A stretch of DNA of 64,000 nt. Origin: Halopseudomonas sabulinigri. Its GTDB lineage: Bacteria; Pseudomonadota; Gammaproteobacteria; Pseudomonadales; Pseudomonadaceae. The position numbers and the translations under genes are program-made. Positions 1 to 64,000 of the stretch are shown in pieces; positions within the stretch are counted from its first letter, which is position 1, and each line of letters starts with the position of its first letter. The stretch is taken from contig NZ_LT629763.1 of the NCBI RefSeq assembly GCF_900105255.1, positions 1,426,001 to 1,490,000 of the forward strand. The letters run 5' to 3'. Below the pieces are notes generated by a model. It saw only the letters and a program-made list of their open reading frames with translations. It was not told where the DNA came from and did not search any database.

Positions 1-163
1 CCGACAACCAGTACAGCACCGGCAGCGGCTTGCCCTGATCCGCCTGCGGCGGCAGGTAAATACCGAACACCATGTCACACCGCAGCGCCTTGGACTGGTG
101 CCGATAACGCTTCTGCCAACCGCCGAAACTTTTGTTGGCAGAAACCAATTCAATATCGTTCAT
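1..163 (-). CDS. fghA: S-formylglutathione hydrolase, N-terminal part (cut by window edge)
   Basis: Only the first 54 codons are in the window; the gene continues past base 1. The translation begins MNDIELVSANKSFGGWQ and goes on with GIYLPP and LPVLYWLS, the conserved start of the FghA/FrmB/YeiG esterase family. This enzyme hydrolyses S-formylglutathione to formate and glutathione in the cytoplasm, the second step of glutathione-dependent formaldehyde oxidation. The ATG at 161-163 has a GGAGG ribosome site just upstream. adhC, which makes its substrate, lies directly upstream on the same strand, a classic pairing. The catalytic Ser-Asp-His residues lie outside the window. Confidence 0.9.
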   Translation of the reverse strand, partial: MNDIELVSANKSFGGWQKRYRHQSKALRCDMVFGIYLPPQADQGKPLPVLYWLS

Positions 164-184
164 AGGAAACCTCCGATTTCAGCG

Positions 185-330
185 GCAAGCTACAAGCTGC
201 AAGCGACCAGCAGAACAGTCATGAGCGCAGGGGCGACAGGTAGATTCCCAACCTGCCCCATCAAGCCTCCAGAAACCTGCTCGGTTCATCACCGAGCAGG
301 TTTTCTTGGCGCTTGCAGCTTGCGGCTTGC
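185..330. repeat. REP-like inverted repeat pair flanking a terminator hairpin
   Basis: Bases 185-205 and 310-330 are 21-base inverted copies of a GCAAGC/CTTGCAGC-rich element with two mismatches. They enclose about 105 bases that include the hairpin at 273-303. Similar cttgcagcttg-type intergenic repeats are common in pseudomonads. Whether this pair is a mobile REPIN or simply a structured 3' region cannot be told from one copy. Confidence 0.45.
273..303 (-). terminator. Rho-independent terminator after adhC (possibly bidirectional)
   Basis: A perfect 13-bp stem (273-285 with 291-303) has a 5-base loop. The outer A and T runs give a short U tract on either strand. It sits between the adhC stop and fghA on the minus strand, so it would end or attenuate adhC transcription before fghA. 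Confidence 0.7.
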
Positions 331-337
331 GGCTGCG

Positions 338-1557
<1,220 letters not shown>

Positions 1558-1570
1558 GGGGCGTTGGTGC

Positions 1571-2473
1571 ATGGGCAACTGGGAAGGTATCGAAGAATTT
1601 GTAGCCGTAGCTGAAACCGGGCACTTCACCGGCGCGGCTACTCGTCTGGGCCTGTCCTCATCCCACGTGAGTCGGCAGATTGCGAGACTCGAAGACCGTC
1701 TGCAAACCCGCCTGTTCTACCGCAGCACGCGTAAAGTCAGCTTGACCGAGGCCGGACAGACCTTTCTGCAGCATTGCCAGCGCCTGCAGGATGCGCGCGA
1801 TGAGGCGCTACAGGCGATCACCGACCTGGGCAGCGAACCCAAGGGCCTGTTGCGCATGACCTGCTCGGTTGCCTACGGCGAAAGCTTCATCATGCCGCTG
1901 GTAGACGACTTCATGCAGCAGCATCCTCAGCTGCGAATCGAAATGACCCTGACCAATCAGACGCTGGACCTGCTGCACGGCAGCTACGACCTGGCAATCC
2001 GCCTGGGGCGTCTGCAAGACTCCAGCCTGATCGCCACCCGGCTGGCACCGCGGCATATGTACCTTTGCGCGGCGCCAAGCTACCTGGTGCACCACGGCGC
2101 GCCGCACAGCCTGTCTGAGTTGCCGCGGCACAATTGTCTTATCGGCAGCAGCGATGTTTGGAGTTTTCAGCAACGCGGCAAGGAGGTGCCGGTGCGGGTG
2201 CAGGGCAATTGGCGCTGCAACAGTGGGCAAGCGGTGCTGGAGGCTGCCTTGCGCGGGTTCGGGCTGTGCCAGTTGCCGGACTACTATGTGCGCGAACATT
2301 TGCGCAGCGGCGCCTTGCGTGCCTTGCTGCCGCAACATCAGCCGCCGCATACCGCGGTGTGGGCGTTGTACCCCCAGCAGCGCCATCTCTCACCCAAAGT
2401 GCGCCAGCTGGTCGATTACCTGAAGCACGGACTGGCCTTACGTCCGGAGTACCGGCACGACCAGGCACCCTGA
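1571..2473 (+). CDS. LysR-family transcriptional regulator
   Basis: A 300-residue LTTR. The N-terminal winged helix-turn-helix covers about residues 5-63 (EFVAVAETGHFTGAATRLG, then SSHVSRQIARLE and LFYRSTRKVSLTEAG), followed by a LysR substrate-binding domain (about 90-290). I chose the ATG at 1571 (MGNWEGIEEF), where family similarity starts; a GTG at 1508 would add 21 residues. It is divergent from adhC, so control of formaldehyde detoxification is the natural inference. The ligand is unknown. Confidence 0.88.
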   Translation: MGNWEGIEEFVAVAETGHFTGAATRLGLSSSHVSRQIARLEDRLQTRLFYRSTRKVSLTEAGQTFLQHCQRLQDARDEALQAITDLGSEPKGLLRMTCSVAYGESFIMPLVDDFMQQHPQLRIEMTLTNQTLDLLHGSYDLAIRLGRLQDSSLIATRLAPRHMYLCAAPSYLVHHGAPHSLSELPRHNCLIGSSDVWSFQQRGKEVPVRVQGNWRCNSGQAVLEAALRGFGLCQLPDYYVREHLRSGALRALLPQHQPPHTAVWALYPQQRHLSPKVRQLVDYLKHGLALRPEYRHDQAP

Positions 2474-2497
2474 ATCGGCCCCCACGAAACACCCACA

Positions 2498-2521
2498 AAA
2501 AAGGGGCCGAAGCCCCTTTTT
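2498..2521. terminator. Bidirectional Rho-independent terminator
   Basis: A5-GGGGC-cgaa-GCCCC-T5 forms a perfect 10-bp stem with a 4-base loop. It lies between the convergent LysR gene and the DUF4168 gene and has A/T tracts suited to terminating both strands. Confidence 0.88.
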
Positions 2522-2529
2522 ATGCGTTC

Positions 2530-2571
2530 CCATAGCGGCGAAAGCTATGGAGATCAGACCTGATCAGGTCT
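2530..2571. repeat. Two further palindromes next to the terminator
   Basis: CCATAGC/GCTATGG (2530-2536 with 2544-2550) forms a 7-bp hairpin. A 16-base perfect palindrome AGACCTGATCAGGTCT spans 2556-2571 and reaches the DUF4168 stop codon. Their role is unknown; they may simply stabilise 3' ends. Confidence 0.5.
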
Positions 2572-2969
2572 TAGTTGTATTGCTGAGCGCGCTGGCGCAG
2601 CTCCATGTCGGTCTGCATACGCGAGGCGATTTCGTTGTAGCGCGGAATGTCCAGCTCCTCGTCCTGAATGGCCTCAACCATCTCTTTCTGGGCACCCATC
2701 TGCAGTTCCTGGGCTTCCTGCTGGTCGCCGGCACTGCTCAGCTCCTCAGTCAGGTCTTCACGAATTTCGTTCACTTTCTTCTCGGCACTGACGAACTTCT
2801 CCAGATCCGCTTCGCTGACCGGGGCCGATGCCTGGGCTGAGCCTTGTGGCTCACCGTATTGCTGCTGGGTGGCACCGTCCATTGACTGCGCCATGGCAAA
2901 GGGTACACCGGCGGTAGCGGTCATGGTGGCAATGGCAAGAGCGGCACTGAGCTTTTTAATGTTCATCAT
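2571..2969 (-). CDS. Small secreted DUF4168-type protein
   Basis: A 132-residue protein with a clear signal peptide: MNIKK, a hydrophobic core of about 18 residues, and a likely cut after AMA at about residue 27. The mature part is acidic, Gln-rich and helical (SEADLEKFVSAEKKVNEIRE, YNEIASRM), the pattern of the DUF4168 family of periplasmic or exported helical proteins of unknown function. The start has AAGGAG upstream; two adjacent ATGs (2969 and 2966) are possible. It is monocistronic, between a terminator and a divergent kinase gene. Confidence 0.75.
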   Translation of the reverse strand: MMNIKKLSAALAIATMTATAGVPFAMAQSMDGATQQQYGEPQGSAQASAPVSEADLEKFVSAEKKVNEIREDLTEELSSAGDQQEAQELQMGAQKEMVEAIQDEELDIPRYNEIASRMQTDMELRQRAQQYN

Positions 2970-3134
2970 GAGTATCTCCTTCGGTTGAACTCACTGAAGG
3001 TATTACACAGACCATGCCAGCTTTGCATAAAACACTCTAACTAGCTGATTAAAAACAATAAAATATTTTAAACGCAGGCAAAGCCCAGCTGCATCAGCTT
3101 GCATTAACCGAAATAACATGTATCTTTTTTAAAC

Positions 3135-4643
3135 ATGAGCAAAAAAGACCCGTTTAGTTTTGGCACACTAGCCCGCCGTTTGGCTCCTTCGCGCCTGAGC
3201 GGCCTGCAGCGCACCCTGCTGCTGTTTGTGGTGCTGCCACTCTTGCTGCTGACAGCACTCGGCATCCGCTTTGGGCTAGAGCAGGCCAGCCAGTTTCAGC
3301 AGCAACGCCTGAAAAATGACCTGGAGCTGATCGGCCGCGCCATCAGCATTCCCATCGGCACCGCGTTGGGCGAGAACGACCGCCAGGCTATTGAACTGGC
3401 ACTGGGCTCGGTCTTCGTGCTCGGCGAGGTGTACGGCGCCTCGGTGTTTGACGTCAACGGCGTGCGCCTGGCTTCGGCGGGCGTTACCGAAAGCGATCTC
3501 ACGCGTACCCGCATACCCGACCTGATTGTCGCCACCGGCGAGGCACAGCAAGGCTTCAGTCAGGTCGGCGGGCGCCATCTGTTCTCCCACTTCATGCCGC
3601 TGTTTGATGTTGGCGGCAACATTCAAGGCCTGATCCAGATTACCCGCCGCGCCAGCGACTTCGGTCGCGCGCTGGACCAGCTGACGATCATCGCCTGGGC
3701 CGCCTGGGGCGTGCTCGGGCTCACTATTATCTGCGCCGTCATGCTCGGCCACTACGGCGGCGTAGGTCGGCACGTGGATAAGCTGCTGGAGCATATGCAG
3801 CGGGTTGCCCAGGGTGACCATTCCCACCGCGCGGCACTGGAGGGGCCGGCCGAGGTCGCGGCGCTGGCCGAGGGTCTCAATCACATGCTCGACAGCATCG
3901 AGCAGGCGCGTCGCGAAGTGGATGAGCACCGCGCGGCGGAGACCGCCCTGCTGGCGCAACTCAAGGACAACGAGAAAATGGCGGCGATCGGCGGCATGGC
4001 CCGCGGCGTCGCACATGAGTTGGGCGCGCCGCTCAGCGTCATCGATGGCCGCGCCCGTCGCCTGCAACGCAGCAGCGATCCAGACTCGCCACAGCAACGC
4101 GAATTCAGCGCGATACGCGCTCAGGTCGCACGCCTGACCAGCACCGTGAAGCAACTGCTCGATTACAGCCGGCCCGCCGCCGCGACCCTGCGCAGAACCG
4201 ATCCCGTGCAACTGAGCAACAGCGCGCTGGACGCCATCACCCCGGAGTTCGAACAGTCCGGTAAACAGCTGCAGCGTCACTATCAACCAGCGGCGCCGGC
4301 GCTGTTCGGCGACCCGGCAAGACTGGAACTGGCCTTGCTGAACCTGCTGCGCAATGCCCTGCAGGCGGCGCGTAGCCGCGTCGAGGTGAGTCTGAGCAAC
4401 AACGAGCAGCAATTGATTATCCGCATCAGCGACGATGGCCCCGGCCTGCCGGACAACGATGTGACTCAGTTGCTGGAGCCCTTCTTCACCACCAAGGCGC
4501 CCGGCGAAGGAACCGGCCTGGGTCTGGCTATCGTACAAAACATCGTTGAGGAGCACGGCGGCGCCCTGCTGCTGGCCAACCGACCCGAGGGCGGATGCTG
4601 CGCCAGCCTGCTGTTGCCCATACACAAGGAGGCGGATGCATGA
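3135..4643 (+). CDS. Sensor histidine kinase
   Basis: A 502-residue membrane sensor. TM1 is at about residues 24-45, then a periplasmic sensor region of about 140 residues, TM2 at about 185-206, a HAMP linker, a HisKA domain with the phosphoacceptor His in GVAHELGAPL (about residue 294), and a HATPase_c domain with N box (LLNLLRNALQAA), DDGPGLP and GTGLGLAIVQ boxes. It overlaps the downstream regulator gene by 4 bases (ATGA), so the two form a two-component pair. The preceding 165 bases are AT-rich and should hold its promoter. The stimulus is unknown. Confidence 0.9.
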   Translation: MSKKDPFSFGTLARRLAPSRLSGLQRTLLLFVVLPLLLLTALGIRFGLEQASQFQQQRLKNDLELIGRAISIPIGTALGENDRQAIELALGSVFVLGEVYGASVFDVNGVRLASAGVTESDLTRTRIPDLIVATGEAQQGFSQVGGRHLFSHFMPLFDVGGNIQGLIQITRRASDFGRALDQLTIIAWAAWGVLGLTIICAVMLGHYGGVGRHVDKLLEHMQRVAQGDHSHRAALEGPAEVAALAEGLNHMLDSIEQARREVDEHRAAETALLAQLKDNEKMAAIGGMARGVAHELGAPLSVIDGRARRLQRSSDPDSPQQREFSAIRAQVARLTSTVKQLLDYSRPAAATLRRTDPVQLSNSALDAITPEFEQSGKQLQRHYQPAAPALFGDPARLELALLNLLRNALQAARSRVEVSLSNNEQQLIIRISDDGPGLPDNDVTQLLEPFFTTKAPGEGTGLGLAIVQNIVEEHGGALLLANRPEGGCCASLLLPIHKEADA

Positions 4644-6007
4644 GCCACACCGAACACCTGTTACTGGTTGAAGACGACAGCGGCCTGCGCGAGTTACTGC
4701 AGGAGGAGCTGGAGGCCGAGGGCTATCAGGTCACCGCCTGCGGCAGTGCCGAGGACGCCCTTGGCCCCCTGCAGCAGGCCGAGATTGACTTGCTGATCAG
4801 CGATTTGCGCCTGCCCGGTGCCGATGGCCTGAGCCTGCTGCCGCCCGCGCAGGCCCTATCGCCCGCCCCGGCAGTGCTGATCATCACCGCCTTTGGCTCG
4901 GTGCAGCAGGCGGTCAACGCGCTGCAAAATGGCGCCGACGACTTCCTCACCAAACCCCTGGAAATCGATCATTTTCTGCTTACCGTCAAGCGCCTGCTGG
5001 AGAACCGCCGCCTGCGCCGTGAAGTACAGCGCTACCGCTCGATCATGGCAGTGGAGCAGTTCCACGGCATCATCGGCCAGAGCAGCGGCATGCGCCGGCT
5101 GTTTCAGCACATCCGGCAGATGGCCGGTGCCGACGGCCCGGTGCTGATCCAGGGCGAAAGCGGCACCGGTAAGGAACTGGTAGCGCGCGCCGTGCACGAA
5201 GAAAGCGGACGCAGCGGCAAGCCCTACATGGTGGTCAACTGTGGCGGCATTCCGGCTGAGCTGATGGAAAGCGAATTCTTTGGCCACGCGGCCGGTGCCT
5301 ACACTGGCGCGCGCAAGGCCCGCGCCGGGCTGTTTCAACAGGCCGAAGGCGGCACTCTGATGCTCGATGAAATCGGTGAAATGCCGCTCGCGTTGCAGGC
5401 CAAGCTGCTGCGCGCCCTGCAGGACGGCAACGTCAGGCCGGTGGGTAGCGACCATGAAATACAACTGGACGTGCGCGTCATTGCGGCCACCAACCGCAAT
5501 CTGACCGAATGCGTCGAGCAGGGCACCTTCCGCGAGGACCTGTTCTACCGGCTGGAGACCTTCAACCTGCAGGTGCCGCCGCTGCGCGAGCGCAGTGACG
5601 ACATTCATTACCTGGCGGATTTCTTTCTGGCCCGCTTCAACGCTCGCCAGCAGCGGCAGATCAAGGGCTTCAGTGACGCGGCGCGCCAGGCACTGCTGCA
5701 TTACCCCTTTCCCGGCAACGTGCGTGAACTGCAAAATGCGGTGGAACGTGCGGCCACCTTTTCCCAGGGCGCACTGATCGAACTGCACGACCTGCCCGAG
5801 CGCATGCAAAGCAGCAATCTCAGCAATCCGGTCACCCACAGCCAGGCGCCAGGCAGCCCGCCGCAAACTGACGATCAGCTCCCCAGCCTGGAGCAGGTAC
5901 AACGCCGCTACATCCATCAGGTACTCGATGCCACGGGCGGCAACAAGCGCAAGGCTGCCGACATTCTGGGTATCACCCGGCGCACGCTTTACCGCTGGAT
6001 CGAGTAA
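4640..6007 (+). CDS. NtrC-family sigma-54-dependent response regulator
   Basis: 455 residues: a receiver domain (VEDDSG, phosphoacceptor Asp in LLISDLRLPG at about 55, conserved Lys in LTKP), a central AAA+ domain (Walker A GESGTGKE, Walker B GGTLMLDEIGEM, arginine fingers near [10 protein letters not shown]), and a Fis-type HTH at the C terminus (GNKRKAADILGITRRTLYRW). The sigma-54 contact loop reads GAYTGA instead of the usual GAFTGA; Tyr is found in some family members. The start is the ATG overlapping the kinase stop. It should activate RpoN promoters when phosphorylated by the partner kinase; its targets cannot be read from the window. Confidence 0.9.
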   Translation: MSHTEHLLLVEDDSGLRELLQEELEAEGYQVTACGSAEDALGPLQQAEIDLLISDLRLPGADGLSLLPPAQALSPAPAVLIITAFGSVQQAVNALQNGADDFLTKPLEIDHFLLTVKRLLENRRLRREVQRYRSIMAVEQFHGIIGQSSGMRRLFQHIRQMAGADGPVLIQGESGTGKELVARAVHEESGRSGKPYMVVNCGGIPAELMESEFFGHAAGAYTGARKARAGLFQQAEGGTLMLDEIGEMPLALQAKLLRALQDGNVRPVGSDHEIQLDVRVIAATNRNLTECVEQGTFREDLFYRLETFNLQVPPLRERSDDIHYLADFFLARFNARQQRQIKGFSDAARQALLHYPFPGNVRELQNAVERAATFSQGALIELHDLPERMQSSNLSNPVTHSQAPGSPPQTDDQLPSLEQVQRRYIHQVLDATGGNKRKAADILGITRRTLYRWIE

Positions 6008-6074
6008 CGCAGAGCATGCACCGCGGGCTGGCACTGCGGTAAGCTAGCTAATCGCACCCAGCCAGGAGAACCTC

Positions 6075-6515
6075 GTGTCACGCGTGTTACGGCTCAATAC
6101 ATTGCTCGATCGCCGCTTTCAGCCAGGCGCCATATCGCTCGACGCCATGCGGGCGGAACTGAGCCGACTTGATGCCCTGTGCAAAACGCTAGGGGTCAGC
6201 GAACTCAGCCGCTTTCTCGACACCACCGCCGTTGAGCTGCAGCAAGCGGTGATCCTGATAGATGACACGCAGGTGCCCACCGCGGACACTGCCAGTGACC
6301 CAGAAACCGGTTTAGCCTACGGCATCGAAGACATGAGCTGGCAGCCGATTGCCGCCGGGATGAGCAGCCTGGAAGCGCTGGAGCAACACCTGCAACGTGA
6401 ACACCAGGGAGCCAGGACCTCATCCCTGCTGGATGAGCTCGCCTACTGCCTCCGGGCCCTGAGCCCACTGGAAGCCGAGGGCGCGCAGTTTCACCTCGCC
6501 CTGACCCCGGACTGA
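6075..6515 (+). CDS. Hypothetical protein
   Basis: 146 residues starting at GTG with a good ribosome site (AGGAGAACC). No signal peptide or membrane segment. The N-terminal half is helical (LDAMRAELSRLDALCKTLG, LSRFLDTTAVELQQAV); the middle has an acidic linker and an aromatic segment (GIEDMSWQPI). I do not recognise a family. It lies after the two-component pair with a 67-base gap and ends 13 bases before the convergent HD-GYP gene. Confidence 0.7.
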   Translation: MSRVLRLNTLLDRRFQPGAISLDAMRAELSRLDALCKTLGVSELSRFLDTTAVELQQAVILIDDTQVPTADTASDPETGLAYGIEDMSWQPIAAGMSSLEALEQHLQREHQGARTSSLLDELAYCLRALSPLEAEGAQFHLALTPD

Positions 6516-6528
6516 CGTCCAGCAACCA

Positions 6529-9402
6529 TCAGTCGTCCAGCAACCCCCAGCCGCGCAACTGGTCGATACAGGCCGGCACATCCACCTCATCCAGTTGCTC
6601 TGGCGCCAGGAAGCGCCGGCCGTATTGCAGGTGCACACCGGTACTCAGAAACAGCGCCAGCAGCCGCGCGTCCAAATGCTGATCGCGCGCCATGAACAGC
6701 ATGATGCGTACCGACTCAGAGAGCTTCTTGGCCTCCTTGTATGGCCGATCGGCTGCGGTCAGGGCTTCAAAGATGTCGGCGATGGCCAGCACCCTATCCT
6801 CCACCGACAACTGCTCGGCACTGAGGCGCCGTGGGTAACCGGTGCCGTCCAGCCGTTCGTGGTGCGTGGCAGCCAACTCCGGCACGCGCGCCAGCGCCTT
6901 GGGAAACGGCAGGGTCGATAGCATGATCAGCGTCTGCACTATGTGGTCGTTGATCTTGAAGCGTTCCTCCGCCGTGAGCGTGCCACGCGCGATCGACAGG
7001 TTGTACAGCTCGCCCAGGTTACTGCTATGGGCTGGCAGCTCCATATCAAAACCCCAGCGGTTGGCGGGGTCGTTCGCAGCGACCGGCGGCTTGCGCTCGC
7101 CCCAGGGCACCAGGTGTTCCGGGCGGTCCATCAGCAACTGCTCTTCGACCGGCAAGGCCGCCGCCGACACGCCGATCAATTGCTGCTGCTCATCGCCAGA
7201 CAAACCCAAGCGATTGTCGAAGTAACGTAACCAGGTTTGCTTGCCAATCACCTGCAACCGCTCCCTATCTTCCTGCGCCATGAATTCACCACCGGTGTTG
7301 GCCTTGGCGACCACCGCAAACTCCTCACGCAGGCGCGCCTGCTCGGCGTCACGCGTTTGCTGCAACACCGACTCATCCTCGCCCGCGGCGCGACCTTGCC
7401 AATAGCGAATATCGGCTTCGCGCCAGAGCACTTCAAAACGGGTGCGAATTTCATGAATGCGGTTGTACAGGGTTTCCAGCTTGGTGGCCTTATCGACGAC
7501 ATACTCCGGGCTGGTGATCTTGCCGCAGTCGTGCAGCCAAGCCGCGGTGCGGAAGGCGTAGCGCTGCTCCTGCGTCAATGCAAAGCTGGCAAAGGGTCCT
7601 TCCTCTGCCTGCTGTGCCTGCTCCAGCAGCATTTCCGCCAGCTGCGGCACGCGATCGCAATGGCCGCCGGTATAGGGCGACTTGGCGTCGATGGCTGACG
7701 CCAGCAGCCGGATAATCGATTCCAGCAGTAACTGCTGGTCGTCGAATAGCTGCCGGGTCTCAATGGCCACTGCCAGTGTGCCGGCCAGGCTGCCAAGGAA
7801 CTGGCGCAGGCTGCGCACCGCCTCATTGGTCAGCAGCGGCGAGACCTCTACCGCCAGCACCCCCTGCAGGTCGCCCTGGCGATCACGCAGAGCCAAGGTT
7901 AGGTAACGATGCTCGTCGTCCAGCTGGCTGGCCAGGCTGCGCGCCGGATCTTTTAGTCGCGCGTCGTCCAGCGGCACACTGCCCGGGTAATGCACCGGCC
8001 GGGTGTCGCCGGCGCAGCGCAACACGCCGTCATCCTCGTCATACAGATACACGGCGCCGCCCTGCCCACCGGCAATCGCGATCAGCTGTTCTAGCACCAA
8101 GTCCAGCATGCGCTCCAGATTGGTTTCTCGGCTGAGCGTCAGGGTGATGGTTTGAAAGCGGGCAATCGCCTTCGCCATGCGCGCAGTCATCTTGCTCAGG
8201 TCGTTTACCTCGCGGATGCGCGAACGCACGCCAATCGGGGCACTGAAATCGAACCCAGCGAGTTGTTCCACCTGATCGCCCAGCGACTTCAGCGGCTGGC
8301 CGAGCCGCTGTCCCAACGCCCAGCCAATAAGCAGCAGCAGCGCCGCCAGAGCAAATACCAGCCGCGCCTGGTCACGCAGCGTATCGCGCACCCCGGCCAG
8401 AAGTTCCTTGGCCGGCATGGCGATCAGAATACTGCCGGGATTGTTACCCACCTTGCGCAGCGGCAGATTCAGTACGTACCACTCCTGCCCCCCGAGCTCC
8501 ACTAACTGCGGCGTGCGCGCCTCAGCGGCCATATTGTGTGCCGCCTCCAGCACTGGGACCCCCAGCTCCGGCAACGTGGCCAACTGCAGACCCTCAGCGC
8601 CGTCGGTGACGATCCGCTGCAGATCGGTGTAGGCAATCACTTTGCCGCGCTCGCCCACCAACGCGATCTCGGTACCGGGTGTGAGTCGCAGATCATTTAC
8701 CTCGCCCGCCAAGTCTTGCAGTGACGCATCCAGGCCAAAGACCACACCGGCCGGATTGCGCCGCGCCATGGTCACGCCGATATTCCTGTTGGTAAAAAAC
8801 AGGTAGGGCTCGGTCAACACAATATCCGAGGCAGATTCCGCCAATTGATACCAGGGCCGCGTGCGGGGGTCGAACCGGTAATCACTGACCGCCACCTCTC
8901 GCAATGCCTCACCCTGGTTGTCATACGCCAGCCAGCGACCTTGCACGTTGGCGCCAGCCAGGTGCTCTATCGACTGCACCAGATAGGCGGTACCTCGGGG
9001 CAACTGCCGCCCGCCGGCCTGCAGGCCGGACTCAACGCGGCGTAGCAGGAAGAAGTCGCCATTCGGGTACCCGGCGTACACCGCGCTGAGCGTGCGGTTG
9101 CTGCGTAGCGTCTCGATCAGGACCGGCAGGCGTTGCAACCGCTGCTCCAGCGTATTGCTCTGAGCCAAAGGGTCGTAATTCAGAATACGCAGCGCACTTT
9201 CCGCCGGCCCCAACAAGCGCTCCGAACGCTCATTCAGCAACACTCCCAGCTGCTGCGCGGCATCATTGGCCGCCGCGATCAACAAGGTACGGGAGCCCCG
9301 GTAGCCTTGCCACACGGTCAAGCTGGCCATCGCCAGCAAACAGATCACCATCGACCAAGCGATCAACCACTGCAGACTGACGCTCGACTTCGTCTTTCCC
9401 AT
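6529..9402 (-). CDS. Cache-HAMP-GAF-HD-GYP protein, probable cyclic-di-GMP phosphodiesterase
   Basis: A 957-residue inner-membrane sensor. TM1 is at about 10-32, a periplasmic double-Cache-like domain to about 340, TM2 at about 347-364, then HAMP, a GAF domain (about 420-555) and an HD-GYP domain (about 565-930). The metal and signature residues are present: GHCDRV, HDCGK (about 624-628) and HHERLDGTGYP (from about 847). About 218 residues separate HDCGK from HHE, where canonical HD-GYP domains have roughly 60, so there is a large helical insertion. It should degrade cyclic-di-GMP and so favour motility. I start at ATG 9402; a GTG at 9414 sits inside the ribosome site. Confidence 0.87.
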   Translation of the reverse strand: MGKTKSSVSLQWLIAWSMVICLLAMASLTVWQGYRGSRTLLIAAANDAAQQLGVLLNERSERLLGPAESALRILNYDPLAQSNTLEQRLQRLPVLIETLRSNRTLSAVYAGYPNGDFFLLRRVESGLQAGGRQLPRGTAYLVQSIEHLAGANVQGRWLAYDNQGEALREVAVSDYRFDPRTRPWYQLAESASDIVLTEPYLFFTNRNIGVTMARRNPAGVVFGLDASLQDLAGEVNDLRLTPGTEIALVGERGKVIAYTDLQRIVTDGAEGLQLATLPELGVPVLEAAHNMAAEARTPQLVELGGQEWYVLNLPLRKVGNNPGSILIAMPAKELLAGVRDTLRDQARLVFALAALLLLIGWALGQRLGQPLKSLGDQVEQLAGFDFSAPIGVRSRIREVNDLSKMTARMAKAIARFQTITLTLSRETNLERMLDLVLEQLIAIAGGQGGAVYLYDEDDGVLRCAGDTRPVHYPGSVPLDDARLKDPARSLASQLDDEHRYLTLALRDRQGDLQGVLAVEVSPLLTNEAVRSLRQFLGSLAGTLAVAIETRQLFDDQQLLLESIIRLLASAIDAKSPYTGGHCDRVPQLAEMLLEQAQQAEEGPFASFALTQEQRYAFRTAAWLHDCGKITSPEYVVDKATKLETLYNRIHEIRTRFEVLWREADIRYWQGRAAGEDESVLQQTRDAEQARLREEFAVVAKANTGGEFMAQEDRERLQVIGKQTWLRYFDNRLGLSGDEQQQLIGVSAAALPVEEQLLMDRPEHLVPWGERKPPVAANDPANRWGFDMELPAHSSNLGELYNLSIARGTLTAEERFKINDHIVQTLIMLSTLPFPKALARVPELAATHHERLDGTGYPRRLSAEQLSVEDRVLAIADIFEALTAADRPYKEAKKLSESVRIMLFMARDQHLDARLLALFLSTGVHLQYGRRFLAPEQLDEVDVPACIDQLRGWGLLDD

Positions 9403-9608
9403 TACGTTACCCACTCCCTGTCAACATCGAACCTAGCTGGTCTTGAGAATAGCCTAGCCAAGCCGCCTGCGAGCAGCTTCGTAAACGTCAGTCACATCGA
9501 TTCGGCGCATGGCCGCTACTTCGGCTGGTGAATAGCCCAAGCACAGAGCAAGCCAACTGCCCGCGGTTTTGCCATAGTGTGGCCAGCAGACAACAGGGAG
9601 CACCCCCG

Positions 9609-10580
9609 ATGGATCAGTTCGAACACCAGATGATCCCCACCAACAACATCGAGCTCAGCCTTTACACCCTGGGGCCCAAAAGCGGCCGACCGGTATGGCT
9701 GCTGCACGGCTTTCCGGAATGCTGGTACTCCTGGCGCCATCAGACGCAGGCATTGGCGGCACAGGGCTACCGCGTGCACATACCCGAAATGCGCGGATAT
9801 GGCGCCAGCAGTGCACCCGAGGCAGTCGATCAATATGACCTGATCACTCTCTGCGCCGATATCCAGGGGGCGATGAATCACCTTGGCCACGAACAGGTGG
9901 CCATGATCGGCCACGATTGGGGCGCCCCGATCGCCTGGCACCTGGCATTACTGGAACCGGCGCGAGTCAAGGCAGTTTGCGGTATGTCGGTCCCCTTCGG
10001 CGGCCGCCCCCGGCAACCGGCGATCAACATGATGCGCGAAGCCTACAAGGATCGCTTTCACTACATCGTCTATTTCCAGCAGCCCGGCCTCGCCGAGGCC
10101 GAGATGGCCGCTGACATCCCCCGCACCATGCGCCTGATGATGCACGGATTGTCGGGCACCGACGGCGACAACTCGCTGGTGCAGGATAAACCGGCAGACT
10201 CGCGCTGGCTGGACGACTATATGGACCCCGGCACGCCGCCAGTCTGGTGCTCGGCCGAAGCCTTTGCGGTTTACGTGAAGACCTTCGAGCAGAGCGGCTT
10301 CCATGGCCCGATCAACTGGTACCGCAACTTCGAGCGCAGCTGGCAGCGCACCGAGGCGCTGGCCGGCAAACAGATTGAGCAGCCGGCACTGTTTCTGATT
10401 GGCGACCGGGACCCGGTCGGCACCCTGGAGGCCTACACCATCAAGAAAATGCCCAACGTAGTGCCCCGGGTAGAGCAACGTGTCATCGCCGATTGCGGCC
10501 ACTGGATTCAGGCAGAGAAGCCGGCAGAAGTGAACGCCGAACTGCTACCCTTTCTGGCACGACACTTTCCCGCTGGCTGA
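9609..10580 (+). CDS. Epoxide hydrolase-type alpha/beta hydrolase
   Basis: A 323-residue soluble enzyme. It has the oxyanion motif HGFPECWYSW, the Asp nucleophile in GHDWGA, a cap domain with candidate ring-opening tyrosines (FHYIVYFQQPG, INWYRNFERSW), an acid Asp in GDRDPVG and the catalytic His in GHWIQAEKP. An Asp nucleophile followed by Trp, with cap tyrosines, is the epoxide hydrolase pattern; a haloalkane dehalogenase is less likely. The start is the ATG after an AGGGAG site; upstream in-frame codons are unconserved. The next gene, 15 bases on, carries halohydrin dehalogenase motifs, which fits sequential haloalcohol-epoxide-diol chemistry. Confidence 0.87.
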   Translation: MDQFEHQMIPTNNIELSLYTLGPKSGRPVWLLHGFPECWYSWRHQTQALAAQGYRVHIPEMRGYGASSAPEAVDQYDLITLCADIQGAMNHLGHEQVAMIGHDWGAPIAWHLALLEPARVKAVCGMSVPFGGRPRQPAINMMREAYKDRFHYIVYFQQPGLAEAEMAADIPRTMRLMMHGLSGTDGDNSLVQDKPADSRWLDDYMDPGTPPVWCSAEAFAVYVKTFEQSGFHGPINWYRNFERSWQRTEALAGKQIEQPALFLIGDRDPVGTLEAYTIKKMPNVVPRVEQRVIADCGHWIQAEKPAEVNAELLPFLARHFPAG

Positions 10581-10595
10581 TATCGGAGCATCACC

Positions 10596-11276
10596 ATGGC
10601 CCTGTGCGACCTTACTGGAAAACGTATTCTGCTGACCCAGGCCGATGCCTTCATGGGCCCTGCCCTGCAGCAAACACTGCAGCGCCACGGTGCCGAGGTG
10701 GTTGCCGACACCCGCGACTTTCTGGACCCCAAGGCGCCGGAACAGCTGGTCAACGAGGTGGGCACAATTGATGTGCTGCTGCTCAACCTGGGCGTACCCG
10801 CGCCCAGCACCCCGGCCGCGCTGGTGGAAGATGACGAGTGGGGGCTGCTGTTTCGGCATATGGTCGACCCGCTACCGCGCTTTGCCCGCGCTCTGCTACC
10901 AATGATGACCGAGCGCCAGCATGGCAAGATTATCCTGATGGGCAGCGCCTCCGCACTGCGCGGCATGAAGCGTGCTTCCAGCTACAGCGCCGCCCGCGGC
11001 GCGCAGCTGGCCTGGGTGCAAGCGGTCGGCGCTGAAGTGGCGAGCAAGGGCGTGCAGGTCAACGCTATTGCGCAGAACTTCGTCGACAATCCGACTTACT
11101 TCCCCGCCGACATACAAGCCAATCCGGCCTTTCAGGCGCGCCTGCAACGCGAGGTGCCGCTGGGCCGCCTGGTCAGCGCCGAAGAAGACGCCAGCTTCGC
11201 CGCGTACCTGTGCAGCGATGCAGCCAATTGTTTTGTCGGTCAGATATTTCCGGTTTGCGGTGGCTGGAGCCACTGA
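10596..11276 (+). CDS. Putative halohydrin dehalogenase (SDR-related)
   Basis: 226 residues with an SDR-like fold but without the NAD-binding glycine motif. It carries the two signatures used to define halohydrin dehalogenases: T14-x4-F19-x-G21 for the nucleophile/halide site, and S117-x12-Y130-x3-R134 for catalysis. Arg replaces the SDR Lys. These enzymes open haloalcohols to epoxides or catalyse the reverse reaction with small anions; they use no nicotinamide cofactor. Length fits the family (about 225-255). It sits in an operon between an epoxide hydrolase gene and a hotdog protein gene. Base use matches its neighbours. The alternative is a degenerate SDR of other function; activity is inferred. 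Confidence 0.78.
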   Translation: MALCDLTGKRILLTQADAFMGPALQQTLQRHGAEVVADTRDFLDPKAPEQLVNEVGTIDVLLLNLGVPAPSTPAALVEDDEWGLLFRHMVDPLPRFARALLPMMTERQHGKIILMGSASALRGMKRASSYSAARGAQLAWVQAVGAEVASKGVQVNAIAQNFVDNPTYFPADIQANPAFQARLQREVPLGRLVSAEEDASFAAYLCSDAANCFVGQIFPVCGGWSH

Positions 11277-11302
11277 CACCCCTCTTCACTCAGGATCACA
11301 GC

Positions 11303-12025
11303 ATGCAGCAACGCGAACACATCATCAGTATCAGCTCACGCTTTTGCGGCCCTCCCAACAGTGGTAATGGTGGCTACGTTTCCGGCCTGCTAGCCAAGGC
11401 CATGGGCGTGCCCTGCCAGATCACACTGCACGCGCCGCCGCCACTGGATACCCCTCTGCAGCTATTGGCCAACGACGAGGGCGCCGAACTACGCTTGGGC
11501 GAGCAGCTACTCGGCAGCGCCAAGCCCCATGTGTTTGAGCTGAATTTACCCAGCGCGGTGGATGCGGCAACTGCGGCCCAGGCACAAGAGCGTTTTGAAG
11601 GCTTTGAACAGCACAACCTGCCGTGCTGCTTTGTCTGCGGCACCAACCGCGACCCCCTGGATGGCCTGCGCATTTTTGCCGGCCCGACCGAGCTGCGCGA
11701 CGAGCAGGTTGCCGCGCTCTGGACGCCGGACGATACGCTGACTGACGAGAGCGGTATGGTGAGCAGTGAATATCTCTGGGCAGCACTCGACTGCCCCGGT
11801 TACTTCGCGGTGCGCGGCCAGGCCGGTATAGCGCTGCTCGGGCGCTTTTCTGCCCACATCGAACAACCAGTACGCGCCGGCGAACCTCTGGTGGTGGCTG
11901 GTTGGGCGTTAGGCCACGATGGCCGCAAGCATTTTGCCGGCACCGCCCTGTATAACCAGCAGGGCGAGGCCGTGGCCTGGGCGGAGGCAACCTGGATCAG
12001 CCTGCAAAAGGCCGCCGCAGCCTGA
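11303..12025 (+). CDS. Hotdog-fold thioesterase-like protein
   Basis: 240 residues, third gene of the epoxide hydrolase operon (26-base gap). The N-terminal FCGPPNSGNGGYVSGLLA and the central CCFVCGTNRDPLDGLRI resemble the substrate-loop and CxxCG segments of double-hotdog PaaI-like thioesterase relatives, and the C-terminal LVVAGWALGHDGRKHFAGTA fits a hotdog beta sheet. The substrate is unknown. I start at the ATG at 11303 after AGGATCAC; the longer open frame overlaps the previous gene and is not conserved-looking. It ends 3 bases before the convergent speA stop, with no visible terminator. Confidence 0.6.
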   Translation: MQQREHIISISSRFCGPPNSGNGGYVSGLLAKAMGVPCQITLHAPPPLDTPLQLLANDEGAELRLGEQLLGSAKPHVFELNLPSAVDAATAAQAQERFEGFEQHNLPCCFVCGTNRDPLDGLRIFAGPTELRDEQVAALWTPDDTLTDESGMVSSEYLWAALDCPGYFAVRGQAGIALLGRFSAHIEQPVRAGEPLVVAGWALGHDGRKHFAGTALYNQQGEAVAWAEATWISLQKAAAA

Positions 12026-12028
12026 GTG

Positions 12029-13948
12029 CTATTCGGCGCTCAGGTAGGAAGAGCGCGTCAGCCCCAACCGCAGTGCATCGACAAAGCGGGTGCGCTCCGC
12101 GGGACTGAGCTTGGCGCCGGCCACCTTGTCACGATAGAGGGTAACCAGTTCATCCGGGGCAAAGTGCACGTAGCGCAGCATGTCCTCGATGGTGTCGTGG
12201 GTTTCGATACCGCCGTGCACCACCTTGCCATCGGGGCGCAGGTAAACATTGACCGAGTCGGTATCACCAAACAGGTTGTGCATGTCGCCGAGAATTTCCT
12301 GATAGGCACCGACCAGGAAAATCCCCAACAAGTAGTCCTCACCTTCGCGCAGCTCATGCACTGGCAGGCTATTCTCGATGCTTTGCTCATCCACGTAATG
12401 GCGGATCTTGCCATCGGAGTCGCAGGTCAGATCCTGCAGCACGGCGCGACGCAGCGGCTCTTCTTCCAGGCGGTCGAGCGGCATGATCGGCAGCACCTGA
12501 TCAATCGCCCAGGTGTCGGGCAGACTCTGGAAGACCGAGAAGTTGCAAATGTACTTGTCGGCCATCTTGTCGTTCAGCTCGTCCAACACCTGACGGTGCG
12601 AACGCTGGCGCGCCTTCAGCTGGGTGTGCAAGCGGTTACACAGGGCGAAGTAGCACTGCTCGGCGAGCGCCTTTTGCGACAGCGTCAGCTTGCCCTCGGC
12701 ATACTGCGCCGCGACGTCGGCCATATAGTGTGTGGCGCGCCAGTAGGTCTCGGTGACCATTTCAATATCGTGCTGGTCCTGCAGACCAACCAGGTTGCGC
12801 ACCACCTGGGGCAATTCGTCCAGATTGTCGATTTCCGGCAGCACGTCGTTGTAGCGCTCTACATCGGTGACTTGCACCACCAGTACGGCGTGATGCGCGG
12901 TCATCGCCCGGCCGCTTTCGGAGAAGATGTGCGGGTGCGGCAGACCCTGCTCGTCGCAGAAGTCCTTGAGCATGCCAACCACCGTCTGCGCGTATTCCCG
13001 GACGTCATAGTTGATCGAGCTGGCATTGCGAGAATGGGTGCCATCGTAATCGACGCCCAAACCGCCACCCACGTCGATGTGATCGACCGGCAAACCCAGC
13101 GCGCGCAGCTCGCCAAAATAGCGAATCGCTTCACGAAAACCATGTTGGTAGTCCGCCAGGTTGGCGATCTGCGAGCCCATGTGAAAATGCAGCAACCGCA
13201 CGCCATCCTGCAAACCAGCCGCGGTGAAGGCATCGACCACGCGCAACAGTTGCGCCGCCGACAGACCGAACTTTGACTTCTCCCCGCCAGTGTCAGCCCA
13301 TTTGCTGGAGGCCAGCGACGACAAGCGCACACGCAGCCCCACCTGCGGCGTGACACCCAGCTTCTCGGCCTCCTCAATCACCAGGCGTACTTCAGACTCT
13401 TTCTCGATGACGATAAAGACCTTGTGCCCGAGCTTCTGACCAATCAACGCCAGATGAATGAACTCGCGATCCTTGTAGCCGTTACAAACAATGGTTCCGC
13501 CCTTGGGCGCCAGCGCCAGCACTGCCATCAGCTCTGGCTTGGAGCCGGCTTCAAGACCAATGGAGACGTTGTCGGTAGCGATGATGTTCTCGACCACGGT
13601 CTCCTGCTGATTGACCTTGATCGGGTAAAGCGCGGTGTAGCCGCTGTCGTATTCCAGCGCCGCAATGCTCTGATCGAAGGCGCCGGTCAGTTGCTTGACC
13701 CGCGATTGCAGAATATCGGGGAAGCGCACCAGCAACGGCAAATCCAGCCCGCTGTCACGCAGCTGGCCGACCAGCTCATGCAGATCAATACTGCCGGCCT
13801 CTGCTCCGCGCGGCATGACCTCAACGTGCCCAGCGTCACTGACGTTGAAATAGCCCGCACCCCAATGCCGAATGCCGTACACACTGCGGCTGTCCGCCAC
13901 TGTCCAGGCTGATGCATCTTCCTTGCGTGAACGCCGTACTGGGCCCAT
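12029..13948 (-). CDS. speA: Biosynthetic arginine decarboxylase
   Basis: 639 residues, the usual SpeA length, of the fold-III PLP decarboxylases. It converts arginine to agmatine, the first step of the agmatine route to putrescine and spermidine. Recognisable segments are [13 protein letters not shown] near the N terminus, YPIKVNQQ with the PLP-binding Lys, [30 protein letters not shown] and the C-terminal active-site region [12 protein letters not shown]. The ATG at 13946-13948 has a GAGG site. It is convergent with the hotdog gene and divergent from rhlG. Confidence 0.95.
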
Positions 13949-14201
13949 GACTACCTCGCTTGCCGATTGATTGGTGCAGCCACTGAGATAAGCTGCCGAG
14001 CAAACAGTTCATTTGCCGGGCACAGCGGCCTGATCGCCACAGGATAAAGCAAAAGCGCAACGCGCGCCCGGTCACGCAGCATGCATGAGCCGGCATTTGC
14101 GCTCTGGATAAACCTTCACTTTGCTTGGGTGCCGGTTACACGCGTATTAAGGTATCGGCCATACCTGAACCGCATTCAACATCATCACGAGGAGAATTCA
14201 C
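13949..14201. promoter_or_regulatory. Divergent speA/rhlG promoter region
   Basis: 253 bases without a gene. It must hold both promoters. The visible symmetric element is GGTAT-cggcc-ATACC at 14151-14165, 36 bases before the rhlG start, a plausible operator. I found no convincing sigma-54 site in the correct spacing. Confidence 0.4.
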
Positions 14202-14972
14202 ATGCAGCAGTATTTCAGCCTGGCGGGGCGCACCGCACTGGTAACCGGCGGCAGTCGCGGCATCGGCCGCATGATCGCGCAGGGCTATCTCGAGGCCGGC
14301 GCCAAAGTCATCATCTGCTGCCGCAAACTGGCCGAAGGCCAGCAAACTGCGCAGGAACTGAGCCAGTACGGCGAGTGCATCGCCATTGGTGCCGACCTGT
14401 CCAGCGAGGCCGGCGCCAAGCAGTTGGCTGCCGACGTTGCCGAGCACACCGACCATCTTGATATTCTGGTGAACAACGCAGGTACCAGCTGGGGCGCGCC
14501 GCTGGAAGACTTCCCGGTTTCCGGCTGGGAAAAGGTGATGCAGCTCAACGTTGTCTCGGTGTTCAGCTGCATCCAGCAGCTGTTGCCCATGCTGCGCAAT
14601 AACGCCAGCGCAGAGAACCCCGCGCGCGTCATCAACATCGGCTCGGTAGCCGGCATCAGCTCCTTTGGTGAAGAAGCCTACTCCTACGGCCCCAGCAAGG
14701 CGGCAGTGCATCAGCTCTCGCGCAATCTGGCGCGTGAACTGGTGAGCCAGCACATCAACGTCAACGTGATCGCGCCCGGACGTTTCCCCAGCAAGATGAC
14801 CCAGCACATTCACCAAGACGCTGCCGCGATGGCGGAAGATTGCCAGCATATCCCGATGAAGCGCTGGGGCCGCGAAGAAGAGATGTCGGCGCTCGCCATC
14901 ATGCTCGCCAGCGCCGGCGGCGCGTACATGACCGGCAACGTCATCCCGATCGACGGTGGCTTCACCCTCTAA
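14202..14972 (+). CDS. rhlG: RhlG-type NADPH-dependent short-chain reductase
   Basis: 256 residues, the same length as P. aeruginosa RhlG and closely similar along its whole length (YFSLAGRTALVTGGSRGIGRMIAQG, NNAGTSWGAPLE, ASAENPARVINIGSVAGIS, YMTGNVIPIDGGF). It is a classical SDR with TGGSRGIG for cofactor, NNAG, catalytic Ser in INIGSVAG and Y-x3-K in YSYGPSKAA. RhlG reduces beta-ketoacyl substrates in vitro; a role in rhamnolipid or PHA precursor supply was proposed but is disputed, and no rhl genes are present here. Ribosome site is GAGGAG. Confidence 0.88.
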   Translation: MQQYFSLAGRTALVTGGSRGIGRMIAQGYLEAGAKVIICCRKLAEGQQTAQELSQYGECIAIGADLSSEAGAKQLAADVAEHTDHLDILVNNAGTSWGAPLEDFPVSGWEKVMQLNVVSVFSCIQQLLPMLRNNASAENPARVINIGSVAGISSFGEEAYSYGPSKAAVHQLSRNLARELVSQHINVNVIAPGRFPSKMTQHIHQDAAAMAEDCQHIPMKRWGREEEMSALAIMLASAGGAYMTGNVIPIDGGFTL

Positions 14973-15367
14973 CGCTGCAATCACTCATTTGCCGGCAACG
15001 CGAACTCGATGCCGGCATCTCGCCGCCATTCACTTTCGCTGCAGCATCGCACCAAACCACCCCGGCACCAGCCAAAGCTACCAGCAATCTCGGCAACAGC
15101 CGCTCCTGCACAAGCCCTCCCTGCCATCGCCAAGCGCGCAAGCCCATCAGCTGACGCACAACTATGGTGCAAGAACGCTTTACCAACCTGTTCCACTTCG
15201 GCGCAAAAAAATAATTTTGCACCAGCATCCTGCAAGCAATGCGCTTTTTTGCGCCCTGCAAAAACCACAACCAAGCTATTCACTGGAACTTTTCCGGCCT
15301 CCCCGCAATCCCTTTAATGGCAAGGGCTGAACGCCGAAACAACAAATAAAACACCTCAAATATGACG

Positions 15368-15411
15368 CCAATATTTAACAGCTATAAATATTTGATGCGC
15401 AAAAATATTGG
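15368..15411. promoter_or_regulatory. Inverted repeat, possible ect operator
   Basis: CCAATATTT (15368-15376) and AAATATTGG (15403-15411) are perfect 9-base inverted arms, with a symmetric AAATATTT (15387-15394) near the middle. They lie 25-70 bases upstream of the predicted -35 box, suitable for a dimeric regulator. No ectR-like gene is in the window, so the binding protein is unknown. Confidence 0.45.
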
Positions 15412-15435
15412 CCTGTAAGCGGCATTGTCAGCGGG

Positions 15436-15465
15436 TTGAGATAATTTTCCGGATATGTTTATTAT
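15436..15465 (+). promoter_or_regulatory. Predicted sigma-70-type promoter of the ect operon
   Basis: TTGAGA (15436-15441), an 18-base spacer and TATTAT (15460-15465), 40 bases before the ectA start. A TTGAGA -35 with an 18-base spacer resembles the osmoregulated ect promoters described in Pseudomonas relatives; osmotic control here is inferred. Confidence 0.65.
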
Positions 15466-15504
15466 GGAAAAAGAATTCAAGCATAAACATTCAGGGACTT
15501 ACCT

Positions 15505-16026
15505 TTGGCTTCCATAAACGCGACACTCCGCCAGCCCACCGCTGCGGACGGCTTTGCTCTGAATCAGCTGGTTGCACGTTGTCAGCCGCTGGATACCAAC
15601 TCGGTCTACTGCAATTTATTGCAGTGTGCGGATTTCGCGGACACCGCGATCGCTGCCGAGACAGATGATGGTGATTTGGTCGGATTCATATCCGGCTATC
15701 GCCCCCCGGCCCGCCCCGACACCTTGTTCGTGTGGCAGGTCGCCGTAGACAGCCGCATGCGCGGTCAGGGTCTGGCGCTGAAGATGCTGCTCGCTTTGGT
15801 CGAGCGCACTCGCGCCGCTGGCGTCACCCGATTGGAGACGACCATATCCCCTGGCAACGACGCATCAGAGGCGCTGTTCAAAAAAGCCTTCCGCCTGTTG
15901 GGCGCTGAATACACCACTGAAGTGCTGTTCTCTCGCGAGACGCATTTCAACGGACAGCACGACGACGAAGTTATCTACCGTGCTGGACCCTTTACTCAAT
16001 CAACTACTCAATCAGCTCACGCTTGA
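15505..16026 (+). CDS. ectA: L-2,4-diaminobutyrate N-acetyltransferase
   Basis: 173 residues, a GNAT acetyltransferase making N-gamma-acetyl-2,4-diaminobutyrate, the second step of ectoine synthesis. The core is very similar to known EctA: NQLVARCQPLDTNSVYCN, GFISGYRPPARPDTLFVWQV, the acetyl-CoA loop MRGQGLALKML, and ETTISPGN. The start appears to be TTG at 15505 with AGGGA seven bases before it; no in-frame ATG exists nearby upstream. First gene of ectABCD-ask; ectB follows after 14 bases. Confidence 0.95.
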   Translation: MASINATLRQPTAADGFALNQLVARCQPLDTNSVYCNLLQCADFADTAIAAETDDGDLVGFISGYRPPARPDTLFVWQVAVDSRMRGQGLALKMLLALVERTRAAGVTRLETTISPGNDASEALFKKAFRLLGAEYTTEVLFSRETHFNGQHDDEVIYRAGPFTQSTTQSAHA

Positions 16027-16040
16027 GACCAGGAGAAATC

Positions 16041-17327
16041 ATGAACAATTTCGAACAGTTCGAGAAAAACGAATCCGACATTCGCAGCTATTGCCGCTCG
16101 TTCCCGGTCATCTTCAACCAGGCGCAGGGCGCGGAGCTGGTCACCACCGAAGGCAAGCGCTACATCGACTTTCTGGCCGGTGCCGGCACGCTGAATTACG
16201 GGCACAACCACCCCGTACTGAAAAAAGCATTGATTCAGTACCTGGAAGAGGACGGCATCACCCATGGCCTGGATATGTACTCGGCTGCCAAGGAACGTTT
16301 TCTGGAGACCTTCAACCGGGTCATCCTTGAGCCCCGTGGCTTCGCCAACTACAAAATCCAGTTCAGCGGCCCGACCGGTGCCAATGCGGTAGAAGCCGCA
16401 CTCAAGCTGGCCCGCAAGGTGACTGGTCGCAGCAACATCATCAGCTTCACCAACGGCTTCCATGGCTGCACCATCGGTGCGCTGGCGGCCACCGGTAACG
16501 GTCATCACCGTGGCGCTGCTGGCGTGCCGCTGACCGATGTCAGCCGTATGCCTTACGCCAACTACTTTGGCGACAACGTCAATACCATCTCGATGATGGA
16601 TAAGCTGCTGAGCGACCCGAGCAGCGGCATCGACAAGCCCGCAGCGGTTATCGTTGAGGTCGTGCAGGGTGAAGGCGGCCTGAACGCTGCTTCAGCGGAG
16701 TGGATGCGCAAGCTTGAGAAGCTCTGCCGCAAGCATGAAATGCTGCTGATCGCCGACGACATCCAGGCAGGTTGTGGCCGCACCGGTACTTTCTTCAGCT
16801 TTGAAGAAATGGGTATCAAGCCGGACATCATCACTATGTCCAAGTCATTGAGCGGCTTTGGTCTGCCCTTTGCCATCGTGATCATGCGCAACGAGCTGGA
16901 CCAGTGGGAGCCAGGTGAGCACAACGGTACTTTCCGTGGCAACAACCACGCCTTTGTCACCGCCGCCGCCGCGCTGGAACACTTCTGGACCAACGATGAG
17001 TTCGCGAAGAGCGTGCAAGCCAAGGGCAAGCTGATCAAGGAACGCATGCAGAAGATCGCTCGCAAGCATGGCCCCGACTCCCTGTTCGTCAAAGGTCGCG
17101 GCATGATGGTCGGCATCAGCTGCCCCAATGGCGAGATTGCTTCCGCCATCTGTAAAGAAGCCTTTGCCAACGGCTTGGTTATCGAAACGAGCGGTAATCA
17201 CAGCCAGGTCGTCAAATGCCTGTGCCCACTGACCATTACCGACGAGCAGATCGACAAGGCCCTGACTATTCTGGACGCGGCCTTTGCCAAGGTCATGGCT
17301 GAAGACATCGCCAACCAGGCTTCCTGA
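16041..17327 (+). CDS. ectB: Diaminobutyrate-2-oxoglutarate transaminase
   Basis: A 428-residue class III PLP aminotransferase that makes 2,4-diaminobutyrate from aspartate semialdehyde using glutamate as amino donor. Visible are the start [35 protein letters not shown], the PLP-stacking region TNGFHGCT, the Asp in [13 protein letters not shown] and the Schiff-base Lys in [11 protein letters not shown]. Length fits EctB. It starts at the ATG after AGGAGA; the open frame upstream is only six codons longer. Confidence 0.96.
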
Positions 17328-17371
17328 AGCTTGGCGTCCTGTCCCGATTATCCGCAGAGGAAAAAGAAAAT

Positions 17372-17761
17372 ATGATCGTACGTACACTGGAAGAATGTGA
17401 AAACTCGGAACGTCGTGTTACCACCGAGACGTGGGAAAGCACCCGCATGCTGCTCAAGGACGACAACATGGGCTTCTCGTTTCACATCACCACCATCTAC
17501 GCCAACAAGGAAACCCACATCCACTACAAGAACCATCTTGAGTCGGTGTACTGCATGAGTGGGAACGGCGAGATCGAAACACTGTCGGACGGGAAGGTAT
17601 ATCAGATTCGTCCCGGCACGCTGTACATTCTGGACAAGCACGACGACCATATGCTGCGCGGTGGCACCGAAGACATGAAAATGGCTTGCGTGTTCAACCC
17701 ACCGATCAGCGGTCGCGAAGTACACGACAAGGACGGCGTATACCCCGTAGATAACACCTAA
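17372..17761 (+). CDS. ectC: L-ectoine synthase
   Basis: A 129-residue cupin that cyclises N-gamma-acetyl-diaminobutyrate to ectoine with loss of water. The sequence starts [16 protein letters not shown] and contains the diagnostic [18 protein letters not shown], the metal/substrate segment [14 protein letters not shown] and the cupin stretch [12 protein letters not shown]. Length is that of typical EctC. It lies 44 bases after ectB and 23 before ectD. Confidence 0.96.
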
Positions 17762-17784
17762 CGAGGTAATGTAGAGGAGGAATT

Positions 17785-18702
17785 ATGACGGTAGCAGCTG
17801 ACGTATATCCATCACGACAGCTCAACCAACAACCCCGCTGGCTCGATCGCCTGGACCCGATAATTCACGGAGATCCATCGAACGATGCCCCGCTCACGGC
17901 AGACCAGATGGCACGTTTTGAACGTGATGGTTTTCTGGTCTTGCCAGAGTTGTTTAATCAGGATGAGGTCGCGGTTTTCCGCAACGAAGTAAACCGCCTG
18001 CGTAACGACAAAGAGGTGCTCGAACAGCCCTCGGCGATACGCGAACCGGATAGCGGTGCACTACGCTCGCTATTCGCCATCCACCGCAGCAACAATCTGT
18101 TCAAGCGTATTGCCAGCGATGAAAGAATCGCCAGCATCGCCAGCTACATAGTCGGCGGTGATGTGTATGTACATCAGTCGCGCATGAACCTGAAGCCTGG
18201 CTTCAAGGGCAAGGAGTTCTACTGGCACTCCGACTTTGAGACCTGGCATGTGGAAGACGGCCTGCCCCGCATGCGCGCGGTGAGCTGCTCGATTCTGCTG
18301 ACCGACAACACGCCCTACAACGGGCCACTGATGCTGATTCCCGGATCGCACCGCCACTATATAAGCTGCACCGGCGACACTCCGGACAATCACTATCAGC
18401 GCTCACTGCGCAAGCAGGAACTGGGCGTACCGGATGACAGCAGCCTGAACGATATGGTTGCCGAAGGCGGGATAGAAGCGGTGACTGGCAAGGCCGGTAC
18501 AGTAGTACTGTTTGATTGCAATACGCTGCATGGCTCGAACAGCAACATCACGCCGAGTCCGCGCAGCAATCTGTTTTACGTCTACAACCATGTAGACAAC
18601 CAACCGGTCGCGCCCTACGGCGAATTAACACCCAGACCGGACTTTGTCGCAGAACGCGGCCCGGTAGAACCGCTGCAGATTGCACCGCAGCACTACCGAT
18701 AA
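17785..18702 (+). CDS. ectD: Ectoine 5-hydroxylase
   Basis: A 305-residue Fe(II)/2-oxoglutarate dioxygenase that converts ectoine to 5-hydroxyectoine. The iron ligands are seen as H-x-D in FYWHSDFETWHVEDG and the distal His in NTLHGSNSN; the EctD signature region runs through MNLKPGFKGKEFYWHSDF and PLMLIPGSHRHYISC. It has a strong GAGGAGG ribosome site. Its place inside the operon means that ectoine and hydroxyectoine are made from one transcript. Confidence 0.96.
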   Translation: MTVAADVYPSRQLNQQPRWLDRLDPIIHGDPSNDAPLTADQMARFERDGFLVLPELFNQDEVAVFRNEVNRLRNDKEVLEQPSAIREPDSGALRSLFAIHRSNNLFKRIASDERIASIASYIVGGDVYVHQSRMNLKPGFKGKEFYWHSDFETWHVEDGLPRMRAVSCSILLTDNTPYNGPLMLIPGSHRHYISCTGDTPDNHYQRSLRKQELGVPDDSSLNDMVAEGGIEAVTGKAGTVVLFDCNTLHGSNSNITPSPRSNLFYVYNHVDNQPVAPYGELTPRPDFVAERGPVEPLQIAPQHYR

Positions 18703-18721
18703 CGAGGGCATGAGGCCCTCG
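18703..18721 (+). other. Hairpin between ectD and ask
   Basis: CGAGGGC-atgag-GCCCTCG, a 7-bp stem, begins right after the ectD stop codon. There is no U run, so it is more likely an mRNA stability or attenuation element than a full terminator. Confidence 0.5.
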
Positions 18722-18768
18722 ACCTGCTGGTGGCAGGACAAGATTCACCAACGACAGAAACCAGGACT

Positions 18769-20199
18769 ATGCATACAGTAGAGAAAATCGGCGGCACATC
18801 AATGAGTCGCTTTGAGGAAGTACTGAACAACATTTTCATTGGCCAACGTCAGGGTACCGAGCTGTACCAGCGTGTTTTCGTTGTCTCTGCCTACAGCGGT
18901 ATGACCAACATGCTGCTTGAGCATAAAAAGACCGGTGAGCCGGGGGTCTATGAGCGCTTCGCTGATGCGCACGTGGAGGATGCCTGGCTAGAGGCGCTGG
19001 ACAACGTGCAGAGCGCGATGGTCAGCAAGAATGCCGAGCTGTTCAAGGGCGAGTACGAGCGTCAGGCGGCCGATCGCTTTATCGAAGGCCGCATCAGCGA
19101 CGTGCGTGATTGCATGGTCAGCCTGCATCAGCTGTGTTCCTACGGACATTTTCAGCTGACCGAACACCTGATGAAGGTGCGCGAGATGCTCGCTTCTCTG
19201 GGCGAAGCGCACAGTGCCTTCAATACCGTACTGGCGCTGAAGAAAAAAGGCATCAACGCCCGCCTCGTCGATCTGACCGGTTGGAACCAGAGTGAGCCCA
19301 AGGCCTTTCAGGATATGGTCAAGGACAGCTTTGACGGTATCGACCTGAGCCGTGAGCTGGTGGTGGCCACGGGTTACACGCATTGCAGCGAAGGTCTGAT
19401 GAACACCTTTGATCGCGGCTACAGCGAGATCACCTTCGCTCAAATCGCCGCCAGCACCAGCGCGCGTGAGGCGATCATCCACAAGGAATATCACCTCTCC
19501 AGTGCCGACCCGAACCTGGTTGGCGTGGACAAGGTAGTGACTATCGGTCGGACCAATTACGACGTGGCCGACCAACTGTCCAACCTTGGCATGGAGGCGA
19601 TCCACCCCAAGGCAGCCCGCACCCTGCGCCGCGCCGGCATCCACCTGCGCATCAAGAATGCGTTCGAGCCGGATCACGGCGGTACCCTGATCAGTCAGGA
19701 TTACTGCAGCGAGAAGCCCTGCGTGGAGATCATCGCCGGTCGCAAGGATGTCTTTGGGCTGGAAGTGTTCGACCAGGAAATGCTGGGCGACGTAGGTTAC
19801 GACCTGGAAATCACCAAGCTGCTGAAGCAGCTCAAGCTCTATGTGGTGAACAAGGACTCCGACGCCAACAGCATCACCTACTACGCCTCAGGCTCGCGCA
19901 AGATGATCAACCGTGCCTCGCGCCTGATTGAAGAGCGCTATCCGATGGCCGAGGTAAACGTGCACAACATCGCGATCGTCTCAGCCATTGGCTCGGATCT
20001 GAAGGTCAAAGGCATACTGGCCAAGACTGTTGCAGCCTTGGCAGCCTCCGACATCAGCATCCAGGCGATTCACCAGTCGATCCGCCAGGTGGAGATGCAG
20101 TGCATCATCAAGGAAGAAGACTACGATGCTGCAGTCGCCTCGCTGCACTCGGCGCTGATTGAGCCAGAGAACCACGGCGACGTGATCGTCGCCGCCTGA
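18769..20199 (+). CDS. ask: Ectoine-operon aspartate kinase
   Basis: 476 residues, the Ask_Ect subgroup. It phosphorylates aspartate to feed aspartate semialdehyde to EctB. The start MHTVEKIGGTSMSRFEE with KIGGTSM is the kinase N-terminal motif; the kinase domain runs to about residue 300 and two ACT domains occupy the C terminus (LKLYVVNKDSDANSITYY, VSAIGSDLKVKGILAKT). Ask_Ect enzymes are relatively insensitive to lysine and threonine feedback. Start is the ATG at 18769; the upstream extension is unconserved. Confidence 0.94.
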   Translation: MHTVEKIGGTSMSRFEEVLNNIFIGQRQGTELYQRVFVVSAYSGMTNMLLEHKKTGEPGVYERFADAHVEDAWLEALDNVQSAMVSKNAELFKGEYERQAADRFIEGRISDVRDCMVSLHQLCSYGHFQLTEHLMKVREMLASLGEAHSAFNTVLALKKKGINARLVDLTGWNQSEPKAFQDMVKDSFDGIDLSRELVVATGYTHCSEGLMNTFDRGYSEITFAQIAASTSAREAIIHKEYHLSSADPNLVGVDKVVTIGRTNYDVADQLSNLGMEAIHPKAARTLRRAGIHLRIKNAFEPDHGGTLISQDYCSEKPCVEIIAGRKDVFGLEVFDQEMLGDVGYDLEITKLLKQLKLYVVNKDSDANSITYYASGSRKMINRASRLIEERYPMAEVNVHNIAIVSAIGSDLKVKGILAKTVAALAASDISIQAIHQSIRQVEMQCIIKEEDYDAAVASLHSALIEPENHGDVIVAA

Positions 20200-20220
20200 T
20201 TCCAGCTGGCAGCGATTGAC

Positions 20221-20250
20221 GAGGGCTCGGCAGGCAACTGCCGGGCCCTT
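20221..20250 (+). terminator. Terminator of the ectABCD-ask operon
   Basis: A long hairpin with a GCAA tetraloop (20234-20237) and about 13 pairs including wobbles (GAGGGCTCGGCAG with CTGCCGGGCCCTT) lies 21 bases after the ask stop. It is followed by a weak U-rich stretch (TTGTCGTTT). Confidence 0.75.
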
Positions 20251-20376
20251 GTCGTTTCTGCCGCCCTGCCCTGCACGGAACAGCAAACTTCGATATAGTC
20301 TGGCGAGCTACCCGCCTGCTCGGAACAACCAGCGCGGGCCCAGGTAGCACCTTATATACGGAAACGGGAATCGCCT

Positions 20377-21975
20377 GTGATTGAAGCAGTATGGATTGCT
20401 TTCGCCTTCTTGATGGGCTTGGCCACGCGCCAGGTTGGGCTGCCACCGCTGATTGGCTATCTGGGTGCTGGTTTTGCGCTCTCGGCGCTGGGTACACAGG
20501 TCGGAGTCGGGCCCGAGGATAGTGAAATACTCTCCCATATTGCCCACCTGGGCGTGCTTCTGCTGCTGTTTACCGTAGGACTCAAGCTCAAGGTCAAGAA
20601 CCTGGTTCGTCCCGAGGTGATCGGTGGCAGCCTGCTGCATTTCGGGCTCTCCACCGGTTTGCTGCTGGCCGGTCTGCTGTATTTTCTGGAGCTGCCTTTG
20701 GGCGAGGCAACCTTGCTCGCAATGGCACTGTCGTTCTCCAGCACGGTGCTGGCCGCCAAGGTGCTAGAGAGCAAGCGCGAGCTGCGCGCCTTCCACGGCC
20801 GCGTTGCAATTGGCGTGCTGATCATGCAGGACCTCATCGCGCTGGTGGCGATCAGCGTCGCCAGTGGCAAAAGCCCCTCTGCGTGGGCGCTGCTGGTGCT
20901 GATACTGCCGCTGAGCAAACCACTGCTGTTCAAACTGCTGGACATGAGCGGCCACGAAGAGCTGATGATCCTGCTGGGCCTGCTGCTGGCGCTGGTCGTC
21001 GGCGGCGCCGGCTTTGAAGCACTCGGGCTTAGCTCCGAGCTGGGCGCCCTGGCCTTCGGCGCGCTCATGGCCGGTCACAAGCGCGCCGGCGAGCTGTCGC
21101 AATCGCTTTGGAGCCTGAAGGAAATCTTTCTGGTCGGCTTCTTTCTGCAGATCGGGCTGGGCGGCCTGCCCGACATGCACGCGGTCGTCTTCGCCCTGGT
21201 GCTGACCCTGTTGCTGCCGCTCAAGGCGCTGCTGTTCTTCTTCCTCTTCGTGGGCTTCAAACTGCGCGCGCGCAGTGCCTTTCTCAGCAGCCTGACGCTG
21301 GCCAACTACAGCGAGTTCGGTTTGATCATGGCTAGTCTGGTGCTGCCTCAGTGGCTGATACCGCTGGCATTGACCGTTGCCTTTTCGTTCCTGCTGTCGG
21401 CGCCGCTCAATCGCATCGTGCACTCCGTCTACGAGCGCCTGTCACCGTATCTGCTACCGTTCGAGCGCAACATCCGCCATCCGGATGAACAACCCATAAC
21501 CCTGGGCGACGCGCAGATTCTGGTCATGGGGCTGGGCCGCACCGGCCGCGCCGCCTACGACAACCTGTTCGAGCAGGGCTTCAACGTTATTGCACTGGAC
21601 TCCGACCCCGTGGCCGTAGACGCCAGCCTGCAGGCTGGGCGCCGGGCGCTGTTTGCCGACGCGGAAGATCAGGTGTTCTGGCAAAACCTCGACATGCCCA
21701 ACATACACTCGGTGATACTGGCGATGAACGATGCCGAGGCCAAGACCATCGCCGTACAGAAGCTACGCTCACGCGGCTTCGATGGACTGATTGTTTCGCA
21801 TGCCATGTATGAAGATATTGCCCGCCGTATCATCCGCGCCGGCGCCGACCATACCTACCTGACCATGAGCGAGGCCGGCGCCGGCCTTGCCGAGCACGTC
21901 GCACGCAGCGCACGCGAGCGCGCCAGCCTGCTCAGCGAAACCGCCGGGCCCAATGCCGCAAGCAACAACAGCTAG
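20377..21975 (+). CDS. Kef/YbaL-type monovalent cation:proton antiporter (CPA2) with RCK-N domain
   Basis: A 532-residue inner-membrane transporter. Residues 1-365 form about a dozen hydrophobic segments of the Na_H_Exchanger fold (IGYLGAGFALSALG, HLGVLLLLFTVGLKLK, ALSFSSTVLAAKVLE, IMQDLIALVAISVASGK). The TrkA-N/RCK domain starts near 383 with ILVMGLGRTGRAAYDNL. It probably exchanges K+ for H+ under ligand control, like KefB/C or YbaL. GTG start. It follows the compatible-solute operon, which suits ion homeostasis under salt stress, though it has its own start region after a terminator. Confidence 0.85.
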   Translation: MIEAVWIAFAFLMGLATRQVGLPPLIGYLGAGFALSALGTQVGVGPEDSEILSHIAHLGVLLLLFTVGLKLKVKNLVRPEVIGGSLLHFGLSTGLLLAGLLYFLELPLGEATLLAMALSFSSTVLAAKVLESKRELRAFHGRVAIGVLIMQDLIALVAISVASGKSPSAWALLVLILPLSKPLLFKLLDMSGHEELMILLGLLLALVVGGAGFEALGLSSELGALAFGALMAGHKRAGELSQSLWSLKEIFLVGFFLQIGLGGLPDMHAVVFALVLTLLLPLKALLFFFLFVGFKLRARSAFLSSLTLANYSEFGLIMASLVLPQWLIPLALTVAFSFLLSAPLNRIVHSVYERLSPYLLPFERNIRHPDEQPITLGDAQILVMGLGRTGRAAYDNLFEQGFNVIALDSDPVAVDASLQAGRRALFADAEDQVFWQNLDMPNIHSVILAMNDAEAKTIAVQKLRSRGFDGLIVSHAMYEDIARRIIRAGADHTYLTMSEAGAGLAEHVARSARERASLLSETAGPNAASNNS

Positions 21976-22844
21976 CCCAGCAGCGTCTGGCTCACCTTCT
22001 GAGCCGCGAGGCGCGGGTGTTCCAGCATAAAGCAGTGCCCGCCGGTGGTTTTCTGTGCGGTAAAAGCCGAACTGCTGGCGGCCAGTCGCCGGGCGCTGGC
22101 CGCAACGAATGGATAGCTGCGATCGCCGTAAATGATATGGGTGGCAGTACTGACGCGTCGCAGGCTGCGCCACAATCCTTGCGGCATGGTCATGAATACC
22201 TCGGCTTCACGACTGGGGCGACAACACAGCTCCACCCCGCGCTCGGGGTGCTCACGCAGCGCATGCGCAATGTGCGCGGCGAATGCGCTCTCATCCCAGC
22301 CCCGGAACATACCGCGATTATGCAGCCCGGCATGCGCTGCAGCGCGATCAGGCCAGTTGTCGCGGCGCAAACGTGCGCGCTTGGCGACCGGGTTGTTATG
22401 CAACCCCAACACGCCGAGGCTGCGGCGCAACGCGATCAAACCCGGCGGAAAAAACACCGGGTCCAGGAGAACCGCGCGATTGAATAGCGATGGTCGCGCC
22501 GCCAGGATCAGCCCGGTTAATACACCGCCGAAGCTGTGACCGCACGCGTAGGAAGGCACTTCACCAAAGCGTTCGCGCCCAGCTTCAAAGGCTTCCAACG
22601 CCAGCTCGGCGTTACGATTCCAGCCGACGAAGCGCTCACCGTGATCGCTCTGCCCATGCCCTTGCAAGTCACACAACCACAGGTCGAAGTCTGCAGCCAG
22701 CACCTCCAGCAGCGGCTCATAGCTACGCGTGCAAAAGCCGTTGCCGTGCAGAAAATGCAGCAGCGGCTTTCCGCTGGGCGGGCTATGCCAACCGCGCAGG
22801 GTAAAACCGGCGTTTGTTTCATGCGCCCAGGGTAACAACTCCAT
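21972..22844 (-). CDS. Alpha/beta hydrolase
   Basis: 290 residues. It shows HGNGFCTRSY (oxyanion region), a Ser nucleophile in CGHSFGG, the acid region IIYGDRSYPFV and the catalytic His in GGHCFMLEHP. Substrate unknown. I start at ATG 22844 (MELLPWAHET), preceded by GAGGG; a longer frame begins 16 codons upstream. Its stop codon and that of the convergent antiporter share the palindrome CTAG at 21972-21975. Confidence 0.75.
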   Translation of the reverse strand: MELLPWAHETNAGFTLRGWHSPPSGKPLLHFLHGNGFCTRSYEPLLEVLAADFDLWLCDLQGHGQSDHGERFVGWNRNAELALEAFEAGRERFGEVPSYACGHSFGGVLTGLILAARPSLFNRAVLLDPVFFPPGLIALRRSLGVLGLHNNPVAKRARLRRDNWPDRAAAHAGLHNRGMFRGWDESAFAAHIAHALREHPERGVELCCRPSREAEVFMTMPQGLWRSLRRVSTATHIIYGDRSYPFVAASARRLAASSSAFTAQKTTGGHCFMLEHPRLAAQKVSQTLLG

Positions 22845-22948
22845 GCCCAATACCCTCTGAAAAGCAGCCAGTCTAAACGTCGCAGGCAGCACTGTCAGCG
22901 CTATGGGTATTTGCTAAGCTGCCGCATCGATATCGGGAATGGTGACTT

Positions 22949-23713
22949 ATGCTTCAGGTCGAAATAGCCGGTGCAGGCCCCAGTCTGGTCTGGGGCCACG
23001 GTCTGTTGGGCTGTATGGCGCAGGAAGGTGCCAGTGGCTGGTTTCACCGCGCTGGCCTGCCCGTTCGCCTGGTGCGCTATGACGCCTGCGGCCACGGCCT
23101 GTCGCAGCGACCGCTGGATTCCACGCGTTACACCTGGCCTGCGCTGGCGGCAGATATGCTCACCGTTGCCCGCCAACACGCCGGTCGGCACTATGCCCTG
23201 GGCGGACACTCGCTGGGGTGTGCCAGCGCCTTGCTCGCCGCGCTCAAGGCACCAGAGCGCGTCAGCCGGCTGGTACTGGCTACACCGCCGGCCATTTGGC
23301 AACAACGCGCCGCCCAACAGCGGCGTTATCAGCAGATGATTCGCCTCCTGCAGGGGCGCGGCCTGAATGCATTCATTCAGCTTTCTCGCCGCTTCCCGGC
23401 CTTGCCGGATTGGCTATTGCAGGGGCAACCCGATGCTGCAGTACCGCAACTCGAGGCCCTCAACGGCTTTACCCGAGAGTTACTGATCGCGCTGCTAAAA
23501 GGCGCCATGCTGTCCGACCTGCCGCCACCGGAACGCCTGGCAAGCTTGCAGCAACCCACCCTGATACTGGCCTGGCAAGGCGATGCGACCCATCCGTTGG
23601 CCAGCGCCGAGCAACTGGCTGACCATCTGCCCAATGCCGAGCTGAGAGTGATCGCCTCGCGCCAGGAACTCGGAAACTGGCCACAGCAGATAGCCGAGTT
23701 CATCAACCGGTGA
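22949..23713 (+). CDS. Alpha/beta hydrolase
   Basis: 254 residues: VWGHGLLG near the oxyanion position, RYDACGHGLSQRP, Ser nucleophile in GGHSLGCASAL, then a small lid and ILAWQGDATHPLASAEQLA with the acid Asp. The expected C-terminal GH motif is not obvious: the last strand reads VIASRQELGNWP, so the catalytic His is either elsewhere (DATHP) or absent. Divergent from the preceding hydrolase gene by 104 bases. Substrate unknown. Confidence 0.72.
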   Translation: MLQVEIAGAGPSLVWGHGLLGCMAQEGASGWFHRAGLPVRLVRYDACGHGLSQRPLDSTRYTWPALAADMLTVARQHAGRHYALGGHSLGCASALLAALKAPERVSRLVLATPPAIWQQRAAQQRRYQQMIRLLQGRGLNAFIQLSRRFPALPDWLLQGQPDAAVPQLEALNGFTRELLIALLKGAMLSDLPPPERLASLQQPTLILAWQGDATHPLASAEQLADHLPNAELRVIASRQELGNWPQQIAEFINR

Positions 23714-23726
23714 CACAGGCAAAGCC

Positions 23727-24443
23727 CTACTCCAGGCTGTAATCAATATTGGTGACCACGCGAATGCGCTTGGTTTCCGGCGTAAACGGGTCGACGTCCT
23801 CGATCGAGAAATAGCCTTGAGACGCGCGCCGGATGCTCCCCACCTCGGCACCGGCATCGCGGGCGAATTGATCCGCTGCCGCACGTGCATCCCGGGTAGC
23901 GTCAGCGATCATGTCCGGCTTGATGCTATCGAGTTGCGTGAACAGAAAGCTCGGCTGAAATTCATAGCTCTGCGTCAGGGCTACGCCAGATTTGACCAGC
24001 TCGCCAACCGACTGCATGCCCTGCTTGACGCTATCCACATCCTCGGTACGCACCAGCACCGTCACCTCGGCGCGATAACGGTCGGGCGGTAAAGTATTGC
24101 CATAGGCATTGGCGTGCTGATCCGTAATCTTGGGTACCGATAGCTGGATCTCAGGCTCCTTGAACCCCTTGAGCAGCAGAAAAGAACGCACCAGACCCTG
24201 TTGAGTGTCTATGTCATCCTGCAACTGGTCTAGACTGTTGCCAGTAAGGGTAAAATTGACCGGCCAAAGCGCCAGATCTGCCGGCACTTCGCGCTCCGCC
24301 AGTCCTTTGACGCTTACCACACGGTCAGCGCCACGAAACTGCAGCAGTCCGGTTTTCAGACTGATAGCCATGAAAGCCAGCGATAACGCGATCAACGCAG
24401 CGGCCAGGATAGAGCCCCAGGCAATACGAGAAGCAGACGGCAT
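23727..24443 (-). CDS. SIMPL domain (DUF541) protein
   Basis: 238 residues with an N-terminal signal anchor (about 8-32, IAWGSILAAALIALSLAFMAI) and then a SIMPL/DUF541 domain (VVSVKGLAEREVPADLALWPVNF, ATRDARAAADQFARDAGAEVGSIRRASQG). Members are periplasmic or outer-membrane-facing proteins such as BP26 and YggE; function is poorly defined, often linked to oxidative stress. The start at 24443 is fixed by GGAGG six bases upstream; that site itself overlaps an alternative upstream ATG. Confidence 0.82.
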   Translation of the reverse strand: MPSASRIAWGSILAAALIALSLAFMAISLKTGLLQFRGADRVVSVKGLAEREVPADLALWPVNFTLTGNSLDQLQDDIDTQQGLVRSFLLLKGFKEPEIQLSVPKITDQHANAYGNTLPPDRYRAEVTVLVRTEDVDSVKQGMQSVGELVKSGVALTQSYEFQPSFLFTQLDSIKPDMIADATRDARAAADQFARDAGAEVGSIRRASQGYFSIEDVDPFTPETKRIRVVTNIDYSLE

Positions 24444-24598
24444 AGGTACCTCCATAAAAACAAAATCGGACCCGGCAACAAAGGACGGACATTTGACACC
24501 AGGCATTTAACTTACGGGCGTTCCCCCTTAGAATAGCGCCCCGCTGCCATCGCCCGAACTTTCTTTGCTGTACCTCCATCACAATTCAAGGAGCAAAA

Positions 24599-25372
24599 GT
24601 GGATCTCGCGACACTTATTGGCCTTATCGGCGCTATCGGCATCATTGCCGCCTCCATCCTTCTGGGGACCGGCGCACAAGTCTTTTTCAACGTTCCCTCA
24701 TTGCTGATTGTGGTCTGCGGCAGTCTTTTCGTGGTGCTGGCAAAATTCAACGTGGGCCAGTTCATCGGCGCCATCAAGGTCGCAGGCCGCGCATTCCGCT
24801 TCAAACTGCCGGATGTGGAAGAAAGCATTACCGAACTGATCGATCTGGCCACCGTGTCGCGCAAACAGGGATTGCTGGCTCTTGAGGACAAGGAAATTTC
24901 TGCGGACTTTCTGAAGAGCGGCATCCAACTGCTGATCGACGGCCATCCGCAGGAAACCGTCAAGGCCATCCTGGAAAAGGAACGCCTGCTCACCCTGGAC
25001 CGTAACCGCTGGGGCGCCAAGGTATTTACCGCGCTGGGCGACGTGGGTCCCGCGATGGGCATGATTGGTACGCTGATTGGCCTGGTGCAGATGCTCTCCA
25101 ATATGGAAGATCCAAAATCCATTGGCCCCGCCATGGCGGTCGCACTGCTGACGACCCTCTACGGCGCGATGCTGGCGACCATGATCTGTATTCCGATTGC
25201 CGACAAACTGACCCTGCGCATGACCGAAGAGGCGCGCATGCAAGAGCTGTGGATTGACGCCATTCTGGCCATCCAGGAAGGCACCAACCCGCGAGTCATA
25301 GAGCAGCTGCTGAGCAGTTACCTGCCACGCGGCAAAGTCGCCAAGCCCGGCGGCGAAGCGGAAGACGCCTGA
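24599..25372 (+). CDS. pomA: Flagellar motor stator subunit PomA (sodium type)
   Basis: 257 residues, an inner-membrane MotA/TolQ/ExbB family protein with four predicted helices. The whole sequence tracks Vibrio PomA: the start MDLATLIGLIGAIG, GQFIGAIKVAGRAF, and the transmembrane 3-4 region GDVGPAMGMIGTLIGLVQMLSNMEDPKSIGPAMAVALLTTLYGA. It forms the 5:2 stator with PomB and couples ion flow to rotor torque. GTG start with AAGGAG. It overlaps pomB by one base (TGATG). Alternative name motC; the Na+ specificity is inferred from similarity. Confidence 0.9.
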   Translation: MDLATLIGLIGAIGIIAASILLGTGAQVFFNVPSLLIVVCGSLFVVLAKFNVGQFIGAIKVAGRAFRFKLPDVEESITELIDLATVSRKQGLLALEDKEISADFLKSGIQLLIDGHPQETVKAILEKERLLTLDRNRWGAKVFTALGDVGPAMGMIGTLIGLVQMLSNMEDPKSIGPAMAVALLTTLYGAMLATMICIPIADKLTLRMTEEARMQELWIDAILAIQEGTNPRVIEQLLSSYLPRGKVAKPGGEAEDA

Positions 25373-26301
25373 TGGACGGTGAAGACGACAAGCCCGGTAT
25401 CCCGGCGTGGGTCATGACCTTCGCCGACCTGATGTCGCTGCTGATGTGCTTCTTTGTGCTGCTGTTATCCTTCTCTGAAATTGACGCACAGAAGTTCAAA
25501 CAGATAGCCGGTGAGTTATCCAAAGCCTTTGGGGTGCAACGTGACGTGCCCGTACTGGACATCCCCATGGGCACCAGCCCGATTTTCGACAACTTTTCGC
25601 CGGGCAAACCCGAGCCGACACCGGTCGATAGCGTGCGTCAGCAAACCACTGAAGAAGCGCCGCAACTGGAAACCCTGAAAGCGGAAATGGAAGGCAAGCT
25701 GCAAGAACAGGTGGCAGAAACCACCGAGAAGCAGGTCGATACCAGCGTCGAGGCACTGCGTGACGTGCTGGAAAATGAACTGCAGGAAGGTCGCATTCAG
25801 CTAGAGCACGACCGCAAGCGCATCGTCATCCGCGTGGAGGAAAAAGGCTCCTTCCCCTCTGGCTCGGCCGACATGACCGCCGACTTTGAGGACATGCTCG
25901 ACAAAATCGCCGACGTCATTGCGCGCCTGCCCGGCGAGATCACTATTGAAGGACATACCGACGACATACCGATTAGCACCTATCGCTTTCAGTCGAACTG
26001 GGACCTCTCCGCTGCCCGAGCCTCGTCGGTGGCCAACGCGCTCTTGATCGGCGACGCGGTACAGCCGGAACGTCTCAAGGTGCAGGGTTACGCCGAAACC
26101 CGTCCACGCGCGGACAACGATTCAGCGGAAAACCGGGCATTGAATCGCCGGGTGGAAATCATTATTGACCTGTCCGGTTCGATCGAAGAATACGAAGCGC
26201 AGCTGCGCCGCCTGATGGAAGAGGATTTGGGCGATCTGATCAAGGATCTGGAGCTGCAGGACAGCCCGAGCCCCACGCCGCCGCCCGCCGAGCAGCCGTG
26301 A
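25372..26301 (+). CDS. pomB: Flagellar motor stator subunit PomB (sodium type)
   Basis: 309 residues. A short cytoplasmic N terminus precedes the single TM helix with the ion-binding Asp19 in WVMTFADLMSLLMCFFVLLL, the Na+-motor pattern including the Cys. A plug and linker region (KFKQIAGELSKAFGVQ, TSPIFDNFSPGKPEPTP) is followed by a C-terminal OmpA-like peptidoglycan-binding domain (ITIEGHTDDIPISTYRFQSNWDLSAARASSV, NRALNRRVEI). It anchors the stator to the cell wall. It ends 2 bases before the convergent flhB stop. Confidence 0.9.
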   Translation: MDGEDDKPGIPAWVMTFADLMSLLMCFFVLLLSFSEIDAQKFKQIAGELSKAFGVQRDVPVLDIPMGTSPIFDNFSPGKPEPTPVDSVRQQTTEEAPQLETLKAEMEGKLQEQVAETTEKQVDTSVEALRDVLENELQEGRIQLEHDRKRIVIRVEEKGSFPSGSADMTADFEDMLDKIADVIARLPGEITIEGHTDDIPISTYRFQSNWDLSAARASSVANALLIGDAVQPERLKVQGYAETRPRADNDSAENRALNRRVEIIIDLSGSIEEYEAQLRRLMEEDLGDLIKDLELQDSPSPTPPPAEQP

Positions 26302-26303
26302 GG

Positions 26304-27434
26304 TTACTTCTTCAGATCGTCCGGGATAGGCGGCTCGGGCATGGGGCCAGGGCGCTTGCCCTGCCCCGCTCGATACTGCCGCAGCTGGAAGACATAGGCC
26401 AGCACTTGGGCGACCGCCAGATAGAGGCCCGCCGGAATCTCCTGATCCAGCTCGGTGCTGTAATACACCGCCCGCGCCAGCGGCGGAGACTCCAGCACCA
26501 CCACCTCATTTTCATTCGCCACTTCACGGATCTTCTGCGCGATAAAGTCCGCCCCTTTGGCCAGCACCACGGGCGCCCCTCGGTTTAGCGGGTCATACTT
26601 CAGCGCCACGGCAAAGTGCGTCGGGTTGGTAATCACCACGTCGGCCTGCGGTACCTTCTCCATCATCCTCCGCTCGGCCATCTCGCGCTGCATCTGGCGA
26701 ATCTTCGACTTGACCTCGGGTTTACCTTCGGAGTCCTTGTACTCGTCACGCACTTCCTGCTTGGTCATCATCAGCTTCTGCTTGTTGTCCCAGAGCTGAA
26801 AAGGCACATCCACGGCGGCAATCAGAATCAGCGACGCCGACAGAATCAGCAGCGCACTCGCCAGCGCCCAGGCGCAATGCACAATCGCCTGCTCCAGCGG
26901 CTCTTGGCCCATGGTCAGAAAGTCGTCGGTACGCAGGTGCAGCACCAGCAAGGCCACGCTCAGCACCACCAGAAACTTGCCCAGTGCCTTCAGCAGCTCA
27001 ACCAACGCCTTGAGCGAAAACATGCGTTTGAGCCCCGACAACGGGTTCATGCGCTCGAACTTGGGTGCCAGCGACGAAGCACTGAATAGCCAGCCGCCGA
27101 GCATAATCGGGCCAACGATAGAGGCGACCAGCAGGAACCCGAACAGCGGCGCCAGCACCATCAGGCCTTCCTTCACGGAGGCAAACAGGTGCAAGGCCAT
27201 GGCGTCGGTACCGAACAGCGCCTCGCGCTCGAAGGAAAAATTGAACACCATGATGTCCATCAGCTTGCGCACCATGGCAGGCCCCAACATCAGCAACGCC
27301 ACCGCCGCCACCATCACCACCGCCAGCGTGTTCAGCTCCTTGGAGCGCGCGACCTGCCCCTTGTCACGCGACTCCTTGAGCCGTTTCGCCGTGGGCTCTT
27401 CGGTTTTTTCCTGACCGCTCTCGGAGTCTGCCAT
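26304..27434 (-). CDS. flhB: Flagellar type III export switch protein FlhB
   Basis: 376 residues: four transmembrane helices in the first 220 residues and a cytoplasmic autocleaving domain with the NPTH motif (VVITNPTHFAVALKYD). It belongs to the export gate and switches substrate class from rod/hook to filament after self-cleavage. The C-terminal tail is Pro-rich (GQGKRPGPMPEPPIPDD). Last gene of the fliLMNOPQR-flhB run, overlapping fliR by one base (TGATG). Confidence 0.95.
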   Translation of the reverse strand: MADSESGQEKTEEPTAKRLKESRDKGQVARSKELNTLAVVMVAAVALLMLGPAMVRKLMDIMVFNFSFEREALFGTDAMALHLFASVKEGLMVLAPLFGFLLVASIVGPIMLGGWLFSASSLAPKFERMNPLSGLKRMFSLKALVELLKALGKFLVVLSVALLVLHLRTDDFLTMGQEPLEQAIVHCAWALASALLILSASLILIAAVDVPFQLWDNKQKLMMTKQEVRDEYKDSEGKPEVKSKIRQMQREMAERRMMEKVPQADVVITNPTHFAVALKYDPLNRGAPVVLAKGADFIAQKIREVANENEVVVLESPPLARAVYYSTELDQEIPAGLYLAVAQVLAYVFQLRQYRAGQGKRPGPMPEPPIPDDLKK

Positions 27435-28210
27435 CAGCCAGCCCTCACCAGTGCGCGAAGCCAGACCAGGGCATTGGCAGCCAGCTCCTGGTACTGCCCC
27501 AGCACATTACTCAGCAGCACCCAGAGAATGAACAGACCAAACACCAGGGTCAGCGGAAAACCAATGGAAAAAATGTTCAGCTGCGGCGCTGCGCGCATCA
27601 TCACACCAAACGACAGGTTGACGATAAGCAGGGCCGTAATGGCCGGCAAGCCGATCAGGATGGCCGACGCCATGACCCAGGAGAAGCGGTAGACCAGCGC
27701 CTCGAAATCGGTGACCGCCAGGGTTTCCCCAATCGGCAGAGTAGTAAAGCTCTCTACCAGCACCTCGATCACCACCAGGTGGCCGTTCATCGCGAGAAAC
27801 AACAGCGTCACCAGCATGGTGAAAACCTGTGCGACCACGGCAACGGAGATCCCCATACTGGGGTCGTTCATGGAAGCGAACCCAAGCCCCATCTGCATGG
27901 CCACGATCTGCCCGGCCAGCACGTGAACCTGAAATAACAGCTGTAGGGAGAAGCCCATGGCCGCGCCAATCAGTATCTGCTCGGCGATGATCACCCAGGT
28001 ACTCAGTGACAGCGCATCCAGGGTTGGCACTTCCGGAATCTGCGGCGCGACCAGCAGGGTCAGTGCCAGCGCAAAGTACAGGCGTATGCGCGTCGGCACC
28101 AGCTGGGTACCGAATACCGGCATGGTCATCAGCACGCTGGCGATGCGAAACAGCACCCACAGGTAACTGGCCACCCAGCGGCTGAGCTCGGCGCTGGACA
28201 GCTCCAGCAT
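27434..28210 (-). CDS. fliR: Flagellar export gate protein FliR
   Basis: 258 residues, about six hydrophobic helices, starting MLELSSAELSRWVASYLW and continuing with FRIASVLMTMPVFGTQLVPTRIR, typical of FliR. It forms the helical export gate with FliP and FliQ. The start at 28210 overlaps the fliQ stop by one base; a much longer open frame upstream is only the shadow of fliQ. Confidence 0.95.
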   Translation of the reverse strand: MLELSSAELSRWVASYLWVLFRIASVLMTMPVFGTQLVPTRIRLYFALALTLLVAPQIPEVPTLDALSLSTWVIIAEQILIGAAMGFSLQLLFQVHVLAGQIVAMQMGLGFASMNDPSMGISVAVVAQVFTMLVTLLFLAMNGHLVVIEVLVESFTTLPIGETLAVTDFEALVYRFSWVMASAILIGLPAITALLIVNLSFGVMMRAAPQLNIFSIGFPLTLVFGLFILWVLLSNVLGQYQELAANALVWLRALVRAG

Positions 28211-28479
28211 CAGCCGATCAGCCCGGGAATACTGCGATACAGAGTATCGGTGAACTCGATCAACTGGGTGGTCAACCAGGGCCCCAGCCAAATCAGGGTC
28301 AGAAAGGTGACCAGCAAACGCGGCAGAAAACTCAGGGTTTGCTCGTTGATCTGGGTAGCGGCCTGGAACATGGCGACCACCAGGCCGATCAGCAGGCTGG
28401 GCATGACCACCACGGCCACCATAATCCCGGTCAGCCACAGCGCCTGGCGAAACAGATCAACCGCTACTTCCGGCGTCAT
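28210..28479 (-). CDS. fliQ: Flagellar export gate protein FliQ
   Basis: 89 residues with two membrane helices (LWLTGIMVAVVVMPSLLIGLVVAMFQAATQINEQTL and the second around FLTLIWLGPWL). The AATQINEQTLSFLPR loop is the family signature. Usual length 89-90. It follows fliP after 10 bases. Confidence 0.96.
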   Translation of the reverse strand: MTPEVAVDLFRQALWLTGIMVAVVVMPSLLIGLVVAMFQAATQINEQTLSFLPRLLVTFLTLIWLGPWLTTQLIEFTDTLYRSIPGLIG

Positions 28480-28489
28480 CGCAGTTCTC

Positions 28490-29242
28490 CTAGCTCACCG
28501 CAAAACTGGCGGCCAGGGTGCCGATAATCAGCGCCCAGCCATCCACCAGTACAAAGAGCATGATCTTGAATGGCAATGAAATGATCAGCGGCGAGAGCAT
28601 CATCATACCCATGGCCATGAGCACGCTGGCCACCACCAGGTCGATCACCAGAAAGGGAATGAAGATCATGAAGCCGATCTGGAAAGCGGTTTTCAGCTCC
28701 GAGGTCACAAAGGCCGGCACCAGAATATGGAACGGCACCTCCTCCGGACTGGCCAAATCGGTCCGCTTGGCCAAGCGCACGAACAGCTCAAGGTCAGTCT
28801 CACGGGTCTGTGCCAGCATGAACTCGCGCATCGGTACGCTGGCGACCTGGATGGCTTCCTGTGCCTGCATCTGTTCGTTGATATAGGGCTGCAATGCCGA
28901 CTCGTTGATGCGATCAAATACCGGCGCCATGATGAACAGGGTCAGAAACAGCGCCAGCCCCACCATGATCTGGCTCGACGGCGTCTGCTGCAAGCCCAGC
29001 GCCTGACGCAGAATGGCAAAGACGATGATAATCCGGGTAAAACTGGTCATCATCATCACAAAGGCCGGGATGAAGGTCAGCGCCGACATCAGCAGCAGCA
29101 CCTGCAAGCTGACCGAGTAGGTCTGCTCGCCGTCGGCGTCGGTGCTCAGGGTCACCGCCGGTAGGCTCAGCGGGTCTGCAGCGGTCTGCGCCAACACGGA
29201 GGGTGCGGCCAGTAACAAGAGTAGCCAGATCCAGCGCATCAT
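28490..29242 (-). CDS. fliP: Flagellar export gate protein FliP
   Basis: 250 residues with a cleavable signal peptide ([17 protein letters not shown]), then [42 protein letters not shown] and the C-terminal hydrophobic half, all typical for FliP. Five copies form the pore base with FliQ and FliR. Overlaps fliO by 4 bases (ATGA). Confidence 0.96.
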
Positions 29243-29682
29243 GAATCGGCTCCCCGTTTCAGCATCGCCTGCAACTTGCGAGCAAAATCACTGTTGCCAG
29301 CCGCTGCCGAAGACAGGTCTGCAACCGGCTGTTCGAATACGTGCAGGGTGTTGATCCGCCCGGGAGAGGTGCCCAGCAGCATTTGAGTGCCGCCTACGTC
29401 CACCAGCAGCAGACGGTCACGTGGTCCTAGCGGCAGACTGCTGACCAGTTTGATGTGCTGACCACCCTGTGGCGCCAATGGTCCGACACGACGCATCAGG
29501 TAACCCAGGCCAAAAATCAGCCCTACCACGACCGCCAGCCCCAGCCCCAGTTGCAGCAACTGGCCAAGCAGCGAGCCGCTGGAGGCCGCACCCACAGCGG
29601 CCGCCGCCGGCTCTTGCGCCGCGTAGACCATTCCCGGCGCAAGGAGCGATAGCAATAGAGCTCGCAGCATCGCGAGGCTCAC
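29239..29682 (-). CDS. fliO: Flagellar export assembly protein FliO
   Basis: 147 residues. Signal-like N terminus, one strong membrane helix ([26 protein letters not shown]) and a short cytoplasmic domain with [20 protein letters not shown] and GTSPGRI. FliO helps assemble the FliP ring. It starts at GTG overlapping the fliN stop (GTGA). Confidence 0.92.
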
Positions 29683-30146
29683 CGCAACTTCTTGATGCGT
29701 TCAGTGGGACTAATGACATCCGTCAGGCGAATGCCGAATTTTTCGTTCACCACCACCACTTCGCCATGGGCAATCAGCGTGCCGTTAACCTTGACGTCCA
29801 GCGGCTCACCGGCCAGACGGTCCAGCTCGACTACCGAGCCCTGGTTCAGCTGCAGCAGGTTACGGATGGTGATATCGGTATTGCCCACTTCCATCGAAAT
29901 GGTGACCGGAATATCCAGAATCACATCCAGGTTAGGACTGTCACCCGGATCAAAGCTGTCCTCGCCGCCCTTGGCTGGCGCATTGAACTCTTCCATCGGC
30001 ATACGCGGCTGCGCATCGCTCTGCGCCAACATCGCATCGATATCGTCCTGACTGGCATCCCCCGCCTCGTCCAGCGCGGCCGCCCATTCGTCCGCCAGCG
30101 CCTGCTCCTCAGGAGTGACTTCGTCCGGGTTCTTGTCATCAGCCAT
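29679..30146 (-). CDS. fliN: Flagellar C-ring protein FliN
   Basis: 155 residues. The acidic, variable first 70 residues (DKNPDEVTPEEQALADEW) precede the conserved SpoA domain (LDVILDIPVTISMEVGNTDITIRNLLQLNQGSVVELDRLAGEPLDVKVNGTLIA, KFGIRLTDV). It forms the lower C-ring with FliM and docks the export ATPase complex. It lies 46 bases after fliM. Confidence 0.96.
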   Translation of the reverse strand: MADDKNPDEVTPEEQALADEWAAALDEAGDASQDDIDAMLAQSDAQPRMPMEEFNAPAKGGEDSFDPGDSPNLDVILDIPVTISMEVGNTDITIRNLLQLNQGSVVELDRLAGEPLDVKVNGTLIAHGEVVVVNEKFGIRLTDVISPTERIKKLR

Positions 30147-30192
30147 CGTGCTGTTCCTCTGTTATTGATATGGGTAGGTTGCTGATGTGCGC

Positions 30193-31164
30193 TTAACGCG
30201 GCCGGGTCAGCGGACCCAGAATCTGCAGTGCCAGGTTGCCTTTTACTGAACCCAGCTTGGCCTTGAACGTCGGTACGCCATTGGCACAGAGCACCATGTG
30301 CTCGGGCAGCTCAACCGGAATCACATCGCCCGGCTGCATGCTTAGCAGGTCATTGAGCTTGAGCTGGCTTTTCACCACGGTCGCGGTCAGCGGCACCTTG
30401 ACGCCGGTAATCTCTTCACGCAACGCCCGAACCCAGCGCTCATCATGCTCGTCAACATCCGACTGCACACCCGAGTCCAGTACCTCACGCAGCGGTTCGA
30501 TCATCGAATAAGGGAAGGTCACATGCAGGTCGCCACCACCGCCATCCAGCTCGATGTGGAAGGTCGACACCACCACCACTTCGCTGGGGCTGACGATGTT
30601 CGCCAGCGCCGGGTTTACCTCGGAATTGACGTACTCGAACTGCACATCATGCACCGCCTGCCAGGCTTCCTTCAGGTCCACAAAGGCCTGATCCAGCACC
30701 ATGCGCACTACGCGCAACTCGGTGGGGGTAAATTCCCGGCCCTCGATCTTGGCGTGGCGGCCATCACCACCAAAGAAGTTGTCGACCAGCTTGAACACCA
30801 ATTTGGCATCCAGAATGAACAGCGCCGTGCCACGCAACGGCTTCATCTTTACCAGGTTCAGACTGGTCGGTACGTAGAGGGAATGGACGTACTCGCCAAA
30901 CTTCATGACCTGCACACCGCCGACGGCGACGTCGGCCGAGCGGCGCATGAGGTTGAACATGCTGATACGGGTATAGCGAGCGAAGCGCTCGTTGATCATC
31001 TCCAGCGTGGGCATGCGCCCACGCACGATCCGATCCTGGCTGGTCAGATCGTAGCTTTTGATCGACCCCGGCTCGCTTTCCAGGTCGGTATCGATGGCAC
31101 CGTCGTCTACCCCGTGCAACAGGGCATCGATTTCATCCTGGGACAGCAGATCCTGTACGGCCAT
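30193..31164 (-). CDS. fliM: Flagellar motor switch protein FliM
   Basis: 323 residues. The N-terminal LLSQDEIDALLHGV is the CheY-P binding peptide; the middle domain holds MFNLMRRSADVAV and the switch-core segments; the C-terminal SpoA domain includes VKSQLKLNDLLSMQPGDVIPVELPEH. It forms the middle C-ring and receives chemotaxis signals that reverse rotation. Nine bases after fliL. Confidence 0.96.
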   Translation of the reverse strand: MAVQDLLSQDEIDALLHGVDDGAIDTDLESEPGSIKSYDLTSQDRIVRGRMPTLEMINERFARYTRISMFNLMRRSADVAVGGVQVMKFGEYVHSLYVPTSLNLVKMKPLRGTALFILDAKLVFKLVDNFFGGDGRHAKIEGREFTPTELRVVRMVLDQAFVDLKEAWQAVHDVQFEYVNSEVNPALANIVSPSEVVVVSTFHIELDGGGGDLHVTFPYSMIEPLREVLDSGVQSDVDEHDERWVRALREEITGVKVPLTATVVKSQLKLNDLLSMQPGDVIPVELPEHMVLCANGVPTFKAKLGSVKGNLALQILGPLTRPR

Positions 31165-31173
31165 GAAAGCTTC

Positions 31174-31686
31174 CTATTGCAGAACCATATTGGTAAAAAG
31201 CACCGACTCGATTACCGGGTCGCCCACTTCCTTTTCCAGCAGCGCCTTGACCGCCAGGCTGGCCTTCTCGCGCAGCGCTTCCTTGCCTTCCGGACTCATC
31301 AGGGTGGCAAACTCTTCGCTGCCAAACAGCATCACCAACTGATTGCGGATCAGCGGCAGGTGCTGATTGAGCTTGGCCATGCCTTCCGCGTCACGCCCCA
31401 TCAGCACAACGCTGACCTGCATGTAACGCTGCCGACCGCTGTCGGTGTAGTTGACCACAAAGGGCGGTTCCAGCGCCTGATACAGCGCTACCTGCTTGAC
31501 CGGCTCGGCGGGCTCCTGCTCAGCGGCCTCTTCGTCATCACCCGACAACAGGTAGTAGGCTACGCCGCCCGCTGACAGCAACAGCGCCAGCAGCCCTATA
31601 CCGATCAATATGAAAAGTTTCTTGCGACTCTTGGCAGGTTTTTCCTGCCCGTCTTCTGCCGCGGCCTTATCTGCTTGTTTCGCCAT
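31174..31686 (-). CDS. fliL: Flagellar stator-associated protein FliL
   Basis: 170 residues: a Lys-rich cytoplasmic tail, one TM helix (LFILIGIGLLALLLSAGGVAYYLL), an acidic linker (DDEEAAEQEPAEP) and the periplasmic FliL domain (LYQALEPPFVVNY, RYMQVSVVLMGRD). It rings the stator and supports torque. First gene of its transcription unit: a sigma-54 site lies about 50 bases upstream of the start. Confidence 0.95.
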   Translation of the reverse strand: MAKQADKAAAEDGQEKPAKSRKKLFILIGIGLLALLLSAGGVAYYLLSGDDEEAAEQEPAEPVKQVALYQALEPPFVVNYTDSGRQRYMQVSVVLMGRDAEGMAKLNQHLPLIRNQLVMLFGSEEFATLMSPEGKEALREKASLAVKALLEKEVGDPVIESVLFTNMVLQ

Positions 31687-31941
31687 GACAATATTCCGTC
31701 ACTCCAGCGGGATTTTCCCTGTTTCCAGGGCTGATGCATCGAGCGTGCCAGCTCGTGCCTGCCTATACCGGTTATTCGCAGAATAGCGCAGGCCTCGGGC
31801 CTGCGCTCGGCTGCCAGGGCCGGTTCGGCATAGGATAAAGGGAAAGCGGGTAAATGTCTTTGCCAGGCCACCGGCTATCGGCGGCCTGGCAAGCGCCAGG
31901 AAGAGCAATCAGCATAGGCCCGACAGTGCGAGCCTGGGAGG
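31687..31941 (-). promoter_or_regulatory. fliK-fliL gap with two strong hairpins
   Basis: 255 bases without a gene. In the minus direction they contain, in order, a 10-bp stem TTGCCAGGCC/GGCCTGGCAA with further inner pairing (31860-31892), a perfect 9-bp stem GCGCAGGCC-tcg-GGCCTGCGC (31786-31806) and the sigma-54 site at 31736-31750. Neither hairpin has a U tract; they probably end or stabilise the fliK transcript. Confidence 0.6.
31736..31750 (-). promoter_or_regulatory. Predicted sigma-54 promoter of fliL
   Basis: On the minus strand TGGCACGCTCGATGC matches TGGCACG-N4-TTGC with one mismatch and exact GG-N10-GC spacing. The start point would fall about 38 bases before the fliL ATG. Activation by FleQ or FleR is expected from Pseudomonas flagellar hierarchies. 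Confidence 0.75.
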
Positions 31942-33408
31942 TCAGGCGTAGTAATCCACCAGCCTGTTATTGGCCACGATACTTTGCGCCGCAGCCATTG
32001 GCAGCTCGTCTTCACCGCCCACCTGGGCTGAGCCGCCCAGCGAGCTGCCACCACGGCCGTTGCCGTCACCACCGGCAAAGCTGCTGCGAGCCTCGCTACC
32101 GGACTGCTGACCGCTGTTGCCGTCTGACACTGAGACATCGAGCTGATCAACCCCCTGCTGGGAGAACAGCTCACGCAGGCGGTGTACCTGGCCTTCCAGC
32201 GCCTCGCGCACGCCGGGGTTCTGGCTGACGAACTGTACCTGGTGCTCAAGACCCCGAGTCTGAATCTTGATTTCCAGCGGCCCGAGTTCAGCCGGATCGA
32301 GCTGGATCTCAACGCTCTTCAAATTCTGGCTCGACATCCACATGACCTTGTTCACCACCGACTCGCTCCAGCCACTCTGACCAAAGGGTACTGCGGCGGC
32401 TTGCACCGCAGCGGCGACCGGTCGCTGGGTCAAGGCATTCTGCGCGGCGTTGGCGGCGGCGCTTGCCCTATCCTGCCCAGCCAAGCCATCTATTGCGTTG
32501 CTATCCAACTTGCCTGGCTCGCGCCCTTTCTGCTCGGCCAATCGAGCAGCGGCAAGGCCCGGCGCGTCCATGCTGGCCGCCAGGCTGGCTACCCGCTGAG
32601 CTTGCTGCGGCTGATCGGTCGGGTTGGCCTGCCTGGCTTGATTTAGCAGCTTCTCGTCGCCGTCAGCCAGTGCTTTTCCTTTACCCGCGGCGTCAGCATC
32701 AGCGCCCGTCGCCGCACGTGCGCTGCCATCATCCTCGGCGCTGGCAGCCCCAGCACCGGACATGGCAGCCCGCAGCTGCGCCAACATATCTGGCAAGCTC
32801 AGAGTACCCGCAGTGGCCGGAATGACCTTGTCACCTGGTAGACCGGCGCTGAACTCGGCGTCGGTGAGCGGCTGGGTCGCTTTATCCGCGAGCGCGCCCG
32901 GCACCGAGAGCAACCTAGGGTCGACAGCCGCGTCGGCACCTGCAGCAGCCTCACCAACGGACGCCGCGTCCTCTTCCTGCGGCAGCTGGGCCAACCACTG
33001 CTGCCATTGGCTGCTCAAACCGGCGAGCAGATCCAGCCGCTCCTGATCCGCTTGCTCACCCGTCCCGGTCGCATCCGCTGCTTCATCACTAGCGCCTGCG
33101 GCACTCTGCACTGGGGATTCGAGCATGGCCAGCTTTTGCAGCCAATCCTTGATCTCCACCGGCAAGCTATTGCCGTCGGCGGCAAACCCAGGCAGAGCTT
33201 CTTCGGTTTCGACAGTGTCACCCTGCAACTGGTGCAACTGACTGAACAGTGCCTTCAGCTCCGCCGGTTTTTGCGCTGCAAGAATCGAAGAGAAAGCGCC
33301 AAACCCTTCTGTTTCGCTGCTTTCGCCCTTGACGGCGTTTAGCCCCGCGAACTTGTCTCGTGGCATTTCAGCGCCCATTAGCGCCAGCAGATTTTGCCCA
33401 ATTGGCAT
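31942..33408 (-). CDS. fliK: Flagellar hook-length control protein FliK
   Basis: 488 residues, rich in Ala, Asp, Gln and Gly, with a long low-complexity middle. The conserved Flg_hook domain is at the C terminus (about 375-470: SQNLKSVEIQLDPAELGPLEIKIQ, HQVQFVSQNPGVREALEGQVHRLRELFSQQG). It measures hook length and triggers the FlhB switch. I start at ATG 33408 (MPIGQNLLAL) after GGAGATTCAATC; the open frame extends 61 codons upstream through the promoter and is not coding. Confidence 0.9.
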   Translation of the reverse strand: MPIGQNLLALMGAEMPRDKFAGLNAVKGESSETEGFGAFSSILAAQKPAELKALFSQLHQLQGDTVETEEALPGFAADGNSLPVEIKDWLQKLAMLESPVQSAAGASDEAADATGTGEQADQERLDLLAGLSSQWQQWLAQLPQEEDAASVGEAAAGADAAVDPRLLSVPGALADKATQPLTDAEFSAGLPGDKVIPATAGTLSLPDMLAQLRAAMSGAGAASAEDDGSARAATGADADAAGKGKALADGDEKLLNQARQANPTDQPQQAQRVASLAASMDAPGLAAARLAEQKGREPGKLDSNAIDGLAGQDRASAAANAAQNALTQRPVAAAVQAAAVPFGQSGWSESVVNKVMWMSSQNLKSVEIQLDPAELGPLEIKIQTRGLEHQVQFVSQNPGVREALEGQVHRLRELFSQQGVDQLDVSVSDGNSGQQSGSEARSSFAGGDGNGRGGSSLGGSAQVGGEDELPMAAAQSIVANNRLVDYYA

Positions 33409-33459
33409 GATTGAATCTCCACCCCGGTCTGCAAGAAACCTTGCGTTTGCAAGCAACTT

Positions 33460-33474
33460 GCAATGCACGGGCCA
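33460..33474 (-). promoter_or_regulatory. Predicted sigma-54 promoter of fliK
   Basis: TGGCCCGTGCATTGC on the minus strand: one mismatch from TGGCACG-N4-TTGC, exact GG-N10-GC spacing, about 50 bases before the fliK ATG and between hptB and fliK. Confidence 0.75.
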
Positions 33475-33490
33475 ACCAGGTGGATTGTGA

Positions 33491-33826
33491 TCAGGAAAGA
33501 ATGGCTTGCAAGCGCGTAAAGCGTTCGCGAATGCGCGAATAACTGCTGGAGGCTGCGTGCGCGTCGCCCTCAAGAGCGGCTTTCTCGGCATTCAGGCAAG
33601 CATGTTCGAGAGCCAGCGCACCCATGTTGCCGCAGCTGCCCTTGAAGCTATGCGCCGCCTGACGAAAGGCCTCCAGGTCATCACTGACCAAGGCTTCACG
33701 CAGTTGAGTCAGTCGCACATTGGCGTCCGCCAAGAAGGTTTCCAGCAACAGAGGGTAATCCTCCTGCATCAACTCGCGCAGCGCTTCCAGCGCAGCGTTA
33801 TCGACATCTGGAAACTGATCTGACAT
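33491..33826 (-). CDS. hptB: Histidine phosphotransfer protein HptB
   Basis: 111 residues, a four-helix Hpt domain with the phosphorylatable His in AAHSFKGSCGNMGA. In P. aeruginosa HptB collects phosphate from several hybrid kinases (RetS among them) and passes it to the receiver of HsbR. The neighbouring hsbR and hsbA on the same strand identify it. Start ATG 33826 (MSDQFPDVD); an in-frame TTG two codons earlier is less likely. fliK follows. Confidence 0.9.
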   Translation of the reverse strand: MSDQFPDVDNAALEALRELMQEDYPLLLETFLADANVRLTQLREALVSDDLEAFRQAAHSFKGSCGNMGALALEHACLNAEKAALEGDAHAASSSYSRIRERFTRLQAILS

Positions 33827-33974
33827 ACGCAAAAAACTCTATGACGAAAGAAAGTGGGCGTTTCTGCGACCGCAACTAAAAGTAAAAACAGCCGCTAGAA
33901 AGCAACAACAGCCTAGCAGACGACCATGCAGGAAAACGTACCGCCTAGACAGAAACTGCAGGCAGTATGCCACG
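33827..33974 (-). promoter_or_regulatory. hsbR-hptB gap with a possible sigma-54 site
   Basis: 148 bases with no ORF. TGGCATACTGCCTGC (33958-33972, minus strand) keeps exact GG-N10-GC spacing but has C in place of the first T of TTGC. If active it would start hptB transcription about 120 bases before its ATG. The remainder is AT-rich. Confidence 0.45.
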
Positions 33975-35687
33975 CTACCAGCTGAATACCACCCTGACCC
34001 GGCTCCCCGCAGCGTCTACCTCAACCTCCTGCGCCAACGCGGCGACCAACGCCAGGCCTCGCCCTGCATAATCAGCTGCAGCGCAGGCGGGATCAAAGCC
34101 GTTGCCACTGTCTTCACACTCGATCTGCAACAGACCACCCTCGGCCGTCGGCAGATGATTCAGGGTCAGACGTATCCATCCCTCGCTCAGCGCTCGCAGA
34201 CGCTCCCCACGTTCTTGGTAGTAGAGTGCAAAGCCATCGGAGTCCTGCTTCCAGGCAGAGTCCAGGTGCAGCAGCCCGTGCTCCAGCGCATTGCTGTACA
34301 ACTCGCTAAGCACGGTAAACAGCGCACCGGCCTGCGGACGCAGACCGGGAATCTCAAGCAGCCGGGCGAGCAGGAACGGCAACGGATTCTGCTCACGAAT
34401 CGAGCCGGCGCGGTAGGTGTACCCCAGCCGCCAGTCCTGCGCCGGCGCTGGCGGTACCGGAGCGCGTAGTACCGCTGTCTGCTCGGCGGCGGTCGGCATA
34501 ACAACCTGCAACAGACTGACGTCGTCCTCCGGGCTGCCGTGAAACCGCTCCAAAGCCTCGAGCAAGCCATCGAACACCTTGGCCGGGTGCCCCACGTAGG
34601 TATCCAGCACCTCGTGCACACCGGCCTCACCAAAGAGTTCACCTGCCTGGTTGCGGCTTTCGATCACCCCGTCGGTCCAGCACAGCAGCCGTTCACCGGG
34701 GCGCATCACCAGCACCACGGGCTCGGCATTGAAACGCTCACGACTGGCGACGCCCAATGGCAAGTGCGTGGACGCCACGCGCTGCATCAACTCGCCCGAA
34801 CTTCCCAGGATCATGACTTCCGGTAGGCCGCCGTTCCATATCTCCACCAACCCCTTGCCGGAATTGACCTCAATCAGCACAGCACAACAGAAGATGCCGA
34901 CCGGCAGAATGGTGGCCAGCTTGTCATTCAACTCGAGCAGAATGTCGCGCAGCGTAAAGCCCTTGGCGGTCATGGCGTAGAACACTTCCGCCAGCGGCAT
35001 GGCGCCAATGGCGGCCGACAGACCATGGCCGGTAAAGTCGCCCAACAGCAGATGCATTTCACCGGAGGGCCTATTCGCCGCCAACAGGATATCGCCGTTG
35101 AACATGGCGTAAGCCGACTGCAGATAGCGCAGACTGCTGTGGCTGAGGGCCCCGGAATGCGCCACGCGATCAAAGATGATCTTCGCCAGTTCCTGATCCT
35201 GCACCAGGCTGGCGTGCTGCGCAGCAATCACGTCGCGCTGCGCCTGCAGCGTCTGGTGCATTTCGCGCATACGGCGAAAGGCGCGAATCTTGGCGTCGAG
35301 GATTACCGGGTTGTAGGGTTTTGTCAGAAAGTCGTCACCGCCGGCCTCTAGGCACTGCACCAGGGCGTCAGTTTCGGTCAGGCTGGTGAGAAAGATGATC
35401 GGCACCAGGTCTTCGCCGGCCTGCTGCTTGATCAGCCGCGCCGCCTCAAAGCCGTCCATCACGGGCATCAAGGCGTCCAGCAGCACAATATCGGGCTGCA
35501 CCGCGGTGAACTGCTCTACCGCTAGCCGACCGTTCTCAGCCAGGTACACCTGGTGCCCAAGACGCTCGACCAGACGGCCCAGAATCATCCGATCAGCGGG
35601 GTTGTCGTCGGCCACCAGCACACTGAGGCGGGCAACCGCAGGCGGCACCTCTGGGCCATCCGCCGCTGACAAACGCTGATTGGCCAT
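33975..35687 (-). CDS. hsbR: Response regulator with PP2C phosphatase and anti-sigma kinase domains, HsbR
   Basis: 570 residues in three parts: receiver domain (VADDNPADRMILG, phosphoacceptor in VLLDALMPVMDG, LTKPYNP), SpoIIE-type PP2C phosphatase (LLGDFTGHGLSAAIGAMP, WTDGVIE) and a C-terminal HATPase/anti-sigma-like kinase domain (LSELYSNALEHGLLHLDS). In P. aeruginosa HsbR is phosphorylated by HptB and sets the phosphorylation state of HsbA, which links to FlgM or to a diguanylate cyclase. Six bases after hsbA. Confidence 0.92.
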   Translation of the reverse strand: MANQRLSAADGPEVPPAVARLSVLVADDNPADRMILGRLVERLGHQVYLAENGRLAVEQFTAVQPDIVLLDALMPVMDGFEAARLIKQQAGEDLVPIIFLTSLTETDALVQCLEAGGDDFLTKPYNPVILDAKIRAFRRMREMHQTLQAQRDVIAAQHASLVQDQELAKIIFDRVAHSGALSHSSLRYLQSAYAMFNGDILLAANRPSGEMHLLLGDFTGHGLSAAIGAMPLAEVFYAMTAKGFTLRDILLELNDKLATILPVGIFCCAVLIEVNSGKGLVEIWNGGLPEVMILGSSGELMQRVASTHLPLGVASRERFNAEPVVLVMRPGERLLCWTDGVIESRNQAGELFGEAGVHEVLDTYVGHPAKVFDGLLEALERFHGSPEDDVSLLQVVMPTAAEQTAVLRAPVPPAPAQDWRLGYTYRAGSIREQNPLPFLLARLLEIPGLRPQAGALFTVLSELYSNALEHGLLHLDSAWKQDSDGFALYYQERGERLRALSEGWIRLTLNHLPTAEGGLLQIECEDSGNGFDPACAAADYAGRGLALVAALAQEVEVDAAGSRVRVVFSW

Positions 35688-35693
35688 CCGGCG

Positions 35694-35999
35694 TTACTTG
35701 ATGCTGAACAGCTGTTCGAAGTTGGAAATACTCAGTACTTTGCGCACATCGGGATTGCAGTGCACGATGCTGACCTGCGCGCTGTCGCCGCCCGCGTGGT
35801 CACGCAACAGGAGCAACATGCCGAGTGCAGAACTGTCGATGTAGTCGGTTTCATGCAAATCAACCACATAGCGTTGCGGAGTCAGGCCACTGCGTTCGTA
35901 GGCGTTGCGAAAGTCCTGATGCGCACCGAAGTCGAAGCGACCTTTGACGCTGATGGTGAGTACTTGGCTGTCCGCCGATAAAGTTGCCTGAATCGACAT
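35694..35999 (-). CDS. hsbA: STAS-domain anti-sigma factor antagonist HsbA
   Basis: 101 residues, a single STAS domain with the phosphorylatable Ser in HETDYIDSSALGMLLLLRDH. Substrate of HsbR. In P. aeruginosa unphosphorylated HsbA binds the anti-sigma factor FlgM and phosphorylated HsbA engages a diguanylate cyclase, so it switches between swimming and attachment. It lies 59 bases after fliJ, inside the flagellar block. Confidence 0.9.
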   Translation of the reverse strand: MSIQATLSADSQVLTISVKGRFDFGAHQDFRNAYERSGLTPQRYVVDLHETDYIDSSALGMLLLLRDHAGGDSAQVSIVHCNPDVRKVLSISNFEQLFSIK

Positions 36000-36058
36000 G
36001 ATTTCTCCCTGGCAAGTTTTGGGTGTTCCACTTCTTTTAGCACAGGGATGGGGGACTG

Positions 36059-36514
36059 TCAGGCATTATTTCCGCGTTGCGCGTGGGCCCTCTGAGACAA
36101 CTCGTCGAGCAGTTTCTGCTCTTGCCGGTCTGCTCTGGCCTGCGCCTCTTGGCGGTATTTTTCGATCAGTTTGCGCAGCGCCTCAAGGCGTTGATAGCGC
36201 TGGCGCCAGTTCTCACGCGCCTTGTCGATACTCTGGCTATTCCAGCTCACTGTCTGGCGCTGTTGCTCCAGCGCCACTTCCATCTGCGCCATGAAGCGCT
36301 GATAGTTCATCAGCCACTCACGGCCAACACCCTGGCCGCCCCGCTGAGTCCAGCCTTTGGCATATTCGCCACAGTAGTACTCCAGATCGCGCAGCCGAGT
36401 CTGCGCCTCATCCAGCTGCTTCTGGCATTGTCCCAACACGGTTGCCGCCTTGCGCTCTTCCTCCAGCGCCATGTCCAGCACCGGAATCAGCCGGCGAATG
36501 CGGCTTTCACTCAT
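36059..36514 (-). CDS. fliJ: Flagellar export chaperone escort FliJ
   Basis: 151 residues, almost entirely coiled coil ([52 protein letters not shown]). FliJ sits in the ATPase ring and links it to FlhA. It overlaps fliI by 8 bases. Confidence 0.92.
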
Positions 36515-37859
36515 TGCTGATGGTCTGTTCCAGCGCGGCCTGGCTGTCGTTCAGGTTCACACTGACATGCAGCCCCTGTCGCAAAAACGCCTGCATGGAC
36601 GGCATTTTTTCCATTGCCTTGTCGGTCAGCGGGTCAGAACCCGCTGAGTAGGCACCCACGCTGATCAAATCACGGCTCTGCTGATAACGAGCATAGAGCT
36701 GCTTGAAAACCTGCGCCTTTTGCAGCTGCTCAGGCGAAACGATCTGTGGCATCGCACGGCTGATCGAAGCTTCGATATCAATCGCCGGATAGTGCCCTTC
36801 CTCCGCCAGACGCCGCGATAGCACCACGTGGCCATCGAGAATCGCCCGCGAGGCGTCGGCGATCGGGTCCTGCTGGTCATCGCCCTCGGAGAGCACGGTG
36901 TAGAAGGCCGTGATAGAGCCGCCACCCTGCTCAGCGTTACCGGCACGCTCAACCAGCTGTGGCAGCTTGGCAAATACTGACGGCGGATAACCCTTGGTCG
37001 CCGGAGGCTCGCCGATGGCCAGGGCGATCTCTCGCTGAGCCTGGGCAAAGCGCGTCAGCGAGTCCATCAACAGCAGCACGTTCTTCCCCTGATCGCGGAA
37101 GTATTCGGCAATACGCGTGCAATACATCGCTGCGCGCAGGCGCATCAGCGGCGCGTCATCCGCCGGTGAGGCAACCACTACGGAGCGCGCCATGCCCTTC
37201 TCGCCGAGGATCTGCTCGATGAACTCCTTGACCTCACGGCCCCGTTCGCCCACCAGGCCGACAATGGTAATGTCAGCGTCGGTAAAGCGCGTCATCATGC
37301 CCAGCAACATGCTCTTGCCCACGCCACTGCCGGCAAACAAGCCAAGACGTTGCCCCCGCCCTACCGTCAACAAACTGTTGATGGAGCGAATACCCACATC
37401 CAGCGGCTCTTCAATCGGGTGGCGCTTGAGCGGGTTGATCACCGGGCCATTCAGATCAACCCAGTCATCGGCCTTGAAACTGCCCTTGCCGTCCAGCGGC
37501 CGCCCGATGCCATCAACTACCCGGCCCAGCATCGCCGAGCCCATGGGCAGTTTGCCGCCGCCGCCCGATGGCACTACGCGGGCGCCGGGCTGCAAACCCT
37601 CCAACCGGTCGACCGGCATCAGGTAGATCTTGTTGCCAGCAAAGCCCATGACCTCGGCCTCGATACTGCTTTGCCCGCTGGGGGTATCGCTGATCACCTG
37701 GCAGCGGCTGCCGACCGGCGCCTTGCAGCCCTCGGCCTCCAGCGTTAACCCGACCATGCGAATCAGCCGACCCTCCACTACCGGGTCGGCCGGCAGCTTG
37801 ATCGCGCCCTGATAGCGCGAGAGACGGCGTGCAAAGCTGATGCGTTCCAGACTACTCAT
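36507..37859 (-). CDS. fliI: Flagellum-specific export ATPase FliI
   Basis: 450 residues. Walker A in [15 protein letters not shown], Walker B in [37 protein letters not shown], both typical of FliI/F1-beta-like ATPases. The start ATG 37859 ([13 protein letters not shown]) overlaps fliH by 8 bases; a start 7 codons earlier is possible but lies deeper inside fliH. Confidence 0.96.
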
Positions 37860-38649
37860 GATCTGGCTCACCCGGGGCATCGATGGCCTCAGGCGTAATG
37901 CTCAGGTCAGCTGCAGGAGGATGCGCACGCTGCTCGCGCTGCTGTTCGTAAAGCTGGGAAATGAGCTGCTGCAGGCGGGTTTCCAGGGTGGCATCCACCT
38001 GGCTGTGCTCGGTTTCAACCCGGCAGCCGCCAGGCATCAGGCTGTCGTCTTCAAGCAGGCGCCAGGTTTCTTCATGCCGCTCACGCAGCGCCTTGACGGC
38101 GTCAAAGTCAGCAGGATTGAGATAAATGCGAATGTTGCCGGCGCCCACAGGGAGGGCTTTGAGGGCGCCGCGCAAGACCTGAAGCACTTGGGCTTGATCG
38201 GCCCGCATCTCACGCTGCAATATCTCGCGCAGCATGCCTTCGAGCAGCGTCAGCAGCATATCTTCAATCTGCTCGTCCTGCCCTTGCAAAGGCGCCATCA
38301 GTTGCCCCATCAGGCTTTCCAGTTCAACCAGCCGGGCATCCAGTACCGTGCGCGCTTCTTGCTGGCCCTTTAGCTGGCCCGCATGAAAACCGTCTTTCTC
38401 GCCGGTGGCAAAACCGTCGTTGTAGGCCTCTTGGCGGATCTGCTCCAGCTCTTCAACGGTAAAGGGCTTGACCTCTTCCAGCTCTTCCTCGTCCGGCGGC
38501 AGCTCGGGTTCTTCCGGCTCGGGCTCCGGTTGGTCGCGTTCGAGCGCGACCTGATGCGGGGCGCTATCGAAGCTGGGCAGATCCCAAAGGCTGAAGGCTT
38601 CTACCTGGCCAGCGCGCAGCAACTCGGATTCAGACTTGTTTGAAGACAT
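37852..38649 (-). CDS. fliH: Flagellar export ATPase stator FliH
   Basis: 265 residues. A conserved short N terminus ([13 protein letters not shown]) is followed by a highly acidic Pro/Glu-rich linker ([18 protein letters not shown]), an amphipathic Gly-spaced helix ([24 protein letters not shown]) and the C-terminal FliI-binding domain. It regulates FliI and ties it to FliN. 74 bases after fliG. Confidence 0.93.
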
Positions 38650-38723
38650 GCGCTACTACCCTGCAGCTGGTTGAATGACGGCGTCAGAATACCACCTTGC
38701 CACCCGACGGCAGCACCGGCGGG

Positions 38724-39746
38724 TTAGATCATCTCCTCGCCACCCTTGCCACCGAGCACGATTTCGCCAGCGTCGGCCATGCGTCGGGCAATGGTAAGAA
38801 TCTCTTTCTGCGCGGCTTCCACCTCGCTGATGCGCACCGGCCCCTTGGCTTCCAGGTCGTCCTGCAGCAGTTCGGAGGCACGCTTGGACATATTGCGGAA
38901 AATCTTTTCCTTGATGTCATCGTCGGCGCCCTTGAGCGCGACAATCAACACTTCAGACGACACCTCGCGCAGCAGCGCCTGAATACCGCGATCGTCGACC
39001 TCGGACAGGTTGTCGAAAACAAACATGAGATCCTCGATCTTCGAGGACAAATCCTCGTCCATCTCGCGAATGGCCTCGATCAATTGCGATTCGGTGCTGG
39101 ACTCGAGGAAGTTCATGATGTCGGCAGTACGCTTGATGCCGCCCATATTGGCCCGCGTGGTGTTGGAGTTGCCGGCAAACTGCTTCTCCAGAATCTCGTT
39201 CAGCTCCTTCAGCGCTGAAGGCTGAACGGTGTTCAGCGAGGCCACCCGCAGCAACACATCCAAACGCACCTTGTGGTCGAAATAGCCTACCACCTCCGCG
39301 GCCATATCCGGGTCGAGGTAGGCCACCACAATCGCCTGGATCTGCGGGTGCTCGTAACGAATGACATCGGCAACGGCGCGCGGCTCCATCCACTTCAGGC
39401 TGTCCAGCCCGGAGGTGCTGCCGCCGAGCAGAATGCGATCAACCAGGCTGTTGGCTTTGTCTTCGCCCAGCGCCTGGGTCAGCATGGTCCGAATATAGCC
39501 GTCGGCACCCACGCCGAGGCCGGTCTGATCGCCGACCACTTCGATGAAGTCGCCCATGACCTCCTGTACCTGCTCACGATGCACCGTGCGCAGCCCGGCC
39601 ATGGCACTGCCGACGCGCTGCACTTCCTTTGGCCCCATGTGCTTGAGAATGGCGGCAGCGTCTGACTCACCCAGGCTGAGCAAAAAAATGGCGGCCTTGT
39701 CCAGACGGGACAGTTTCGGCGGGCGCTTGCTGGCTTCTTCACTCAT
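38724..39746 (-). CDS. fliG: Flagellar rotor switch protein FliG
   Basis: 340 residues, all-helical. The N-terminal FliF-binding part (LSRLDKAAIFLLSLGESDAAAILKHMGPKEVQRV), the middle EHPQ motif (IRYEHPQIQAIVVAYL) and the C-terminal torque helix (FDNLSEVDDRGIQALLREVSSEVL, KGADDDIKEKIFRNMSKRA) are all present. It contacts the stator directly. Overlaps fliF by 8 bases. Confidence 0.96.
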   Translation of the reverse strand: MSEEASKRPPKLSRLDKAAIFLLSLGESDAAAILKHMGPKEVQRVGSAMAGLRTVHREQVQEVMGDFIEVVGDQTGLGVGADGYIRTMLTQALGEDKANSLVDRILLGGSTSGLDSLKWMEPRAVADVIRYEHPQIQAIVVAYLDPDMAAEVVGYFDHKVRLDVLLRVASLNTVQPSALKELNEILEKQFAGNSNTTRANMGGIKRTADIMNFLESSTESQLIEAIREMDEDLSSKIEDLMFVFDNLSEVDDRGIQALLREVSSEVLIVALKGADDDIKEKIFRNMSKRASELLQDDLEAKGPVRISEVEAAQKEILTIARRMADAGEIVLGGKGGEEMI

Positions 39747-41454
39747 CGGCGTTAATCCACTCTTTTACGACTTGCGCCACGCGACCAGGATCTTCGGCTA
39801 ACAGGCCCTTGATGGCGTTCAACTGCTGTTCATAACCGGCGCCCGGTGGCGGCAACAGCACCGGCGCTGAAGCCGGACCGGACAAGCTTACCTGATCAGG
39901 ACTCAGCTCATCCTCCAGTCCGCCGCCAGCACCACCCGGCATGGAGGCTGGGTAGCCACCCTCGCCGCTGCCACGATTGGCTACCGTCAAATTTTTCAGT
40001 GCCGGGCGCAGTACCGCGAACACCAGAATCAGTACAAAAAGGATACCCAGAATCTGCTTGGCCACATCCCAGAACCAGGGCTGCTCCCAGAACGGAATGT
40101 CTGGCAGCGGCTCGGCAGCGGCTTGCGCAACAAAGGCGCTGTTGATCACGCTGACGCTGTCACCCCGACTAGCATCAAAACCGACGGCATCCTGCACCAG
40201 GCGGGTCAAGCGCGCAATCTCTGCCTCGCCCAGAGGGGTACGGGTGACCTCACCGGTTTCCGCGTTCACTTCTGACGGGTCGTCCACCACCACCGCAACA
40301 GACAGGCGGCGCAGGCGGCCCTGCTGCTGGCGCGTGTGACTGATCTGGCGGTCCAGTTCATAGTTACGGGTCGCCTGCTCACGGGTATCTTTCGGCACCA
40401 CTGGCGCGGCGGCCTGGCCGGTGGCCGGGTCAATCGCCTGCTCAGGCGCCTGGCCGGCGGCCGGCGGCTGGTTGGACAGCGCACCGGGAATACCCACCGG
40501 GCCGGTACTGCCACTGCGCTGCTCACTGACTACCTGCTCGCTACGCAGCGCCGCTTCAGGGCTATACATTTCTGCGGTGGACTCGACCGCGCTGAAGTCC
40601 ACGTCTGCCGAGACCTCGGCCTTGTAACGGCCTTCACCGAGCACTGGCTGCAGAATGTTGTGCACGCGACGGGTATAGGTGTCTTCTACGCGGCGAGTGT
40701 AATCGAACTGACGGCCGGCGACGGTCAGCTCATTCAGCTCGTTCTGATTGGACAACAGATTGCCGTTCTGGTCGACAACGGTCACGTCATCCTTGCCCAG
40801 TTCAGGCACACTGGTCGCCACCAGATTGACAATCGCCATCACCTGGGCAGGTTCCAGTCGACGGCCGGCATACATCTCCAGCAGCACCGAGGCGCTGGGC
40901 TTGCGCTCATCGCGCACAAATACGGTGGAGCGCGGAATCGCAATATGCACCCGCGCATTCTTGACGTTATACAGGCTGGAGATGGTCCGCGCCATTTCGC
41001 CTTCCAGGCCACGGCGGTAGCGGGTGGTTTCCATGAACTGGCTGGTACCCAGGCCCTGCTCACGATCGAGAATTTCAAAACCCAGATTGCCATCGGTCGG
41101 CGCGATACCCGCGCTGGCCAGGCGCATGCGCGCATCGGCAAGGTCTTCGGTACGAACCAGCAAGGCGCCGCTATTGGGCTCGACTTTATAATCAATACGG
41201 CTCTGCTGCAGCATGTCCACCACTTGGGCGGCGTCATAGCCTTCCATGCTGTTGTACAGCGGGCGATACTCGGCTTCCTGCGACCAGAGCACGACAGCAA
41301 AACCAATCGCCACACTGGCAGCCAGCCCCACCAGCAGTCCGAACTGCCTGAGCATCGGCAGCTGCGCCAGATTGTCCAGAAAGGTCAACCCCATCAGCGG
41401 CTTGCGATCAGCCTCCAATTGGCTCTGGGTAGCGGGGGTGTTGGCGGATTCCAT
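39739..41454 (-). CDS. fliF: Flagellar MS-ring protein FliF
   Basis: 571 residues. TM1 at about 36-56 (FGLLVGLAASVAIGFAVVLW), ring-building motifs (QEAEYRPLYNSMEGYDAAQVVDML, GNLGFEILDREQGLGTSQFMETTRYRRGLEGEMART), TM2 near 455-475 (ILGILFVLILVFAVL) and the C-terminal FliG-binding tail (LLAEDPGRVAQVVKEWINADE). The MS ring is the first basal-body structure. 38 bases after fliE. Confidence 0.96.
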   Translation of the reverse strand: MESANTPATQSQLEADRKPLMGLTFLDNLAQLPMLRQFGLLVGLAASVAIGFAVVLWSQEAEYRPLYNSMEGYDAAQVVDMLQQSRIDYKVEPNSGALLVRTEDLADARMRLASAGIAPTDGNLGFEILDREQGLGTSQFMETTRYRRGLEGEMARTISSLYNVKNARVHIAIPRSTVFVRDERKPSASVLLEMYAGRRLEPAQVMAIVNLVATSVPELGKDDVTVVDQNGNLLSNQNELNELTVAGRQFDYTRRVEDTYTRRVHNILQPVLGEGRYKAEVSADVDFSAVESTAEMYSPEAALRSEQVVSEQRSGSTGPVGIPGALSNQPPAAGQAPEQAIDPATGQAAAPVVPKDTREQATRNYELDRQISHTRQQQGRLRRLSVAVVVDDPSEVNAETGEVTRTPLGEAEIARLTRLVQDAVGFDASRGDSVSVINSAFVAQAAAEPLPDIPFWEQPWFWDVAKQILGILFVLILVFAVLRPALKNLTVANRGSGEGGYPASMPGGAGGGLEDELSPDQVSLSGPASAPVLLPPPGAGYEQQLNAIKGLLAEDPGRVAQVVKEWINADE

Positions 41455-41492
41455 GGGACTTTCCTCAGGCAGTCAGCAGCAATAGGTACAAG

Positions 41493-41825
41493 CTAGATGG
41501 GCATCTTCATGATGTCTTCATAGGCGCTCACCATCTTGTTACGTACCTGGGTGATGGCCTGAAAGGCAACTGACGACTTCTGTGAGGCAATCATCACTTC
41601 GGTCAGGTCGATGCCCTGATCGCCGCGCTCGTAACCGGTCTGCAGATTGCTGGTAGTCTGCTGCAGCTCGTTCACCCGATCAACGGCCTGTTTCAGCATA
41701 TCGTCGAATGCCGGCGCGTTGACGTTCTTTTCGACTGGTGCCGCAGGCTGCGGTTTGCCCATGGCTTCCATCTGCATGGTGCGCATCTGCAACATCAAAC
41801 GATTGAATTCAACACCCTGGGTCAT
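41493..41825 (-). CDS. fliE: Flagellar MS-ring/rod junction protein FliE
   Basis: 110 residues beginning [18 protein letters not shown], with the conserved [19 protein letters not shown] and [38 protein letters not shown]. First rod component exported. ATG 41825 is preceded by GGAGG; a start four codons upstream overlaps that site. A sigma-54 promoter lies about 57 bases upstream. Confidence 0.95.
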
Positions 41826-42142
41826 ACCTGCCTCCACGCCGTAAATTTTTTGACGGCTACTGTCGCTTTACAGGTACTTGAGCAAGATCGATGCCAACCT
41901 GAGTTTCAGGTCGAAGTATTGGCTAATGCGAGTGCCCAATGGCGCGCAGGGGATGACGCGCAAAGACACGGGGCAAGATGAACAGGGCATAAAACCTGCC
42001 TCTGCCCTGGGGCAAGCAAACCGGGAGTATACGGGCGGCTGACTTGATGGGAACGTGATGGGAACGTGATGAGAGGAGTGCGTGGCACTCCCCTCATTAG
42101 GCAACTCGACAAAAATGCTGCTGCCAGACATAACGGAGAAGC
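41826..42142 (-). promoter_or_regulatory. fleR-fliE gap: terminator-like hairpin, tandem repeat and fliE promoter
   Basis: 317 bases without a gene. In the minus direction they contain an 11-bp hairpin with one mismatch (42071-42095, GAGAGGAGTGC/GCACTCCCCTC) that probably ends fleSR transcription, two tandem 11-base units gatgggaacgt (42046-42067), and the sigma-54 site of fliE at 41882-41896. Confidence 0.6.
41882..41896 (-). promoter_or_regulatory. Predicted sigma-54 promoter of fliEFGHIJ
   Basis: TGGCATCGATCTTGC on the minus strand, a good match to TGGCACG-N4-TTGC with exact GG-N10-GC spacing, giving a leader of about 45 bases before fliE. FleQ is the expected activator. Confidence 0.8.
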
Positions 42143-43561
42143 TCACACCCCGGCAAACAGGCTGGCCTCCACATCCAAGCCAGCATCACGCATCTGCGCC
42201 AGCTTGTAACGCAGCGTGCGTGGACTGATACCCAAACGATCCGCCGCTTCCTTGCGTTTGCCATGCTCGGCGCGCAGCACATCGATAATCAGCTGATACT
42301 CGCGTTGCTTGACCCCCGCGCCCAGCCCGCCCGAATTAGCGGGCTGAACCGCCGCAGGCGCTGGGTCGGCTACAACCGCACTGGCTACAGGCCTGACTGC
42401 ACTGGCGGTCACAGCAGCACCCGGCGCCACCGACAAACACAGGTCATGTGGCAAGATCATGCCGCCTTGCTGCAATACCAGAGCGCGCTGTACTGCGTTG
42501 TCCAGCTCACGCACGTTGCCCGGCCAGGCGTGCGCCTGCAGGGCCTGTACCGCTTCGCCAGAGAACCGAATATTGTGCATATTCATCTTGCTGCTGTGCT
42601 TGGCCAGCAGCCGCTCGGCAATCGGCAGGATATCGCTCGGACGCTCGCGCAGCGCCTGCCACTGCAACGGGAACACCCCCAAGCGGTAGTACAGATCCTC
42701 GCGGAAACGTCCCGCCGCAACCTCAGCAGGCAGGTCGCGGTTGGTTGTGGCGATAACGCGGATATCCAGTTGAATCAACTTGCGCCCCCCCACCCGCTCG
42801 ACTTCGCGCTCCTGCAAAACCCGCAACAACTTGGCCTGCAGGCTCAGTGGCATCTCGGAAATTTCATCCAGCAACAAGGTACCGCCGTTAGCCTGCTCAA
42901 ACTTCCCAGCCTGCGCGGCAACTGCGCCAGTGAAAGCGCCTTTTTCATGCCCAAACAGCGTCGCTTCCAGCATATTCTCCGGGATGGCGGCACAATTAAT
43001 GGCAATAAAGGGCTGCGTGGCACGCGGGGAATTCTGATGAATATAGCGCGCAAGCACCTCTTTACCAGTGCCTGACTCGCCCGACACCAGTACCGTCGAA
43101 TCACTGGCGGCAACACGACGCGCCAGTTCCAGTAATTGCACACTGGCCGGCTCTACCGCGACCGGACCTTCACCGGGGCTGGCCTGCAGCTTGCCCTGCG
43201 CGTGTTGCGCCACCAGGTCGAGCAGCGCCTTGGGCGCGAACGGCTTGACCAGGTAATCAACCGCGCCATCGCGCATCGCCGTCACTGCCTGTTGCACTGT
43301 GCCATAGGCCGTCATCAGCAAGACCGGCAGATGGGGGTATTGGCAGCGCAGATTACGCAGCAAGGCGTGACCGTCCATGCCGGGCATGTTGACGTCACTG
43401 ATGACCATGCTGACGCTTTCCTGACGCAGCAACCCAAGCGCGGTTTCCGCGTCGGCCGCCTGCACATAATCGTAGCCGCCCAACATCAGGGTATCGGCCA
43501 ACGCCTCGCGTAGCGACTGGTCGTCCTCAACCAGCAGCACCCGTGTAGTGTGAGTATTCAT
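42143..43561 (-). CDS. fleR: Sigma-54-dependent flagellar response regulator FleR
   Basis: 472 residues: receiver ([14 protein letters not shown], phosphoacceptor in [18 protein letters not shown]), AAA+ domain ([31 protein letters not shown]) and a C-terminal Fis-type HTH ([23 protein letters not shown]). Phosphorylated by FleS, it activates the hook, rod and ring operons in Pseudomonas. ATG 43561 overlaps the fleS stop (ATGA); the longer frame upstream lies inside fleS. Confidence 0.95.
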
Positions 43562-44772
43562 ACCGCCTCCCGCTCCTCGCCCGGCATGGCCCGCACCGGC
43601 AAGATAACTTCTGCACAGGTGCCCCAACCCGCCTTGCTGCGCAACGCGAACTGGCCGCCGTGGGCCTGCACCACTGATTTGACCACAGCCACACCCAGCC
43701 CGGTGCCCTGCGCACGGGTGGTATGGAAGGGCTCGCCAATACGGGCCAGTTGCTCGGGTGACATGCCGCGACCGGTATCCACCACGCTGATACTCAGCTG
43801 GTCTTCAATAAGCCGCATGCAGACCTTCAGGCTCGGCTGCGGCGCACCTGCCTGCAGGGCGTTGTCAATCAGGTTGATCACGGCACCGGCCAGGGTGTCG
43901 CGGTTGCAGCGCAGCATCACATCAGCAGACAGCAGGTACTCCCAACGGCACTGCCCACCCTTCTCGTCGATCAGGCTGTCGGCATGGCTCTGCAGCCATT
44001 CAAAGAAAATGGACGCCGGTAAGCGATCTTCGATCGGCAGGTCGCCCTTGGCGAACTGCAGCATGTCGCGAATCTGGTGTTCAATGCTGTGCAGCCGGCC
44101 TTGCAGGCGATCGGCAAAACGTACTCGATGCGCCGGCGCCAGTGCCTCGTTGTTAAGGTGCTCGGCATACAGCAGCGCGGCTGACAGCGGAGTACGAATC
44201 TGATGCGCCAGGGAGGCAACCATGCGACCCAGAGCCGACAGGCGCTCGTTACGCGCCAGCTGGCTTTGCAACTCACGGGTTTCAGTCAGGTCGTTAAGCA
44301 GAATCAGTTGGCCAGGCTCGCCAACGAGCGAACGCGTCGCCAGCGAAACGCGTCGACCGCTGCGCAGAGACACCTCATGGTAATCATCTTCGCGGGGCGC
44401 AAAACGATCCCGAATCAGGTCACGCCACAGCTCACCCTCGAGTGGCTCACCCAGCAATTCACGAGCGGCCGGATTGGCTTCCCGTACCACACCCCGTCCA
44501 TCCAGCAGCACGACACCGCCGGGCAGCAAGTCCAGCACGTTCTGCAAACGTCCAGCCAGCCGCGCCTTTTCGGCCAGCTCATGCACCCGTTGTGCCTCGG
44601 CCTCTGCCAGCTGCCGCTTGAGCATGGACACCTGCTGCTCCAACAGGGCATGCGATTGCTCCAGCTGCGCAGACACATCACTGAAGCGCGCGTACGCCTG
44701 GGCCAGCGGCTCAGTCTGAGCAGCATCGGTTGGCGTTGCAGTCGGTGAAATGGGTTTTGCGGATACGGCCAT
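43558..44772 (-). CDS. fleS: Flagellar sensor histidine kinase FleS
   Basis: 404 residues without membrane helices, so cytoplasmic. A coiled-coil N terminus, a PAS domain ([30 protein letters not shown]), HisKA with His in [21 protein letters not shown], and HATPase_c ([41 protein letters not shown]). Partner of FleR. A sigma-54 promoter precedes it. Confidence 0.94.
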
Positions 44773-44816
44773 CGGGATTCCCCTGGGTACTGAAACCTGT
44801 CGTCAGGGGAGATAAA

Positions 44817-44831
44817 GCAAGGGCTATGCCA
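44817..44831 (-). promoter_or_regulatory. Predicted sigma-54 promoter of fleSR
   Basis: TGGCATAGCCCTTGC on the minus strand with exact GG-N10-GC spacing, about 45 bases before the fleS ATG. It lies just after fleQ; FleQ activates fleSR in P. aeruginosa. Confidence 0.8.
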
Positions 44832-44885
44832 TAAGCAATAAAACCTTATTAAACATAGCCTTGTAGGGAAAAATGAAAATACGCG

Positions 44886-46355
44886 TCAGTCTTCTGACAC
44901 ATCAGTCCCGCGATTGAGACCGTACTTGCGCATCTTCTCAACCAGGGTGGTACGACGGATTTTGAGGCGTTCCGCCGCCCGCGCAACAACCCCGTTGGAT
45001 TCATCCAGCGCCTGCTGAATCAGGGTTTGTTCCAGGCCAGCAAGGTACTCCTTGAGGTCCAACCCTTCTGGCGGAAGAAAGGCCGGGCTATCCAGGCCAA
45101 TCAGGCCACTGAAGGCTTCGCCACGCTCATCTTCGTCTTCGCGCAGCTGGCGCAGATCATCCTGATCGTCTTCCACGTAGCGGAACTTGCGCGGCAGCTC
45201 GCCCACGCCGATAACGCCATGCGGATGCATGATCGCCATGCGCTCGACCAGATTGGCCAGCTCACGCACATTCCCAGGCCATTCGTGCTGACACAGCGAC
45301 ATGATTGCCGACGTGCTGAAACGAATTGATCCACGCTTCTCCTTTTCCATCCGCGTGATCAGCTCGTTAAGCAGCAGCGGCAGGTCTTCAATGCGCTCGC
45401 GCATGGCCGGCATATCAATCGGGAAAACGTTCAGACGGTAGAACAGATCCTCACGGAAACCACCCTGTTCAATCATCTGCTCAAGATTCTTGTGGGTCGC
45501 GGCGATCACGCGCACGTCAGCCGCCTGCACTTTGTTACTGCCCACCCGTTCAAAGGTCCGCTCTTGCAACACCCGCAGTAGCTTGACCTGCATTGGCAGC
45601 GGCATATCGCCAATCTCGTCGAGAAACAGGGTGCCACCCTGCGCCAACTCAAAGCGCCCGGCACGGCTGGTGATGGCGCCAGTAAAGGCGCCCTTCTCGT
45701 GACCGAACAGCTCGCTCTCAAGCAGTTCAGCGGGGATCGCACCACAATTCACCGGCACAAAAGGCGCATCTTTACGGCGGGAGTGATAATGCAGGTTGCG
45801 CGCAACCACCTCTTTGCCGGTACCCGACTCGCCTAGAATAAGTACGGTCGCCTCGGTATCAGCTACCTGCTGCATCATCTGGCGCACCGACTGAATCGAT
45901 CGGCTGGTACCCACTAGACTACGGAACAGGTTAGGTTCGCGTTGACGCTGGCGGTTGGTATTCTCTTCAAAAACTTCGCGGTACACCTGCGCACGATGCA
46001 GTGCATCGAGCAGATGGTTGTAACTCAAAGGGGGTTCCAGCACCGCCAGCAGACGCTGCTTGAGGTGATCGGGCCAGCGGCTTGACTGCTCTGGGTCGAG
46101 CAGAATCACAGGCAGATTCTCGTCCCACTTATCCAACTGACCCAACAAAGCCGGCAAACCTTGCTCATGCTCGCAACGCCCGAGAATGACGCACTTGACC
46201 GCGTCCGGGGATGACACCTGTTCGGACGCTGCCGTCAACCAGTTCTGCGAGTCGCTGATGATCGCCTCTTCTCCCAGGAACCCGAGAATGACAGCCAGAT
46301 CGTGGCGGTTTTGCGGAGAGTCGTCGATCGACAAAATATGACTGTTGGGCAGCAT
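44886..46355 (-). CDS. fleQ: Flagellar master regulator FleQ
   Basis: 489 residues. The N-terminal degenerate receiver-like FleQ domain (about 1-125) is followed by the c-di-GMP-binding LFRS motif (143-146, in [15 protein letters not shown]), AAA+ core (Walker [21 protein letters not shown], Walker [12 protein letters not shown]) and a Fis-type HTH ([23 protein letters not shown]). It activates sigma-54 flagellar promoters and, with c-di-GMP, switches exopolysaccharide genes. It has its own sigma-70-like promoter. Confidence 0.97.
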
Positions 46356-46404
46356 AGGCAGGGGAGCTTTCCTGTTGGCTCGCTGGGCTGGTCGTGGCGC
46401 TATG

Positions 46405-46419
46405 ATGGCGCCGCGCCAT
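46405..46419. promoter_or_regulatory. 15-base palindrome in the fleQ leader
   Basis: ATGGCGCCGCGCCAT is a perfect odd palindrome between the predicted fleQ promoter and its start, about 50 bases before the ATG. It could be an operator or an mRNA hairpin that limits fleQ expression. Confidence 0.45.
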
Positions 46420-46439
46420 ACCCTGTTATCTTGGGCTTA

Positions 46440-46468
46440 AATGTAGTCAGAAATGGCGCCAGAGTCAA
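46440..46468 (-). promoter_or_regulatory. Predicted sigma-70 promoter of fleQ
   Basis: Minus strand TTGACT (46463-46468), exactly 17 bases, then TACATT (46440-46445). The leader would be about 80 bases. A housekeeping promoter fits FleQ as the top of the flagellar hierarchy. Confidence 0.65.
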
Positions 46469-46531
46469 ATAGTTGGCGCAGCAAAGTTGGCTGCTTTTCG
46501 GGAGTCAAAAGCCCCCGCCAGCAAACGCCCT

Positions 46532-46828
46532 TCAGGAAAACATCTGATAGACCTTGGCACTCTGGCGGCTTTTCTGCAGCCCCTGTAGCTCTTCTGCCAA
46601 TTTGCCCTGCACTGCCTGACACAGGGCAACCACCTCACGATAGGTACCACTTAGGCTTTCCAGCACCTCGGCGATCTGTTGATCGTCTCGCTGGGGGTCT
46701 TGCATTGCCTGCTTCACCTGCAAACGACATAACTTGTCCAGCTCGCCCACTTGCTGCCAGTCACCGGCCTGAACAGCAGCGATCAGGCACTCATGGGTGT
46801 TTTGAATCTGCTCAACGGCATTGGCCAT
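46532..46828 (-). CDS. fliT: FliT-like flagellar chaperone
   Basis: 98 residues, helical (VEQIQNTHECLIAAVQAGDWQQVGELDKLCR, EVLESLSGTYREVVALCQAVQGKLAEELQGLQKSRQSAKVY). Size, position after fliS and before fleQ, and the helical pattern identify the FliT family, which chaperones the cap protein FliD. ATG 46828 has GGAG upstream. 11 bases after fliS. Confidence 0.8.
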   Translation of the reverse strand: MANAVEQIQNTHECLIAAVQAGDWQQVGELDKLCRLQVKQAMQDPQRDDQQIAEVLESLSGTYREVVALCQAVQGKLAEELQGLQKSRQSAKVYQMFS

Positions 46829-46839
46829 CGGAATACTCC

Positions 46840-47223
46840 TCAAGATTGGCGAATGCCGTCCCAGCCGGCTTTCACTTCACGCAGCAAGTCGATTACTTCA
46901 TCCAGCAGTGCAACATCGTTCCGCAGGTTCGCCTCGCTGAGGCGCTGCTGCATGAAAGCATATAGCCTCTCGAGGTTGCCTGCCACCTCGCCACCCTGTT
47001 GATGGTCCAAAGACTCACGCAGACCACCAATGATCGCCACGGCCTTGCCGATCTGCTCGCCCTTCAGTGCCAGGTTGCCATGCTGCATCGCCCCCTTGGC
47101 CTGGGCGATACGTTGCAAGCCACCTTCCATCAACATCTGAATCAAACGATGCGGATCAGCTTCGCTGACCTGCGCATTGACGTTGACGGTCTGGTACTGC
47201 TTCATCGCGGCATAAGCATTCAT
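46840..47223 (-). CDS. fliS: Flagellin export chaperone FliS (first paralog)
   Basis: 127 residues. It begins MNAYAAMKQYQTVNVNAQVSEADPHRLIQMLMEGGLQRI, the canonical FliS opening, and continues with the helical bundle that binds the flagellin C terminus. A second FliS paralog lies directly upstream in the same direction. ATG 47223 follows AGGATACGTCCC; a sigma-28-type site lies about 40 bases upstream. Confidence 0.93.
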   Translation of the reverse strand: MNAYAAMKQYQTVNVNAQVSEADPHRLIQMLMEGGLQRIAQAKGAMQHGNLALKGEQIGKAVAIIGGLRESLDHQQGGEVAGNLERLYAFMQQRLSEANLRNDVALLDEVIDLLREVKAGWDGIRQS

Positions 47224-47260
47224 GGGACGTATCCTGAAGATAGGTGGCACATGATGTTTA

Positions 47261-47285
47261 TATCGGCAGCGCGGGGGAAACTTGA
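47261..47285 (-). promoter_or_regulatory. Predicted sigma-28 (FliA) promoter of fliS-fliT
   Basis: Minus strand TCAAGTTT (47278-47285), 10 bases, then GCCGATAT. The -10 is perfect for FliA; the spacer is one base shorter than the usual 11. The leader would be about 30 bases. Confidence 0.6.
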
Positions 47286-47369
47286 GGCAAATAGACTAAA
47301 AAGGTGGCGACTTCGTACTGGCTCGCAAAAGCGCGGCGCGACTACGCGGGAACGCGCTGGTTCTAACTG

Positions 47370-47397
47370 CACAGGCCGCGCTTCATCGCGGCCTGTG
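47370..47397 (-). terminator. GC-rich hairpin downstream of the second fliS
   Basis: Perfect 11-bp stem with a 6-base loop, no U run. It may end fliD-fliS transcription or protect its 3' end. Confidence 0.45.
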
Positions 47398-47440
47398 GCG
47401 GTGGCTGGCACCCAAGATCGCTGCAACTTCACCTTGCCTG

Positions 47441-47480
<40 letters not shown>

Positions 47481-47573
47481 TGGGAATGGGAATGGCAAAC
47501 TACGCTTGATTTGGCTGGTTTCGCCCAACTCTAACCGGTACTGGCCGTGACTAACCCCCGCCAGAACAGCCGG

Positions 47574-47942
47574 TCAAGCAGGCTCGATAGAATCCCAGGC
47601 TTCTTTTATCTCACCCAGCAAGTGCTGAACTTCATCCAGCGAGCGCGGCGTATCATCCAGTGCCACACCCGCCAGTTTGCGCGTCATGTAATCGTACAAG
47701 GCGTCCAGGTTTTCCGCGATCTCGCCACCCAAATCCTTGTCCAGCGACGTTTGCAGTGCGCCGATAATGCTGATGGTACTGCTCACGGCTACGCCGCGAC
47801 GCTCCGGATTCCCGGTCGCCTGCGCGTGTCGAGCCAGCTTGACCCGCTCAATGGCGCCATCCAGCAACAGCTGAACCGCACGATACTGCGACACTTCCTG
47901 AGAGATATTGACCTTTTTGTAGGTATCGATCGGGTTAGCCAT
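47574..47942 (-). CDS. fliS: Flagellin export chaperone FliS (second paralog)
   Basis: 122 residues with the FliS fold: [40 protein letters not shown], then [36 protein letters not shown]. It begins immediately after the fliD stop with no gap, so it is translated with fliD. It differs clearly from the other FliS, so the two may serve different clients. Confidence 0.92.
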
Positions 47943-49400
47943 TTACGAATCCTTTTTGACGACGCCAGGCAGGTTTGCCAGTTGGCCGGTGAGGTAGTCA
48001 CTGGTGCTAGAGAGGCCTGCAACCAATGTATCCATTGCGTTGAACTGCGCCAATAGCCGCGCCTCCAGCTTTTCCAGGCGCAGATTCAGCGTCTCACGCT
48101 GATCGTCGATATCGGAGAGCCGGTTCTGCAGTGACGTGGTACGCCCGTCAAGAATGCCGCCACTTTTGGTGTAGGGGTCAATTTTCGCATCCAACTGACC
48201 GATCAAGCCGTTATCGCCGGCGAGAAAATCGCTGACCGCCTCGTAGTTGTTTTCGAGTGCATCATCCAGCTTGCTGCTGTCAATTGCCAAAGTACCATCG
48301 CGCTGGGTGGTGATGCCCAGGTCAGCCAGCATACGGATGCTACCGCTGTTGCTCGAGCCCAGTACGCTACGCATAGACGACATCAACGAACGCACAGAAG
48401 AGTCGCCAACCAGGGCCCCAGTGAGCGGCTCGCCATCATCGCCCCCTACGGAAGTGACTGCGGTCAGAGAACCAATCGACTTCATCATGGCGTTGTAACC
48501 ATCGACAAAGGATTGGAGCGAGGTTTTAACGCCCGCCTTGTCTTCGGCCACACGGAGACTGATGCTGGTACCTGCGTCAATGGCGTCCTGCGACTGAGCC
48601 GCCTTGAGCGTGATTGTTACGCCATCAATGGCGTCAGAAATAGTATTACTGGTACTGGAAATAGCGAGGCCGTCAATCGCCAAGTTGGCATCACGGGCAT
48701 AGGAAATGACTCTCGGCTCACGCGGGTTGCCGGGGTCGGCCGGGGTTGCCGCAAAGTCTGTGGTTGCCGGAGGTGTATAGGCCAGGTCGGCCAGGTTCCC
48801 GGTATCGGTGCCGTCCGTTGCAACACTGACACTGATGTCGTTTCCTGTACCGGCTTTGGTAGAGCCCAGCACCAGACGAGAGCCGCCAGCACCGCTGGGA
48901 TCCGTCACAATAGTGGCGCTGATGCCGCTATCCTTACCCGCGGCGTTGATCGCATCGCGAATACCAGAGAGGCTACTGTTGGCGTCGGTAATATCAATAT
49001 CCAGCGTCGTGTCGCCCGCTGTAATGGTCATGGTTCCCGTGCCAACGGCATCGGTCGCATTATCTTGACCGCGCAGCGCTACCTTACTGGTCTGGGCCAG
49101 ATTGAACACCTGCACATCATAATTGCCAGTCGCCGCCGTACTGTCAGCGGTTACACTGAAGTTGGTCGCACTGCCAGAGGTAGCAGTGCGCTTCTGATAT
49201 ATCTCGGTGCTATTGAGCTTGTCCAATACCGACTGGAAGGTGGAGAGAGCGCTGCGAAAAGTACCAAGCCCGGTAAATTTGGCCGTTGTCGCGCTTTCCA
49301 GACGAGTTAACTGGGCTGCTTTGGGGGCGCCGTCGGCGTTAACCAGAGCGCTGACGATATTACTGATGTCAAGACCAGAGCCAATGCCTGTGATAGCCAT
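47943..49400 (-). CDS. fliD: Flagellar cap protein FliD
   Basis: 485 residues. Conserved N terminus (GIGSGLDISNIVSALVNADGAPKAAQLTRLE) and C terminus (LDAKIDPYTKSGGILDGRTTSLQNRLSDIDDQRETLNLRLEKLEARLLAQFNAMDTLVAGLSSTSDYLTGQL is the coiled, flagellin-like end), with a variable Thr/Asp-rich centre. It caps the growing filament and can be an adhesin. Sigma-54 promoter upstream. Confidence 0.94.
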   Translation of the reverse strand: MAITGIGSGLDISNIVSALVNADGAPKAAQLTRLESATTAKFTGLGTFRSALSTFQSVLDKLNSTEIYQKRTATSGSATNFSVTADSTAATGNYDVQVFNLAQTSKVALRGQDNATDAVGTGTMTITAGDTTLDIDITDANSSLSGIRDAINAAGKDSGISATIVTDPSGAGGSRLVLGSTKAGTGNDISVSVATDGTDTGNLADLAYTPPATTDFAATPADPGNPREPRVISYARDANLAIDGLAISSTSNTISDAIDGVTITLKAAQSQDAIDAGTSISLRVAEDKAGVKTSLQSFVDGYNAMMKSIGSLTAVTSVGGDDGEPLTGALVGDSSVRSLMSSMRSVLGSSNSGSIRMLADLGITTQRDGTLAIDSSKLDDALENNYEAVSDFLAGDNGLIGQLDAKIDPYTKSGGILDGRTTSLQNRLSDIDDQRETLNLRLEKLEARLLAQFNAMDTLVAGLSSTSDYLTGQLANLPGVVKKDS

Positions 49401-49464
49401 ATACTGTACCTCGCGACCGTTTTTTGACGGAGCGCCTACCGAAGAGAGTGTCCCGGTCTATCAG

Positions 49465-49479
49465 GCAAGTAGCGTGCCA
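49465..49479 (-). promoter_or_regulatory. Predicted sigma-54 promoter of fliD
   Basis: TGGCACGCTACTTGC on the minus strand is a perfect match to TGGCACG-N4-TTGC, about 65 bases before the fliD ATG. Confidence 0.85.
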
Positions 49480-49500
49480 GTAAAACCGGCGGGCAGAAAA

Positions 49501-49905
49501 TCAGGCCTCTGCCTCAAACAGCACGCTACGGATTTCCGACAGATTCTCGGCTAACCGAAGCGCTTCTTCCGAGGGGATCTGGCGGATTACATCGCCACTG
49601 GTTGCCTCGGTTACATTAATCACCACCCGGCCGCTATCATCATCAAGGTTGAAATTGATGTCTCGGCGAACCGACTGAACAAAATTCTGAATATCAGAAA
49701 CCGCTGCCTGCAGCTGATCACGCTCAACTTCAGCGCTTTGCTCTACCGCTTCACGTGTTTGAACTGCCACCGGAGCTGGTTCCGATTTCGCCTGTGCAGC
49801 TTCCATCTGCCTTACTGCCTGGCCTTTGCCGGCACCCGCTTCCACCGCAACAGCGCTGGACGCAGAGCGGGTTACTTCAAACGGTTTAATAACACCCATA
49901 TCCAT
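49501..49905 (-). CDS. flaG: Filament-length regulator FlaG
   Basis: 134 residues. The first half is Ala/Glu/Gln-rich and variable; the second is the FlaG domain (LQAAVSDIQNFVQSVRRDINFNLDDDSGRVVINVTEATSGDVIRQIPSEEALRLAENL). FlaG limits filament length. It lies 72 bases after fliC behind an attenuator-like hairpin. Confidence 0.93.
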   Translation of the reverse strand: MDMGVIKPFEVTRSASSAVAVEAGAGKGQAVRQMEAAQAKSEPAPVAVQTREAVEQSAEVERDQLQAAVSDIQNFVQSVRRDINFNLDDDSGRVVINVTEATSGDVIRQIPSEEALRLAENLSEIRSVLFEAEA

Positions 49906-49929
49906 GGTGCTTACCTCGCAACGGACAAC

Positions 49930-49957
49930 GCGGAGGGAAGGTTACCCTTCCCCCCGC
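49930..49957 (-). terminator. Hairpin after fliC (partial terminator)
   Basis: 12-bp stem with one G-U pair (GCGGGGGGAAGG with CCTTCCCTCCGC) and a 4-base loop, on the minus strand 20 bases after the fliC stop. The U tract is weak, fitting attenuation that keeps fliC mRNA far above flaG. Confidence 0.65.
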
Positions 49958-49977
49958 ATATTACCCCTGATCCAGAC

Positions 49978-51195
49978 TTAGCCCAAGAGGCTAAGTACGG
50001 CCTGAGGCAGCTGGTTGGCCTGGGCCAGGATCGCAGTACCTGCCTGTTGCAGGATCTGGTTCTTGGTCAGGTTTGCAGTTTCAGCCGCGTAGTCAGTGTC
50101 CTGAATCCGGCCGCGAGCGGCAGAGGCGTTTTCAGCCACGTTCTGCAGGTTGCTGATGGTCGAATCAAAGCGGTTCTGAGCAGCACCCAGAGAAGCACGC
50201 TGACTGTCGATCGACTCCAAAGCCGCGTCGATGATATAGACCGCTTTCTGAGCGCCTTCGGCAGTGCTGATGTCGATGTCGCGAACTTCAGCATCGGTTG
50301 CAGCAACAGAAGCCAGAGTAACCGCAGTACCGCCAGCCTCTGCCGCAGTTTGTGCTGCAGCTGCTGTAGCGCCGGAAGCGAAGGCGATCGACAGCTCACC
50401 ATCGTTAGTACCCAGATCAGCATTGGTGACAACGTTGATTGAGCCATCATCAGCGATGAACGCACCCACACCGATGTTCGCATCGTTAATCGCGGTAGCC
50501 AGATTTTGAACCTGCTCAGTCACAGTGGCGCCGGAAGCAAAATCAGAGCTAATGGTAAACACACGATCGGTGCCGTCTGCACTACCGGCAGCGATAGTGA
50601 AAGACACTGCCATGGAGCCCGAAGCTGCAGCAGTAGCGCCCGCTACGTCCGAAGTCGCAATGCTGCCGCTGCTGATCGAATCGCTACGCAGGGACTTGGT
50701 GCTGGTCTCGTCAAGCTTCAAGCTGATTGCTTCGTTAGCAGCACTGCCCACCTGGAAGGTTTCAGTACCGAAACTACCGTCAAACAACTTCTTGCCACCG
50801 AAGGCAGTAGTGTTGGAGATACGGTCGAGTTCCTTCTTGAGTTCGGTAACTTCCGAGTTCAGAGCGTCACGCTCGGAATCACCGTTGGAGCCGTTGGCAG
50901 CCTGCAGTGACAGATCGCGCATACGCTGCAGAATGGTAGTGGACTCCTGCAGAGCGCCTTCAGCGGTCTGTGCAATGGAGATACCGTTGTTGGCGTTCTT
51001 GGTAGCCACGCCCAGACCGTTGATCTGACTGGTCAGACGGTTGGAAATCTGCAGGCCAGCCGCGTCATCTTTTGCGCTGTTGATCTGAGAACCCGAAGAC
51101 AGGCGCTCCAGAGAAGTGGCCAGCGAGTTGGATGAAGAACCCAGGTTACGCTGGGCGTTCAGAGAAGCTACGTTTGTGTTGACTGTAAGGGCCAT
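49978..51195 (-). CDS. fliC: Flagellin
   Basis: 405 residues. The conserved D0/D1 parts are residues 1-140 ([42 protein letters not shown]) and about 320-405 ([74 protein letters not shown]). The short centre is rich in Ser and Thr, suitable for O-glycosylation. ATG 51195 has GGAGG; the open frame extends upstream but is non-coding. Two sigma-28-type sites precede it and a glycosylation operon lies upstream. Confidence 0.97.
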
Positions 51196-51290
51196 GGTAT
51201 TGCCTCCAAAGGACCTGAAAATGTTTGCCTGAGCTTGCGACTCGTGGGCCGGACCTGCCCAGGCACCCATTGAGTTCGCATTCAGTTACT

Positions 51291-51317
51291 GTATCGACGC
51301 TTTGCCAGAAAGCTTTA
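51291..51317 (-). promoter_or_regulatory. Predicted sigma-28 promoter of fliC (proximal)
   Basis: Minus strand TAAA-N15-GTCGATAC, one base from the FliA consensus GCCGATAA at its start and one at its end. Leader about 90 bases. Confidence 0.75.
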
Positions 51318-51397
51318 GGATGAATTTCACATATTTTTCTTGCTAATTTCATCGCTTCGGCTAAGGCACCGCTGGCAAACACGCCAGCCATGACTCT

Positions 51398-51424
51398 TTA
51401 TCGACCAGCTACACTATTCCTTTA
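51398..51424 (-). promoter_or_regulatory. Second sigma-28-type promoter upstream of fliC (distal)
   Basis: Minus strand TAAA-N15-GTCGATAA, at least as good a FliA match as the proximal site and 107 bases upstream of it, starting 36 bases after the glycosyltransferase stop. It could add a longer fliC leader or drive a small RNA. Confidence 0.65.
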
Positions 51425-51459
51425 GCGCTTTAGTTGCCGTTCATCGCCTTAATCACGGG

Positions 51460-54400
51460 CTAGGGCAGCCATGCCTCACGCCAACGTTCAAGCCCTTCAC
51501 CGTCAAGCATCCAGGCAGTTTTCACCGCTTGGTGCAAATCACGCCCCTGTGCGGCAGAGGCTGCAGGCTCTGCCAAGTGCGCACGTACCGCATCCATCCA
51601 GTCACGATAACGATTTTTGACCCGCGTTACGGGCAGCGTGCCCGCGTAACAGCGCACATCGGAACAGATGACTGGATAAGAGCAGGCACCGTACTCCAGC
51701 AAACGCAGATTACTTTTGCACTCGTTGAACAGATGCTCCTCAACCGGGGCGAGCGCCAAATCCAGATTGAGCGAAGCCAGTTTCCGAGGATATTTTTCAA
51801 TGCTCACCCCCTCATGAAACTCGTGTACGTAAGGACGAAGCTTTTCCGGACACATGCCCAAAAAAACCCATTCGACTTCATCGGCGAGATCTTTCACCAG
51901 ATCAAAAATCAGCTCAAGATCCCCGGTATGACTGGCACCCCCTGCCCACCCTACTCTCGGCTTGGTCGATGCATTGCGAACTGAAGGCGGCAGGTTGCCC
52001 CACCAACGCGGATCAAGCCGGTTATGTACCACCTGAATGTCGTCATGAAAGCCAGTAAATGCCTCAGCCAGGGCATCTGTGGAGACGACAAAGCGATCAA
52101 CAAACGACAACCCGCGCTTCAATGATTTGACGATATCTTTGGGCATCGCATTACGGTGTGCATTTTTCATTGGCAAGTTGGGCAGATAGTCATCCAGCTC
52201 ATAGACTTTAAAAGCACTGGAGAAAGCCTTCATACGACGCATGGCTTCCAGCCGGTCATCACCTATCTGCCGCTGTAGCACCACGACATCCGGCGCATAG
52301 CGTTCAAGATCAGTAACATGCATCAAGCCTTGGGATAGAGCTCCGTCCACTAGCCCTGCACTGAGCAGCGCGTTAAATGGTTGAATAACGCGATAGTGAC
52401 CACAACCGAACAAATCGGCCGGATGGGCCAGCACTACCGGCTGAGGACGCCACACTTCGAGAGGACGCCAGGAAATCTGCGGCGCCGCCAGTTTGAAACC
52501 GCCAGGCTTAGCCAGCGAGAAATTGGGATTGTAAGCAGGATCGCGTGCCAGCCGCGCCAGCCAACGTGCGTATAACTTATCCTCCGTATCCACCGTCATA
52601 CTTGGCTTGGGCGTACTGTGAAGCAGGGTCGCCCTGGGAGTCCAAACAATAATGTAGCCGCTATCGGTGACACGCAGGCACAGGTCCAAGGCTGCTCCTT
52701 CGTCGGCAAAGGCACCCGCGTCCAGACCACCAAGGTCAATGTAAAGCGACTTTCTTATCAACAGGCATTTGCCGGAAACAGCGCTAACGTTTCGATCAAC
52801 CTGGAGTCGCTGCATATAGCCGGGCGCTCCCAGCGGCTCGCCAAGAAAAACTTCGCCTGCGGGGCCCTCAAGACCCAGAACCTGCCCGGCATGGGTAATC
52901 TTGCCCTCGGCATTAACGGTGCATAGACCCACAACGCCGACCTCGGGTCGCTGCGCGTGATTCATCAGCTCATCCAACCAGCTGTCGTTGATTACCGCCA
53001 CATCGGGGCCTAGCAAAAATAAATAGTCACCGCTTGCGTTGAGCGCAGCCTGGTTATTCGCATCGCTTTGGCTTAAACGCTCCGCCGAGCGCAATACCTT
53101 GACCAAAGCAGTGTCCATTTGCTCCAGCGCGGCCAGCCAGTCAAGCGTCGCACCCTCGCGGCTAGCGTTATCGATCAGCAAAATCTCGTAGCGCCCGTAT
53201 GCTGTGTTCTCGAGCACACTCATGACACAACGTTGCGCGGCAGCCAGCTCATCGCTGACCAGTATCACAATGGACACCAGCGGAGTCTCTGCATGACCGT
53301 AGTCAATCTGATACTGACCGGGAAGGACGCTTTTTACCGACGCCTGCGGGTAACCTCTGGCCGCCAGATGCGTTTTGATGACTGAGCGCTCTAGCTCGGA
53401 ATCGCGTAGCACCAACGCCTGACTCAACACCAAGGGCTCTGGAACATGACCCAATCCGGTCAAGCCATGTTGATTTACCAACCGCAGTATCAGGTCGAGC
53501 TCCATAGCCTCGCCGGTCTGCGCGTCAAAACCACCAAGGCTCAACAGATTCTCGCGATTAAATAACCAATGCTGGGACATCCCCTGCGGGAAGCTCAACA
53601 GATAATCGAGATTGAAGTCGGGGCGCAGCGCCAATCCATAATCGGCGTCATCTTGACGGTATAAGCCATCAGCGTAGATAGCTCGACAATCAGGGTTAGC
53701 CTGCAGCTCAAGCGACACCATTTGCAAACCGCTGGAAGCAAACTCATCACCCGCCCTGCACAGCATGACCCAGTCAGCAGAAGCTGAGGCAAGCGTATTG
53801 TTTAGCTCATCTATCCAAGTGTGCTTATCAACCTGCCGCCACTGCCCATCATGTCCCACCGGCGGCGCCGCAACACTGAACACCAGCGATGAGACATTGG
53901 GCACCTCCAGCTCGAGCTGAAAGGAGTTAAGGCTTTGAGTCACGGCTGAAAGGTCGCCATCAAGGTCAATAATGACGGCCATCAGCTGACCTGCTGATGC
54001 CTCTTGCTGCTGGGTATAGTCCCTCACGAGACGCTGCTGAATTGGTGTCAACTTGCGCGCAGCAAGCCACGTTCGCACGGGTCTGGGATCGCCCTTGGCG
54101 ACAACACCCAGAGAACGCAGCTGGTTTGAGCGTCCTTCGCGGACCCGCTTGCTGCCAAGATCCGAATGGCGGCGGTAGATTTCCTGGTAAAGCTCGGCGT
54201 AGTTTTTAGAAGCCTGATCGGATCTGCGTTCTGCACTCTCGTCAGCCGCGCGCATTCTGACTTCAACAGTGGTGCGCGGCAGATGCACGAAATCTGAGCG
54301 TGCCGCCAAGCGCAAAAGGAAATCCCAGTCTTCTAGGCCGGACAATGCTTCATCAAAATCACCGACCTCCATAGCAAGCCTTCTTGAGCAGGCAAAAGTG

Positions 54401-56514
54401 TTGACCGGAATGTAGTTGTCGACAAAAAACTGTTCTTTTGAGTAGGCAACGTGATCGTAGCGATGATCTCTGGCCAACTCGATACGGGCGCCCTGTTCCA
54501 GCTTCTCGGTAATGAACACCGCGTCGGAGTACACAATGGCGTCAGGATGGCTTTCAAGGGCGGTAGCAAGCGACTGTAGGTGGTCCGGCAGGAAGATGTC
54601 ATCATCGTCCAGAAAAGCAAGATAGCGACCTTTCGCCAGCCGCAACGCCGCATTACGAGCGGCAGCCGGACCTTTATTGGCACCCTGACGCAGGTAGGTC
54701 AGAGGGAAATCAAAACCATCAAGTAACGATTCGACAGGCTCGCCGTGATCATTGACCAGAATGACCTCAAAGTCGTGCAGCGTTTGTGCAGCGATACTGC
54801 GCAATGCATCCAGCAGCATGGCTGGGCGATTGAAGGTTGTGAGGACGATGGAAAACAGAGCCTGCTCATCAAGATCAGCCAACGCCTCAAGATTTTGACA
54901 CAGCTCATCAACTCGCAATCCTAGAGACGAAGATTGTTCACTTGGATACAACCTGAGGCGCCGGCGCAGATGCGCAGCCACCGCGAGCTCAAAACCCCGC
55001 AACTTACTCTCCGCGCCACGCTCGAAAACCCCTTCGACCAAGCGTATATGGTCAGCAAGCGGGGCATTGGAAGAGTAGAACTCGGTCGAGAGCTGCGCGG
55101 AGTGGGTTCGATAGGTGACCCCTGGCTCACTTAGAAAAATGAAATCGGGGTGCTTCTCGGCCACCTGCACCATCGAAAGCCAGTCACCCGCGCCATTAAG
55201 CCTGGGGTCTCTGCGCCAAACCTGCAGAAAGGGCTCTCGCTGGATCAGCGTAGCAGAAGGCGGAATGTAGCTGTCGTAAATCAACAGATCCGCGACCTCG
55301 TTGCGGCCACCAATATAGTCCTGCTTCTTGTATCCCGGATGCCTGGGCACAGTGAGCCCACGTCCCTGCTCATTGACCCAGCGGATCGAGGTATAACCAA
55401 CAACTACATGCGGATTTTCCAGCATGCGTGGCATCAGGCTAGAAAGGTAGCCAGGATTGTAATAATCGTCTGCCATCAGGAGCGACAAGTAACGCCCCTG
55501 CGCAATCTGGATTCCGTTAAGTACGTTGTAGCTGGGACCTACATTGCGTGCATTCCTGAAATAACGCACACGAGGCTCTTTCGCAAACGAGCGCAGAACC
55601 TTAGGAGTGTTGTCGGTAGAGGCGTTATCGAGAACCAGGACCTCGATATCTGCATAGCACTGATCCAATACCGACGAGATGGTTTGGTTCAGAAACCGAC
55701 CATAGTTGTAGGCAGGAATGATGACACTGAGCAGCGGCCGGGTGTCGCGAACTGCAGCGGCATCACCCGCGATGGCAGCCGTTAGCGCGGTAACCCAGCA
55801 ATCACTTGAGTAGGGATAGCTGGTCTTGTTGTTCAAGAACGCGTGCAGCGCCTCAGCAGCTGCCTGGACGCGGGTGTTGCAGTAATCCTGCAGTGTTGGC
55901 TGACCATTAAATTCATGCGCATCAATGTAGCTACCCTGCGGGATCCACTCGGGAACCGGCCAGGTGCCAAGGTGCACCGGAACGCGACCAGCTGCCAGGC
56001 AGTCGCACCATTGCTGCGGGAGCAAGCCCGGCAGTTCAGGCACCTCATCGCAGAGTAACCATTCCTGCAGGGCGGCTGGCGATGCGGGCAGGCTGAGCGG
56101 CTGGTTCAGCGAAACCAGTTGGCCATCGGTAAATGGCTCGCCGAGAGGCAGAAAGATACGTGAGAACGACGCTTCATGCTCGGGGGCCAAGCGTGCCTGA
56201 CTACCCCGCAGCAATAGGTACTGCCGAAGCTGCGAGTCTAGGCCGTTCAGAGGTTGTCCGGGTTCATCGTTCAGCACCAGCAACAACGCGTCATGATCAA
56301 TATTGTCGCTGTGCAATATCGGCTCGAAGATCAACCCATTGGCGTCGGCGTAAGCTTTGAGCTGGTGCCAAGGCAGTTGGCGCATGAGGTCACGCCAGAA
56401 TACGTCACTGAGAACGAAGGGCCGACCCGGGTCATCACGTGTAATGCCTGCGATCCCGACTCGCCATGGCTTGCCTAAGCACCGGCCTCCAGCCATCAAA
56501 TCACGCTCGATCAT
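51460..56514 (-). CDS. Giant multidomain glycosyltransferase
   Basis: 1684 residues. After an N-terminal region of about 260 residues that I do not recognise come GT2 domain A (about 262-480, LLSVIIPAYNYGRFLNQTISS, metal DD at about 350), GT2 domain B (about 553-760, FSIVLTTFNRPAMLLDALRS, FLDDDDIFLP), a degenerate GT2-like segment (about 845-1050), GT2 domain D (about 1080-1310, LVSIVILVSDELAAAQRC, LLGPDVAV) and a C-terminal GT-B/GT4-like domain (about 1360-1680, FGCGHYRVIQPFNALLS, NECKSNLRLLEYGACSYPVICSD). Soluble. It lies next to fliC in an operon of sugar genes, so it likely builds a multi-sugar flagellin glycan. ATG 56514 after AAGGAGG. Confidence 0.88.
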   Translation of the reverse strand: MIERDLMAGGRCLGKPWRVGIAGITRDDPGRPFVLSDVFWRDLMRQLPWHQLKAYADANGLIFEPILHSDNIDHDALLLVLNDEPGQPLNGLDSQLRQYLLLRGSQARLAPEHEASFSRIFLPLGEPFTDGQLVSLNQPLSLPASPAALQEWLLCDEVPELPGLLPQQWCDCLAAGRVPVHLGTWPVPEWIPQGSYIDAHEFNGQPTLQDYCNTRVQAAAEALHAFLNNKTSYPYSSDCWVTALTAAIAGDAAAVRDTRPLLSVIIPAYNYGRFLNQTISSVLDQCYADIEVLVLDNASTDNTPKVLRSFAKEPRVRYFRNARNVGPSYNVLNGIQIAQGRYLSLLMADDYYNPGYLSSLMPRMLENPHVVVGYTSIRWVNEQGRGLTVPRHPGYKKQDYIGGRNEVADLLIYDSYIPPSATLIQREPFLQVWRRDPRLNGAGDWLSMVQVAEKHPDFIFLSEPGVTYRTHSAQLSTEFYSSNAPLADHIRLVEGVFERGAESKLRGFELAVAAHLRRRLRLYPSEQSSSLGLRVDELCQNLEALADLDEQALFSIVLTTFNRPAMLLDALRSIAAQTLHDFEVILVNDHGEPVESLLDGFDFPLTYLRQGANKGPAAARNAALRLAKGRYLAFLDDDDIFLPDHLQSLATALESHPDAIVYSDAVFITEKLEQGARIELARDHRYDHVAYSKEQFFVDNYIPVNTFACSRRLAMEVGDFDEALSGLEDWDFLLRLAARSDFVHLPRTTVEVRMRAADESAERRSDQASKNYAELYQEIYRRHSDLGSKRVREGRSNQLRSLGVVAKGDPRPVRTWLAARKLTPIQQRLVRDYTQQQEASAGQLMAVIIDLDGDLSAVTQSLNSFQLELEVPNVSSLVFSVAAPPVGHDGQWRQVDKHTWIDELNNTLASASADWVMLCRAGDEFASSGLQMVSLELQANPDCRAIYADGLYRQDDADYGLALRPDFNLDYLLSFPQGMSQHWLFNRENLLSLGGFDAQTGEAMELDLILRLVNQHGLTGLGHVPEPLVLSQALVLRDSELERSVIKTHLAARGYPQASVKSVLPGQYQIDYGHAETPLVSIVILVSDELAAAQRCVMSVLENTAYGRYEILLIDNASREGATLDWLAALEQMDTALVKVLRSAERLSQSDANNQAALNASGDYLFLLGPDVAVINDSWLDELMNHAQRPEVGVVGLCTVNAEGKITHAGQVLGLEGPAGEVFLGEPLGAPGYMQRLQVDRNVSAVSGKCLLIRKSLYIDLGGLDAGAFADEGAALDLCLRVTDSGYIIVWTPRATLLHSTPKPSMTVDTEDKLYARWLARLARDPAYNPNFSLAKPGGFKLAAPQISWRPLEVWRPQPVVLAHPADLFGCGHYRVIQPFNALLSAGLVDGALSQGLMHVTDLERYAPDVVVLQRQIGDDRLEAMRRMKAFSSAFKVYELDDYLPNLPMKNAHRNAMPKDIVKSLKRGLSFVDRFVVSTDALAEAFTGFHDDIQVVHNRLDPRWWGNLPPSVRNASTKPRVGWAGGASHTGDLELIFDLVKDLADEVEWVFLGMCPEKLRPYVHEFHEGVSIEKYPRKLASLNLDLALAPVEEHLFNECKSNLRLLEYGACSYPVICSDVRCYAGTLPVTRVKNRYRDWMDAVRAHLAEPAASAAQGRDLHQAVKTAWMLDGEGLERWREAWLP

Positions 56515-56642
56515 GCCCACCCTCCTTCTCTAAACCCCTGGAAAGGCATCCCTGCAAGTGACGTCGCCACGAGCCGAATGCCTTCAACCAAATACGCATC
56601 CACACCATTCAAGAAAGCATTCCATATCGGCGGGATGCTCAC
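56511..56642 (-). CDS. Possible 43-residue small protein coupled to both neighbours
   Basis: The gap between the pyruvyl transferase and glycosyltransferase genes is fully open in one frame. GTG at 56640-56642 overlaps the upstream stop (GTGA) and the TGA at 56511-56513 overlaps the downstream ATG (ATGA). The product begins MSIPPIWNAFLNGVDAYLVE and ends GMPFQGFREGGWA; its middle is hydrophobic with amphipathic character. No family is recognised. Codons such as ATA, TTG and AGA are rarer here than in neighbouring genes, so it may be a remnant or only serve translational coupling. Confidence 0.5.
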   Translation of the reverse strand: MSIPPIWNAFLNGVDAYLVEGIRLVATSLAGMPFQGFREGGWA

Positions 56643-57958
56643 GAGAGCGCATGAAACGTCAGCAAGTCATGGAACAGGCAGCCGTGCTCGACTCCCGCCT
56701 CCCTTAAATGCGACTCCGCATATTCACGCCCGGCGTAGGTCGAGATGAAAACGTATACGCCTTCACGCCGTAGCCTTTCCAGCGCGTCCGAGCGCACTAC
56801 CGGCACAGCGCAGAAACGCTCCGCCTGCAGATATTCATCAACAACCGCAACCAACTCGCTGCCTGGCCTCAACTGTGCAAGGGCGCGACTCAGACGCACA
56901 CCATGGGTATTGGCACCCCAAAAAGCAAAGCGCAATGGAGCTCTACCCGGAGGTATCAGCTGCTCCAATGCTTGCGTCATCATGTGGTTGTAATGGCTCG
57001 GCTCACGGCTTTCGTAGAATGCACTGATCTCGGCCCACGGCGCCCAGCGCTCACGCGCTCGCGCGACCTGTTTGGCAGCCGCGCCAAGTATCATCCGCTT
57101 GGTTTCCTCAAGATCGGGAACGCTGGGATTCCAGTCAATCTGACCAAAGGTTTCACGCGTGTGAATCTTCACATATCGATCCAGCCAGGCGAATCGGTCG
57201 CTGATATTGTGAGCCACAACGACGGTCGGAACCCCCATCGCGATACAAGGCGCAGCGCAATGCAGACGACTGGTCACGACCAGAGCGCCCTCGTCGGCAT
57301 AGCGCCTGCAAAGCTCACGCGCCAGGGCGTCCAGACGATCAGCCTCCTGCTGATCCGAGGGAATGCGTTCGTATGGATATACGTGTGTCAGATGCTCCGC
57401 GTTGTCGAGAAGCTCCCGCGGTATATGTTCCAGTACCTCCTCAGGTACATCCACAAGAAACACCTTACCCTTTGCCGGGGCGCGCTCGCGGCGAGGAAAA
57501 GCGATAGTCAGGCAGCCGGAAAGGAAGGCCGCCACGCCGCGCGAGCGGAACATCTGCATGACCCGTTCGTCTCGAGTCCCTATGGGCTCATGGCGACGAA
57601 AATGATCCAGGTCTGCGGGGTCATCTACATCACTAGAGAGACCAAAACTGAAGTACACCGGAATGATGTAAGGCGATAAAGGCAGCGGGCTCTGCGCGTT
57701 ACCCAGGGTAAAGTAACCACACATTGGCATGAGGATGTAGCCGTGTCGCCCGTCATACTCCTGGAACTCGTAGCGATTCAGCCGCACAACCTGGTCGGGC
57801 TCAATACCCATGAAAGCGTATAGATGCTCGACGGCGTGGGTCTGGATGTCGTCGCCAAGGTTGCTTCGGCTGCCGGCCGTGAGGTGGCCAAATGTCATTA
57901 CATTGGTGATAAGACCATATTTCATGGCCATTGGCGCGGCCATTGTGTGAGCCTTCAT
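56639..57958 (-). CDS. Polysaccharide pyruvyl transferase family protein
   Basis: About 439 residues. The N-terminal GSRSNLGDDIQTHAVEHLYAFMG and YFSFGLSSDVDD, and the later GALVVTSRLHCAAPCIAMGVPTVVVAHN with DRFAWLDRYVKIHT, are the pattern of the PS_pyruv_trans family (PF04230). The C-terminal 90 residues look like a Rossmann-type module (LRFAFWGANTHGVRLSRAL, ELVAVVDEYLQAERFCAVPVVRSDALE). It may add a pyruvyl ketal or act as a glycosyltransferase-like enzyme on the flagellar glycan. I start at the ATG overlapping the fkbM-type gene stop by one base; starts at 57976 or further in (MKYGLITNVM) are possible. Confidence 0.8.
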   Translation of the reverse strand: MKAHTMAAPMAMKYGLITNVMTFGHLTAGSRSNLGDDIQTHAVEHLYAFMGIEPDQVVRLNRYEFQEYDGRHGYILMPMCGYFTLGNAQSPLPLSPYIIPVYFSFGLSSDVDDPADLDHFRRHEPIGTRDERVMQMFRSRGVAAFLSGCLTIAFPRRERAPAKGKVFLVDVPEEVLEHIPRELLDNAEHLTHVYPYERIPSDQQEADRLDALARELCRRYADEGALVVTSRLHCAAPCIAMGVPTVVVAHNISDRFAWLDRYVKIHTRETFGQIDWNPSVPDLEETKRMILGAAAKQVARARERWAPWAEISAFYESREPSHYNHMMTQALEQLIPPGRAPLRFAFWGANTHGVRLSRALAQLRPGSELVAVVDEYLQAERFCAVPVVRSDALERLRREGVYVFISTYAGREYAESHLREAGVEHGCLFHDLLTFHALS

Positions 57959-58914
57959 CAGACGAGTGCTTCCCATTCAGAAATAACCTTGGCGTGCTTT
58001 TGCGGGTGCATGAACACGTAGTTGGTTTGCACCGTCTCTTCGGTTACCACGGGACAGGCTTCCAGTCTGCCATCCTCGCGAAAGACCCATGCCTGGTATC
58101 CGTAATTGCCGAGCAAGGCAAAGACATCATTGGGGTGATAACCGAACGCCTTTGACCACTTGCGCAACAGCTCCATCAAGATGATCGGTGTGCTGTGCAA
58201 GGTCTTCTGAGCACCTTCGACCACCATCAGCTCAGCGCCCTCCACATCAATCTTCAGCAAGCTCGGGACTATATCGTGGGCGGCGCAAAAGACATCAATG
58301 GTGGTGGTTTGACACGCTACGTTTTGAATTGACGTTCTGCCCCTATCTTGGCCAGTCAACTTCAGTGAGGTGGCGCCGGACACGTCAGGAGCGAAGAGAA
58401 AATCCAGTTCGTCTACCTTATTGAAAACCCCCATGCAAACTGCCTGGATGTTCTCCAGATGATTGAGCCGGATGTTTTTCTCCATGATCTCAACAGTCGA
58501 TGGAATAGGTTCGAAAGCGAAAATCCTTGAGGAAGGACAATTTCGTCCCAGAACCAAAGAATACCAACCCAGGTTTGCACCAATATCGAGGAATACATCA
58601 CCATCGGCGAAGACGGACTTGAGAAACTGGGTTTCAACAGCCTCGTAGCTTCCGAAATCCAGCAGCGTGTAGGGTGTCGCGTGTAGATCCACATTATCAA
58701 GCAACATTGCAATCCCATGGGATGCCGAGCTCACCGCAACGCCTTGAGTAGTAATCCGGATTTCAGCCACATCCGTGCCAGCCAGGAATTGTGGGTAATC
58801 GAATAACCCCGCATGCTCATCGTTGATGTGACCAGCGTATTGGAACTTGTCGATTTCACCTTTTTTAAACTTCTCCCTGACAAGGACAAGGCGGTTCTGC
58901 TGGGTGGTTTCCAT
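57958..58914 (-). CDS. FkbM-family methyltransferase
   Basis: 318 residues. SAM-binding motif I in DVFLDIGANLGWYSLVLGRN, then IFAFEPIPSTVEIMEKNIRLN and the FkbM-type VPSLLKIDVEGAELMVVEGAQKTL, ILMELLRKW. It likely O-methylates a sugar. The ATG at 58914 is preferred; a TTG at 58932 overlaps the upstream stop. Such genes are frequent in flagellin and O-antigen glycosylation loci. Confidence 0.88.
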   Translation of the reverse strand: METTQQNRLVLVREKFKKGEIDKFQYAGHINDEHAGLFDYPQFLAGTDVAEIRITTQGVAVSSASHGIAMLLDNVDLHATPYTLLDFGSYEAVETQFLKSVFADGDVFLDIGANLGWYSLVLGRNCPSSRIFAFEPIPSTVEIMEKNIRLNHLENIQAVCMGVFNKVDELDFLFAPDVSGATSLKLTGQDRGRTSIQNVACQTTTIDVFCAAHDIVPSLLKIDVEGAELMVVEGAQKTLHSTPIILMELLRKWSKAFGYHPNDVFALLGNYGYQAWVFREDGRLEACPVVTEETVQTNYVFMHPQKHAKVISEWEALV

Positions 58915-58928
58915 ATTGGATTTTCCGT

Positions 58929-59993
58929 TCAATGCTGGGTGAAGTAACGCAGGGTTCGCTCAAAGCCTGCTTCAGGTAGGGTGGTCGGCCGCCATCCCAA
59001 TAGCTCTATTTTTTTGAGATCAAAGTGCCCACCCGCCCGGAACAGCGCCTGCCGCTGTGATGTCGGGGCCTGGCACACCACCTCAAGGTCGGGGTTAGGT
59101 GACAGACGTGCAATCAATCGAGCCAATTCAAGTATGGTTGTTTCCTCATCCATACCCACATTGTAGGCGTCACCCGCCTGGCCCCGTAGCAAGAGCATCA
59201 GAAAAGCGGCAGTAGCGTCGGCCACATAACAGAAAGGCCTACTACCCGAGCCGTCGCTGCTGAGGACAATCCGCCGCCCCGCAATGGCATCTGCAATAAA
59301 GTCTGCGAAAGACCGGCCGTCATCAAGCGCTATGCCTGGACCATAGGTATGTGAAATGCGCGCGATAACAGCAGCCACCCCATGCTGGCGATGGTAGTCC
59401 GCGCACAGCGTCTCAGCCATTCGCTTGCTTTCCCCGTAGCACGCGGAGATATCCAGCGGATCGAGGGCGCCGAAACCTGTTTCATTGATCGCTTGATCGC
59501 TTTGACCATGGCCGTAGACCGCACCGCTACTCATGAATAACAAGCGAGATTTGCATGACCGGGCAAGTTCAAGCAGATTCAGTACACCCAGTACGTTGGC
59601 ACGCGCAGTACCGACGGGATCGGCAAGGTAGTGTTTCGGGCTCCCAGCACCGGCAGCGTGGACGATAAAATCAACGCGTTCTAGCGTCGGTAGCGGATCG
59701 CAAACGTCCTGAATGATCGGTCGAAACCAGTCCAGCCCGGTTAAATGGGGAAAGCGCGCTTCCAGCTTTTTTCGATCTCGTGCCAAAGCGTGAATGACGA
59801 CGGGTCGCTCAGGCCAGCGCTCACTAAGGAGTGCAAAAAACTCTATCAAGTATGCGGCCAGAAAGCTGGTTGCACCGGCAATCAGCACATGACTACCTGC
59901 GAAACCTAGCCATTGTTCCGAACGAGAGAAAATCAGCTCCACGTCTTCTGCGATGACAGGATGGCGGCGTGCGCTCCCTATAGAAGACGCCAT
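58929..59993 (-). CDS. NAD-dependent epimerase/dehydratase (extended SDR)
   Basis: 354 residues. Cofactor loop in VLIAGATSFLAAYLIEFF (the glycine motif is GATSFLA, with two of the three usual glycines replaced), VDFIVHAAGAGSPKHY, catalytic Ser in LFMSSGAVYGHG and Y-x3-K in ACYGESKRMAE, then SYGPG-like SHTYGPGIALDDGRSFADFIADA. It is a UDP- or dTDP-sugar 4-epimerase, dehydratase or decarboxylase relative. It starts at ATG 59993, one base after the methyltransferase gene. Confidence 0.87.
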   Translation of the reverse strand: MASSIGSARRHPVIAEDVELIFSRSEQWLGFAGSHVLIAGATSFLAAYLIEFFALLSERWPERPVVIHALARDRKKLEARFPHLTGLDWFRPIIQDVCDPLPTLERVDFIVHAAGAGSPKHYLADPVGTARANVLGVLNLLELARSCKSRLLFMSSGAVYGHGQSDQAINETGFGALDPLDISACYGESKRMAETLCADYHRQHGVAAVIARISHTYGPGIALDDGRSFADFIADAIAGRRIVLSSDGSGSRPFCYVADATAAFLMLLLRGQAGDAYNVGMDEETTILELARLIARLSPNPDLEVVCQAPTSQRQALFRAGGHFDLKKIELLGWRPTTLPEAGFERTLRYFTQH

Positions 59994-59994
59994 A

Positions 59995-60864
59995 TCAAGC
60001 CTTCCTCGCCAGCAAGCCCATTACCTCGCCTTGGGTCCAGCCTATGTCGACGGGCAGATGCAGAACATTCACGGCGACCAACCCAGCGCGCTCCAGCAGA
60101 GCATGCAGGGCTGACTCAGTGAAAAAGTTCACGTGTTCGTGCCAATGACGTTTATGGGTCGCCAACTGCAAGCTACCCGGATGAGCGCGCATCAACGCTT
60201 CGTGAGGGACCTCAAGGTAGAGCAGAGAATCGGCGCGCAAGGCCGGTAGCATTTGTTTAACAAAGTCCAGCGGATCAGGAACATGCTCCAACACCTGGCT
60301 GCAGGTCACCAGGTCATAGTGGCTTTGCTTGATCCGCTCAAGATCCGCACGTTCCGCGCCTGGCACAAGCTCCACGCCCGAGATGTCGTGAATGTGCAGC
60401 AGTTGGTTATGTTCGCGAAACAAGCTGTTAATACCGCTATCACCACCAAAGTCCAGTACCGCCGGGGCCTCTGGCAGATAGGGCGCCAGCCACGCCTCCA
60501 CTTCACGCAAGTAGTCGGCCCGTTGATGGTAATGGCGTACTACAGTGGCGTACCCGGGCTCGAACCGAATGCGTTGCTCGTTGTACAGGTCATCACGGTA
60601 GTTGCTGTAAAGGGCCGCCATCTGCTCATCGGTGAAGCGATAATCCAGAAACAGAGCACCACAGTTCTGACATTGCAGCGAACTACACAGGGTATAGGCC
60701 ATACCTTGTCGCAGATCACGCAGTCCCCACTCCGCGGTGATTTCCACCGGCTCATGCCCAAAAACACGTAGCGCGACAAAGGGCATGAGTACTGCCGGAG
60801 ATCTGTTCAGGTCGTCGCTATTACAGCAGATACAGTGACGGGCAATGAGTTCGCGACTCACCAT
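59995..60864 (-). CDS. Class I SAM-dependent methyltransferase with N-terminal zinc-type cysteines
   Basis: 289 residues. N-terminal cysteine pairs (HCICCNSDD, LQCQNCGALFLDYRF) suggest a zinc-binding module as in C-methyltransferases of sugar pathways; the methyltransferase core follows (AVLDFGGDSGINSLF, IKQSHYDLVTCSQVLEHVPDPLDFVKQML, LYLEVPHE). The Cys-rich N terminus plus this core is known from dTDP-sugar C-methyltransferases, so C- or O-methylation of a nucleotide sugar is possible. Overlaps the SDR gene by 7 bases. Confidence 0.83.
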   Translation of the reverse strand: MVSRELIARHCICCNSDDLNRSPAVLMPFVALRVFGHEPVEITAEWGLRDLRQGMAYTLCSSLQCQNCGALFLDYRFTDEQMAALYSNYRDDLYNEQRIRFEPGYATVVRHYHQRADYLREVEAWLAPYLPEAPAVLDFGGDSGINSLFREHNQLLHIHDISGVELVPGAERADLERIKQSHYDLVTCSQVLEHVPDPLDFVKQMLPALRADSLLYLEVPHEALMRAHPGSLQLATHKRHWHEHVNFFTESALHALLERAGLVAVNVLHLPVDIGWTQGEVMGLLARKA

Positions 60865-61688
60865 GCGCTGCGCCCCCCATCAATTACCAGATTGGAGCCG
60901 TTCATGTAAGAAGAGGCGTCAGAACAGAGAAAGGCAATGGCGCCACGGTACTCATCGGCGTTGGCCATGCGACCCAACGGGATAAGCTGCGCCAGCTTGG
61001 CCACAAATACGTCGTTCTGCCCCGCATGAACACCGCCCGGTGACAGCGCATTACAGCGCACGCCCTGTTCGCACCAGTAAGTCGCCAGATACTTGGTCAA
61101 GCCAATCAGCCCGTGCTTGACCACTGAGTAGGTAACCGGTTTCACCGGCTGATTATCCGGCTCAACGCCTTCTTTACGGTACAGGCGTTGGTCGGGCGCT
61201 ATGACGCCCAGGTCAGAGGCAATATTGATAATTACCCCGCGTCCCTGCTTCGCCATTTGCTGACCGAAGACCTTGGCGCAATTGAAGGCACCGCCCAGCC
61301 CCACGTCCAGATCCAGACGCCACTGCTCCCAGGGGAAGTGCTCCAAACGGGAAAAGTCCTGCCCATTGGCGTTCTCCACCTTCGGATTACGCGCCGCATT
61401 GTTGATCAGGATGTCTACGCGCCCGTGGTGCGCCTGCAACTGCTCCCAGGCTGCGCGCAGCGCGTCGATATCAGTGATATCTGCAACCAGAGTCAGCGCC
61501 TTGCACCCTGTTTCCGCCTCCAGTCTGGTGGCGTTATCGGCAAGTGCTTGCGCATTGATATCAAGCAGTACCGGTAAGCCACCTAGCGCCGCGATGGTGG
61601 CTGCGTGCTGATAACCCAGCAATCCTGCGCCGCCGGTAACCACCGCGACCCGGCCATCCAGGCGAAATAGCGTTTCAACGCTGGCCAT
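60858..61688 (-). CDS. Short-chain dehydrogenase/reductase
   Basis: 276 residues, classical SDR: cofactor loop VAVVTGGAGLLGYQHAATIA, DILINNAARNPKVENANG, catalytic Ser in INIASDLG, Y-x3-K in TYSVVKHGLIGLTKYLATYW, and C-terminal FLCSDASSYMNGSNLVIDGGRSAW. It should oxidise or reduce a sugar hydroxyl/keto group in the island's pathway. Overlaps the Gfo/Idh gene by 14 bases. Confidence 0.9.
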   Translation of the reverse strand: MASVETLFRLDGRVAVVTGGAGLLGYQHAATIAALGGLPVLLDINAQALADNATRLEAETGCKALTLVADITDIDALRAAWEQLQAHHGRVDILINNAARNPKVENANGQDFSRLEHFPWEQWRLDLDVGLGGAFNCAKVFGQQMAKQGRGVIINIASDLGVIAPDQRLYRKEGVEPDNQPVKPVTYSVVKHGLIGLTKYLATYWCEQGVRCNALSPGGVHAGQNDVFVAKLAQLIPLGRMANADEYRGAIAFLCSDASSYMNGSNLVIDGGRSAW

Positions 61689-62736
61689 GAATGCTCACCT
61701 CACTCAACTGCACCTCACATCCCTCACGCAGAGAGCGCCGCGCTGCCAAGGCCATACGCAAACTTTGCATGCCATCGACCAGATCGACTACCGGCTTGCT
61801 CCCGTTAGCCAAACACTCAAGGAAGTGCCGGGCCTGTGCCAGGAACATGTCGTTGCGGTTGAAGTCGGCAAAGTCATTCTGCTCGCACAACTCTCCCGCC
61901 TCGTCATAGACATACAAGCGATTGGCAATCAGATCCATTTCTGCACAGCCGGCATCGCCCACTATCCTGAACTTGCGCGACGGAGGACGCTGCACAAAAT
62001 CCTGATGCAGCAGTAAGGGAAAACAACCACGCTCCCCATCGAATCGCATCAAAGAAGAGGCACTGTCCTCAACATCAATCTCCAGGCCACTCAAATGCCC
62101 GCCATGGGTCGACAGGCTGCGGGGCAAGCCGAAATACCAATAAATCAGGTCCATCTCATGGATCTGAGACAGGATCACCCCGCCGCCCTGATCAGCGCGC
62201 GCAGCATACATCTGCCGGTAATCTTCGTAGCGATGCCAATTGGGCAGATACTCGCCAATCTCTGAGCGTACGCTGACGAGCCGTCCAAAAAAGCCGTCGT
62301 CAAGCAAGGCCTTGAGCCGCTGTAAGCCAGGATGAAAGCGGAAGTTATAACCGACATGGAACAGCAACTCGCGCTTCTGAACCTCGGCCAGCAGTTCATC
62401 CAGACCGTTCATATCGCTTGCTAACGGCTTTTCCATGAATATCGGAACGCCGGCGCGCGCGCATTCCAATGCCACAGGTACATGCAGCGCGTTAGGGTTG
62501 CAGATAAAAACCGCCTCAGGCTGCTGCGCGAGAGCATCTGCTAGCTCGTGGTGTACCTGGATGGCGTAATCCTTTTCCAGATCCGCTCCCTCATCGACTG
62601 TCAGGTTATCCAGCAGCTTGATGCGCTGACCGCGTACACGATAGGCGTGCACCTCCAGCGTGTCACCCAGCAACAGGCGCAGGTTGCGCAGGTGGCGCTG
62701 ACCGATACCACCCAGCCCACAAAACAGAATCTTCAC
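61675..62736 (-). CDS. Gfo/Idh/MocA-family oxidoreductase
   Basis: 353 residues. Rossmann start VKILFCGLGGIGQRHLRNLRLLLG, the family Glu-Lys-Pro motif in GVPIFMEKPLASDMNGLD, and the central beta sheet domain with GGGVILSQIHEMDLIYWYFG. It oxidises or reduces a sugar or cyclitol hydroxyl with NAD(P). GTG start at 62736 overlapping the upstream stop (GTGA); the longer frame upstream is a shadow of the previous gene. Confidence 0.9.
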   Translation of the reverse strand: MKILFCGLGGIGQRHLRNLRLLLGDTLEVHAYRVRGQRIKLLDNLTVDEGADLEKDYAIQVHHELADALAQQPEAVFICNPNALHVPVALECARAGVPIFMEKPLASDMNGLDELLAEVQKRELLFHVGYNFRFHPGLQRLKALLDDGFFGRLVSVRSEIGEYLPNWHRYEDYRQMYAARADQGGGVILSQIHEMDLIYWYFGLPRSLSTHGGHLSGLEIDVEDSASSLMRFDGERGCFPLLLHQDFVQRPPSRKFRIVGDAGCAEMDLIANRLYVYDEAGELCEQNDFADFNRNDMFLAQARHFLECLANGSKPVVDLVDGMQSLRMALAARRSLREGCEVQLSEVSIHGQR

Positions 62737-63620
62737 GATAGCGCTCTCTTGTCGTCGTTCAGGGCACAGCCGCGCAGCCATTGCGCTGCCAGGCTGGCCA
62801 TTTCCGCGAGCCAGCGCGGCTCGTCCCCTGGCTCACCGCGCGCGACCTGCAGCACGAAGTCACCACGGTAGTCATACTTGATCAATTGCTCGCGCAGGCT
62901 ACAAAAATCGGTGTCACCCCGGCCCAGCTCAACGGTGCTCGCACCACGCTGACGGTCCTTGATATGAACACTGCCGACCCGCGGCCCATAGGCGGCAAAC
63001 TCATCTGCAGGCAAATACCCCAGCGAGGCGCTGTTGCCCGCGTCATAGTTGACGCGGACCAGAGGATGCTCAAGCGCCGAAAGCAGTCGTTGAAAAGCAT
63101 CAGGGGCAAGGTCGGTTTCAAGGTGCAGTTCTACCGCATGCCGTTCGGCGCTAGGCAACACCTGACGCAATGCTTCAATCACCTCAGCTCGCTCAGCTTC
63201 ACTGCGAATACTTGAGGCATCGACGAAGGGTAAAACCACGCGCCCTATGCCGAGTTCGCCACACACAGCAAGCAGCCACTCCAGACGCGCGAGCAAAGCA
63301 GCACGCTCTGCAGCGTCGGTGCGCAACAGCGGGCGGTCCATAAAATAGTCGGCACAAACCGATACCACGGCAATACCATGCTCACCCAGCAAGCGGGTTA
63401 GCTCTTGGCGGCCGTCTTCAGTTTCTAGCGGGTTTTCGCCCTCGCCGTAGAGGTCGTAAATCCATTCGATACCGCGCAGCCCAATTTGCGCTGCACGTTC
63501 TATTTCCAGGCGCCAATGATGACGAGGAAAGGACTGAAAGCGCCCTTCTTCTGGCGCGCTGAGCCTCCCCTGCATGGTATACAGGCCGCCATCGGCGTAG
63601 GCAGTCAGAAAGTCAGCCAT
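62733..63620 (-). CDS. TIM-barrel sugar phosphate isomerase/epimerase
   Basis: 295 residues of the xylose-isomerase-like TIM barrel family (PF01261). Segments include GLYTMQGRLSAPEEGRFQSFPRHHWRLEIERAAQIGLRGIEWIYD, VVLPFVDASSIRS, AVELHLETDL, VRVNYDAGNSASLGYLP and VGSVHIKDRQRGASTVELGRGDTDF, with metal-ligand Glu, Asp and His residues. ATG 63620 follows GGAGGAG. It isomerises or epimerises a sugar, or acts as a dehydratase or aldolase-like enzyme, next to the ThDP enzyme. Confidence 0.87.
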   Translation of the reverse strand: MADFLTAYADGGLYTMQGRLSAPEEGRFQSFPRHHWRLEIERAAQIGLRGIEWIYDLYGEGENPLETEDGRQELTRLLGEHGIAVVSVCADYFMDRPLLRTDAAERAALLARLEWLLAVCGELGIGRVVLPFVDASSIRSEAERAEVIEALRQVLPSAERHAVELHLETDLAPDAFQRLLSALEHPLVRVNYDAGNSASLGYLPADEFAAYGPRVGSVHIKDRQRGASTVELGRGDTDFCSLREQLIKYDYRGDFVLQVARGEPGDEPRWLAEMASLAAQWLRGCALNDDKRALS

Positions 63621-63621
63621 A

Positions 63622-64000
63622 TCACTCCTCCACCAACGGAATAAGCATATTGGCGCGCAGTTCATCGCGCTCCAGGAAGGGAAAGAGATCCTCCAGCGGA
63701 CTGGAAACCATGGCGCCGTTCTGTCCGATGCGCGAGGTTATGCGCGGGCCAATTGCCTGATCCGGCTCGACCATCACCTCACACACCACCGGCCCCTCAT
63801 GCGCCAGCGCCTGCTCAATGGTAGCGCGCAGGTCGCCAGTGCCATCGACCCGTAAGACGGGCAGACCAAAGGCCGCGGCCAAAGCCGAAATGTCCGGCAG
63901 CGTCAGGCCGGACGTTGGGTCACAGCCAATTGTCTGCTTGAAATAGCCGCCCTGGGATGCGCGAATTGATGCATAACCGTTGTTGTTGAGCACAAAATAC
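63622..64000 (-). CDS. Thiamine diphosphate-dependent enzyme, C-terminal part (cut by window edge)
   Basis: The last 125 codons or so of a gene that begins beyond base 64000. YFVLNNNGYASIRASQGGYF matches the end of the ThDP/Mg-binding motif (NNxGY) of acetolactate synthase-like enzymes; the tail has ALAAAFGLPVLRVDGTGDLRATIEQALAHEGPVVCEVMV. In a sugar island such an enzyme may transfer a two-carbon unit to a sugar or cleave a C-C bond. One base separates it from the TIM-barrel gene. Confidence 0.85.
   Translation of the reverse strand, partial: YFVLNNNGYASIRASQGGYFKQTIGCDPTSGLTLPDISALAAAFGLPVLRVDGTGDLRATIEQALAHEGPVVCEVMVEPDQAIGPRITSRIGQNGAMVSSPLEDLFPFLERDELRANMLIPLVEE

Follow-up and report, generated by a model that had tools for sequence, protein, structure and literature searches.

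A D-type halohydrin dehalogenase gene next to an epoxide hydrolase gene in Halopseudomonas: a probable route from haloalcohols to diols

Introduction

What do halohydrin dehalogenases (HHDHs) do in the bacteria that encode them? The physiological role of most of these enzymes is still open, and few cases are known in which the gene is linked to one for an epoxide hydrolase (EH). A first-pass annotation of a 64,000-nucleotide stretch of the Halopseudomonas sabulinigri genome (hereafter the window; the genome is a single contig of 4.03 Mb) proposed such a pair, followed by a gene for a hotdog protein as a possible third partner. The locus thus raises the questions of whether the pair is correctly named, whether it would turn haloalcohols into diols, and whether the hotdog protein belongs with it.

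Results

The locus and its epoxide hydrolase

Reading of the open reading frames placed all three genes within the range that the first-pass annotation had given (Table 1). The three lie on the same strand with gaps of 15 bp (EH to HHDH) and 26 bp (HHDH to hotdog), a GGAG site precedes the HHDH start, and EH and HHDH presumably share one transcript. A promoter scan of the divergent intergenic region found no sigma-70 consensus.

Table 1. Features of the three-gene locus and its flanks, in window positions.
Feature	Position	Strand	Basis
HD-domain protein, divergent, upstream flank of the trio	6529-9414		PF13487
Divergent intergenic region 5' of EH, presumed operon promoter region	9415..9608	.	
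Epoxide hydrolase (EH), alpha/beta hydrolase, EphA/sEH-like, 323 aa	9609..10580	+	ATG 9609, PF00561, PDB matches, motifs
D-type halohydrin dehalogenase (HHDH), 226 aa	10596..11276	+	ATG 10596, motifs, NPTYFP loop, tree, model
Double-hotdog TesB-like protein, 240 aa	11303..12025	+	ATG 11303, predicted fold
Arginine decarboxylase-like (SpeA) gene, convergent, downstream flank	12029-13948		named by reading only

The EH carries HGFPE at residue 33, GHDWG (D103), Y152, NWYRN (Y238), D268, and CGHW (H298), and so has the Asp nucleophile, two cap tyrosines, Asp-His relay, and HGxP motif of the alpha/beta-hydrolase EHs; by comparison with soluble EH, we take D103 to be the nucleophile, Y152 and Y238 the cap tyrosines, and D268 and H298 the relay. 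Its best PDB match is mycobacterial EphA (5cw2, E 5.4e-80), followed by mammalian soluble EH (E ~1e-63), and with both it has near-full-length similarity and common catalytic residues; to our knowledge, neither of these systems has an HHDH partner. The claim that the neighbor of the HHDH is an EH with an Asp nucleophile and cap tyrosines is thus supported by a complete predicted catalytic set as well as by these matches. HGFPE, GHDWG, NWYRN, and CGHW are found in all 35 orthologues read from the genus, and strict patterns recovered the first cap tyrosine in 26/35 and the acid in 30/35, the remainder being judged by pattern alone. We also considered a haloalkane dehalogenase, which both cap tyrosines and the similarity to EphA and soluble EH rule against; three NCBIfam haloalkane dehalogenase models score far under their cut-offs.

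Assignment of the 226-residue protein to subtype D

The first-pass annotation described the second product as an SDR-like protein with T14-x4-F19-x-G21 and S117-x12-Y130-x3-R134 but without the SDR glycine motif, and proposed that it is an HHDH. The description is accurate: T-x4-F/Y-x-G (T14, F19, G21) stands where SDRs have their glycine motif, and S-x12-Y-x3-R (S117, Y130, R134) has Arg instead of Lys, which are the two family fingerprints as defined in PMC4989007 and PMC11976700. Of the 81 D-type sequences available, 50 were aligned: all have F19, G21, S117, Y130, and R134, and at least 90% have T14. Both motifs occur in all 22 Halopseudomonas HHDHs and in 79 of 80 relatives from genome contigs, among which motif 1 was partly selected because TQADAFMG was one of the search patterns. 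The sole exception among the 80, a relative from Plasticicumulans acidivorans (L020:9998-10666), carries Leu where motif 1 calls for Thr, a site for which PMC11976700 mentions two natural variants.

Searched against the PDB with phmmer, the protein has its best match in HheD2 (7b73, E 2.2e-94), and at E ~2e-94 this resemblance is not chance; next come 8xxb (E 7.2e-86) and HheB (4zd6, E 9.2e-49), with 6a41, 7wkq, 8h8y, and FabG chains lower. Identity is 63-64% to HheD2, 61% to HheD8, and 41% to HheB, and the fold, both motifs, the catalytic triad, and the NPTYFP loop are common to the window HHDH, HheD2 (7b73), and HheD8 (8xxb), across 61-64% identity. An AlphaFold model (pLDDT 83, pTM 0.83, with pLDDT below 50 at residues 119-124 beside the catalytic Ser, 188-190, and 222-226) retrieved HheD2 first in Foldseek (7b73, E 8e-28, 63% identity, TM 0.89), then 8xxb, an HheD8 mutant with chloride (61% identity), and later HheB (5e-19) and the first NAD-dependent SDR (7e-16). 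Structural modeling, proposed in the first-pass annotation as a check for a halide pocket in place of an NAD site, therefore fits HheD2, HheD8, and HheB ahead of any SDR. As to the pocket itself, the sequence and the ligand-free model match chloride-bound HheD8, with residues 119-124 beside the Ser weakly modeled.

The placement outside NAD-dependent SDRs that the same annotation anticipated is recovered in a tree of 105 rows with HheA2, HheB, HheC, two D-types, and 6a41 as references (none of them named as type E, F, or G); one row, L108_SDR, is a wrong-frame artefact of 103 aa. The window HHDH falls in an 18-row Halopseudomonas clade (96/96) inside a D-type group with HheD2, a group separate from seven Halopseudomonas FabG-like SDRs and from the SDR that the window itself encodes at 14202. 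SAR92/Porticoccaceae loci group with HheD2. With midpoint rooting, HheA2, HheC, and 6a41 fall next to the SDRs, and HheB joins 8xxb; very long branches lead to HheA2, HheB, HheC, 6a41, and the SDR of the window, and with such branches the HHDHs are not recovered as a single group. A second, quick tree was built on 93 rows, after removal of all eight other-genome SDR rows (L108 included), the window's SDR, HheA2, HheC, and 6a41; it kept the 18-row clade at 87. The HHDHs of genomes G019, G026, G027, and G031 (65-67% identity) fall outside that clade in the 105-row tree; a separate acquisition of these unlinked genes is not supported, since a single clade for all 22 gave p-AU 0.65. Judged from its sequence, the protein is an ordinary member of subtype D, and the assignment to the HHDHs made in the first-pass annotation agrees with the motifs, 63% identity to HheD2, the tree, and the model.

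A proposed route from haloalcohol to diol

We consider it probable, at roughly 0.78, that the D-type HHDH turns a haloalcohol into an epoxide and that the adjoining EphA-type EH opens the epoxide to a diol. In the first step, Tyr130, its pKa lowered by Arg134, would take the proton of a vicinal haloalcohol held by Ser117, and the resulting alkoxide would displace the halide into a predicted pocket, lined by F19 and situated where SDRs bind NAD, to give the epoxide. The EH, with Asp103 as nucleophile, Tyr152 and Tyr238 as acid, and His298 and Asp268 as charge relay, would then open the reactive epoxide; formation of the diol would pull the reversible first step forward and clear a toxic intermediate. 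This scheme builds on family, motifs, fold match, gene order, and purifying selection, from which the activities, co-transcription, and direction are deduced. We infer that a natural (marine) haloalcohol may be the in vivo substrate of the HHDH. Against the pathway, the 2-haloacid dehalogenase model TIGR01428 scores below cut-off in the host genome. The same type II haloacid dehalogenase model passes its cut-off in 3/37 genomes of the genus (G018, G009, and G035), all of them HHDH carriers.

The HHDH gene sits 3' of a resident EH gene

Across 37 Halopseudomonas genomes (cut-offs of at least 65% identity for HHDH and at least 64% for EH), HHDH was found in 22 and EH in 36, among them every one of the 15 genomes in which HHDH was not detected (one of these EHs partial), and the EH therefore has an HHDH-independent job. 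Genome completeness bears on two cases: no EH was found in G026 (81% complete), and G023 (83% complete) has a partial EH at a contig end, its lack of HHDH being unsure. In 17 of the 22 carriers, the EH gene immediately precedes HHDH, with gaps of -4 to 69 bp (four genomes with a 4-bp overlap); the two genes are 2.1 kb apart in G016, and the EH lies elsewhere in G019, G027, and G031. For seven genome pairs, dN/dS by a simple counting method, with dS saturated in several pairs, is 0.03-0.09 for EH, 0.04-0.10 for HHDH, and 0.06-0.18 for hotdog; at such low ratios, all three look like functional genes under purifying selection.

The EH region could be compared in 12 of the 15 HHDH-less genomes. 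EH lies between the same neighbors (a small gene, g6075, and SpeA) in nine of these loci, and the EH locus is therefore resident, with HHDH sitting 3' of it. Among the exceptions, L171 stops at a contig end and L174 (G022) has only the HD-domain gene in view. In L182 (G036), EH, hotdog, and SpeA are all retained, and a chemoreceptor-like gene lies between EH and hotdog on the opposite strand. Two loci (L172 and L173) have YhhQ-like and LigB-like genes between EH and SpeA, and in L188 HHDH lies between EH and a YhhQ-like gene (all named by reading, without a family search). On an unrooted EH tree of 35 genomes, the HHDH state changes at least four times.

D-type HHDHs beyond the genus

Among the 80 relatives of the HHDH, a relative of the EH adjoins it only in 12 Halopseudomonas-type loci. 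None lies next to HHDH in the other 68 by blastp at E 1e-8 (a search over many short contigs, missing other EH families), and three of these have weak EH matches (29-32%) 3-8 kb from HHDH; HheD2-like SAR92/Porticoccaceae loci, unlike the window, have no linked EH of its kind. With EH linkage confined to 12/80 loci, most D-type HHDHs therefore seem to function with no such EH linked to them. Nor was any neighbor common to D-type HHDHs generally seen in the 80 loci, many of them on short contigs and with genes called by a simple ORF rule. No close relative above 60% identity was found in 353 plasmid records (E 1e-15), the best match being 45%.

This distribution bears on a different reading, in which the natural job of the HHDH is the reverse or another reaction, the opening of metabolic epoxides by anions such as chloride, cyanide, or nitrite, and the EH serves as a parallel route for the same epoxides. 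HHDH reactions are reversible and promiscuous, the EH occurs without HHDH, outside the genus no EH-like neighbor is common to the 80 relatives, and PMC4989007 allows for other HHDH functions, given how few of the genes are found beside one for an EH. However, an EH encoded 15 bp away would remove the epoxide, and the conserved EH-HHDH order suits the forward pathway better. We regard this reading as unlikely and favor the route from haloalcohol through epoxide to diol.

Nine Porticoccaceae/SAR92-type loci (L018, L022, L032, L036, L043, L053, L074, L076, and L079) have a GNAT acetyltransferase-like gene directly upstream of HHDH on the same strand (e.g., L022:9510-10004, with HHDH at 10001) and, beyond it, a RadA-like gene on the opposite strand, both named by reading; the acetyltransferase-HHDH order is another conserved HHDH context, free of EH. 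D-type HHDHs also recur in Competibacteraceae, Azonexaceae, and Zoogloeaceae (e.g., L010, L016, L020, L028, and L040, and further L044, L052, L058, L068, and others), families that include many PHA accumulators, and no neighbor common across these loci was seen.

The hotdog protein as a frequent neighbor

The third protein matches no Pfam or NCBIfam family at E 0.001 and, by sequence, has only a weak PDB match (1ixl, E 0.011). A model built from nine sequences (pLDDT 78.4, pTM 0.77) resembles TesB-type acyl-CoA thioesterases in Foldseek (best 4r9z, E 7e-9, TM 0.61, rmsd 6.1), with 10-16% identity to the top thioesterase structures. The hotdog label is thereby borne out as a predicted double-hotdog, TesB-like protein. 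The gene is present in 24/37 genomes and directly downstream of HHDH in 12/22 (gaps of 7-118 bp, starts approximate); in the other carriers, it is about 1 kb off in G006, elsewhere in seven, and not found in two. The three-gene operon that the first-pass annotation suggested looking for in the genus therefore recurs in part, EH being upstream in 17/22 but hotdog directly downstream in just 12/22, and the hotdog protein stands as a frequent neighbor rather than a proven third partner. On the modeled fold, we see it as a probable accessory thioesterase-like gene, often but not always linked to HHDH.

It is improbable, in our estimate, that the resident EH locus, the D-type HHDH, and often the hotdog gene form a unit for marine halohydrins, possibly CoA- or fatty-acyl-bound bromohydrins; if they did, such a dedicated unit would give HHDHs a natural, non-xenobiotic physiological role. 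A pathway of all three genes, in which the hotdog thioesterase would act on CoA-bound halohydroxy-, epoxy-, or dihydroxy-acyl products from halogenated or epoxy fatty acids, appears quite improbable. The predicted TesB-like fold and the 12 direct linkages speak for it, as does the occurrence of hotdog in 20/22 genomes with HHDH vs 4/15 without (Fisher p 9e-5, on raw counts with kinship ignored). With relatedness counted, however, no trend appears: two independent pairs lie on supported branches and four exist in all, so few that no test of co-occurrence is feasible. Hotdog also lies away from HHDH in 7 of the 20 genomes with both, and a sample of 369 genomes from the class has HHDH (E 1e-60) in five and hotdog (E 1e-5) in seven, both together only in the window's genome, so that hotdog is found in six others and in none of the four other HHDH carriers. 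That the 226-residue protein is instead an ordinary NAD(P)-dependent SDR whose motif has degenerated is hardly credible. Pfam (adh_short_C2/adh_short, above cut-off) and the listed NCBIfam matches (all SDR models, below their cut-offs) would point that way, but the PDB matches, the tree, and Foldseek, together with motif 1 and the Arg motif, ruled it out.

Discussion

Neither the two enzymes nor the pairing of HHDH with EH is new, and HHDHs from this lineage have been published before. In Agrobacterium radiobacter AD1, the HheC gene lies in an operon with an EH gene, and PMC11976700 gives joint haloalcohol detoxification as the predicted function; the arrangement is like that of the window, and HheC is of another HHDH subtype. 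Closer is HheD12 of Halopseudomonas (Pseudomonas) pelagia CL-AP6, with homologues in every marine species of the lineage sequenced by that time, except one (PMC6922532). The CL-AP6 locus in our set (L008), whose HHDH is presumably HheD12, given the name of the strain, belongs to the same clade as the window HHDH, in the P. pertucinogena lineage; its HHDH is 74-75% identical to that of the window and likewise has the EH directly upstream, and unlike in the window, hotdog is not beside it. According to a 2016 review, only two HHDH genes were then known in an operon with EH (PMC4989007), and HheD12 could be one of them.

We found no description of a Halopseudomonas HHDH-EH operon in the open-licence literature; the one open-licence paper that mentioned Halopseudomonas as well as epoxide hydrolase, PMC13234336, deals with PET-degrading enzymes. 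What is new is modest: how the HHDH-EH pair is kept and rearranged across one genus. Since 17/22 carriers keep the pair and relatives hold the EH locus without HHDH, the genus offers a comparative and genetic test of whether HHDHs take part in marine haloalcohol breakdown. HHDH and EH may also serve as biocatalysts.

Elsewhere in the window, a second, classical SDR (14202-14972; best NCBIfam match gluconate 5-dehydrogenase, below cut-off) is followed by EctA- and EctB-like ectoine synthesis genes (15505-17327, named by reading), and this order recurs in many loci of the genus. An open reading frame of about 1,685 aa (51460-56520, minus strand) has three family-2 glycosyltransferase stretches and lies about 10 kb from a FliF-like flagellar gene (39739-41454).
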